A stretch of 40,381 bases of DNA from Chloroflexota bacterium (GTDB lineage: Bacteria > Chloroflexota > Dehalococcoidia > Lucifugimonadales > Lucifugimonadaceae), in the NCBI GenBank assembly GCA_013204545.1, contig JABMNN010000051.1, positions 1 through 40,381 on the forward strand, given 5' to 3'. The notes beneath the pieces are model-generated. The model saw nothing but the letters and a program-made list of their open reading frames with translations. It did not search any database and was not told the origin of the DNA. Below, piece after piece: positions 1 through 40,381 of this stretch; positions within the stretch are counted from its first letter, which is position 1; every line of letters starts with the position of its first letter. Both the position numbers and the translations under genes were made by a program.

Positions 1-157
1 CAATAATTTCAGCAGATTCAGCGTCGATATTGGGTGCCATCGCAACAATCTGATCGCCTTCGATTCCCACGTCGAGTACAGTACCCTCTGAGCCCGATCC
101 ATCGATTACGATCGCACCCTTGATTATAAGATCGAGCAATTTTCTAATCCTCAACAT
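1..157 (-). CDS. Amidohydrolase (D-aminoacylase-like), N-terminal part only
   Basis: This is the first 52 codons of a gene running off the left edge of the window on the minus strand. The translation starts MLRIRKLLDLIIKGAIVIDG and continues with a Ser-Gly-Ser segment and a short beta strand. This is the usual N-terminal beta-sandwich start of metal-dependent amidohydrolases such as N-acyl-D-amino-acid deacylases and dihydroorotase-like enzymes (a DLxIxxGxVxDGxG pattern). No metal-binding residues fall inside the window, so the substrate cannot be named. It is divergent from the sugar-acid cluster that starts at 358, with about 200 bases between the two start codons. Confidence 0.72.
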   Translation of the reverse strand, partial: MLRIRKLLDLIIKGAIVIDGSGSEGTVLDVGIEGDQIVAMAPNIDAESAEII

Positions 158-357
158 GGCTCAGGTTTGAACCAAGCCCAGAGCACTATCGTCTCAGCAA
201 AAACAAATGACTCAAGTAATTCGTTTGGGTCGTTATACCTGTGACTGTAGGACAACACAATTCGATTCGATCTTGTAACACTGGCGTTTTAGAGCTACCT
301 TCGCTGCAGCACACCCAAAAGCCGCTCGACGCAGCTAGATGACTGATCGCAGGAAAC

Positions 358-1491
358 ATGCCAACACCAACGAAAATCGAACGAGTAGAAACAATCCTCT
401 GGGATCGCTGGTTGCTGATTCGCATTTACTGCGAAGACGGCACTGTCGGCATCGGCGAGGGCGGGGTCCACGGGTGGCAGCGACCGACCAAGACGATGAT
501 CGATACGATGGCGGAATATCTTAAAGGCAAGAACCCCGATTACATTGAACATCACTACCAGTGGCTGTATCGGTCATCTCACTTCATGGGATCGGTTGTT
601 CAAGGTGCCCTTTCGGCCATAGACATCGCTCTGTGGGACGTCAAAGGTAAGCGACTCGGAGTGCCAATTTACGATTTACTGGGTGGTAAGACACGCGACA
701 AAGTCCGTTGCTACATGCATGTTGGCGGCGCGACTAAAGACGATCTCGTAGCAAGCGCTCAAGCGGCTGTTGCCGATGGGTTTACGGCAGTTCGATTTAC
801 GCCGTTTGCGCCTGACTACTACCTCCACAAGTCCTACACCGAATGGGCAGATGATGCTGTAGACCGCGTCGGTGCGGTCAAAGATGCCGTCGGAGGCAAT
901 GTGGACATCTGCATAGAAATCCATCGCCAAATGGCCCCAGCAGAAAGCATCTGGTTGGGTCGAAGACTCGAACAGTTCAACCCATTCTTCTATGAAGACC
1001 CCATGCTGCCAGACAGCCCTGCGAGAATGGGCGAAGTTGCCGAACGCTGCAACATCCCGATTGCCACTGGCGAACGGTTCACGACGATCTTTGAATATGA
1101 ACAGCTCCTAGAATCGAACGCTGCTTCCTACATCCGGCCTGATCTTTGCCTTTGTGGCGGGCTAACAGGATCAAAAAAAGTAGCCACAATGGCAGAAGCC
1201 AAGCATGTGAAGGTCATCCCACACAACCCGCTTTCACCAGTCAGCACAGCCGCATGTGTTCAACTTGATGCCTGTATCCCAAACTTTGCCCTTCAGGAGT
1301 ACACCGGAGAATCCGAGCCGCCTAAAAGCGATCTGTTGGTCACTCCTCTCAAACTTGTCGATGGATATCTAATCGTTCCTGAGGGCCCGGGACTTGGCAT
1401 CGAGCTAAACGAAGCGGCCCTAACTGGGCCCGAAAACCCGAAAATTCTCGACACCCCAATCGGCTTCGACGGCAGCGTTCAGGACCGATAG
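358..1491 (+). CDS. Mandelate racemase/muconate lactonizing family protein (enolase superfamily), probable sugar-acid dehydratase
   Basis: The 377-residue protein has the two-domain layout of the enolase superfamily: an N-terminal capping domain (about 1-120, with SAIDIALWDVKGKRLG near 86-101) and a (beta/alpha)7-beta barrel. The barrel residues look like those of the D-galactonate/mannonate dehydratase branch: Glu187-Ile-His189, Glu213 in YEDP, Glu239 in TGER, His289 in PHNP and Glu314 in LQE. Three acidic residues should bind Mg2+, and two histidines should act as base and acid in removing water from a sugar acid. The first metal ligand is Glu where Asp is more usual. The ATG at 358 has AGGA three bases upstream. 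A dehydrogenase and a second enolase-family gene follow on the same strand. The exact substrate is unknown; galactonate, fuconate or rhamnonate are candidates by inference. Confidence 0.9.
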   Translation: MPTPTKIERVETILWDRWLLIRIYCEDGTVGIGEGGVHGWQRPTKTMIDTMAEYLKGKNPDYIEHHYQWLYRSSHFMGSVVQGALSAIDIALWDVKGKRLGVPIYDLLGGKTRDKVRCYMHVGGATKDDLVASAQAAVADGFTAVRFTPFAPDYYLHKSYTEWADDAVDRVGAVKDAVGGNVDICIEIHRQMAPAESIWLGRRLEQFNPFFYEDPMLPDSPARMGEVAERCNIPIATGERFTTIFEYEQLLESNAASYIRPDLCLCGGLTGSKKVATMAEAKHVKVIPHNPLSPVSTAACVQLDACIPNFALQEYTGESEPPKSDLLVTPLKLVDGYLIVPEGPGLGIELNEAALTGPENPKILDTPIGFDGSVQDR

Positions 1492-1609
1492 GACGAAAAC
1501 TACCTAATACCCCGCACGGGTGGAAGCCGCCCACATCCCAGCTAATGGTGTAAAAATGCGGACGCGCCTGATTCGAATCGGGCTTGGCAAAAGATTCTGG
1601 AGTTAGAAC

Positions 1610-2860
1610 GTGGTCAGTATTCCAATTGCGATAGTCGGTGCCGGTGGCATGGGTGGTCGCCATTTACGCGCGCTGGGGGCGCTTTACGAAAGCGGTATGG
1701 CGAATGTCGAACTCGTCGCTGTTTGCGACACCCGTGAAGAAAACGCCATTCACCTTGCCGATAATGCAGAAGAAATGCTCGGAAGTCGACCTGAGGTCTT
1801 CACGTCTATGGAAGACATGAAGAAGATGCGACCCGACATTGAAGCTGTTGATATCACGACTGACTCTGGCTCACACCATCTTGTCGCAGAAATGGCTTTT
1901 GATCTTGGTTACAACGTGCTCTGTGAAAAACCTCTCTCACTGACAATTCGAGGCTGTAACCGTGTGATCGACGCTTGGAAGCGTAGCGGCAAGGTACTTA
2001 GTATTGGCGAACAAGAACGACGCGACCCTATGTGCCGGCTTAACAAAGCCTTGCTCGAATCAGGTGCGATCGGCGATCCCTACAGCTTCCTGCTCGGGTC
2101 AGCTCGCGGCGGTAACGACATCATCATTTGGCCGTGGCGTCACTACAAGAACATTGGAGGAATCTTCGTCGATGCAGGAGTTCATGCCGTCGACCAGATG
2201 ATGTACTACCTCGGTGATATCGAAGAAGTATTTGCAGTATCGAAAATCTGGGAGCCGAAGCGATACAAAGGTGAAAAGATCGGCGTGGCTAACTTCTACG
2301 AACATTGGGCGAACGAAGTACCAGACGAGATCGAAGCCACTGCCGAAGACATGGTGATTTCGACTCTAAAATTCAAAAACGGCACTATTGGTCAGTGGAC
2401 GTCGTTCTGGGCAGCTCACGGTGAGCCAATTCAATATGGGATGATCTACGGCAGTAAAGGCTCGATGGAGCCTGCTAAGCAACGTAGAGGCGACCCACTG
2501 ACGCTGACAATCGACGGTGTCGGCAAGGTTTCTGGCGATGATGTCCTCGAACTTGTCCCTGACTTTCACCTCGACGAACTCCCTGCGCGACTGTTCGGTG
2601 CTGAACGTCTTGGCTCATATGACACACCATTCGAGGATGCCGACCGGTTCCTTGTCGCTCTGGAGTACTACGAACTCGGCCAGTGCATCGCCGATGGCAC
2701 GAAACCTGAAGTCGATGCATACGTCGGACGTAAAGACCTTGCCGTATGCAACGCAGCGCTCGAATCGTCAGTTTTGGGACGCCCCGTCACCATTCAAGAA
2801 ATCGAAAACGAAGAAACCAGTGTCTACGAAGCAAGCATCAATGCCCACTGGAATATCTAA
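1610..2860 (+). CDS. Gfo/Idh/MocA family NAD(P)-dependent oxidoreductase
   Basis: This is a 416-residue sugar or cyclitol dehydrogenase. The N-terminal Rossmann fold carries GAGGMG at 10-15. The family motif CEKPLS is at 105-110, and the GG-FVDAGVHAVD motif near 183-195 contains the conserved Asp and His of the catalytic region. The reaction expected for the family is reversible oxidation of a hydroxyl group on a sugar, inositol or sugar acid using NAD(P). The start is GTG at 1610, supported by GGAG at 1599-1602. It lies between two enolase-superfamily genes on the same strand, which suggests a pathway in which a sugar is oxidised to an acid and then dehydrated. The substrate cannot be read from the sequence. 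Confidence 0.92.
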   Translation: MVSIPIAIVGAGGMGGRHLRALGALYESGMANVELVAVCDTREENAIHLADNAEEMLGSRPEVFTSMEDMKKMRPDIEAVDITTDSGSHHLVAEMAFDLGYNVLCEKPLSLTIRGCNRVIDAWKRSGKVLSIGEQERRDPMCRLNKALLESGAIGDPYSFLLGSARGGNDIIIWPWRHYKNIGGIFVDAGVHAVDQMMYYLGDIEEVFAVSKIWEPKRYKGEKIGVANFYEHWANEVPDEIEATAEDMVISTLKFKNGTIGQWTSFWAAHGEPIQYGMIYGSKGSMEPAKQRRGDPLTLTIDGVGKVSGDDVLELVPDFHLDELPARLFGAERLGSYDTPFEDADRFLVALEYYELGQCIADGTKPEVDAYVGRKDLAVCNAALESSVLGRPVTIQEIENEETSVYEASINAHWNI

Positions 2861-2904
2861 TCCGTTCGGCCATCTAACTATTGAGGACCCGACGCAGGGT
2901 GCCT

Positions 2905-4044
2905 GTGAGAATCAACTTGAAGATTGAAAAAATCGAAACCTTTTTTGTATCCCGATTTCTCGTTGTGAAAGTCACGACAGACGACGGAACCGAAGGCATT
3001 GGCGAATCGTGTTACTGGTCGTATCCAAAGGCGGCCGAGGCGACAATTCACGGGTTTGCTGACGCTCTAATCGGAATGGACGCCGGTGATATCGAACATA
3101 TTTGGAGCTATCTCTGGAGATACAACTCTGCGTTCCGCGGGAACAGCATCGGCGGTGCGATTAGCGCTATCGACATGGCACTCTGGGATATCAAGGGTAA
3201 GCGGCTTCAAGCACCCGTATGGGATCTGCTAGGCGGCAAAGTTCGCCAAAAGATTCGTGGTATCGCGCAAGGAATCGGCGGCAACACTCCCGAAGAGTGT
3301 GCAGTTGGCGCAAAGAAAGCGTTCGATCAAGGCTTCTCCGCTTTAAAGTTCACTCCAATGCCTAAGAACTGGGCTGAACTTACTTACACCAAGATGATCG
3401 GTCTGGCAGTTGAGATGGTCGGCGCTGTTCGAGAAACAGTTGGCTGGGATTTTGACATTGGAATCGAGATTCACCGAAACATGCAGCCACACGAGGCGAT
3501 TGTGTTCTGCGAAGAAGTCGCAAAGCTAAGGCCGTATTTCATCGAAGATCCGATTGTTCCCGATTCAGTCGTTGCCATGGGCGAGGTAGCAGCCAAAATG
3601 CGACTTCCACTGGCAATCGGCGAACGAAACATGGGCATCTGGGAATTTCGTGAGTACGCTCAATTGGCTAAGCCTGCATTCTTCAAGCCCGACATCGCTG
3701 TCGCTGGTGGAATTACCGGAGTGAAGAAGATAGCAACCATCGCCGAGGCCCATCACATCAAGATTTGCCCGCACAACTTCCAGGGTCCTATCGCTACCGC
3801 TGCATGTATCGCTATAGGTACTTCGTCACCGTCTTGGGACGTTCAGGAGTCAGTTCAGGAAGAATTACCACCAAGACGCGACATGACCAATGAAATCATC
3901 AAACTTGAGCGTGGATGGTACACACCATCAGAGAAGCCCGGACTCGGCGTCATCTTCAACGAAAACGCCCCCGCAATGCACCCGTTCGATCCTGCCATGG
4001 TGGCTCCACCGATACGTGAAGACGGCAGTGTGGCGCTGAAGTAA
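2905..4044 (+). CDS. Second mandelate racemase/muconate lactonizing family protein (enolase superfamily)
   Basis: This 379-residue protein is a diverged paralogue of the protein at 358. It has the same residue set: Glu188-Ile-His190, Glu214 in FIEDP, Glu240 in IGER, His290 in PHN and Glu315 in VQE. The capping domain motif SAIDMALWDIKGKRL is at 87-101. Chemistry is expected to be Mg2+-dependent abstraction of a proton alpha to a carboxylate, most likely dehydration of a sugar acid. I chose the GTG at 2905 because AGGG at 2896-2899 sits five bases upstream and because family members begin close to the KIEKIET segment. An in-frame TTG at 2881 would add eight residues but has no ribosome binding site. 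Only 44 bases separate it from the dehydrogenase gene, so co-transcription is likely. Confidence 0.9.
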   Translation: MRINLKIEKIETFFVSRFLVVKVTTDDGTEGIGESCYWSYPKAAEATIHGFADALIGMDAGDIEHIWSYLWRYNSAFRGNSIGGAISAIDMALWDIKGKRLQAPVWDLLGGKVRQKIRGIAQGIGGNTPEECAVGAKKAFDQGFSALKFTPMPKNWAELTYTKMIGLAVEMVGAVRETVGWDFDIGIEIHRNMQPHEAIVFCEEVAKLRPYFIEDPIVPDSVVAMGEVAAKMRLPLAIGERNMGIWEFREYAQLAKPAFFKPDIAVAGGITGVKKIATIAEAHHIKICPHNFQGPIATAACIAIGTSSPSWDVQESVQEELPPRRDMTNEIIKLERGWYTPSEKPGLGVIFNENAPAMHPFDPAMVAPPIREDGSVALK

Positions 4045-4065
4045 TGGTTGGTGGTGTCTTGTCCG

Positions 4066-4104
4066 TCGCCCTCTCCCTTGAGGGAGAGTGTTGGGGTGTG
4101 GGAG
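4066..4104. repeat. REP-like palindromic element
   Basis: The stretch contains an eight-base-pair hairpin (CTCTCCCT, loop TG, AGGGAGAG) followed by TGTTGGGGTGTGGGAG. Read on the minus strand it gives the spurious peptide PHPNTLPQGRG, a well-known signature of short intergenic palindromic repeats found in many unrelated bacterial genomes. It sits between the convergent enolase-family gene and the redoxin gene, so it may also act as a transcription terminator. Confidence 0.6.
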
Positions 4105-4187
4105 AAATCTTCCTACATCGGCTTGCGCTGAAACCGGTCGATGAATCGCCACACCCTCCAATTTCATACCCAATCAGGGATGGACGG

Positions 4188-4658
4188 TTATATCCGCGCC
4201 CTAATGAAGGTCAAAATCTCCTGTGGATTCATTCTGCCAAGCTGAGTCGTCGCGTACATCGATGCAGCGACAGTGCCATCCGGTCGAAGTACAAACTCGC
4301 AAGGTTGAATCATCATCGACCCTTTTCTTTCGCCAACCCAAGCACCTAATTTTTCAGCGAGAGCAACGTCGACGGTGTGAGCAACAGGGAATGAGAGATC
4401 ATGATCGGTGTGAGTTTGAGCGGTATCGGGATCGCCGTCGGCATTGCCGGCGACTATCTTGACCCCCAGTTCCTCGAATTCAGCAAATGAAGCTTCCATG
4501 TCGGCTAACTGCCGAGTGCAGTAGGGTCACCAGCCACCTCGGTAGAACAATACATAAGTCCAGCTTCCTTCGACATCTTTGGGAAGAGAAAGAGTTCCTC
4601 CTCCGGCAATTGACAATTCAATGTCTGGAAACTGATCGTCCACCAGAAGCATGGTCAT
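4188..4658 (-). CDS. Peroxiredoxin/thioredoxin-like protein with in-frame UGA at the active-site Cys (candidate selenoprotein, UxxC)
   Basis: Read through one in-frame UGA (codon 44, minus strand 4529-4527), the gene encodes a 156-residue redoxin-domain protein of the AhpC/TSA class. The sequence around the UGA is FYRGGW-UGA-PYCTRQ. In this family the motif is RGGWCPYC, so the UGA replaces exactly the first Cys of CxxC and gives UxxC with Cys47. No other stop or frameshift interrupts the frame, and both halves match the family fold: FPDIEL near 10-15, a beta strand before the motif, and FPVAHTVD and FVLRPDGTVAASMY after it. The start is the ATG at 4658, preceded by AAGGA with a seven-base spacer. 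A SECIS-like hairpin follows the UGA. The likely role is thiol-disulfide exchange or peroxide reduction. A nonsense mutation in an ordinary Cys gene is the alternative, since other genes nearby are decayed. Confidence refers to the redoxin gene; I put the selenocysteine reading at about 0.75. Confidence 0.85.
4501..4515 (-). promoter_or_regulatory. Candidate bacterial SECIS hairpin
   Basis: In the mRNA sense the stem is UCGGC pairing with GCCGA, five perfect base pairs closed by the loop AGUUA. The loop starts 16 nt after the UGA at 4529-4527. Bacterial SECIS elements lie inside the coding region just after the UGA, with a short upper stem and a G early in the apical loop, typically 16 to 37 nt from the UGA; this hairpin fits at the near limit. 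Two further pairs (A-U and C-G) could form below a small internal loop. A competing hairpin, ACUGC with GCAGU, starts five nt after the UGA and cannot coexist with it. Confidence 0.6.
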
Positions 4659-4815
4659 ATATTCGTCCTTCGAACAAGCAGTGACTAAATTGATTTGAGC
4701 CTTTGTTTTTGCAGCGACTCGCCTAAGATGTTCGACTTTACCCGAACGATGCAGAATGAGCGAGCGATTCTTCTTCTCTATCGGATTTAGAGGGTTGGAG
4801 GGTCGGTGCATTCGT

Positions 4816-4859
4816 TGGCCGGCAAGAACACTTGGCGGCGCAATTGTTCTTGCCGGCCA
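4816..4859. terminator. Long inverted repeat between cupin and redoxin genes
   Basis: The arms TGGCCGGCAAGAACA (4816-4830) and TGTTCTTGCCGGCCA (4845-4859) pair perfectly over 15 bases around a 14-base loop. The hairpin lies downstream of the cupin gene and upstream of the redoxin start, both on the minus strand. No strong U-run follows on either strand, so it may be a factor-assisted terminator, an mRNA-stabilising structure or a small repeat element. Confidence 0.6.
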
Positions 4860-4921
4860 CTAACCCGAGCTTCCCTCTAACTAACTCCCAGAAATGGAGA
4901 AAGCACAGGACAATCCAGTAG

Positions 4922-5323
4922 CTAGTCAGCCCTACCGAAGTCGTCTTCTATCCGGACGATGTCATCTTCGCCTAAATAGTCACCAGTCTGTATCTCTATG
5001 ATCTCTAACGGTTCGACTGAAGAGATATTCTCGATTCGGTGGTGAACATTGCGGGCTACGAACATCGACTGGCCACGTCCGAGAGTATGTTGTTCCTCGC
5101 CCACAGTAACCCGAGCTGTTCCACGTGCAACAACCCATGTTTCATCGCGATGTCGGTGCCACTGGAGCGACAACCTAGACTCAGCCTTCACCGTTAACCG
5201 TTTCGTCTGGAAGCCGGGTCCGGTAACTAGTACTTCGTACGATCCCCACGGTCGAGTCTCACGCTTTTTCTTCGTGGCGCTTTCGAACTTAACTTCTGAG
5301 GTCGTATCCGGATTTTCTGGCAC
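4922..5323 (-). CDS. Mannose-6-phosphate isomerase-type cupin (type II PMI C-terminal-like domain)
   Basis: The 133-residue single-domain cupin begins its fold with RPWGSYEVL, then has QWHRHRDETWVVARGTARV, in which the histidines and Glu form the cupin metal site, then a glycine-rich turn, NVHHRIEN with the last metal histidine, and IEIQTGDYLGEDDIVRIEDD. This order matches the C-terminal isomerase domain of type II phosphomannose isomerases, which interconvert mannose 6-phosphate and fructose 6-phosphate. The guanylyltransferase half found in bifunctional ManC proteins is absent, which is common for stand-alone versions. An acidic, Lys-rich leader of about 20 residues precedes the domain. Neighbouring sugar-acid and sulfatase genes fit a carbohydrate setting, but no operon partner is obvious. 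Confidence 0.85.
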   Translation of the reverse strand: MPENPDTTSEVKFESATKKKRETRPWGSYEVLVTGPGFQTKRLTVKAESRLSLQWHRHRDETWVVARGTARVTVGEEQHTLGRGQSMFVARNVHHRIENISSVEPLEIIEIQTGDYLGEDDIVRIEDDFGRAD

Positions 5324-5463
5324 GCGAGCATCTCCGTTAGGGGCATATGCCCTGATACATCAAAAAGACGATATAGAGATTCTATTGCCTCGGCAGTACA
5401 AGGTCACGATCTGAGAGAACGAATCGGAAGCAACATCGGTGCAGTTTGAATTCCGAACTAAGA

Positions 5464-6036
5464 TCAGAGCAGCGAAGATGGCGGTGGAAGAATCACACGT
5501 TTCTTTGCCTCGTACAGATGAACTTCACCGATCACCTGATCGTAAACAGTCCCCTTTAATTCGAACTTTGTGTGTTGTGCAATTCGAACTGCGGCAAAGT
5601 TTTTAGGATGAATCGTCATTCGGAGCGATTTCACACCTTTTTGAGCCAGAATCCAATCGACCACAGCCTTAGATGCTTCTTTGGTATATCCCTTGTTTTC
5701 AAGATTTTCATAGATCGAGAAGGCAATTCCAACCGAACCTGTTTCATCAGGTGGACCGCTCACTCCCACTGACCCTAGCACCTTGTGAGAGTCTTTCTCA
5801 TAGAACAACCATCCCCACCAGCCGACTTGATCCGGTTGTGACTGTAGTCTTTGCACTATTGCAGGAAGAAAGTCGTCCATCATGGGTGGAACTTGAAATG
5901 GATGAGGGAACCTCAGCCGAGACTCAGTTTCGAGCACAGTGTGGTCACGAGCGAGCATACCCTCGGCCAGCTCGAAGGTAATCGGAGTTAGACGCGTTCG
6001 ATCAGTTTCTAGTTGTTTGTGAAGAATTAGAACCAT
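5464..6036 (-). CDS. GNAT family N-acetyltransferase (RimJ/RimL-like)
   Basis: The 190-residue protein follows the RimJ/RimL pattern: an N-terminal LETDRTRLTPI segment, a central beta strand with KVLGSVGVSG near 85-94, the GSVGIAFSIYENLENKGYTKEA region with the acetyl-CoA-binding loop degenerate relative to Q/RxxGxG/A, and RMTIHPKNFAAVRIAQHTKF, the conserved asparagine-containing helix that precedes the last strands. Members acetylate protein N termini, aminoglycosides or small amines. The sequence does not tell which acceptor is used. It is transcribed toward the cupin gene with a gap of about 140 bases. Confidence 0.88.
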   Translation of the reverse strand: MVLILHKQLETDRTRLTPITFELAEGMLARDHTVLETESRLRFPHPFQVPPMMDDFLPAIVQRLQSQPDQVGWWGWLFYEKDSHKVLGSVGVSGPPDETGSVGIAFSIYENLENKGYTKEASKAVVDWILAQKGVKSLRMTIHPKNFAAVRIAQHTKFELKGTVYDQVIGEVHLYEAKKRVILPPPSSLL

Positions 6037-6142
6037 AGTCAGAGAATAGCTTCACGCGCTGTTGCGCGGGAGCGGGAATGCCGTACTCTTCCGGTGGCTG
6101 GAAACACTTAGATCACAAATAGAATCGTTTCTCACCACCACC

Positions 6143-7536
6143 TTGGGAAAGAATCCCCAAGTCCAACTCACCGATCAGCAACGTCGAGACTCGATGCGTG
6201 CGTACGGTAATAACTGGAACAAGACACCCAGCCTCGACAAGCTTGCCGATAAGAGTTTCGTATTCGAAAACACCTACGTAACGCAACCAGTCTGTACACC
6301 AGCACGTGCATCTATCATGACGGGTTTATACCCGTACGCAACAGGTCTGCAACGCAACAACATCCCACTCTCTCGTGACATTCCAACGATAGGTGACATG
6401 ATCTCAGACGAGTACTGCAACGCCCACATGGGTAAGTGGCATCTGGGCGACGATATGACTGCTCAGCACGGTTTCGATACTTGGGAGACCGTTGAGGATT
6501 TCCAGCGAGTACTAATCACTCGCAAGGAATATCGGTATCAAGAAGCTCCGTACAATCAGTGGTTGCTTGATCACGGTGTTGAACCGCCTTCCTTGGTCAC
6601 ACCGCTTCGAACTTCATTCGCGAATACCCGGAAGGTCGACACGCCGAACAACCGTGGCTGCTTTACGTGAATTTCTTCGAACCGCACCCGCCGTACACCG
6701 GACCGCTGAACGGACTTTACGACCCCGACGAAGTCGAGGTTGGCCCTGGATTCCGTGTACGTCCCGATTCGGGATCGCTGGTCAATCGATTGCAATCTGA
6801 CTACTACATGGGTGGCGGGAACAATCCGCTCGGTGAGGCAGGCGGTGACAATCACGACACCACCACTGAAGAAGGTTTCCGCAAGTTGAGGGCGCAATAC
6901 TTCGCGAACGTGACACTGGTCGACAATCAACTCGGCAAGATTTTTGCGGCTCTTGATGAGAGCAGGCAAGTCGAGAACACGGTCATCGTATTCACAAGCG
7001 AGCACGGTGAGATGGCGGGCGACCACGGTATGCTCGAAAAACGATCTCTCTACGAAGAGGCGTCGAACGTGCCGTTCCTGATGTATGTTCCTTGGATGAA
7101 CAACGATCAGCAGAAGCGAATCGCCGGATCAGTGGGTCAGGTCGATCTCGTACCAACGCTGTTGGATCTATCAGGAAGCGAGATACCTGATCACCTCGAA
7201 GGAAAATCGCTACGACCTGTACTTCGCGGTGAAGAAGATCTTTCCGACAATGATGTGTTCATTCAATGGAACGGTATGGGTGATCGCAACCTTGGTTCAC
7301 CTGAAATCAACCGGATGGTTTCCATGCCGTGGCGTGGTGTCGTCACCGGAGATCGCTGGAAGTTGAATCTTTCGCCGGGAGACCAATGCGAATTGTACGA
7401 CCTCAACAATGATCCAGCAGAACTCGACAACCTATTCAATAAATCGGAACACATAGACCGCATCTGCCAGATGGCTGCCCGAATCCGAATTTGGCAAGAC
7501 GAAACCGGCGACAACATACCACTACCGACTGTGTAA
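6143..7536 (+). pseudogene. Sulfatase (formylglycine-dependent), disrupted by a frameshift
   Basis: Two overlapping reading frames encode one type I sulfatase. The first frame, from about 6143 (TTG) or 6062, contains TDQQRRDS, the CTPAR formylglycine signature (Cys codon 6293-6295) and GKWHLGDD. It leaves the correct frame near 6592. In the frame one base earlier the protein resumes as LGHTASNFIREYPEGRHAEQ and then WLLYVNFFEPHPPY, and it runs intact to 7536 with FTSEHGEMAGDHGMLEKRS. Loss of a single C in the run at 6590-6592 explains the break. The beginning also looks damaged: GKNPQVQLTDQQ seems to lack two or three residues of the usual beta strand, and no ATG is placed correctly. Sulfatases of this class remove sulfate esters from polysaccharides. 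An assembly error at the C run is the alternative to real decay. Confidence 0.85.
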
Positions 7537-7565
7537 CCGCGCTCCGGCTCAGAAAGTCATCTATA

Positions 7566-8066
7566 TCAACCGACTCTTGATCGCTCGAATGCCAGCAATT
7601 CTTTTTTGGTCTCGATGCCCCCAGCAAAGCCGACCAAATCACCTGATGCACCAATCACTCGGTGGCACGGCAAAATGATCGATATCGGGTTACGCCCAGT
7701 GGCAGAACCCACAGCGCGCACTGCTTTAGGCCGACCAATTCGCTTTGCTTGCTCGCCGTACGTCGCTGTATCACCGTACGGGATGGTAGCCAGCGCTTCC
7801 CATGTTTTTCTCTGAAATTCGGTTCCACGCAAATCGAACTGAATGTCGAATTGCGTACGCTCACGTTCTAGATACTCCGCAAGCTGAAGACAAGCAGCGG
7901 AAAGAATCGGGTGGTCGGCGGTATCAATCAAATCATCAGGCAGAGGTACTCGAGTTGGTGAATCGCCTGACCAGGTCAACGCCCGAAGTCCGAGATCAGT
8001 CGCCACCACCGTCAATTTCCCGAATTGGCTCTCCACAGTCGTAACGTAATGACGATCGTCAATCAT
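7566..8066 (-). CDS. ogt: Methylated-DNA--protein-cysteine methyltransferase
   Basis: The 166-residue protein repairs O6-alkylguanine by transferring the alkyl group to its own cysteine. The active-site motif ILPCHRVI places the acceptor Cys at 134. The helix-turn-helix region with FQRKTWEALATIPYGDTATYGE (about 84-105) and the arginine-finger stretch KAVRAVGSATGRNP precede it, and GFAGGIETKKELLAFE closes the fold. Length and order match Ogt rather than the longer Ada. The start ATG overlaps the stop of the upstream hydrolase gene by four bases (8063-8066), indicating translational coupling. Confidence 0.95.
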   Translation of the reverse strand: MIDDRHYVTTVESQFGKLTVVATDLGLRALTWSGDSPTRVPLPDDLIDTADHPILSAACLQLAEYLERERTQFDIQFDLRGTEFQRKTWEALATIPYGDTATYGEQAKRIGRPKAVRAVGSATGRNPISIILPCHRVIGASGDLVGFAGGIETKKELLAFERSRVG

Positions 8067-9757
8067 GAAGTTGGAACCACTGGCAATATCAGTTGCGATG
8101 GGTATTGCGTTGAGTGATGGATGGTCTGGTGGGCAACCCGCATTTCGGTCGAGTTGTACAGATCATCGCCAGTATTCAGATTGCGGTCGAATCTTGGGAA
8201 GTTCGAGGACGACACCTCCAGCCGAACTCGGTGTCCTTTCTTGAACACGTTGCTCGTTACGCCTACTTTAATTTCGTATTCATAAACGTTGCCAGCCTCT
8301 AGTAATTTCGGCTGGTCGAAACCCGCTCGATATCGGGCTCTGATGATTCCGTCACAAAGATTTTTAGCATAACCGGTCGGAGAAACATCGACCAACATGG
8401 CGGTCCAATCAGTATCAAGTCCATCGGTTGAAGCGAACAACTTCAAGCGAATCGGCCCGGTTACTTCAAGATCATGCTCCAGCACATCTGTGGTATAGCA
8501 AAGCACATCGTTGCGAGCCTCAGCAGGCCGCTGATCGTAAGGTCCCCACGGAACGATTTCTGGGGAGCAACAATTGTTCCCGCCCAAAGTCTGTACAGGC
8601 ATTTCAGGATCGTATGTGAAGTGATCGACAGGTTCACCAACGGTCGGATCAGGTGTCAACTTGCCATCACCAGCCGAGGTATTCGCATTGCCATCAGAAT
8701 GCAGATTCCATGATTGCCATTCGGTCCGAGCAAGAGGCCACTCATGTTCGTCTCGCCACTGGTTAATGCCCATGACGAACAATCGGATTGCTGCCTCTTC
8801 GGTTTCAGGCTTTTCGCCCTTGAGCCATCTGTCGAACCAGTCCCGTTCAATCGAATCAAGATCAAGCATCGACTCGGCGCCGAAGTCGATGTCACCTGTT
8901 TTAGTCGAAGTGCTTAGGGCATGGGGCCACGGTCCCACAATCAGTTTCGAACCGCGTGCCAATTCAGATCCACCACGTTCCCTAAGCCCTGTGAAATTAT
9001 CGAACGCGTCTGTGGCATAAAGGTCATACCAGCCACCCATAATCAGAGAAGGCACCTTGATTTCATTAAATCGTCGATCGGTGTTCACTTCGTCCCAGTA
9101 TTCATCATCATTGGGGTGCGCCAACCAGTCTTGCCAGAACTTCATCTCGCGACCGGCGTTGCCAGCAAGATCGGTCAATGGGAGCGAGCGAAATGCCTCG
9201 GTCCAATTGTGGTAGGCGATACTCTGTCCCGTTCGACCATTGGTACGCATACCCCACGTCATCATCACATTGAGTTGAAATGCGCCACCCGGATGCATTA
9301 AGCCTTGATAGTAATCAGTACACATGACTCGAGGAACCATGGCCTTCAAATACTTATTTTGGAGAGGGGCGCTGAGCCACTGGACACATCCCAGGTACGA
9401 CCCGCCGGCCATACCGATATTGCCATCGCACCAGTCCTGCTGTCCAGTCCATTCCTGAGTGTCGAATCCATCGTTGATTTCCTGATGAAATGCGTAGTAC
9501 TCACCTTGAGAATCAAATCTGCCCCTGACATCCTGCACCATGCATACATACCCACGATTTGCCAGTTTCCTAGCCTTCTCAATCACCGGATCCATATTGT
9601 TACTATAGGGCGTGCGCATCAATACCACGGGGAATGGCCCCTCCGACTCTGGAATGTAGATGTCTGCCGATAGTTCGACACCATCGCGCATCGGAACTTT
9701 TACATCTAGCCTCATCTCTACTCCGAAGTTTTCTGCCATATCGGTATCTATCTCCAT
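8063..9757 (-). CDS. CocE/NonD family hydrolase (X-Pro dipeptidyl-peptidase S15 type)
   Basis: The 564-residue serine hydrolase has an alpha/beta-hydrolase core starting at VKVPMRDGVELSADIYIP (about 19-36). The nucleophile motif GGSYLG places Ser120. WYDLYATDAFDNF probably supplies the catalytic Asp and VGPWPHA the His. The C-terminal jelly-roll domain typical of the PepX_C family follows (VTGPIRLKLFAST to the end). Members cleave acyl esters, amides or X-Pro peptides; the substrate here is unknown. The ATG at 9757 has AGG eight bases upstream; a second in-frame ATG at 9739 is possible. The gene overlaps ogt by four bases. Confidence 0.92.
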   Translation of the reverse strand: MEIDTDMAENFGVEMRLDVKVPMRDGVELSADIYIPESEGPFPVVLMRTPYSNNMDPVIEKARKLANRGYVCMVQDVRGRFDSQGEYYAFHQEINDGFDTQEWTGQQDWCDGNIGMAGGSYLGCVQWLSAPLQNKYLKAMVPRVMCTDYYQGLMHPGGAFQLNVMMTWGMRTNGRTGQSIAYHNWTEAFRSLPLTDLAGNAGREMKFWQDWLAHPNDDEYWDEVNTDRRFNEIKVPSLIMGGWYDLYATDAFDNFTGLRERGGSELARGSKLIVGPWPHALSTSTKTGDIDFGAESMLDLDSIERDWFDRWLKGEKPETEEAAIRLFVMGINQWRDEHEWPLARTEWQSWNLHSDGNANTSAGDGKLTPDPTVGEPVDHFTYDPEMPVQTLGGNNCCSPEIVPWGPYDQRPAEARNDVLCYTTDVLEHDLEVTGPIRLKLFASTDGLDTDWTAMLVDVSPTGYAKNLCDGIIRARYRAGFDQPKLLEAGNVYEYEIKVGVTSNVFKKGHRVRLEVSSSNFPRFDRNLNTGDDLYNSTEMRVAHQTIHHSTQYPSQLILPVVPTS

Positions 9758-10015
9758 TACAAGTACCTAGTTCGGTGTCAAGAAAGCACTGTATTTCCTA
9801 CGGGCTGCAAGATATCAGGTTGACGACTTATCTCGAACATCTTCAGGTCAATATTTGAACAGAGATGCACATTTGATCTCCTGAAGTCCCGTTCGACCGA
9901 TAACTGGGAATACCCTTTGAAAATCTAAGTTCGCGTAATCACGCGCCGCTAAGTGTGTAGCTAGCACCAAGAAGCGTAATTCACCCTTCGACTGGGGAAT
10001 TTCGAGACTGACTAC

Positions 10016-10102
10016 ATGGTCAAATTAATCGCTGTCCCGGCTGCCGTATCGACACTCATCATCATCTTGCTGCTGATGATCCAGATCGTATGGAATTTTT
10101 AG
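10016..10102 (+). CDS. Possible 28-residue single-span membrane peptide
   Basis: In the 379-base gap between the CocE-type hydrolase and the tRNA-dihydrouridine synthase there is an ATG-to-TAG frame of 28 codons beginning MVKLIAVPAAVSTLIIILLL and ending in VWNF. Nearly the whole peptide would form one transmembrane helix with a positive N-terminal end. The ribosome binding site is weak (GAG about ten bases upstream, GGGGA further away). The rest of the gap shows no other gene. Small hydrophobic peptides of this kind are easily produced by chance, so this is tentative. Confidence 0.3.
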   Translation: MVKLIAVPAAVSTLIIILLLMIQIVWNF

Positions 10103-10136
10103 CTGTTCGTTATCGCAAACAGGAGCCCACATCTAA

Positions 10137-11156
10137 CTAGACGGCGGCCATATTCGGCTGTTCAGAAATCGCCGGGTCAACCGACGCCCAGTAACGATCG
10201 AATACAGCCAGTGATTCTTCGTAGGTTCGTGCAGCGAACAACTCGACACGGAATGATCGCACTCGATCTCGACCACCGGCGTACCAGGATAAGTGGCGCT
10301 GCATCTGGATGAGCCCGACGTTCTCAGGAAAGTGTTCGACAATCAACGGCATGTGGCGATCAATGACTTTACTTTGATACTCGTATTTGCCTTCTGGGGA
10401 CAGATCCTCAAACGATTCGTCGAATACCCACGGTTTGCCCATAGCCCCTCGACCAATCATGACTGATTCACAGCCAGTGGCGGCTTGCATGTGCCGTGCA
10501 TCAGACATCGACTTCACGTCGCCATTACCGGTGATCGGAATATTTACGGCTTCAACGACCTCGGCAATCATGTCCCATTTTGACAAACCTGTGAACTGTT
10601 GTGATCGAGTCCGAGGATGCACCGTAATAGCATCGACGCCAACGTCTTCAGCCATTTTCGCAACTTCGACTGCGTTCAAGTGCGCTTCATCCCAACCACT
10701 GCGTATCTTAATCGTGAACGGAACAGTCAACACTTTCCGCATCGCTTCGAGGATTTTGGCAGTCTTCTGAACATCCTTCATCATCGCTGACCCGCGGCCC
10801 GTCTTCGTGATTTTTTGAACCGGACATCCCATATTCAGATCTATGATGTCGGCTCCCTGATCCTGCAACCACTGTGCTCCTGGCACTAGAGTTTCGGCAT
10901 CCGCACCCAGTATCTGAAGTGCTATCGGTTTTTCTTCAGGAAGGTACTTGGCGATGTCATAACGGGTTTTTGTGTTCTTGCGTGTTAGACCCGTGGCGTC
11001 GATCTCTTCACTAGTCGTGAGCGCGCTACCGCACTCCCGAGCGATAGTGCGGTACGCGGCGTTTGAAATCCCGGCCATTGGGGCCAATCGCGCCAGCCCT
11101 TTTACTTCGACATTGCCTATGAACATATAACGAGTATACGAATTAGCGGAGTCCAT
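10137..11156 (-). CDS. dus: tRNA-dihydrouridine synthase (DusB-like)
   Basis: The 339-residue flavoenzyme reduces specific uridines of tRNA to dihydrouridine using FMN and NADPH. LAPMAGIS near 24-31 starts the TIM barrel. DLNMGCP places the catalytic Cys at 111. Lys150 in TIKIRSGW, His180 in TVHPRTR, ITGNGDV at 208-214 and MIGRGAMGKPW (233-243) form the FMN site. A helical C-terminal tRNA-binding domain completes it. The family usually starts close to MFIGNVEVKG, so an internal ATG at 11126 is a good alternative start. No clear ribosome binding site helps the choice. Confidence 0.93.
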   Translation of the reverse strand: MDSANSYTRYMFIGNVEVKGLARLAPMAGISNAAYRTIARECGSALTTSEEIDATGLTRKNTKTRYDIAKYLPEEKPIALQILGADAETLVPGAQWLQDQGADIIDLNMGCPVQKITKTGRGSAMMKDVQKTAKILEAMRKVLTVPFTIKIRSGWDEAHLNAVEVAKMAEDVGVDAITVHPRTRSQQFTGLSKWDMIAEVVEAVNIPITGNGDVKSMSDARHMQAATGCESVMIGRGAMGKPWVFDESFEDLSPEGKYEYQSKVIDRHMPLIVEHFPENVGLIQMQRHLSWYAGGRDRVRSFRVELFAARTYEESLAVFDRYWASVDPAISEQPNMAAV

Positions 11157-11177
11157 TGGCGATATCAGGCCAATTGT

Positions 11178-11723
11178 CTAGCGGATTAGACGGAATTTCT
11201 GCAGGCGTTGACCTTAGAGAACTTCGCCAACGTAGACATCACCGTGCGATTCGGCCCAGATACCGTGAGATGCGTAGAACTGGCCCGGCTCCTGAGATGG
11301 AAACCTGCCCCACCGTGAAAGTACATTCCCGTTGAGATCTGCAATCGACATTCGGTCGCGCAGTTCACCTACATAGGCAATGTCGTTATCGTCGATGTAG
11401 ATATCGGTTGGCTGAATAAAATCAGTCCAAGTGCTCTTGTATTTGCCATCAACGTCAAATAGCTGCACACGATGGTTTTCTCTGTCGGCCACGTACACAA
11501 CATCTTCGTGTATCCAGATGTTGTGCGGCACATTGAAATCACCCGAACCGTAAGTTGAATCTGCCATCGAAAGACCGAAATCATTACCACTCAGTGCGTC
11601 ACCCTCACGCTTTGCTCGTTGTTGAGTGCCACCAGCCTCATGCAAGTTTCACACCTTAGCTTGAGTGCCGAACGTAAACTCATCTAACAGGTGGTGGGTA
11701 CTTGGTACAATGGTGTATACCTT
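11178..11723 (-). pseudogene. Remnant of an NHL-repeat beta-propeller protein
   Basis: A single minus-strand frame carries recognisable NHL-propeller text with two stop codons inside it. It reads YTIVPSTHHLLDEFTFGTQ, then a TGA at 11649-11651, then a long open stretch with FNVPHNIWIHEDVVYVADRE, NHRVQLFDVDGKY, DIAYVGELRDRMSIADLNG and FYASHGIWAESHGDVYVGEV, then a TAA at 11214-11216, then GQRLQKFRLIR as the expected family tail. The proteins it resembles are secreted or periplasmic six-bladed propellers annotated as peptidyl-alpha-hydroxyglycine amidating lyase-like, and are much longer at the N terminus. The 5' half is therefore missing and the rest is decayed. The central 140 codons could still be translated from a TTG, but a partial propeller would not fold. 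Confidence 0.75.
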
Positions 11724-11748
11724 CTCAGGTTTTCGGCATTGAGTTGAA

Positions 11749-12150
11749 ATGATCGCTAGTTCGAATAAACGTTCGGCTGATTTCAGAAATCTTCCTATGG
11801 GAGTTCTGGTATCTATATTGATGTTGATTTCGATATTGATTCCATCAATAGGTCCGGCTGTCGAAGGTTCGCTTGCCGACCTGACCCCGATCCACAGCCA
11901 CATATTCACGTCTCATTCCGACATAAAGCTCAGCCACCATCCGTGTGGCGTCAATAGCACGATTACATGTTCGGCTTCTCAGGAAGCCGGTACTGGATTT
12001 TCTTACGCAATTGCCGAGCCAGAAAACGTTGGGGTCCTATCGCTTCTCATACTAAATATCGACTGGCTTACCCAGCGATTTGGGAATCACAACAGACCCA
12101 ACGAGTGGCTATCTGAACAATCCACGCCTCCTCCCCAAGTGATTGTCTAA
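11749..12150 (+). CDS. Hypothetical His-rich membrane or secreted protein
   Basis: The 133-residue protein is not recognised. A hydrophobic segment of about 20 residues (MGVLVSILMLISILIPSIGP, from residue 17) would be a signal anchor. It is followed by a short His-containing region, PIHSHIFTSHSDIKLSHHPC, with six histidines and a cysteine. A second hydrophobic stretch is near GVLSLLILNIDWL. The gene ends 86 bases before a DUF1775 gene on the same strand, and DUF1775 proteins are linked with copper. A metal-binding role is therefore an inference worth testing. The start could be the ATG at 11749 or the ATG at 11797. Confidence 0.5.
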   Translation: MIASSNKRSADFRNLPMGVLVSILMLISILIPSIGPAVEGSLADLTPIHSHIFTSHSDIKLSHHPCGVNSTITCSASQEAGTGFSYAIAEPENVGVLSLLILNIDWLTQRFGNHNRPNEWLSEQSTPPPQVIV

Positions 12151-12236
12151 TCGACAACCACTAGGCTGACCTCGTACCGACGAACTCATACAGAGCGTTG
12201 GAAGGTCGGCGTATACCAATATTTGGAGGAGCAAAA

Positions 12237-13243
12237 ATGCTCATTCGCAAACTCGGCGGTTCCGCGCGAGCGGTCGCAGTGCTTTTACTTACAGTTGCGG
12301 TTATTACCGTCAGTTCGTACGGCTCGACAGCAAGTGCTCACATAGCACTGTTTGACACAACCACCATCGAATCTGGTTGGTACGGAACGTTAAAATTCCG
12401 TGTCCCGCACGGTTGTGGACACGAAGGAATAATAGGAGCGACGTCGGTTTTCAGTGTCGACATCCCTGAGGGCGTTGTGATTGTGAAACCTGAAGACCTT
12501 GCCGGCTGGAACAGCTCGGTTGAATCAGGACCGGTGGCACCTTGGATCAACCATGGAGTCCCTAGTACCGAAGGGCCAATAAAAGTCATATGGACTGCTG
12601 ATCCTGGCAGCGAGTTACTTAACGTCAATTACAAAGATTTCGGCATGCACGTCATGTTGGGAGATCAAGAACGCCAACCTCTCGGGTTGCTTTACTTCAA
12701 GTCGTACCAAACATGCATTGATGGAGATACCAATTTTTGGGCGTGAGACGAAATCCCTGTCGCTGGCGAACCTCGACCTGCATCTCCGGCTCCTGCTATT
12801 ACGGTAGTTCCAAGGGGTGGAGTTCCAGTCACAACACCTGAACCATTGACTGTTTCAAATGAACAACTGGCTCCGATTGTCGCGGCACTGTTTCTGACGA
12901 ACTCGTCAATCTTGATTCACTAGTTAGTAAATCCGTTAAAATGGCGATGATGAACGAAAGTTCAATGGAATCGATGCCAATGATGGACGCCATGATCAAA
13001 GACGTCGTCTCAAAGGAAATGGCTGATTTGAACACGGTGGTCTCATCAGCCGTGCAATCGGAACTAGTTGGGTTGGGTGAAATCGTCAGTATTGCCGTCG
13101 ATCAAGCATTGGCAGAAAGCCCTGCGGCGACTACAGAGAGTGGATCAAATGATGTGCTCGTCTGGATCACCGCTATTCTCGGAGTAATTGCGATTCTAAG
13201 CAGTGCGTACGCGGTGCGATCCGCCCGCAGACAACAAACCTAG
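12237..13243 (+). pseudogene. YcnI-like DUF1775 protein with Met-rich region and C-terminal anchor, disrupted
   Basis: The start ATG at 12237 has a strong GGAGGA six bases upstream. A signal peptide ends in TASA, so the mature protein would begin with His35 (HIALFDTTT). This matches YcnI, whose N-terminal His binds Cu(II). The DUF1775 domain runs to YFKSYQTCIDGDTNFWA, where a TGA (12744-12746) interrupts the expected continuation DEIPVAGE. A Pro-rich linker follows in frame up to NEQLAPIVAALF. Near 12893 the frame changes: removing two bases (CT) gives LFDELVNLDSLVSKSV and joins a segment with MAMMNESSMESMPMMDAM and a final membrane helix, DVLVWITAILGVIAILSSAY. The Met-rich part also suggests copper. 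One nonsense codon and one frameshift make it a probable pseudogene; the last part (12941-13243) stays open by itself. Confidence 0.78.
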
Positions 13244-13249
13244 TGTGCG

Positions 13250-13291
13250 GGCTATGAGCAAGTTTCTCAATTTTGGGATTCACTCATAGCC
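13250..13291. terminator. Hairpin between convergent genes
   Basis: GGCTATGAG (13250-13258) and CTCATAGCC (13283-13291) form nine base pairs around a 24-base loop. It lies between the DUF1775 gene on the plus strand and the lipoprotein gene on the minus strand, where a shared terminator would be expected. There is no clear U-run. Confidence 0.4.
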
Positions 13292-13352
13292 AAAACTTCC
13301 CGATGCGAACTACGGCTTGGACTATAAGCCGAGCCGCTGTTCGCAATCGAAT

Positions 13353-14198
13353 TCAGTCGCCCGTATCGCCGGGTTCAGGCCATTCGAATATCACGTACTC
13401 ACTGTAGGCGTAGCCATCGTCGAAGTAGATGGCCACATTCAACGAGTATTTGCCGCCTACGATCAAGGAAACATCCCGTAAAACCGCTGTGTTGGCATTC
13501 CAATCAAACATTTCTGAAATGAACAGTTCTGGCGTGTCATCAACCTGCCAAATCAACGCCTTGTGGTGCATGTTATTTGACGCTTCGGATGGAGGGTTCC
13601 ACATCACTAAAATGTCATTCCCTGAATGCTTCCATTCAACATCGGTCGGAAAGGAGATCACGCCTGAATCGTAGGGAATCACTTGCTCGTACAGGACTTC
13701 CGAGCCGCTGCTATACGTATATACATACTTGCCTCGTTCGGGTAGATCGCCGTCCGGTGGCCCGTACCGCACCCATCGTCGGGTTATTTCACCAGAAAAC
13801 TCATTTGTATTAAAGTCTTTTTCAAGTTCAACCAAGTCTTTCGCGGGAGTGGTTACGGCGACACTGGTCAAATTCGAAAGGAAACATGGATCGGTGTGCG
13901 ACGACGCTTCGCCACAATTGACTTTGTATTCCCAACTTTGAATTCCATGAGCGTGTTGCGACCAAATCTGTGGCCAGATTCCGTACGTTTTATTACCATG
14001 CTCTCGCCCAGGAAGTTGCCCTTCTGGTGGTTCTAGAATTGGGGTAGAACGGGGTGATATATTCGACCCGATTTGTTCGTTATTCTGCTGAGTATCGTCC
14101 CTAAGTCCTTCGACACCAGCCCCGCAAGCAGTCAGTTGTACTACCGCTATTAGCAGCAGGACTATGAATACTTTTTGCTTCAACACCAATAAGTTCAT
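13353..14198 (-). CDS. Hypothetical lipoprotein
   Basis: The 281-residue protein starts with a lipoprotein signal peptide: MNLLVLKQKV, a hydrophobic core, and the lipobox LTAC with the lipidated Cys at about residue 25. A polar linker follows, with no known enzyme motif after it. The middle part has two cysteines (VNCGEASS and DPCFLS) that may form a disulfide. The end shows alternating beta strands (ILVMWNPPSEASNN, LFISEMFDWNANTAVL, GGKYSLNVAIYFDDGYAYSE) resembling a fibronectin type III or immunoglobulin-like fold. It is expected on the outer face of the membrane. The function is unknown. Confidence 0.75.
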   Translation of the reverse strand: MNLLVLKQKVFIVLLLIAVVQLTACGAGVEGLRDDTQQNNEQIGSNISPRSTPILEPPEGQLPGREHGNKTYGIWPQIWSQHAHGIQSWEYKVNCGEASSHTDPCFLSNLTSVAVTTPAKDLVELEKDFNTNEFSGEITRRWVRYGPPDGDLPERGKYVYTYSSGSEVLYEQVIPYDSGVISFPTDVEWKHSGNDILVMWNPPSEASNNMHHKALIWQVDDTPELFISEMFDWNANTAVLRDVSLIVGGKYSLNVAIYFDDGYAYSEYVIFEWPEPGDTGD

Positions 14199-14402
14199 GC
14201 TGAAACCATAATGTATATGCTTTTAGATCGAATCGGCAGATTCCCTAAAATTACGTCCACATTCTTGCAACCGGTGCAGACTCCTGACAAACGTGAAAGC
14301 AGTAACTTTCTAATCCAGTACAGAGTCGATGCAACACCAGATCGACCCACCCGATGTAACGGAGGTGCTCGGCGTGCAGGCTACAACTGATTTTTGGTTT
14401 AA

Positions 14403-14440
14403 AGAAAGTGGCGGAGTCTAAAAAACCCCCGCCACTTTCT
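14403..14440 (-). terminator. Terminator-like hairpin after the large surface protein gene
   Basis: AGAAAGTGGCGG (14403-14414) and CCGCCACTTTCT (14429-14440) form a perfect 12-base-pair stem with a 14-base loop. It lies 53 bases after the stop of the 941-codon minus-strand gene, and TTTAAA follows on that strand. The rest of the 294-base gap from 14199 to 14492 shows nothing else. Confidence 0.7.
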
Positions 14441-14492
14441 CAATCGTTACCGTCACTTGATGCTCTTTGGAGAGCTCACCCGACGGTGAACC

Positions 14493-17318
14493 TTAGTTCA
14501 CCACAGCCATGTGAACGATGATCCATTTTCCAACAAGCGATACGATGCCGGTTGCATCTGAATGCAGGTATGTACCGCCATTCAGTCCTGGATTCACAAT
14601 GACGTAAGAATTACCACTGAATCCGCCGTTATTATTCGGCGTTACGGGGGTGTCAGAAACGTTCACATGCAGTTCACCGATGCCACTAAGCACCCATCCA
14701 CTGTCAAGTTGAAAGATTATTTGCCCTTGCTCACCATCCACAGACACATGACCGACAATGCCTGGTCCCTTTGTGATGTCACACTGCCCCGCACCCGCAT
14801 AGATCGGGTACGTCTTCTCACCAGAATCAACCTGCTCCGTCCAACCCCAACGAGGAGTAGTGTCACAGTACGGAACTTCACCGAACATGAACGCAGTATC
14901 GTGTCCACTTCCAGAGCCAGTGCTACCGTCTTCACAGTTGACTAACACTGAAGCGGAGGCGCTACCTAAGTCTGTGTCACCACTGAATGACGCCGTGTTC
15001 AGGTTTTCACCTTCGTCAGAATCACAGGTGAAAGAAACTGGGTAGATCCATATCGCATCAGAGCTTGTGGTCTTAGGACCCGCAAACGCTGAATTGCTGT
15101 CACTAACCGCAACCGAATCGTTCACAAGCACTGTTGGAGCCCCATAGGAGTAGCTGACCCTACTTGTGTACTCAGTTCCAAAAAGGCTGAATGACGCCGT
15201 ATTTCCAGACGCATCAGGGTCATTCGCTTCCCAGACGATTGTCTGACTTCCACCCGGAAGAACGTTAATCGATTGAGTCGAAAGTGACTCAGCTTCAGTA
15301 TCGATCAGCGTCGCAGTAAGGACTGCACCTGGGTGCGGGTTCGTGATAATGATTGACCCAACGGCTGAGTAATCAGAATCCGTACCACCATTCTTAGTCA
15401 CCGAAATTTCGTATTCCGAAATTCCAGCAACGCCACCAGTAATTAGGTTGTGTTCTGAAACACTAACCGTCTTCGCGATGTCCCAATCGAACGTGCGTGT
15501 GTAGTCGGTCGACGTAAGAGTCTTCGTTATCGAAGGCGTGTAGCAGTTCACTTGAACTGACGCTTGGTCGTTACCGAGAACTACGCCTGCATTACCTGTA
15601 ACAACTGCGACGTTGTTGTGCGAACCTTCGTCAATGGCACAAGTAAATGTCTCGGTGTAAGTCCAAGAGTCATCACCTGATATACCCGAACGATCCCCAG
15701 CATCATTGCTGTCGTCATCCACTGCTACCTCAGGATTCACAAAGGTTGCGTCACCTAATGAGTAGCTGTAGTTGGCGTAATTGCTGTAACCAATACCGAA
15801 CAGATTGAATGAAGCAGTATTGTTCAAGATTGCGCCGACAACGGTCGAATTAGCATCCTCTCGCGTCCATACAACAGAGCTCGCACCTGCAGTGTTTCCA
15901 ACTGCCGGTGAGGCTACTAGCTCAACACCATCTGCACTCGTACCTGTATCGGAAATCGTAACCGCAAGAGCCTGAGAAGGGTTTGGGTTGTAAATCGTGA
16001 TCGTACCCGTAGCAACGAAGTCACTATCGGTCTCGGTCTCGTCTACAGAGATTTGCCAGATTGAGTCAGCAGACTCACCGTCGAACAGGTCATGAGTTTC
16101 TAACGATACTGACTTGTCAATCGTCCAGTCAGATGTTCGCACGAATGCAAGGTCACCTGCAGCCTTAGTTATCGAAGGCGTGTAGCAGTTCACCTGAACT
16201 GACGCTTGGTCGCTACCGAGAACTACGCCGGCATTACCTGTAACAACTACGACGTTGTTGTGCGAACCTTCGTCAATGGCACAAGTAAATGTCTCGGTGT
16301 AAGTCCAAGAGTCATCACCTGATATACCCGAACGATCCCCAGCATCATTGCTGTCATCATCCACTGCTACCTCAGCGTTAACTTCAATCGAAGGGTCGCC
16401 CTTAGCAATAGCCACTGTCGCACTCTGAATCTGGAAGCCATCGGCTGTCGCAGTTGCAATATTCACCGAAGGAAGAAGAGCTTCATTTGTAATTTGAGCA
16501 ACATACCCACACTCGACACTGTCACCAGTCGCGAGCTGTCCACTGAATGTTCCACAATCAACAACTGCACTTGCCAGTTGATCAGTTACAACAACGTTGT
16601 TAGCTGTTGCGGTCCATGGGTTAGAAACCGTGATGTCGCCAGAAACTAAGAAATCACGATCTTCATAGCCTGACTTCTCAACGTCGATAACCCATGTTGA
16701 CTCTGCGGAATCACCATCAAAAAGATCATGTCCTTCTGGGCTTACGCTCTTCGTGATGCCCCAGAAATACTCCCGAGTGAATTCAACTTCAGCTGTCTTT
16801 TCGACGAGAAGTTCCCGGTCCCAGCAGAACGTTACGTGCGAAATACCGTAGTACTGCTTGTCACCTTTTTTGCTCACTCGGACTGGAGTTCGCAGGCCCG
16901 CGTCTTCAGTGGCTTCAGGATCGTACTTGTACACGTTGGCCTTGGTCGAAGCCTTTAAAATCACGGCATCAATACCAAGGTTTGAATTCCATTCGAGCGT
17001 GGCGCCTTGATTTCCGCCATCGAAGCTGTAATCAATAGACATTCCATCGCCGATTCCAGAACCGTTGTCGAAAGTGGGGTCATTCTTCTTGAACCCGTAG
17101 TCGTACCCTAACTGGTTACACTCGGTCATGGCATTTCCAACTTTAAAGTAGTTGGGATCACTCACATCTGCCTTCTGATCATAAAGATCAGGTATGACAT
17201 ATTGAATCGTTGTTTCATCCTCGTGATCGCTCGCTAGAGCGGGCACTAGGTTCGCTATGGTGAATACCGCTGTAACAACAACAGCCAGCATTACAGCGAC
17301 GTGCAATTTCAAACGCAT
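14493..17318 (-). CDS. Large secreted surface protein with three DUF11-like repeat modules
   Basis: The 941-residue protein has a signal peptide ending in LVPALAS near residue 30. After an N-terminal domain of about 150 residues come three modules of roughly 190 to 210 residues. Each begins with a W-x-I/T-K-S/T-V-S pattern (FWGITKSVSPEGHDLFDG, SDWTIDKSVSLETHDLFDG, FDWDIAKTVSVSEHNLITG) and ends with a Cys-containing strand such as ASVQVNCYTPSITK. This resembles the DUF11-type beta-sandwich repeats of bacterial cell-surface proteins. An acidic element, VAVDDDSNDAGDRSGISGDD, occurs twice and could bind calcium. The C terminus (about 805-941) is a separate beta-rich domain without a sorting signal or membrane anchor. 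The role is probably structural or adhesive. Hairpin terminators lie on both sides, so it is likely a single-gene transcript. Confidence 0.85.
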   Translation of the reverse strand: MRLKLHVAVMLAVVVTAVFTIANLVPALASDHEDETTIQYVIPDLYDQKADVSDPNYFKVGNAMTECNQLGYDYGFKKNDPTFDNGSGIGDGMSIDYSFDGGNQGATLEWNSNLGIDAVILKASTKANVYKYDPEATEDAGLRTPVRVSKKGDKQYYGISHVTFCWDRELLVEKTAEVEFTREYFWGITKSVSPEGHDLFDGDSAESTWVIDVEKSGYEDRDFLVSGDITVSNPWTATANNVVVTDQLASAVVDCGTFSGQLATGDSVECGYVAQITNEALLPSVNIATATADGFQIQSATVAIAKGDPSIEVNAEVAVDDDSNDAGDRSGISGDDSWTYTETFTCAIDEGSHNNVVVVTGNAGVVLGSDQASVQVNCYTPSITKAAGDLAFVRTSDWTIDKSVSLETHDLFDGESADSIWQISVDETETDSDFVATGTITIYNPNPSQALAVTISDTGTSADGVELVASPAVGNTAGASSVVWTREDANSTVVGAILNNTASFNLFGIGYSNYANYSYSLGDATFVNPEVAVDDDSNDAGDRSGISGDDSWTYTETFTCAIDEGSHNNVAVVTGNAGVVLGNDQASVQVNCYTPSITKTLTSTDYTRTFDWDIAKTVSVSEHNLITGGVAGISEYEISVTKNGGTDSDYSAVGSIIITNPHPGAVLTATLIDTEAESLSTQSINVLPGGSQTIVWEANDPDASGNTASFSLFGTEYTSRVSYSYGAPTVLVNDSVAVSDSNSAFAGPKTTSSDAIWIYPVSFTCDSDEGENLNTASFSGDTDLGSASASVLVNCEDGSTGSGSGHDTAFMFGEVPYCDTTPRWGWTEQVDSGEKTYPIYAGAGQCDITKGPGIVGHVSVDGEQGQIIFQLDSGWVLSGIGELHVNVSDTPVTPNNNGGFSGNSYVIVNPGLNGGTYLHSDATGIVSLVGKWIIVHMAVVN
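15526..15733. repeat. 208-bp internal direct repeat, copy 1
   Basis: This stretch matches 16168-16375 with about five differences over 208 bases and no gaps. It encodes residues about 529-598 of the surface protein, the acidic strand, the Cys-containing strand and the start of the next module. Similarity drops sharply outside, which points to recent gene conversion or duplication within the gene. Confidence 0.9.
16168..16375. repeat. 208-bp internal direct repeat, copy 2
   Basis: Partner of the copy at 15526-15733, in the same orientation, encoding residues about 315-384. The two copies are 642 bases apart, a multiple of three, so recombination between them would remove or add exactly one module without breaking the frame. 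Confidence 0.9.
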
Positions 17319-17382
17319 TTCGGCCTCTTCTACCTTGAATATGAGAGCGAAATCTAATCGCCCTTAGCTTCTACCCGATTCG

Positions 17383-17417
17383 AAAAAAGGTCCCGCCCTA
17401 AACTAAGCAGTGCGGGC
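17383..17417 (-). terminator. Rho-independent terminator after the response regulator gene
   Basis: On the minus strand GCCCGC (17417-17412) pairs with GCGGGA (17396-17391 region) and is followed by CC and six U residues (17388-17383). It lies within the 317-base gap between the response regulator (ends at 17636) and the start of the surface protein gene at 17318. I see no gene in the rest of that gap; it must hold the promoter of the surface protein. Confidence 0.6.
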
Positions 17418-17635
17418 TTACACGAATCGACTGTGGTAGTAGACACTCACTCTCGGTAACACGTCGTTTCGAGAGGCACAGCCCGATAACAAGTGAGTCA
17501 CATTTCGGTAACGCACCAAATCTAGACCAGCTGGTATTGGCGCGGTTGGCGCGACTAACTTGTCTTACTAATGCTGAGTTCCACACACTGTCGGAGCACT
17601 ACGTCATACCTCAAAAACCTTAAGGTTCAAGCGCG

Positions 17636-18379
17636 CTAAACCTGACGGCCGAGTGAGTATCCGATTCCGCGATGGGATTGGATCAACATGCGGGCTAAGT
17701 CGTCGTCTCCAAGCGATTTTCGCAGGCGATAAAACACCATTTTTATCGCAGCATCGGAAACGGATACTGAGCCCCAAACATGCTCTTTGAACTCGGAATA
17801 AGTTACGATCTTGCCTTTGGATTTGACGAGAAGCGATAGACAATCAACTTCCCGAGCAGAAAGCGGCATCGTAACTCCGTCCTGCACGACACTCGCGCTG
17901 CCAAGATCGAGGGAGATATTCGACGCTAGATCGATAATCTCTTTTCCCTCGGGAACCACCTGTGATTTCGGTTGGGTCGCTCGACGCATCAGCGCTTCCA
18001 CATGTGCCTGCAACTCTATGGTCGAAAATGGCTTGACCAAGTAGCCGTCTGCGCCGAGTCGGATTGCACTGAGTATCGTCGAGTCATCGCCTCGTCCGGA
18101 CAATACGATTATTGGTAGATCAGATCTTTCGCGGATTTGCCTTATCAGTTGAAAACCATCACCGTCAGGCAGGCCAAGATCGATCGTAATCAAATCAGGG
18201 TCGAATTCATCAAGCACCGTTACAACCGGCTTAATACGGTCGAACTTCAATATCTCAACCGATCTGAATCCGAGTTCGAACGTAAGCGCTATAGACTCGC
18301 GAGTCGCATGATCATCTTCGACGACGATGACCCTGTTGACTTTCGATTCGGTTCGTAAAATGAGTTCGGAAACGGACAA
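17636..18379 (-). CDS. OmpR-family response regulator
   Basis: The 247-residue protein has a receiver domain with the acidic pocket Glu21-Asp22-Asp23, the phosphoacceptor Asp67 in IDLGLPDGDG, Ser94 in VLSGRG and Lys116 in LVKPFS. A winged helix-turn-helix domain follows from about residue 150: PLSAREVDCLSLLVKSKGKI, then HVWGSVSVSDAAIKMVFYRLR with the recognition helix, and HRGIGYSLG at the end. It should bind DNA when phosphorylated. No histidine kinase lies next to it, so it is an orphan in this window. It is transcribed toward the large surface protein gene but is separated from it by a terminator. Confidence 0.93.
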   Translation of the reverse strand: MSVSELILRTESKVNRVIVVEDDHATRESIALTFELGFRSVEILKFDRIKPVVTVLDEFDPDLITIDLGLPDGDGFQLIRQIRERSDLPIIVLSGRGDDSTILSAIRLGADGYLVKPFSTIELQAHVEALMRRATQPKSQVVPEGKEIIDLASNISLDLGSASVVQDGVTMPLSAREVDCLSLLVKSKGKIVTYSEFKEHVWGSVSVSDAAIKMVFYRLRKSLGDDDLARMLIQSHRGIGYSLGRQV

Positions 18380-18465
18380 TTCAAGACTCGATCAATCAGC
18401 GGTATTTCACCATAGGTATTCTCGTTGATTGATTTATGTCACACTCTGGACAATTGAGTCCACAT

Positions 18466-18804
18466 TTAACTAGCCGCTGACGTCTGATCAGCACCCCGGT
18501 TAGGAATATCAGACCGTAATAACCCCTCTTCACGTTCTGACATTAGGTGCGTAGTGATGGCCTGCATTGACTCGACATGAACGTGCGCATTAGCACCGAG
18601 TACTACTGAAAGCCGAGACATAGTCTGTGCAGTATCTGCCTCGACCATTACAACGAAATCATACTGCCCTAACGTCGCATATCGCGAAAGCAATCTAGCG
18701 CCGGGAACGTTCACACTGTCACACGCTTCAGCAAACGCATCTGGATTTTCCACACATGCCTGTAGACCGTCATCTGTCAGATTGGCGAGAAGAAAGAACA
18801 GCAT
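18466..18804 (-). CDS. GYD domain-containing protein
   Basis: The 112-residue protein has the ferredoxin-like GYD fold: a first strand MLFFLLANLTDDG, a helix, ARLLSRYATLGQYDFVVMVEAD with the G-x-Y-D signature at about residues 46-49, a second helix TMSRLSVVLGANAH and a last strand VHVESMQAITTHLM. GYD proteins are small, related to the Lrp/AsnC ligand-binding fold, and lack a DNA-binding domain here. They may sense small molecules or act as dimeric accessory subunits. It sits 86 bases upstream of the orphan response regulator on the same strand. A functional link is possible but not shown. Confidence 0.85.
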   Translation of the reverse strand: MLFFLLANLTDDGLQACVENPDAFAEACDSVNVPGARLLSRYATLGQYDFVVMVEADTAQTMSRLSVVLGANAHVHVESMQAITTHLMSEREEGLLRSDIPNRGADQTSAAS

Positions 18805-18993
18805 CAGAAAACTCCGATAGATCGTTTGTGTAGCGATTTTTGGTTAACACGTTTCGACAGACCATACCTCAGTTTCGATTTTGGTTCAGCAGGTTGCTAT
18901 GAAATTGAGTTCAGCATCAATAGTGGACATCAAATTTTCCATGCAAACTGTGAACTAAATTCTGGGCAACATCGAAATCAACAAGGAGCTCTG

Positions 18994-20390
18994 ATGGTTA
19001 AGCCAAACATCGTGCTTATCAATTGCGACGATCTTGGATACGGAGATCTAGGCGTTTACGGATCTAAAGTCACAAGACATCAGCTCTCGACAAGATGGCT
19101 GAAGAGGGGGTGTTTTTTACAGATTTCTACGTCGCCTCAGGTGTTTGTTCACCATCGCGAGGGGCACTGCTCACAGGCTGTTACCCGCAACGGATCGGAT
19201 TCGGAGAGTTTGATGGATTTAGAGTGTTATTCCCTGGTGACGGAATTGGGCTCAATCCCGATGAAACGACAATAGCAGGTGCCTTAAAAGACGTTGGTTA
19301 CTCAACAAAAATTATCGGTAAATGGCACTGTGGCGATCAGGAAGAATTCCTCCCGCCAAATCACGGCTTCGACAGTTATTTTGGACTTCCTTACAGCAAT
19401 GACATGGGACGTCAGGCCGAAGACATTACTATCGACGACCACAATCGGCGGGAGCAGCTTTGAAGTCGTCCACCGCTATCGCTACTTCGTGACAAAGAAG
19501 TAATTCAATAGCAGCCTGATTTACGCGCCCTCACCGAGCGTTATGCTGAAGAAGCAGTTCGATTCATACGCGACAACAACGGGAACCCGTTCTTCCTCTA
19601 CTTCGCCCATATGTATGTGCACTTGCCTCTTTATGCACCCGAGAACCTCGTGACTGCCTCTGAAAACGGCGATTACGGTGCCTGTGTCGCTGGTGTTGAC
19701 TGGGTAGCAGAGGTTCTTTTTGATGAATTGAAACGACAGAAGTTAGATGAAAACACTCTTGTAATTTTCACCAGTGATAACGGCTCAAGATTGGCAGATC
19801 AATGTGGAAGCAACGGTAAATTACGCGGTAAAAAAGGCACAACATGGGAAGGTGGACAGCGGGTTCCGTGCATCATGCGGTGGCCTGGAAAAATCCCCGT
19901 TGGAGAAGTTCGTAACGGACTTGTTGCATCGATCGATTTCTTCCCTACTATTGCCAAACTTACAGGGGCTGAGGTTCCGCAAGACAGAACGACCGATGGA
20001 GTAGACGTATCAACTCTGATGTTCGCAACTGAACCCATCGAGTCGCCGAGAAGCGAGTTTTTTTACTATGACGGTAATAATCTCGAAGCGGTGTGCGACG
20101 ACAAATGGAAGCTGCACGTACGCAAAGTCGATGAGAAGACCAACGAGCTATACGATCTCGAATCCGACAAAAGCAAAACCGCAAATATGTTCGACACTCA
20201 CCCTGATGTTGTCGCTCGACTTACAGGACTGATCGAAGCGTGTCGGCAGGATCTAGGAGACAAAGCGAACGGGGTCACGGGAAACGATGTCCGACCAGCG
20301 GGCCGAGTCGACGATCCCGACACACTCACCCACCCCCACCCTGAACACCCCTACATCTACGCCGAATACGATAAGACCGAACGCGGCTAG
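18994..20390 (+). pseudogene. Arylsulfatase-type sulfatase, heavily decayed
   Basis: The ATG at 18994 has AGGAG upstream, and the gene starts well: PNIVLINCDDLGYGDLGVYG is the classic sulfatase N terminus with its metal-binding Asp pair. A missing A near 19072 shifts the frame; restored, it reads GSKVNKTSALDKMAEEG. The formylglycine motif CSPSR (Cys codon 19146-19148) and GKWHCGD are intact. The same frame then has a TGA at 19461-19463 and a TAG at 19509-19511 in the segment PPLSLLRDKEVIQ. It is open again to 20390, with FTSDNGSRLADQCGSNGKLR and ELYDLESDKSKTANMF. One deletion and two nonsense codons make loss of function very likely. The enzyme would have removed sulfate esters, probably from polysaccharides. 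The downstream mutarotase gene follows after 21 bases and may have been in the same transcript. Confidence 0.9.
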
Positions 20391-20411
20391 GTTTAGAGGA
20401 ATACGCCCACA

Positions 20412-20768
20412 ATGTCGAAATCTATCGCTCAACTCGTCGACCTGATCGACGATCCTGAAATCATCGCCAAGTATGAGAAATACCATCGCAATGCTTGGCC
20501 AGAGGTACGCGAAAAACAAACGGCTATGGGAATCGAACGAATGGAGATTTTCCGAAGCGGAAATCATCTATGCATGTACATAACAGTGCCGGACGACTTC
20601 GATATCGAACGTGATTTCCTGAACTACAAGGGCACCGCCAGAAACAAAGAGTGGAACGATCTCATGACCTCATACATGCAGAAAGTTCCAGAAGCCCCCA
20701 AATCGAACGATGGCAATTTGTGGCACCAAATATCACTGGCATTCGATTCCGATTGGTTCGACAAGTGA
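20412..20768 (+). CDS. L-rhamnose mutarotase-like protein
   Basis: The 118-residue protein belongs to the RhaM fold (dimeric alpha-beta barrel). Family features are the KYEKYHRNAWPEVREKQTAMGIERMEIFRSGNHLCMYI stretch (about 20-57), with His24 and the Trp-Pro pair, and the closing WHQISLAFDSDW strand. RhaM enzymes interconvert the anomers of L-rhamnose, and relatives act on L-fucose. The gene follows the decayed sulfatase by 21 bases. Both fit use of sulfated deoxysugar polymers such as fucoidan, and the mutarotase remains intact although the sulfatase is broken. Confidence 0.85.
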   Translation: MSKSIAQLVDLIDDPEIIAKYEKYHRNAWPEVREKQTAMGIERMEIFRSGNHLCMYITVPDDFDIERDFLNYKGTARNKEWNDLMTSYMQKVPEAPKSNDGNLWHQISLAFDSDWFDK

Positions 20769-20834
20769 GAGCCAGTGCCTGGGTGGTCAGGTGACTAAGT
20801 GCCACAACTAAAACGATTGCACTATTGATAAGGG

Positions 20835-21917
20835 CTAAAGAGTTTCTCTTAGTAAGCGCAAATCATTAGCCCCTAGAATACCTTCGACCACATCTGAAGA
20901 ATGACCACGCTCGAGCAGTGCCTCGGTTACAAGTGGCATGAATGAAATATCGTCGAGTCCCACTGGAAAGTGCGAAGCCCCGTCGTAATCGGTGCCAATT
21001 CCAACGTGCGTTGAACCAGCCAGCCTAACTGCCAGATCAAAATGGTCCATCAACCTGCCTATTGGGGGGCCAACACCCGAACCCTTCTTCACGAGAAAAT
21101 CGAATGGATCGATCATGTTTTCACGGGGAGCTTTAGTAGGTTCTACGTGACCGCTCGCCATTCCATAACCAACAAATCCTGAAACGAAATTTACGTTAAT
21201 GACCCCGCCCGATTCGCCCAATGAGGTGATCATGTCGTCGGTCATATTTCGAGGATGATCCTGCAACGATCTGCAACATGAATGTGACGCAAATACAGGG
21301 CGAATAGAAGTTTCCAATACATCCCAGAACGATTTGTCTGAAACATGAGAAATATCAACGAGCATGCCCAACTGCTGCATTTCTGCAACTACGCCACGCC
21401 CGAAGTCAGTTAATCCACCATGTCGTTGTTCATTGTGACTATCTATCCATCCCGTCGATGCTCCCCAAGCAAGCGTGATTGAACGCACTCCGAGATGATA
21501 AAAGGTACGCAGAATTCCAAGATCCTCGTCAATGCAGCGTCCGCCTTCAATTGAAATCAAAACGGCGATTTTGCCCTCGGCCTTTGCCTGAACAACATCA
21601 GCAGCACTCAACGCCAGCACCAGATCGTCAGGATGAGCGTCGACAGTCCGGTGTATGGCGTCAATTTCACGTAGCGCCAATCTCATTGCTTCAAGATCAC
21701 TGTGTTCGTCGTTAATCCAAACCGCAAAGAAAGCAGCGTTGATCCCACCTTCGCGCAACCGAGGAATGTCCACGTGGCCGGCATCTAACCGAGCTCCAAA
21801 ATCAGGGTCACGCCATAACAAGTGCGTGGCAGTGTCGATATGGGTGTCAAAAACCAGCGATTCTGAGTGCAATCGCTGAGCTTCAACGGAAAGTTCTAAA
21901 CCGGATTTCATAGTCAA
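20835..21917 (-). CDS. Membrane dipeptidase (peptidase M19)
   Basis: The 360-residue zinc peptidase has the renal dipeptidase layout: His26-x-Asp28 in DTHIDTA, the bridging Glu124 in ISIEGGRC, His191 in VDISHVSD, His212 in ASHSCCR and an Asp in GIGTDYDG. Together these bind two zinc ions. Such enzymes cleave dipeptides, often with D-amino acids at the second position, and some open beta-lactams. There is no signal peptide, so it is probably cytoplasmic. The upstream gap of about 270 bases is divergent with the small gene at 22190; I see no clear operator there. Confidence 0.94.
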   Translation of the reverse strand: MTMKSGLELSVEAQRLHSESLVFDTHIDTATHLLWRDPDFGARLDAGHVDIPRLREGGINAAFFAVWINDEHSDLEAMRLALREIDAIHRTVDAHPDDLVLALSAADVVQAKAEGKIAVLISIEGGRCIDEDLGILRTFYHLGVRSITLAWGASTGWIDSHNEQRHGGLTDFGRGVVAEMQQLGMLVDISHVSDKSFWDVLETSIRPVFASHSCCRSLQDHPRNMTDDMITSLGESGGVINVNFVSGFVGYGMASGHVEPTKAPRENMIDPFDFLVKKGSGVGPPIGRLMDHFDLAVRLAGSTHVGIGTDYDGASHFPVGLDDISFMPLVTEALLERGHSSDVVEGILGANDLRLLRETL

Positions 21918-22189
21918 ACTCCCGAGAATATCGGTATTACGACCGAGGCAATAGCGATTGAAAGAAATGTACCGAACTGAAAATTAACGTCGCTTTTCAC
22001 TTGGTGCCAAATGTTATCTACTAAATCACCAAATGCTCAAAATCAGAGCCGCATATTAGACGCTAACTTTCTGGCTATCAAACCACAAATGAACAAGAGG
22101 TCCCCGAACTCTAGTAACAACCATCTGTAACTGGGCTATCATGCTGATCGCAAAACAACAGGCCACGCCTAAACAAAACGAGGTAGACG

Positions 22190-22513
22190 ATGTACGTAAT
22201 TCGCAGGGTTTATGAAGTCAAGCCGGGGATGGCTCGTCGGTACGCGACCATCGCAACGAATATGTGTGAAAAGTATGAAGCTGCCGGTCAACGGTCTCCT
22301 GCACGGATATATTTCAATGGGGGGACAATCCCTGGTGAACGGAACCGTGTGTACATGGAATGGACAGCTGACATTGTTGAGTCTCCTTACCGGGATGGAA
22401 ACGTCATTCCTCAGTCGGTACGTGATGCAGGGGCCGAAGGACGAGATATGGTCATCGACAGTTGGATCGAGTTCTACGAATTGATGACTCCGGCAAAGGC
22501 TGATAACGGATAG
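22190..22513 (+). CDS. Small NIPSNAP/dimeric alpha-beta barrel-like protein
   Basis: The 107-residue protein begins MYVIRRVYEVKPGMARRYAT, a pattern of a beta strand and a helix seen in NIPSNAP and antibiotic-monooxygenase-like proteins, followed by the strands ARIYFNGGTIPG and NRVYMEWTADIVESPY. Such proteins are small dimers, often of unknown function. The ATG at 22190 is well supported by GAGG six bases upstream. It stands alone between the dipeptidase and the ROK kinase. The function is not known. Confidence 0.7.
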   Translation: MYVIRRVYEVKPGMARRYATIATNMCEKYEAAGQRSPARIYFNGGTIPGERNRVYMEWTADIVESPYRDGNVIPQSVRDAGAEGRDMVIDSWIEFYELMTPAKADNG

Positions 22514-22655
22514 CAGCAACTCTTGGCTGCAACTGATACGAGTGTTTCTCAGAGTACGTATATCCACCTCAGTTGCAGTCAAATCTATGGTCAAAAACAA
22601 AGCAGTGTTGATGCCGAGATTAATCTCTTTTTTTTAATTAGCGTAGTCATTGGCA

Positions 22656-22708
22656 ATTGTTCACAAAGAGAAGTCCGACATGGCGTCGGGCTTCTCTTTG
22701 TGAACAAT
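22656..22708. repeat. 53-bp near-perfect palindrome (24-bp stem)
   Basis: The arms 22656-22679 and 22685-22708 pair over 24 bases with one G-U wobble around the five-base loop ATGGC. It starts ATTGTTCACAAAGAGAAG. The 301-base gap between the small gene ending at 22513 and the ROK gene otherwise holds only a T-run (22628-22635) and a looser inverted repeat (22527-22535 with 22570-22578). The stem is longer than a normal terminator and there is no U-run straight after it, so a mobile mini-element or an RNA processing site is possible. Confidence 0.85.
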
Positions 22709-22814
22709 CTTTGGAGCGGGGAATAGGGAACAAAACCGCTAAAACCTTTACTTAGAAGCAAGTGCTCTGCCACTCAGGATGGCAGGACAATGGTGACGGA
22801 TGAGATGAAGCCTA

Positions 22815-23813
22815 TTGGTGGGTGCTAAAATTCATGGTGTGACTTCTTCAAAAATTCAATATGCTCTTGCTGCTGATATTGGTGGCACAAATATTCGAGC
22901 GGCGTTGGTCGATTCTGAGGGTCGGATGACTGGTCGTGGTTCGATCAATACTGAGCCTGAACGAGGCATTGAGGATGCAGCCGACCGCCTTGCGCGGCTT
23001 CTCAAGGCGGCACATGCTACTGCTCCGTCGGGTGCAGAGGTAGTGGGTGTTGGTGTTTCGACTGCTGGTCCGATACGACCGGCTACAGGAACTTATAACC
23101 ATCCTCCAAATCTTCCCGGATGGGACGATAAAACGATGAAGCCCAGATTAGCTGATTCGATGGGTATGCCGGTTTGGATTGGTCACGACGCTACGCTTGC
23201 CGCACTCGCTGAAACTAGATTTGGCGACCACGTCGGAGCTGAAAACCTTATTTATGTGACGATTAGCACTGGAGTTGGCGGTGGGATTATCGCCAACAGC
23301 GAGATGGTCACAGGATCATCAGGTGGCGCGGGTGAGGTTGGGCACCTTTCGGTGCGAACAGGTGCTTACCGCTGCAACGTCGGTTGTGATGGATGTTTCG
23401 AAGGTAATGCGTCTGGCCCGGCGATAGCTCGAGCTGCGCGAGACATGTGGACGGGAGAGGGTCCTCTGGCGGATCTTGCGGAGGGTGATCCGGCAAAGAT
23501 TACTTCGAGAATGGTGTTCGATGCAGCCGACGATGGTGACCTCATCGCCAAAAAGGTAGTCGACTTAACAATTGAAAATGTCAGTATTGGGCTTGGCTCT
23601 CTTCTCAATGTTTTCAATCCCGAAGCTCTCGTAATTGGTGGCGGCGTGGTTCAGGGACTGCAACGCCACTGGGACGCACTCCAGGAATCGGTGATCGAAC
23701 ATTCGCTTCCCGGCTACGGTGGGGTTATTCCGTTGACGGCGACTCGACTTGGTGATGATGTGAGCTTACTGGGTGCAGCGCAGTTAGCGTTCAGACAGGC
23801 ACGGAAGCAATAA
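22815..23813 (+). CDS. ROK family sugar kinase
   Basis: The protein of up to 332 residues has the ATP-binding start ADIGGTNIRAALVDSEG, VGVGVSTAGPIRP, the sugar-binding catalytic region IGHDATLAALAE with its Asp, and TISTGVGGGIIANSEMVTGS. ROK kinases usually have a zinc motif CxCGxxGCxE; here it is CNVGCDGCFE, with Val instead of the second Cys and a Cys two residues later. Glucose, fructose or N-acetylmannosamine are typical substrates. The start is unsure: TTG at 22815 is the longest, GTG at 22839 fits the family better, and none has a clear ribosome binding site. Confidence 0.92.
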   Translation: MVGAKIHGVTSSKIQYALAADIGGTNIRAALVDSEGRMTGRGSINTEPERGIEDAADRLARLLKAAHATAPSGAEVVGVGVSTAGPIRPATGTYNHPPNLPGWDDKTMKPRLADSMGMPVWIGHDATLAALAETRFGDHVGAENLIYVTISTGVGGGIIANSEMVTGSSGGAGEVGHLSVRTGAYRCNVGCDGCFEGNASGPAIARAARDMWTGEGPLADLAEGDPAKITSRMVFDAADDGDLIAKKVVDLTIENVSIGLGSLLNVFNPEALVIGGGVVQGLQRHWDALQESVIEHSLPGYGGVIPLTATRLGDDVSLLGAAQLAFRQARKQ

Positions 23814-23880
23814 GTACTGTTGCCAATTTTCTGAGAGTTTGGAAGTTGGTGGCTGAGTCGGGCAGCTCGATGTTAGGTTA

Positions 23881-23913
23881 GCGATTACCACGTCGCAGGC
23901 TTCTGGTAATCGC
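23881..23913. terminator. Hairpin between convergent ROK and HEAT-repeat genes
   Basis: GCGATTACCA (23881-23890) and TGGTAATCGC (23904-23913) form ten perfect base pairs with a 13-base loop, placed between two convergent genes. A shared terminator is the simplest reading; no long U-run is present. Confidence 0.55.
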
Positions 23914-23945
23914 AGTCCACCTGCGCTCAGAATGAGGAGGGGATG

Positions 23946-25097
23946 CTAGAAGTTTTCTTCGTGATCCCACGGGTCTTCGGGTTGAAGATCTATATCGAAC
24001 GGGTCGCCACGATCTAGCCCGAGTTCTTCGGCTTCTTCAGTAATACCGGTGCCGAAATCATCGACTTCGCTTGGATCAGGTAAGTTCGCCCAACCTTCCA
24101 TCTCTGCGGGTTCGTAACCTTCGGTATCGATTCCGGGAAGAGTGTCGGTTGCGCCGAACATCGTTCGGGCCATCTCTTGAGTTACAACTTCATCAAGATC
24201 ATCTTCGTGCTTCAGTGTTTGTAGTGCCTGTTGGGCAAGTTCTACGACACGAGGTTCAGGACTGACTAGTAGTTGTTGCAACTGGTTCTTCGCTGCATCA
24301 CCACCAATGCGTTCAACTGCCGATATCGCCGCCAGTTGAACAGTTAGATCTGAATCGTCGAGCGGTGCTTGTAGTGCACGCAAATGTTGCTCGTCACCCA
24401 GTTCACCTATAGCCATAGTGGCTTCGTAACGAACTGCTGCGACATCATGTTCAAGGTCGGGGAGTACGTGATCAACCCACTTGGGATTAGATGTTCGCCC
24501 CATTGCAAAAAGACTGCTCTGCCTTGCCGTTATATTACCCGACGACCACGCCGCATTTATATGAGCATCCAGTCGGTCATCGGCAAACACTGAAACTGCT
24601 TCGAGGGCTTTCAGCTTTACATCCTGAACTTCTCGCTCATCATCCAGCACACTGTACAAGACATCGACTAGCGTTTCTCTATAGCGAGAACTGAGCTTGC
24701 CGGTTTCAGCCATAGCAGAAAGATATGCAAGCGGAATAGCGGCGGCGGTCCGTACTTCGACCACGGGGTCGGACTTCATCATTTCGCTTAGTGGCCGGAT
24801 CAGAGTGCGATCGACGCTATCCTCCAACCCCTTCAGGCCAGCTAGTCGCACCTCGGTATTAGCGTGTTTAAGCCCCTGTTTGTAGATAATCTCAAACTCA
24901 ACATCAGGCTGTTCTTCACAAAGCGCTACCATCCGTTTGAGGATGTCGATGACACGCTCATCGGTCCACTCCAACCACAGTTCACCTAGCTCTTCAGCCT
25001 CGGGTGTAGTCAGGCGAGAGAGTTCAGACAATGACGCGTAGTTGATCGGCGCTTCATCATCTTCGGGGAGTTTATTTAGAAATTCGTCTAGACCCAT
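23946..25097 (-). CDS. HEAT-repeat protein
   Basis: The 383-residue protein is built of helical HEAT-like repeats from about residue 60 to 300. Repeat units are visible, for example HANTEVRLAGLKGLEDS, DPVVEVRTAAAIPLAYLS, VAAVRYEATMAIGELGD, DLTVQLAAISAVERIGG and EPRVVELAQQALQTL. The last 80 residues are strongly acidic and probably disordered. Such proteins act as scaffolds. The gene lies 17 bases after tldE on the same strand, so it is probably co-transcribed with the tldD/tldE pair. A link with that protease is an inference. Confidence 0.85.
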   Translation of the reverse strand: MGLDEFLNKLPEDDEAPINYASLSELSRLTTPEAEELGELWLEWTDERVIDILKRMVALCEEQPDVEFEIIYKQGLKHANTEVRLAGLKGLEDSVDRTLIRPLSEMMKSDPVVEVRTAAAIPLAYLSAMAETGKLSSRYRETLVDVLYSVLDDEREVQDVKLKALEAVSVFADDRLDAHINAAWSSGNITARQSSLFAMGRTSNPKWVDHVLPDLEHDVAAVRYEATMAIGELGDEQHLRALQAPLDDSDLTVQLAAISAVERIGGDAAKNQLQQLLVSPEPRVVELAQQALQTLKHEDDLDEVVTQEMARTMFGATDTLPGIDTEGYEPAEMEGWANLPDPSEVDDFGTGITEEAEELGLDRGDPFDIDLQPEDPWDHEENF

Positions 25098-25114
25098 GGG
25101 TTAATACTAGTGGT

Positions 25115-26467
25115 TTATTCGTGTTTCGCTGCTACCTGAACACCGAGGCATTGAATTGCAGGTGCTCGCATCGATCCGAAGACCCAATCCGCTGTATCCC
25201 CGACATGCTCAACCTGTGAAAGAACTTTGTAAACATTGCCTGAAATCATAGTGTCTTTCACACGTCCGACGATCTCGCCATTTTCGATTTTGTAGCCCAA
25301 CGATACATTTGCCCGGAAGTCACCTCCGAGTTCGTTGCCCTGGCCTGCGCCAAGAAGTTCCTCGATAATTAGACCTTCTTTAATGCCCGCAATCATATCT
25401 TCGAAATGAGTATCGCCAGCAGCAATATCGATTACCGATGAAGTAGGTGACGGTGTACTCGCCAATCCTCGACCAGCCGCACCGGTTGATGTTTTGCCGA
25501 GCTGACCTGCAGTCTGCAGATCCAATAAAGGACCAGCAGCGACACCACGTTCTATAAGTACATGTTTCTGACTCGCAACGCCTTCATCATCGAACGGACG
25601 ACTGCCACTGGCACCGCTAATGAGGGGGTTATCGTAGATCGAAATTCTTTCGTCAACAATCTTTTCACCCCATCGTTCACCGAGCGGTGAAGATCCATTT
25701 ACGACGTTTTTGCCGTTGAATCCTGACATCAGCGGATGTAACAACGTGGCACCAACCCCGCGAGGAGTGAAAATTACTGGCAGATCGCCAGAATTTGGGC
25801 TTGCCAGCGCCGATTCTTTCGACCACGATAGCGATCGTCGAACGGTCTGAATCAATCGATCTAGTTCGTCTTCTCCGAACAGATGGCTTGATCCGTAGCC
25901 TGCCCAGACGTTCAACATGTCGGTACCACGAATTAACTGTGCCCCGAGCGAGCAATAGTAGCCAGTTTGCTCGTAATCCTCATCGATCCCAGCCGAATTC
26001 ATTATTCGACCTCGACCAGTCGACCAGCCAATCCGAGCGTCGCACAGTAAGTCGGGCCATTCGTCCAACAGGCGCTCGATTAGCCCTCTGCCCGTGTCGA
26101 TCATTGACTGCTGAGACACCCGAGGAACCGCGGTATCAACGATATCGACAGTCGGGTACGGCATCGGAGCAGGAAAACTAAAAGATGCTTTTGAACCGAA
26201 CGGAGTAAGTGTCGCAGCCCGTTCAACAAGCTCGCTCTCACGGGCGGCGTCGGTCGTAGAGGTGAATCCGATACGCCCGTTGTCGATCACACGTAGCGCT
26301 ACACCAGAAGTGTCGCGTCGCATGATTTCTTTTAGCTTGTTCGACTCGAACGAAACCGGGTGACTCTCCGATTCAATTCGGTAAACCTCGGCCTCATCAA
26401 ATTTCGAAGCTGCGGCATTTAGTAGCGATTCACTCAAATTATTATCTCTTAGGATAGTTCGTTTCAA
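25115..26467 (-). CDS. pmbA: TldE/PmbA-family protein
   Basis: The 450-residue protein is the non-catalytic partner type of the TldD/TldE protease. It has the N-terminal alpha/beta domain (ESNKLKEIMRRDTSGVALRVI, about 48-68) and the C-terminal beta-rich domain with PRGVGATLLHPLMSGFNGKNV where TldD has its HExxxH zinc motif. That motif is missing here, as expected for TldE. SRPFDDEGVASQKHVLIERG and GDFRANVSLGYKIENGEI are further family landmarks. In other bacteria TldD/E trims unfolded or modified peptides, such as the microcin B17 precursor and CcdA. It follows tldD by 19 bases. Confidence 0.93.
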   Translation of the reverse strand: MKRTILRDNNLSESLLNAAASKFDEAEVYRIESESHPVSFESNKLKEIMRRDTSGVALRVIDNGRIGFTSTTDAARESELVERAATLTPFGSKASFSFPAPMPYPTVDIVDTAVPRVSQQSMIDTGRGLIERLLDEWPDLLCDARIGWSTGRGRIMNSAGIDEDYEQTGYYCSLGAQLIRGTDMLNVWAGYGSSHLFGEDELDRLIQTVRRSLSWSKESALASPNSGDLPVIFTPRGVGATLLHPLMSGFNGKNVVNGSSPLGERWGEKIVDERISIYDNPLISGASGSRPFDDEGVASQKHVLIERGVAAGPLLDLQTAGQLGKTSTGAAGRGLASTPSPTSSVIDIAAGDTHFEDMIAGIKEGLIIEELLGAGQGNELGGDFRANVSLGYKIENGEIVGRVKDTMISGNVYKVLSQVEHVGDTADWVFGSMRAPAIQCLGVQVAAKHE

Positions 26468-26486
26468 ATTGTATAAAACGACGGGG

Positions 26487-27851
26487 TTATGCCCCGGAAA
26501 TAAGACACTTACGAATACGAATGTGCGGGCTTCCGTTCGATACTGGAAGGGGTGACTGTCCGCCCTTGCCGCAACCGCCGCCCTGATTCATATCGAGATC
26601 ATTACCGACGCCGTCGAGGTTCTGAAGCGTCTCAAACAGATTGCCTGTAAGCATTACTGGGCGAACCGCTTCTTGAATCTCGCCGTTGCGGATCATGTAT
26701 GCCTCGCCTGATGAAAACGTGAACATCTCGTGCTGGGTCATTCCGCCGTACCAGTTTCGAACATATACGCCATCTTCTATACCTTCGAGGAGATCTTCTA
26801 GAGTCGCCTCGCCAGGTTCGATTATCGTGTTGGTCATTCGAACAATAGGAGGAAAGTTGTAACCGATAGCGCGAGCATTCCCTGTCGGCTTCTCATCTAG
26901 TTTTGCGGCAGTCTCCCGAGAATGTAGCCTACCTACCAGTTCACCTTCGCGAACCAATGCTGTTCTAGTAGCAGGCGTACCTTCATCATCGTATTTAAAG
27001 CTACCTCTGAGAGCCGGTATAGCTGCGCCATCGGTGAAGTTCAGGTGCTTTCCTCCGAACTTCCGACCCATGTACATGATTTCCTTGAGCTTATCGTTTT
27101 CGTAGACGTTGTCGCCTTCAGAGAGATGCCCGAACGCCTCGTGAACAAACACCCCTGCAAGGACAGGATCGAGAATTACTGTTCTCTCTCCGCCCTCGAG
27201 TGATTTGGCCTCCAATAACGCTACAGCACGCTTTGCCGCTTCGATCACTTGATCGTCTAGCCCACGAATCAGCCCGTAATCGCCCTGAGAGCCAAGGCTG
27301 AATCCGGCCTGCTGCACGTCGCCACCATTACGAGCCTGTGCTGAAATTCGTGAGACAACGTGAACCTGCTGCTGCTCGATGTACGAGCCATCCGAGCTAC
27401 CGAAGTACGTTTTACGTGATGAATCGCCATAGATAAGGTCGGCGCTGTTAATACCGTCTACCGACCACACAAGATCGTTGTAGTGATCCATCTGACGCTT
27501 TTTTTCATCGAGTGAAATTTCGGTGGGGTCTTCGACGATATAGGCGGGAACCACATCAACATGTGGCTCAGCTTCACCCAGCTCCGTCTTAGATCCACCA
27601 ACGGCTTTCGACTGAGCAACGGCATCAGAAACTTTATGACTTAGTTCATCGAGACTGTTGAAACTGGCGAAACCCCATCCCCCCTTAGTGGCCGCCCGTA
27701 CATTGCCGCCGAGACCACTGGTCTGAGCGATCGTATCGAGCGATTTGCCTCGATAGCTCAGGCGGGAATTATCTGTCTCTTCGATTCGGATTTCACAGTA
27801 GTCAGCACCGTGTCCGTTCAGGGCATTCTCAATAAGATCGCGGTATTTCAC
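26487..27851 (-). CDS. tldD: TldD metalloprotease
   Basis: The 454-residue protein carries the zinc motif HEAFGH at 237-242 and the C-terminal GGGCGKGGQ segment, whose Cys is the third zinc ligand in the family. RGSFKYDDEGTPATRTALVREG is another typical stretch. It is the catalytic subunit of the TldD/TldE heterodimer, which digests short unfolded peptides threaded into an internal chamber. tldE follows directly, so the pair is complete. No ribosomally made peptide precursor is apparent in the immediate neighbourhood. Confidence 0.95.
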   Translation of the reverse strand: MKYRDLIENALNGHGADYCEIRIEETDNSRLSYRGKSLDTIAQTSGLGGNVRAATKGGWGFASFNSLDELSHKVSDAVAQSKAVGGSKTELGEAEPHVDVVPAYIVEDPTEISLDEKKRQMDHYNDLVWSVDGINSADLIYGDSSRKTYFGSSDGSYIEQQQVHVVSRISAQARNGGDVQQAGFSLGSQGDYGLIRGLDDQVIEAAKRAVALLEAKSLEGGERTVILDPVLAGVFVHEAFGHLSEGDNVYENDKLKEIMYMGRKFGGKHLNFTDGAAIPALRGSFKYDDEGTPATRTALVREGELVGRLHSRETAAKLDEKPTGNARAIGYNFPPIVRMTNTIIEPGEATLEDLLEGIEDGVYVRNWYGGMTQHEMFTFSSGEAYMIRNGEIQEAVRPVMLTGNLFETLQNLDGVGNDLDMNQGGGCGKGGQSPLPVSNGSPHIRIRKCLISGA

Positions 27852-28021
27852 GAAGTTGCCAAGCCTCTAATAGTGGATGGTTGGTAAACATACAAACGCT
27901 AGTTGCTGCGTTAGATATTTTGAGTTCCGGCGTCAATACTAGCAATCGAACCTTCAAAGTCGTACGTTCCCACGATATTCGGAGTGTCATTCTGGCTGGT
28001 TCACATTGATAATTGTTAGTA

Positions 28022-29446
28022 ATGTCGAGCTCAATTCACAAATATTCTGAATATCAAGCAGCAGTTTCGAAACTTCTATCGCTTGCAGACTTCGAGAGAA
28101 AATCTCGCTCAAACGACCCGCCAGATTTTCATCTGAAACGTGTTGATCGACTACTTTCGTATCTAGGCAATCCGCACTTCGGGCAGAAATATGTTCACGT
28201 TGCCGGGAGCAAGGGCAAAGGCAGCACTTCGGCAATGATTGCTTGGGCTCTTGCTGCGAATGGATACAAAACCGGACTTTTCACTTCGCCATCTATCCAT
28301 CGAATCACCGAACGGTTTCGAATCGATGGTGAACCGATTTCTGAACGTGACTTCACTAAGTTAGTGAACGATCTGTGGTTTGCAGTAGAAAAAATATCCG
28401 CCGACGGCGACATCGGTGTGGTCTCAGTTTTCGAACTCGAGACTGCGATGGCATTCTGCCATTTCGCCAACTCCGAAGCTGATATTAGCGTGATCGAAGT
28501 CGGACTTGGTGGTCGGCTCGACTCCACAAATGTCATCACACCGTTGATCTCGGTTATAACCCCGATCAGCTTTGATCACGTGACAGTATTAGGAGACACA
28601 ATCGCACAGATTGCGGGCGAAAAATCTGGAATCATCAAACAGGGAGTGCCGGTAGTAACTGCAATCCAGCTGCCTGAAGCGTTAGAAGTAATTCGTACAA
28701 AGGCAATCGACCGACGATCAGAACTAATCGAAGCGGAATCTGCTGTTTCGATACAAGGTGCCGACAGCTGCGGGATCGATGGCACGAAGCTTGAGTTAAC
28801 AACTGCGCATCAGTCGTTCACGATTTTCTTGCGGCTTCTGGGCGCACATCAGATCGACAACACCCGCACCGCTATCGCCGCAATCACAAAGCTTTCGTCG
28901 CTCTCATTTCCGACCGATTCTCAAAAAACTAGTGCCGGTATAGAAAATGTCCAGTGGCCAGTCAGAAATCAAGTCGTATCCACAAAGCCGACACGCATAT
29001 TTGTCGATGGAGCACACAACGACGCTTCAGCAATTGCCCTGCGAAAAACCGTGGAACAGCTATTTCCAGACAGCAACAAGATATTCGTTATCTTCGGGGC
29101 CGTCCGAGGTCATGATCCTGTTGTGGTTGCACGTGAATTAGCGCCCCTCAATCCAATTTTCATCACAACTGAGTCCAGACACCCCAAATCCTTGACTGCT
29201 TCGGAGCTATCGGATGCTCTGGGTACAGGTAAAATTGTTGTGCTCGCAAACACAAACAACACTCTGGATGCTTTGGAGTTTGCGAAAAAATTGGCACGCG
29301 GCAATGATTTGATTCTCGGAACCGGGTCTCTGTTTGTCGCAGCGGAAATAGTTGAGATCGAACAAAAAATCGAACCAGAACTCTATCCCGATATAAAACT
29401 GCCACCAAGGCCTTCAATTCAAAAAGTCTCGAACACTATTAAATGA
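28022..29446 (+). CDS. folC: Folylpolyglutamate synthase / dihydrofolate synthase
   Basis: The protein of 474 residues is an ATP-dependent Mur-ligase-like enzyme that adds glutamate to dihydropteroate or to folates. The P-loop is GSKGKGST (62-69). TGLFTSPSIHRITERFRIDG is the folate-binding loop, EVGLGGRLDSTNV supplies the Mg2+ site, ITPISFDHVTVLGDTIAQIAGEKSGIIK is the second conserved region, and VDGAHNDASA lies in the C-terminal domain. I prefer the ATG at 28022; a TTG nine bases upstream is possible. It overlaps fabF by four bases (29443-29446), so the two genes are translationally coupled. Confidence 0.95.
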   Translation: MSSSIHKYSEYQAAVSKLLSLADFERKSRSNDPPDFHLKRVDRLLSYLGNPHFGQKYVHVAGSKGKGSTSAMIAWALAANGYKTGLFTSPSIHRITERFRIDGEPISERDFTKLVNDLWFAVEKISADGDIGVVSVFELETAMAFCHFANSEADISVIEVGLGGRLDSTNVITPLISVITPISFDHVTVLGDTIAQIAGEKSGIIKQGVPVVTAIQLPEALEVIRTKAIDRRSELIEAESAVSIQGADSCGIDGTKLELTTAHQSFTIFLRLLGAHQIDNTRTAIAAITKLSSLSFPTDSQKTSAGIENVQWPVRNQVVSTKPTRIFVDGAHNDASAIALRKTVEQLFPDSNKIFVIFGAVRGHDPVVVARELAPLNPIFITTESRHPKSLTASELSDALGTGKIVVLANTNNTLDALEFAKKLARGNDLILGTGSLFVAAEIVEIEQKIEPELYPDIKLPPRPSIQKVSNTIK

Positions 29447-30693
29447 CCAGCAATTACGAAACAAGAGTGGTAATTACCGGAATGGGCGTGGTTTCATGTC
29501 TCGGTAACTCAGTCGAACAGTTTTGGACTGGAATCAAAAACGGGCAATCTGGCATTCGTGAAATCAGCCTAGTCAGCCCAGACGGATTTCCGTGCAAAGT
29601 TTCGGGTGAAATACAGAATTTCGACGCCACCGAGCACATGGATCGGAAAGAAGCTCGACGCATGGCTCGTTTTTCTCAGTTCGCAATTGTTGCCGCCAAG
29701 CAGGCAGTCGAAGATTCCGGTCTGGATTTAGATAAAGAAGATCTCGACCGCATCGGTGTTCTAATCGGAAGTGGCTCAGGTGGACTTCCAGAAACCGATC
29801 AACAGGCAGAAATCCGCGTTACGCGCGGCGTCGGTCGGATGAGCCCGTACTACATTCCGATGATGCTGGTGAACATGGCTGCCGCTAACATTTCACACAG
29901 ATTCAATCTCACCGGCTATACAAATACTTGTGTGACCGCCTGTGCAGCCAGTACACAGGCAATCGGCGAAGCGGCCGAGGTTATTCGGCGCGGTTCCGCA
30001 GATGTAATCGTTACAGGCGGAACTGAAGCAGGAATTTGTGAAATTGGCATGGGCGGATTCAGCACTATGCGCGCTCTTTCCACATGGGGTGGCGACCCTG
30101 CCTTGGCTAGTCGCCCATTCGATAAAGGTCGTGATGGTTTTGCGCCCGCCGAAGGCAGCGGTATTCTCATTCTTGAGAGTCTCGAACATGCAACGACCCG
30201 TGGTGCAAAAATCTATGCCGAAATCGGAGGTTGGGGAGTATCGTCCGACGCTTACCATCTCGTGCAACCTCACCCTGAAGGCGTAGGCGCAGCCAAGGCA
30301 ATTAATCGAGCACTCATAAACGCAGGGGTCACTATCAACGACATCGATTACATCAATGCCCATGGCACCTCGACTCCGATAAATGATGCCTCAGAAACAA
30401 TGGCGATCAAAGCTGTATTTGGGGAGCAGGCCTACAGTGTCCCGATAAGTTCGACTAAGTCGATGATTGGACATGCGCTGGGCGCTTCTGGATCGCTGGA
30501 GGCTATCGCCTGCATCAACACTATCAACGAAGGCGTTCTTCACCCGACAATCAATCAGGATGAGCCGGACCCTGATTGTGATCTCGACTACATTCCTAAC
30601 GTCGCTCGCGAAGCAAAAGTCGATATCATTCTCTCGAACAGCTTCGGATTTGGCGGTCAAAACGCCTGTCTAGTAATCAAGAAATTTGCGTAA
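29443..30693 (+). CDS. fabF: 3-oxoacyl-ACP synthase II
   Basis: The 416-residue condensing enzyme elongates acyl-ACP with malonyl-ACP in fatty acid synthesis. The catalytic triad is complete: Cys167 in VTACAAS, His307 in NAHGTSTP and His344 in MIGHALGASGS, with Lys339 in STKS. The protein ends with the NSFGFGGQNACLVIKK signature. It is full length for FabF and starts inside the folC stop region (ATGA overlap). No other fab genes or an acyl carrier protein gene are nearby, so this may be an isolated copy. Confidence 0.95.
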   Translation: MTSNYETRVVITGMGVVSCLGNSVEQFWTGIKNGQSGIREISLVSPDGFPCKVSGEIQNFDATEHMDRKEARRMARFSQFAIVAAKQAVEDSGLDLDKEDLDRIGVLIGSGSGGLPETDQQAEIRVTRGVGRMSPYYIPMMLVNMAAANISHRFNLTGYTNTCVTACAASTQAIGEAAEVIRRGSADVIVTGGTEAGICEIGMGGFSTMRALSTWGGDPALASRPFDKGRDGFAPAEGSGILILESLEHATTRGAKIYAEIGGWGVSSDAYHLVQPHPEGVGAAKAINRALINAGVTINDIDYINAHGTSTPINDASETMAIKAVFGEQAYSVPISSTKSMIGHALGASGSLEAIACINTINEGVLHPTINQDEPDPDCDLDYIPNVAREAKVDIILSNSFGFGGQNACLVIKKFA

Positions 30694-30723
30694 TTTGAAC
30701 ACAGATGCAGCCCGACAATCGTC

Positions 30724-30744
30724 AGCCTGAATTTGATTCAGGTT
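30724..30744. terminator. Small hairpin between convergent fabF and fbpC
   Basis: AGCCTGAA (30724-30731) can pair with TTCAGGTT (30737-30744), eight pairs with one G-U wobble, around the loop TTTGA. It lies 30 bases after the fabF stop and between convergent genes. A weak terminator is the best reading. Confidence 0.4.
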
Positions 30745-30798
30745 CTCGGTGCGCTAGTCGACGGAAATCGCCTGCAAAGTAACAGCGCAAGTATTTAT

Positions 30799-31968
30799 CT
30801 AGACCGCAAAAACGATCACCTTCGACTCGTCTCGAGTGTGAACTGTCACTCGACTACCAATCTCGAGTACATTGGCGGCACGTCGACGTACACGAAGCAA
30901 CGTACGTGAATCTAATCGAAGACTGTACTCACTAAATTCACCTTCGAACTCCCTTGCCTCGACCGTCGCTGTCCGTTCATCGCCTTCGGAAGCTGCCGCA
31001 AGTTCGAGTTCCGATGCGCGCATTAGGGCTAACACCTGCTGGCCGTCGGACATTGAAGATTCCGTGGTTACTCGCGTTGGGAATACGCCTGCCTCAGTGA
31101 CAACAACGCCGCCCATGAACACGCCAGGAATCAGATCACACGAACCGATCAGCTTGGCGACCGCCGCCGAAACCGGGTTTTGATAAACCTCTTCAGGTGT
31201 ACCAATCTGTTCAATGCGACTCTCACCCATTACTGCGATGCGGTCCGAAGTAGCCAATGCTTCTTCGCGGTCGTGCGTTACCAATAACGTTGTAGCGCCA
31301 GATTCCCTAACAATCCTTTTGATATCTCGACGAAGTGCGGCTCTCAACTGTCGATCGAGGTTACTGAATGGTTCGTCGAGCAACAATGCCACCGGATTGG
31401 TGGCAAGTGCTCTAGCAATTGCCACTCGCTGTTGCTGCCCTCCCGATAGCTCATGCACATAGCGAGATTCGTACCCACTCATTCCTACCATCTTCAATAC
31501 GGGAGCGATTTTCGAGTTGCGTTCATCAGCAGATAGATATTTGAGTCCAAATTCGACATTGCGCGCAACCGTTAAGTGCGGGAACAGCGCGTAATCCTGA
31601 AATACCAGCCCAATTCGACGCTTATCAGGCGGTACGTGAACGAACGATGATCCAACCAGTTGCCCGCCGATGCGTACGTAACCCGATGTCACCTGCTCAA
31701 ATCCTGCGACAACCCGAAGAGCAGTCGTTTTACCAGCACCACTTCGACCCAAAATGCTGACAAATTCACCGGGGTGTACAAGCAAATTGAAATCACTTAT
31801 TGCCGGACTATCTGAACCGGGATACCTACACTCAACACCCTGTAGATGAATCACACCGGTCTCGGTTGATGGCAGTATTGGAATCGCCATCGCTGCTGCG
31901 GCGGCATCGGAGACTGCGCCCAAAGGCAGGGACAGATAGGCCTGTTTACGGCTCCAAGGCATCTTCAT
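30799..31968 (-). CDS. fbpC: Ferric-iron ABC transporter ATP-binding protein
   Basis: The 389-residue ATPase has Walker A GRSGAGKT (74-81), a Q-loop in LVFQDYALFPHLTVARNV, the signature LSGGQQQR (174-181), Walker B LLLDEP (195-200) and the switch His in LLVTHDREEA. A C-terminal regulatory domain of the TOBE/OB type follows residue 270, as in FbpC and related PotA/MalK proteins. It supplies energy for iron uptake with the permease and binding protein encoded upstream. The ATG overlaps the permease stop by four bases, which supports this start even though the first 35 residues are an unusual leader; an internal ATG at 31890 would be closer to the family norm. Confidence 0.93.
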   Translation of the reverse strand: MKMPWSRKQAYLSLPLGAVSDAAAAAMAIPILPSTETGVIHLQGVECRYPGSDSPAISDFNLLVHPGEFVSILGRSGAGKTTALRVVAGFEQVTSGYVRIGGQLVGSSFVHVPPDKRRIGLVFQDYALFPHLTVARNVEFGLKYLSADERNSKIAPVLKMVGMSGYESRYVHELSGGQQQRVAIARALATNPVALLLDEPFSNLDRQLRAALRRDIKRIVRESGATTLLVTHDREEALATSDRIAVMGESRIEQIGTPEEVYQNPVSAAVAKLIGSCDLIPGVFMGGVVVTEAGVFPTRVTTESSMSDGQQVLALMRASELELAAASEGDERTATVEAREFEGEFSEYSLRLDSRTLLRVRRRAANVLEIGSRVTVHTRDESKVIVFAV

Positions 31969-33620
31969 AGCGCACCCTTTTTGATCACTAGTGACCTATC
32001 CGACGCTTCCGAGTTGTCACCATGACCACGAAGTGTGAGATACGCAGTTGGTACTCCTGCCACAAGAACCAATAACAACGCCGCCGCCGCGGTTTTAGCA
32101 AAGAACGCCTCGGATGCAGCCGACCAAATAGAAGAAGACAGAGTGCGGTATCCGATCGGAGAGAGAATCAGCGTCGCAGGGAGTTCTTTCATCGTTAGTA
32201 AGAACACCATCGCTCCACCCGCGAATGCTCCCGGCATCACCAACGGTATCGTAATTGAAAAAATCACTCGCCACTGAGAACTACCCAGACTCTGGGCTGC
32301 TTCTTCCACCCGAGGATTAACTTGTAACAATGAACTTCGCAACGCTCCAACACTTGCTGGAAGAAAAAGAACACCATATGCAAAAATCAGCAACCAGATC
32401 GATTGGTACAGCGGACGAGCGACGTTAATGCCGAAGAACACCAAGGAAAGGGCAACCACAACACCGGGTAACCCAAACCCGATATAAACCGAACGTTCGA
32501 ATAATCGACTTAGACGGCTCCTGAATCGTACGGCAAGAATTGCAATAGGCAACGCCGCCAACACGGTCGTAACCGCGGCTAGAAGAGATACATAAAGTGA
32601 ATTCCGAGCCGGAATCAGTAATGGCAATAGCTCTTGATCGTTTAGTAGACCTCGCACGAGCCAATACGCCAACACACCAACAGGGACGATCAAGCCGATC
32701 AATACGGGGACACCAACCACAGCTGCCGCTGCCCATCTCCAGTGTCCCATATCAATCCTTCGAGAAACTCGAACAGCTCCAACTGTGCTTCTGTGATACC
32801 CCCCACGGCCACGGGTAAATCCTTCACCCACTAGCAGGAGCACGGCGACAGCCACAAGAAACAAAGACAGGACAGCCGCTAGTGTGCGATCAATAGACGA
32901 TTCATACTGGGTCATGATCGTTGAGGTAAATGTCTGGTAGCGCAGCAATGCAACTCCGCCGAAATCGCTCAACGTGTACAGTGCCACTAATAGCGAACCG
33001 CCAGCAATTGCGGGCCTCAACATGGGCAGAGTCACTGCTCTAAAGGTGTGGATCGGACCGTAACCCATCGCCCGTGCAGCCTCCTCCAACGCGGGATCCA
33101 TCCTACGAAGAGCACCTCGAACCGTTAATAACACGTACGGGTAAGTCATCAGTACCAGCACCAGAGTCGCACCACCGAGCCCGTAAATATCTGGGATACG
33201 GTCGACGCCTAGTCCGGCAAGCCAACCTTGAACTACTCCTTTGGGCGAATACATTTCGATCACGGTCGTCGCCATTACAAAACTGGGTATCACGAGCGGT
33301 AAGACCGATGCCACCGCAAGCACTTTTCGAAGCGGAATATTCGACTTCACGGTAAGCCAAGCGATAGGAACTGCGACAGTTACTGAGACTATCGTCACAA
33401 GTACGATCAACAGAAAGGTTCTACCAAACACTGCTGCCGTGCTAGTGCGCCAAACGATGTCGGTCCAATCAGGCCCAGCTTCGATAGATCTCACGAACAA
33501 GTACACGACAGGAATAAGCGCTGCGAACGCGACAGCGGCCGCAGACGCTAACAAGAGCGCAGGCGGCCGTTTTCCATGGGTGGATTTCCATCCGTTTGAA
33601 ATAACACCAGAAAAGGTCAC
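31965..33620 (-). CDS. fbpB: Ferric-iron ABC transporter permease (double length)
   Basis: The 551-residue membrane protein is a fused permease with two copies of the six-helix unit. Each half has an EAA loop that contacts the ATPase: EEAARAMGYGPIHTFRAVTL (179-198) and EEAAQSLGSSQWRVIFSITI (439-458). Hydrophobic segments begin at residues about 21, 66, 98, 150, 205 and 246 in the first half and repeat after residue 297. This is the FbpB/CysTW-like arrangement common for Fe3+ importers. It lies between fbpA and fbpC on the minus strand. Confidence 0.93.
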   Translation of the reverse strand: MTFSGVISNGWKSTHGKRPPALLLASAAAVAFAALIPVVYLFVRSIEAGPDWTDIVWRTSTAAVFGRTFLLIVLVTIVSVTVAVPIAWLTVKSNIPLRKVLAVASVLPLVIPSFVMATTVIEMYSPKGVVQGWLAGLGVDRIPDIYGLGGATLVLVLMTYPYVLLTVRGALRRMDPALEEAARAMGYGPIHTFRAVTLPMLRPAIAGGSLLVALYTLSDFGGVALLRYQTFTSTIMTQYESSIDRTLAAVLSLFLVAVAVLLLVGEGFTRGRGGYHRSTVGAVRVSRRIDMGHWRWAAAAVVGVPVLIGLIVPVGVLAYWLVRGLLNDQELLPLLIPARNSLYVSLLAAVTTVLAALPIAILAVRFRSRLSRLFERSVYIGFGLPGVVVALSLVFFGINVARPLYQSIWLLIFAYGVLFLPASVGALRSSLLQVNPRVEEAAQSLGSSQWRVIFSITIPLVMPGAFAGGAMVFLLTMKELPATLILSPIGYRTLSSSIWSAASEAFFAKTAAAALLLVLVAGVPTAYLTLRGHGDNSEASDRSLVIKKGAL

Positions 33621-33729
33621 GCAGTCACCACTAATATGTTAAGAAGGGTTGCTTTCATTGGAGTTTCTGGCGTGAAAGATTTACACGTTCGATTCAACAT
33701 GTGCGGGCAGAACGAGTCTACGGCAGCCC

Positions 33730-34770
33730 TTACGGAAGAGCGCCTACCTCCCGTAGTAGTTTCTGAGTTCCTTCAAGATCAGTTAGTCTGCCAAGATCGA
33801 TCGAAGGCTTCGTGACATCCGCAAGAGCAGGAAGTAGATTACTAGGTACGGCGTTTTCGTTGAGTGGGAATTCGTATGTTTGGGACGCGAAGTACTGCTG
33901 GCCGGATGTGCTGAGTAAGAATTTTATGAATTGTTTTGCAAGGTCTTTATTGTCCGATTCCTTGAGCAGACCAACGCCTGATACAAGAATCAAAGAACCA
34001 GCATCCGCAGCCCGGGTGTAGTAGTTACGTGCCGGAAACGATTCACCTTCTTCTGCTAGAAATTGGTGAAGGTAGTAGTGGTTTACAAAACCGACTTCGA
34101 CCTCGCCTGCCGCTACGGCAGCGACGGTAGGGGTATTCTTCGCGTAGATCCCTGGTTTGTTCGCAACAATACCTTCGAGCCACGCCTTTGTACGTGCCTC
34201 ACCCCAATCGAGTCGCATCGCTGTAATCATGGCGTGGAGTGAGGCGTTCGTTGGAGCCCATCCGATTCGACCTTTCCACTCTGGCTTGGCGAAATCCTCT
34301 ATAGAGTCTGGCAGATCCGCCTCGGTGAGTTTGTCCGTGTTGTACACGACCACACGTGCACGTCCAGATGTACCAATCCATTTTTTTTCAGGATCTCTTG
34401 CCCACTCAGGGGCTGAATTTAAAATTTCTTCCGGCAATTCTGCAAGCAGTGCATCCACAGCCCCGAGACCGCCTGGATCCTGAGCGAAGAAGATGTCGGC
34501 CGGAGTGTTGTTGCCTTCTTCGAGAAGTGTGGCAGCAAGTGGACCTGTTGCTCCGTAATTGACCTGCACTTTTTCACCTGTGACTTCTTCGAAATCAGCA
34601 ATCAAAGGCGCAATCAAAGATTCACTTCGCCCTGAGTAAATGACTAGCGGCCGAGAATCAGAAGAATTAGCGCCATCACCCGATGCACATGAGATAGCCA
34701 CAATGGGGATGCCCGAAAACAGCGCGACAACAACTAATACGCGCCAAATACTGGCTCTGCTCTTGCCCAT
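33730..34770 (-). CDS. fbpA: Ferric-iron substrate-binding lipoprotein
   Basis: The 346-residue protein has a signal peptide with a lipobox-like AISC (Cys about 28), so it is probably membrane-tethered. The mature part begins LVIYSGRSESLIAPLIADFE, the usual start of FbpA-type periplasmic iron-binding proteins. GTSGRARVVVYN, GWAPTNASLHAMITAMRL and GFVNHYYLHQF are further landmarks; the adjacent tyrosines in NHYY are the iron ligands in the family. fbpB follows 109 bases downstream. The upstream region carries palindromic sites that may be a metal-responsive operator. Confidence 0.93.
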   Translation of the reverse strand: MGKSRASIWRVLVVVALFSGIPIVAISCASGDGANSSDSRPLVIYSGRSESLIAPLIADFEEVTGEKVQVNYGATGPLAATLLEEGNNTPADIFFAQDPGGLGAVDALLAELPEEILNSAPEWARDPEKKWIGTSGRARVVVYNTDKLTEADLPDSIEDFAKPEWKGRIGWAPTNASLHAMITAMRLDWGEARTKAWLEGIVANKPGIYAKNTPTVAAVAAGEVEVGFVNHYYLHQFLAEEGESFPARNYYTRAADAGSLILVSGVGLLKESDNKDLAKQFIKFLLSTSGQQYFASQTYEFPLNENAVPSNLLPALADVTKPSIDLGRLTDLEGTQKLLREVGALP

Positions 34771-34844
34771 TCCTTGAGTCCCCTCGGTCTTGAAATAACG
34801 AGTTGAACACCGCGCTAGAGGGGTTCGTCAATACGTCTAATTTC

Positions 34845-34860
34845 GTTCGTATACAGAAAT
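34845..34860. promoter_or_regulatory. Imperfect operator-like site upstream of fbpA
   Basis: The 16-mer GTTCGTATACAGAAAT shares TTCGTATA and other positions with the perfect palindrome at 34994-35009 and lies 74 bases upstream of the fbpA start. It could be a second binding site for the same regulator. The match is partial, so this is tentative. Confidence 0.35.
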
Positions 34861-34976
34861 CCTGACTTAAACAATACACAATTTGAATGTTCTCGCAAAT
34901 ACCTTTTATACAAAAATAGCGTGGAATTTATCCATACTCACCCACTCGTAAATACTTAGTTGTAAATCGAGTAGCG

Positions 34977-35009
34977 TTGACACTACATTAATTATTCGTA
35001 TATACGAAT
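34977..35009 (+). promoter_or_regulatory. Promoter with overlapping palindromic operator
   Basis: TTGACA (34977-34982) and TATATA (34999-35004) are spaced by 16 bases and would drive the lipoprotein gene to the right. The -10 element lies inside a perfect 16-bp palindrome, ATTCGTATATACGAAT (34994-35009). Such overlap is typical of a repressor site. The location between the iron importer and the divergent lipoprotein gene suggests metal control; it does not match the Fur box or the usual DtxR/MntR consensus that I know. Apart from these two sites, I see nothing else in the 34771-35199 gap. Confidence 0.55.
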
Positions 35010-35199
35010 TTTACTGTTCCAAATGAGGCTGCCTAGTAGAACATCCAGCCAATCATTCCGTCAAACACGTCACATCTGAATAACGCACACGTAACGTATA
35101 GGCAACTACAATCGTGTCTTACGAGTCCGTTATCTTTCAACGCGGGTTGTGTCTAAAGATTCATCGCATTTTGCACGCACCTGCTCGGCAGACCGAATG

Positions 35200-35994
35200 T
35201 CTAGAATAAAAATCTCATCAAGACAGAACCATAGACTCCTTGTCGCATTAATAGCGGTTCTTGTGGCTTTGCTTGCCACGGCCTGTGACGATTTCTATTC
35301 TGATTCCCTCCCGACGCCCGACATCGCTCAGCCGACACCGGCGAATGTTCAAATTGGCGACCCTCAAACCCTGGTAGAAGCCTCAGCTCGCGACGCTATG
35401 GCGGCAAGGCTTGGAATTGACCCCACTTCGCCTAAGAAAATCTTGCTCCAGTATGAAACATGGACTGAACAAAATCCTGGTTGCTACCCAACACCGGCAT
35501 CGATAACTGGTGCGTACCTAATCCCGGGATACCGGCTCTTGATGCTGCAAAATGGCGTGTTCTATGAGTACAACGCTGATGAAGGGGCAGGAACAGGCGC
35601 ACTCTGTGAATCTACGTTCCAAGTGGTTCCCGCTGAACCTGCTCACTCGATCGTAAAACCTTCAGATTCGGCGACGCCTGACTTCGACATAGTCCATATC
35701 CTGCGCTCAGATGAAGATGTTGCAGAATTTAACTCCACTGGATCAGGAATGGCTGTTATAGGAGTGGATGAAATCGACTTCTCGGCAGAGGTACTTGTCG
35801 GAGGCTGGGTCAATTCCAGCCCTAACCCAGAAGTAGTCAGAGCCTACAAATCCGAAGAGGGAACATCGATCATTATTGAAATTGCAGTGCCTAAAGAGTT
35901 TGAAGAAGAAATCAGCACTGCACCTTCTCAAATATGGGTTCTTGTAGACTCCACTTCACCCGATTCGGCGTATGAATTCATTGTTGTCGATTAA
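35200..35994 (+). CDS. Hypothetical lipoprotein (related to the next gene)
   Basis: The protein of about 264 residues has a lipoprotein signal peptide with a hydrophobic core LLVALIAVLVALLATAC, the lipidated Cys being at about residue 33. The middle region reads YETWTEQNPGCYPTPASITG, PGYRLLMLQNGVFYEYNADE and ALCESTF. The same pattern (Trp, Gly-Cys-x-Pro, Gly-Tyr/Ile, Gly-x-x-x-Glu-Tyr, Cys) recurs in the next gene, so both carry the same small extracellular domain with two conserved cysteines. The ATG at 35200 gives a normal signal peptide; a GTG at 35149 would add 17 residues. Its promoter overlaps the palindrome at 34994. The function is unknown. Confidence 0.75.
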   Translation, partial: SRIKISSRQNHRLLVALIAVLVALLATACDDFYSDSLPTPDIAQPTPANVQIGDPQTLVEASARDAMAARLGIDPTSPKKILLQYETWTEQNPGCYPTPASITGAYLIPGYRLLMLQNGVFYEYNADEGAGTGALCESTFQVVPAEPAHSIVKPSDSATPDFDIVHILRSDEDVAEFNSTGSGMAVIGVDEIDFSAEVLVGGWVNSSPNPEVVRAYKSEEGTSIIIEIAVPKEFEEEISTAPSQIWVLVDSTSPDSAYEFIVVD

Positions 35995-36045
35995 TAAATT
36001 ATGTCGAACGCCAAACCGCATATAAACAATCCCGAGAGTACATAA

Positions 36046-36924
36046 GTGAAAAGTCCGTTTCGTACTGCCTCTGTGCTGATCGCAGCAATCACAATCATCG
36101 CCATAGTTTCGTCTTGCTCTGCAGGCAAGCCGGATGATGCTCCGACTTCGACAACCCAGCCATCAGCAACCGCTCGACCGACAGTTACGCAGATACCGAC
36201 TGCCACCAACACTCCAGAGCCGACGCCTACCCCTCAGGCAACAGCGACCCCCAGCCCAACACCAACCGCCACTCCCACTCCACAACCGCCGGATTCGTAT
36301 GTGCAGGAAATGACGAAGCTTTTCACTGAAAAAGGCATCGATTTATCCACCCTGTTTGTGAAGTCAGTCGGAGCCGCTCAATGGCCGACGGCGTCATTGG
36401 GGTGTCCTGATTCCGGTACTTACTACGAAATCTCAGACGCTCCTTACACGGGTATAATTTATATCCTGAGTGATGGAACTCGGTCATGGGAATACCACGC
36501 TAACGAAGATGATTCATTTGTCGTTCGTTGCAGCGAAATTGAACCGACTTCGGGTAGCCTGACAAATATCGCTTTGGCGGAAGATCTTCGGCTCACGAGA
36601 TCCGCAACTCTCATGCGGCGAGATTTCTCAACCGATACCTTTGAGGTTCGGAGAGAATTGACCGCAGAGGATGCTGGACGGGTGGCTAACATCCTCAATC
36701 AAGATGTGGCCCTTGTTCCGGCTGACACCTGCACGACGATCTTCCGGATCGATTTCGTCACGCAGACCGGAACTGCCGAAATTGAGTTCATCTGTCAGGA
36801 TGACTACAAAGCGTTCGACGTCTATTGGAACGGCCTTCACGGAAACGCACCGGTATTTGGCTACATCATAGGACCGTACCTTACTGGCAACCCGATCCCA
36901 ACGCTACCGACCGCCACACCGTAA
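36046..36924 (+). CDS. Hypothetical lipoprotein with Thr/Pro linker
   Basis: The 292-residue protein starts at GTG 36046 (GAGAG seven bases upstream) with a signal peptide and the lipobox IVSSC (Cys about 24). Residues about 32-83 are a Thr-Pro-rich stalk that lifts the domain away from the membrane. The domain contains WPTASLGCPDSGTYYEI, YTGIIYILSDGTRSWEYHAN and FVVRCSEI, matching the preceding lipoprotein. A further 110 residues follow, with two more cysteines (DTCTTIFRI and EFICQDD). The gene follows the first lipoprotein by 51 bases. A tandem pair with the same domain suggests a shared extracytoplasmic task. Confidence 0.78.
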   Translation: MKSPFRTASVLIAAITIIAIVSSCSAGKPDDAPTSTTQPSATARPTVTQIPTATNTPEPTPTPQATATPSPTPTATPTPQPPDSYVQEMTKLFTEKGIDLSTLFVKSVGAAQWPTASLGCPDSGTYYEISDAPYTGIIYILSDGTRSWEYHANEDDSFVVRCSEIEPTSGSLTNIALAEDLRLTRSATLMRRDFSTDTFEVRRELTAEDAGRVANILNQDVALVPADTCTTIFRIDFVTQTGTAEIEFICQDDYKAFDVYWNGLHGNAPVFGYIIGPYLTGNPIPTLPTATP

Positions 36925-36936
36925 ATAACTCAACAT

Positions 36937-37968
36937 ATGACCGATGATCTAGTGAACAGACGGCTAAAAGCGGGGAAGCTTCCACCCGAGCTGCTAGCCC
37001 GTTTCCTCGGTGACTTAGTGTCTTCAGACAAAAGAATCCTGCTCGGTCCGGGTGTAGGTGAAGACGCGGCATTTGTATCGTTCGGAAGCACTACTCTCAT
37101 CGCCAAATCCGATCCAATTACTTTCGCAACCGATCGTATTGGCTGGTACGCCATTCAGGTCAATGCAAACGATATCGCGGCGTGCGGAGGTACTCCAAAG
37201 TGGTTCTTGGCCACGCTTTTGCTACCAGAAAATGAACCTGCTTTTACCGTACGAAACATTTTCGCTCAACTCCGTGATGCAGCAAATAAGCTCGGAATCA
37301 CACTCATCGGAGGACATACCGAGATAACCGTCGGTATATCCCGACCAATAATTTCCGGAACCATGCTTGGCGAAGCTGCTCCATCAGAAACCGTAAAAAC
37401 ATCCTCGGCAAATGTCGGTGATGACGTAATTCTCACCTCAGGCATCGCAATCGAGGGCACCGCAATCATCGCTCGGGAGAGCAAGGGCGAACTGCTCGCC
37501 GCCGGACTCTCGCTACCAGTAATTCTCAAAGCAGCAGATTTTTTGGATTCGCCGGGCATATCAATAGTGAAAGCAGCGAAGATCGCCACATCGACTGGGT
37601 ACGTCACCGCAATGCACGATCCCACCGAAGGTGGGCTTGCAGGAGCCCTTGATGAACTAGCTCGTGCCTCGAACACCGGGATTGCGATTAATGCCGACCA
37701 TGTACGAATATACCCTGAAACCGAAGCAATCTGCAGAGCTCTCGAGCTTGACCCTTGGGGGCTAATCGCCTCGGGGGCGCTGTTGATTACATCTAGTCCA
37801 AATGGCTCTCAGCCCATCATCGATGCGCTCGGTGGCTTTGGTATCCCGGCAACGGTAATTGGCAAGATAACTGGACCAGAGGACGGCCTCACTCGAAATA
37901 TCAACGGAGCCACGGAACAGCTACCAGAGTTCGAACGAGATGAAATCGCCAGGCTTTACTCAACTTGA
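36937..37968 (+). CDS. AIR synthase-related protein (HypE/SelD/PurM superfamily)
   Basis: The 343-residue protein has the ATP-binding landmarks of the PurM superfamily: GVGEDAA at 39-45, VNANDIAACGG at 75-85, GGHTEIT at 125-131 and MHDPTEGGLAGAL near 227-239. It lacks the C-terminal Cys tail of HypE and the N-terminal Cys/Sec-containing loop of SelD, so it is neither a standard hydrogenase maturation protein nor a selenophosphate synthase. The true reaction is unknown; an ATP-dependent phosphorylation of a small molecule is the family theme. It starts 12 bases after the lipoprotein gene on the same strand. Confidence 0.85.
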   Translation: MTDDLVNRRLKAGKLPPELLARFLGDLVSSDKRILLGPGVGEDAAFVSFGSTTLIAKSDPITFATDRIGWYAIQVNANDIAACGGTPKWFLATLLLPENEPAFTVRNIFAQLRDAANKLGITLIGGHTEITVGISRPIISGTMLGEAAPSETVKTSSANVGDDVILTSGIAIEGTAIIARESKGELLAAGLSLPVILKAADFLDSPGISIVKAAKIATSTGYVTAMHDPTEGGLAGALDELARASNTGIAINADHVRIYPETEAICRALELDPWGLIASGALLITSSPNGSQPIIDALGGFGIPATVIGKITGPEDGLTRNINGATEQLPEFERDEIARLYST

Positions 37969-38100
37969 ATTCATCACTCGCGTATGTCCTGTTATCGCCT
38001 AAAATTCACCAAACAATTAGAATGAAATAGCTAACACGATTAAGTAAGCGATTAAGGCTGAACGAGCCATTTCGCTAGTTCACCACCAACCCTGCGATCT

Positions 38101-40308
38101 ATGACAACTACTCAACAGATCGGATCCGCTAAGGATCTTATGCACTTGGTACACAAGTACCTGCCGGCAGATCGCGCCTCGCTTGTAGAAAATGCGCTCA
38201 ACTACGCGATAAAAGCCCACGATGGTCAAACCCGTGATTCCGGCGAACAGTTCATAGTTCATCCAATCGCTACTGCGTTCCGACTCGCAGAGATGCGGCT
38301 TGATGTCACCACAATTCAGGCAGCCCTTCTTCACGATGTAATCGAAGACTGCGGCATCAGCTTCAAAGCTCTTGAATCTGAGTTCGGCACCGAAGTCGCA
38401 AAACTTGTCGATGGGGTAACCAAGCTCAAACGCCTCGATATGATCTCCGAAGACGGAGCGATGATGAAGCAAATCGCCACTCCTGAGGCGACTCGAGCGG
38501 CATCACTTCGCAAGATGCTCGTTGCTATGGCCGAAGATGTACGGGTTGTACTCATCAAGCTTGCTGACCGTTTGCACAATATGGAAACGCTCGGCCACTT
38601 ACCAACGCCTAAACAACAGCGAATATCGCGAGAGACTCTAGATATCTACTCGCCACTTGCACACCGCCTTGGGATGAACGACATCAAATGGCAGCTTGAA
38701 GATCAGGCATTCCGTTACTTGTTGCCACGACAGTACAAGTCAATATCGCGGCTGGTGAATCGCAAACGTGCTGAACGTGAGATTTATACCGAAGCCGCAG
38801 TAAAAGCCATCAGCGACCCATTGGGAAAAGCCGGTATTAAATGTTCAGTTGATGGCAGGGCCAAACATCTTTACAGCACCTATAACAAGCTGCAGCGCTA
38901 TGAGCGCATGGGCCGCAAGTTCGACGAAATCTATGACCTCATCGCAGTTCGGGTCGTAACTGAATCGGTTGCTGACTGTTATGGAGCACTTGGCGTGGTT
39001 CATTCGAAGTGGCGCCCAGTGCCTGGCCAGTTCGACGACTACATCGCAAGCCCAAAAGAAAATATGTACCAGTCACTACACACCTCGGTGCGTGGACCTG
39101 GTAATTATCCGATCGAAGTGCAAATACGAACTCAAGACATGCACGATGTTGCGGAAGAGGGTGTTGCATCACACTGGATTTACAAAGAGGGAGAAGACGG
39201 CTCTCCAAAGGTCGACAATTTTGAAACAAAGATGTCGTGGCTCCGCCAGTTGCTTGATTGGCAGCGCGAGGTTTCGGGTGATGACGAATATCTAGCGACG
39301 GTTCGTACGGACATTTTGCAAGACCAGGTCTTCGTCTACACGCCGAAAGGAGATGTGAAGGATCTTCCAGCAGGCGCAACACCGATCGACTTCGCGTATC
39401 GCATCCACACCGATCTTGGGCATAACACCGTCGGCGCAATCGTCAACGGTAAACTCACAGCGCTCAACACTCCGCTCAATAACGGTGATGTAGTAGAAAT
39501 TCGCAGTGCTCGAATACCACGCGGCCCAAGCTTGGACTGGCTCAATACAGACCTCGGATATCTGATCACCGGTAGTGCTCAAACAAAAGTTAAGCAGTGG
39601 TTCCGCAAGCAGGAACGACACAGCAACGTTCGTCGTGGTAACGATCTCCTCAAGAAAGAACTTCGCAGACTCGGTCTCAAATACAACGAAAAAGAGATCG
39701 TTGCGAGCCTCGATTATGATGACATTGACGATCTCAGTGAAGCCATCGGGACTGGCCAGATATCCGTTGCCAGGGTGGCTGACACTCTGAATCCAACACC
39801 TCACGAGGTGTTCAAACCGAAAGTACAGCATGGCAAGCCACCGACTGACCAGACCAGAGGTCTGATCGTCATGGGTGAACCCGGTCTACTCACAAAAATC
39901 GCCAAATGCTGCAGTCCGGTTTACGGCGATGAGATAACCGGATATCTCACACGCGGTCGCGGGGTAACGGTGCACAGGCAAAATTGCACAATCCTGCGAG
40001 ATACCGAAGATTCTGACCGACACGTACCGGTCGCGTGGGGCCATTACGAGACTACTTACGCTTCACGATTGCAGATAAAAGCCTTTGACCGCGTAGGACT
40101 AATTCGAGACATTACGAACGTCGTTTCATCTGAAAACGTCAATATTCACTCGCTCACATCAGACGAAGACGAAAAAACCAATGCCTGTACTGTTTCACTT
40201 ACGGTGTACACTACTGGGGTAGAGCAGTTAAGTCGGCTCTTTTCCCGCGTGGAAACGATTCCTGGTGTAGATAGTGTCTTCCGGGTCAGCGAAGTGGCGA
40301 GTTTGTAG
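38101..40308 (+). CDS. rel: Bifunctional (p)ppGpp synthetase/hydrolase
   Basis: The 735-residue stringent-response enzyme has all domains. The HD hydrolase keeps its metal residues: His54 in VHPIATA, His78-Asp79 in LLHDVIED and Asp156 in LADRLHN. The synthetase region follows with YDLIAVRVV, GVVHSKWRPVPGQFDDYIASPK and MYQSLHTSV and is full length. A TGS domain (VYTPKGDVKDLPAGATPIDF) starts near 418, a Cys-containing segment with KCCSPVYGDEITGY near 598, and a C-terminal ACT domain (RLQIKAFDRVGLIRDI) after 660. It makes and breaks the alarmone (p)ppGpp on the ribosome. Both activities appear intact, as expected for a single Rel. No clear ribosome binding site precedes the ATG. Confidence 0.96.
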   Translation: MTTTQQIGSAKDLMHLVHKYLPADRASLVENALNYAIKAHDGQTRDSGEQFIVHPIATAFRLAEMRLDVTTIQAALLHDVIEDCGISFKALESEFGTEVAKLVDGVTKLKRLDMISEDGAMMKQIATPEATRAASLRKMLVAMAEDVRVVLIKLADRLHNMETLGHLPTPKQQRISRETLDIYSPLAHRLGMNDIKWQLEDQAFRYLLPRQYKSISRLVNRKRAEREIYTEAAVKAISDPLGKAGIKCSVDGRAKHLYSTYNKLQRYERMGRKFDEIYDLIAVRVVTESVADCYGALGVVHSKWRPVPGQFDDYIASPKENMYQSLHTSVRGPGNYPIEVQIRTQDMHDVAEEGVASHWIYKEGEDGSPKVDNFETKMSWLRQLLDWQREVSGDDEYLATVRTDILQDQVFVYTPKGDVKDLPAGATPIDFAYRIHTDLGHNTVGAIVNGKLTALNTPLNNGDVVEIRSARIPRGPSLDWLNTDLGYLITGSAQTKVKQWFRKQERHSNVRRGNDLLKKELRRLGLKYNEKEIVASLDYDDIDDLSEAIGTGQISVARVADTLNPTPHEVFKPKVQHGKPPTDQTRGLIVMGEPGLLTKIAKCCSPVYGDEITGYLTRGRGVTVHRQNCTILRDTEDSDRHVPVAWGHYETTYASRLQIKAFDRVGLIRDITNVVSSENVNIHSLTSDEDEKTNACTVSLTVYTTGVEQLSRLFSRVETIPGVDSVFRVSEVASL

Positions 40309-40365
40309 TGATACAAGTTCAAAATATCGCTTAATATCGTTTTTACAGCATTAAGAACAGTTACC

Positions 40366-40381
40366 AAGGAATATCAATGCC
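40366..40381 (+). promoter_or_regulatory. Ribosome binding site and start codon of the next gene
   Basis: AAGGA is followed seven bases later by ATG at 40377-40379, and the window ends two bases after that. A gene start is very likely 68 bases after rel, but its product cannot be known from here. Confidence 0.5.

Follow-up and report, generated by a model that had tools for sequence, protein, structure and literature searches.

Codon 44 of a redoxin gene from an uncultured Chloroflexota bacterium, an in-frame UGA, almost certainly encodes selenocysteine (Sec), and the gene is very probably a selenoprotein of the peroxiredoxin (Prx)-like UxxC class with a putative reductase step. Taken together, the conservation of the UGA, the presence of the Sec machinery, the low level of non-synonymous change, and a covarying downstream hairpin make a genuine selenoprotein very probable. 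The gene lies in the window, the whole stretch of 40,381 nucleotides that was analyzed, which is contig 36 of a source genome of 2.95 Mb in 134 contigs, given as 92% complete. The features of the locus are as follows.

Positions 4188 to 4658, minus strand: predicted selenoprotein gene, an AhpC/TSA-type Prx-like redoxin of 156 codons, with UGA codon 44 read as selenocysteine.
Position 4658 (start ATG) and positions 4190 to 4188 (stop TAA), minus strand: ends of the frame, from translation.
Positions 4666 to 4670, minus strand: AAGGA, likely ribosome-binding site 7 nt ahead of the ATG, from the sequence.
Positions 4527 to 4529, minus strand: in-frame TGA at codon 44, which supplies the first of the two redox positions in UxxC (WUPYC), from translation.
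Positions 4518 to 4520, minus strand: TGC for Cys47, second redox position, aligned with the peroxidatic Cys of peroxiredoxins.
Positions 4501 to 4515, minus strand: candidate bacterial SECIS hairpin, TCGGC-AGTTA-GCCGA, with a 5-bp stem and a 5-nt loop.
Positions 4302 to 4304, minus strand: Pro119 codon, at the alignment column of the peroxiredoxin catalytic Arg.

Translation of positions 4658 to 4188 gives a frame whose sole stop across the 156 codons is this TGA, set within RGGWUPYCTRQL (U44-P-Y-C47). The coordinates of the original prediction, which named no strand, are thereby confirmed for a minus-strand gene. The best Pfam match of the read-through protein is PF00578 (AhpC-TSA), at 1.5e-24 and 86.8 bits (cut-off 26), followed by PF08534 (Redoxin) at 1e-12; each match spans residues 6 to 132 and so extends to either side of codon 44. 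The original prediction had described a UGA at the first Cys of RGGWCPYC as the only interruption, two halves that both fit the family, and a good ribosome binding site, and the single stop, the Pfam match across codon 44, and the AAGGA at 4670-4666 bear out each of these points. Adjoining the gene on the plus strand are three successive long open reading frames (358-1491, 1610-2860, and 2881-4044), of which the third encodes an enolase-superfamily (MR_MLE) protein and the first resembles one by eye.

The source genome encodes the machinery that Sec insertion requires, each component scoring above its cut-off: a tRNA-Sec with anticodon TCA on contig C83 (65.1 bits, cut-off 47), selA (518 bits, cut-off 268), selB (315 bits, cut-off 242), and selD (374 bits, cut-off 125). 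The original prediction had named the absence of selB and tRNA-Sec from a complete genome as an observation that would count against it, and with all four genes present that objection falls away. In 14 control genomes, the same cut-offs were exceeded by tRNA-Sec in five, selB in two, selA in one, and selD in two. A second tRNA match above the cut-off in the source genome (49.1 bits) was rejected as a tRNA-Sec, since ARAGORN calls it a tRNA-Ser. The selD gene (L071, contig C91) itself carries one TGA, in CAGUAGK; this is a UAGK motif, and passages of PMC13188914 give UxxK as the motif of SelD selenoproteins. Judging from this motif, selenophosphate synthetase SelD is probably a selenoprotein as well. 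The window also encodes an AIR-synthase-like protein (36937-37968, plus strand; PF00586/PF02769) with a weak likeness to selD (81 bits, below the selD cut-off); it is not the selenophosphate synthetase.

Homologues have either UGA or Cys at codon 44, as the comparison suggested alongside the original prediction revealed. The TGA is shared at this codon by two Chloroflexi MAG records at 75% and 72% identity, which correspond to G012 and G008, both from the genus of the window. We compared the source genome and 59 relatives, accepting matches with E up to 0.001. Redoxin matches were found in 48 of these 60 genomes, and 36 of the 60 had one or more matches with a TGA, a count that takes in weak matches to paralogues. 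The selB gene was above cut-off in 53 of the 60, a group that contains all 36 genomes with TGA-bearing matches; the seven genomes lacking it (G022, G023, G024, G032, G033, G052, and G056) had none.

A search at the level of the order, with E up to 1e-20, returned matches in 106 of 250 genomes and 41 of 97 genera. The matches total 112 with the source gene counted; two begin past codon 44, and TGA occurs in 107 of the 110 that cover it. By stop content, 106 of these 110 contain exactly one TGA, one (in G552) has a TAG in addition to a TGA, and the remaining three are free of stops, with Cys at codon 44 in G548 and in the second G470 copy and Ser in a G027 copy. Every one of the 36 loci inspected (21 + 14 + 1) has its TGA at exactly codon 44, with the remaining 71 of the 107 TGA matches counted by TGA content alone. 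This recurrence among the order's relatives excludes a chance UGA in the source gene. The Ser copy (L058, second gene, G027:C43:48456-48914) stands in tandem beside a TGA copy, and its TCA codon is one base away from TGA, so that it is possibly a duplicate that has lost Sec.

Beyond the order-level search, a draw of 400 genomes from the phylum gave a match (E up to 1e-20) in six, the source genome counted, and the other five, all distant Chloroflexota, encode Cys in WCPYC or WCPFC (5/5). The same five genomes do have selB, so possession of the machinery is not enough to impose Sec. At codon 44, Cys is likewise present in 18 of 18 loci from other groups (L023-L040), in a set that is skewed to Cys by scan patterns that included WCPYCTRQ and that takes in five close Pseudoalteromonas sequences. 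A plasmid search returned 82 records, all below 60% identity, and a scan of viral contigs for relatives of the redoxin found none.

Two alignments of the UGA genes underlie the conservation results. The first (A1) has 21 rows, one UGA copy per genome; it leaves out the second copies G004:C34 and G012:C9, the partial sequences G031, G017, and the G029 fragment, and weaker paralogues. The second (A3) has 33 rows and leaves out L099 and L102 of the 14 new loci L093-L106. The search pattern had missed L099, L102, and L104; L104 was added afterwards, and L099 and L102 were inspected and have UGA.

The original prediction also held that a SECIS-like hairpin follows the UGA, and the hairpin that we located at 4515-4501 agrees with this in both its geometry and its covariation among relatives. 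Its loop, AGUUA, begins 16 nt past the UGA and has G as its second base. The bacterial SECIS model, as set out in passages of PMC13188914, specifies a loop of 3-9 nt, an upper stem of 4-16 bp, a G within the first two bases of the loop, a spacing of 16-37 nt from the UGA, and a minimum free energy at or below -7.5 kcal/mol. The hairpin conforms to the loop, stem, G, and spacing rules, with the spacing at the minimum allowed. For comparison with the -7.5 rule, the hairpin alone has an energy of -6.8, and a 60-nt segment constrained to form it has -10.7; the free minimum of the 60-nt window segment is -11.0, in a structure unlike the hairpin. Taken alone, the window sequence shows no folding advantage over its shuffled versions (z 0.10), and an Rfam search over 4150-4700 found no SECIS, its single match lying below the gathering score.

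Across 21 aligned sequences, 92.4% of the 105 stem cells pair, a value that none of 500 shuffles reached, and sliding the partner strand by one to three columns lowers pairing to 10-46%. With 33 sequences, 92.1% of 165 stem cells pair. The outermost pair alternates among U-A, G-C, and C-G, and joins a third codon position to the second codon position of another residue. Both-sided changes occur in two of the five pairs, an extent that 170 of 500 shuffles also reach. The hairpin is not kept in the Cys homologues (n = 18), where 33 of 90 stem cells pair. TTA or TTG encodes the loop Leu in 20 of 21 genes but accounts for 36 of the 239 Leu codons elsewhere in them, and a second gene set gave 11 of 11 in the loop and 19 of 149 elsewhere. 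Among 12 relatives hand-picked for folding out of 31, the free minimum coincides with the constrained fold in 11, the exception being G618. RNAalifold, run on the 21-row alignment, preferred a different hairpin, ACUGC...GCAGU, which we rejected: its cells pair at 93.3% in the perfect 5-bp form, no higher than the 93.6% of shuffles, and it contains no both-sided change, so it reflects conserved codons.

The protein itself adopts a thioredoxin/peroxiredoxin fold according to prediction. An AlphaFold2 model with Cys put in for Sec has a mean pLDDT of 95.2 and a pTM of 0.91, and it places residue 44 directly ahead of a helix at 45-56. The top solved structure in Foldseek is Bcp4 of Sulfolobus (TMq 0.90), followed by other peroxiredoxins, and ResA-type proteins appear at TMq 0.72-0.76. 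ResA is an extracytoplasmic CxxC protein; the redoxin resembles the ResA type in having two redox residues two apart at the start of a helix, and differs from it in having no apparent signal peptide by eye. Nine residues or positions are invariant in all 30 rows compared (R40, G41, W43, residue 44, Y46, C47, R49, Q50, and L51). Cys120 is present in nine of the 21 Sec rows and so probably does not serve as the resolving residue in general.

These features bear on whether the selenoprotein is a reductase or a true peroxidase whose activity is enhanced by Sec. For a peroxidase speak the top Pfam match to AhpC-TSA, the nearest solved folds, and the alignment of Cys47 with the peroxidatic Cys. Classical peroxiredoxins have a TxxC motif, with Thr three residues ahead of the peroxidatic Cys, and a catalytic Arg that faces this Cys. 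In the alignment to a solved peroxiredoxin, whose Thr, peroxidatic Cys, and Arg we take to have these functional roles, Sec44 falls at the Thr and Pro119 at the Arg, so that two classical peroxidase residues are absent from the redoxin and are replaced by Sec or Cys and by Pro119. This Pro is unchanged in every one of the 21 Sec rows and in five of the nine Cys rows, which are all of those that reach it. A UxxC motif facing a Pro is the layout of a thiol:disulfide oxidoreductase. Because Sec and Pro occupy the peroxiredoxin Thr and Arg positions in this layout, we favor a reductase by a modest degree, and a Sec-enhanced peroxidase seems rather unlikely. The "peroxiredoxin-like" label of the original prediction thus stands for the fold and does not carry over to peroxidase activity, for which the Thr and Arg active-site residues are missing.

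Given the Sec genes in the genome and the conservation of the hairpin, this downstream element would recruit SelB with Sec-tRNA-Sec, and SelB would then insert selenocysteine at residue 44. In the predicted protein, Sec44-Pro-Tyr-Cys47 would open a helix of the Trx/Prx fold. The motif and fold point most readily to a cytosolic thiol:disulfide oxidoreductase, in which the Sec44 selenolate would attack an oxidized substrate and Cys47 would resolve the mixed bond, leaving a Se-S bridge to be re-reduced by cellular thiol systems.

That the gene is a pseudogene, with codon 44 a nonsense mutation, is a far less probable explanation, and we consider it highly improbable. The original prediction had cautioned that the window holds real pseudogenes with UGA codons, and this proved correct for at least one of them. 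In the sulfatase gene at about 19068-20390 on the plus strand, a UGA (19461-19463) and a UAG (19509-19511) interrupt the same frame, and the pieces to either side match PF00884; judged by its sequence, this gene is a pseudogene. In relatives, too, a related redoxin occurs in decayed form with additional stops, at L112 (G001:C65, two TGA and a TAA) and L110 (G018:C56, a remnant with a TAG); in the former, one TGA sits at the Trp preceding the Sec codon. Against such decay in the source gene stand the recurrence of TGA across the order and at one codon in every locus inspected, the lack of a second lesion, and the pattern of substitution. In comparison with G001, the least saturated pair, dS is 1.45 and dN 0.133 upstream of the UGA, and dS is 1.55 and dN 0.167 downstream of it, so dN is far under dS on either side. 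Five other comparisons gave non-synonymous proportions of 0.13-0.19 and synonymous proportions of 0.68-0.85 on either side, the latter being near or past saturation. The similarity of the values before and after the UGA indicates that one kind of constraint acts on both parts of the gene.

Two further explanations are less probable still, and very nearly negligible. A sequencing or assembly error that changed TGC or TGT to TGA could be entertained for a draft assembly in 134 contigs, but the same TGA stands at the same codon in other genomes. Reassignment or near-cognate decoding of UGA as Trp, Gly, or Cys, with no role for selenium, conflicts with the presence of tRNA-Sec, selA, selB, and selD, with the confinement of TGA-bearing matches to selB-positive genomes among the 60, and with ordinary codon use in the window, where UGA terminates nine of 29 sampled ORFs and TGG is a regular codon (169 occurrences); since the ORF calls treat TGA as a stop, these ORFs lack internal TGA by construction. 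We thus rejected the pseudogene, error, and reassignment explanations on the basis of the recurrent TGA, the dN and dS values, the link to selB, and the use of UGA as a normal stop.

With the selenoprotein reading retained, the gene can be placed among known families. A Prx-like UxxC selenoprotein family is on record in passages of PMC13188914, PMC2398784, and PMC9312934 (in all three as PF00578) and of PMC1088965, with 225 sequences of "Prx-like 1" from the GOS survey and 22 Prx-like sequences from the Sargasso Sea; the original prediction was therefore right that the class was already known. As that class is characterized in these passages, the source protein shares with the Prx-like UxxC oxidoreductase ("Prx-like 1") an AhpC-TSA domain, a UxxC active site, the existence of Sec and Cys versions, and a SECIS candidate right behind the UGA. 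It differs in coming from uncultured Chloroflexota and in a TGA that is kept in nearly all homologues of the order, a comparison made with the published descriptions and not with the reference WP_010940744.1. Sec-peroxiredoxins of the TxxU type (PF00578/COG1225) belong to the same fold family, but in the accounts given in PMC13188914 and PMC1088965 their Sec is the second, peroxidatic residue, whereas here Sec comes first and Cys second. The redoxin-type UxxC family described in parts of PMC13188914 (PF08534) and PMC2398784 ("Prx-like 3") has the UxxC motif and a redoxin-type domain in common with the source protein, which scores better on PF00578 than on PF08534. The source gene adds one more member to the published Prx-like UxxC class, and this addition is real and well supported.

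Chloroflexi are not mentioned in the main texts of PMC13188914, PMC2398784, PMC9312934, and PMC12013277. A search of open-licence PMC papers found none that links selenoproteins to SAR202, with which we do not equate the order here. The lineage appears to be little treated in these sources. In the source genome, five of the 14 PF00578 matches carry TGA. Four further redoxins, L077, L078, L082, and L111 (on contigs C109, C31, C13, and C57), have one TGA each, in FTGGU, WUTFC, WUAC, and CUINC, respectively, and the first of these is a candidate of the TxxU type.

We regard as evenly balanced the fuller proposal that the order's UxxC redoxin is mainly a selenoprotein, kept by selection and served by a compact SECIS, that it acts as a Sec-dependent disulfide reductase built on a peroxiredoxin fold with Sec in place of Thr and Pro in place of Arg, and that it is one of five TGA redoxins in the genome. 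Standard annotation would break this gene in two or label it a pseudogene, yet the evidence points to a working gene and to selenium use in several redoxins of this lineage. Should this be confirmed, the order would offer many natural variants of one SECIS, together with closely related forms of one protein that have Sec, Cys, or Ser, with which to test why Sec persists.
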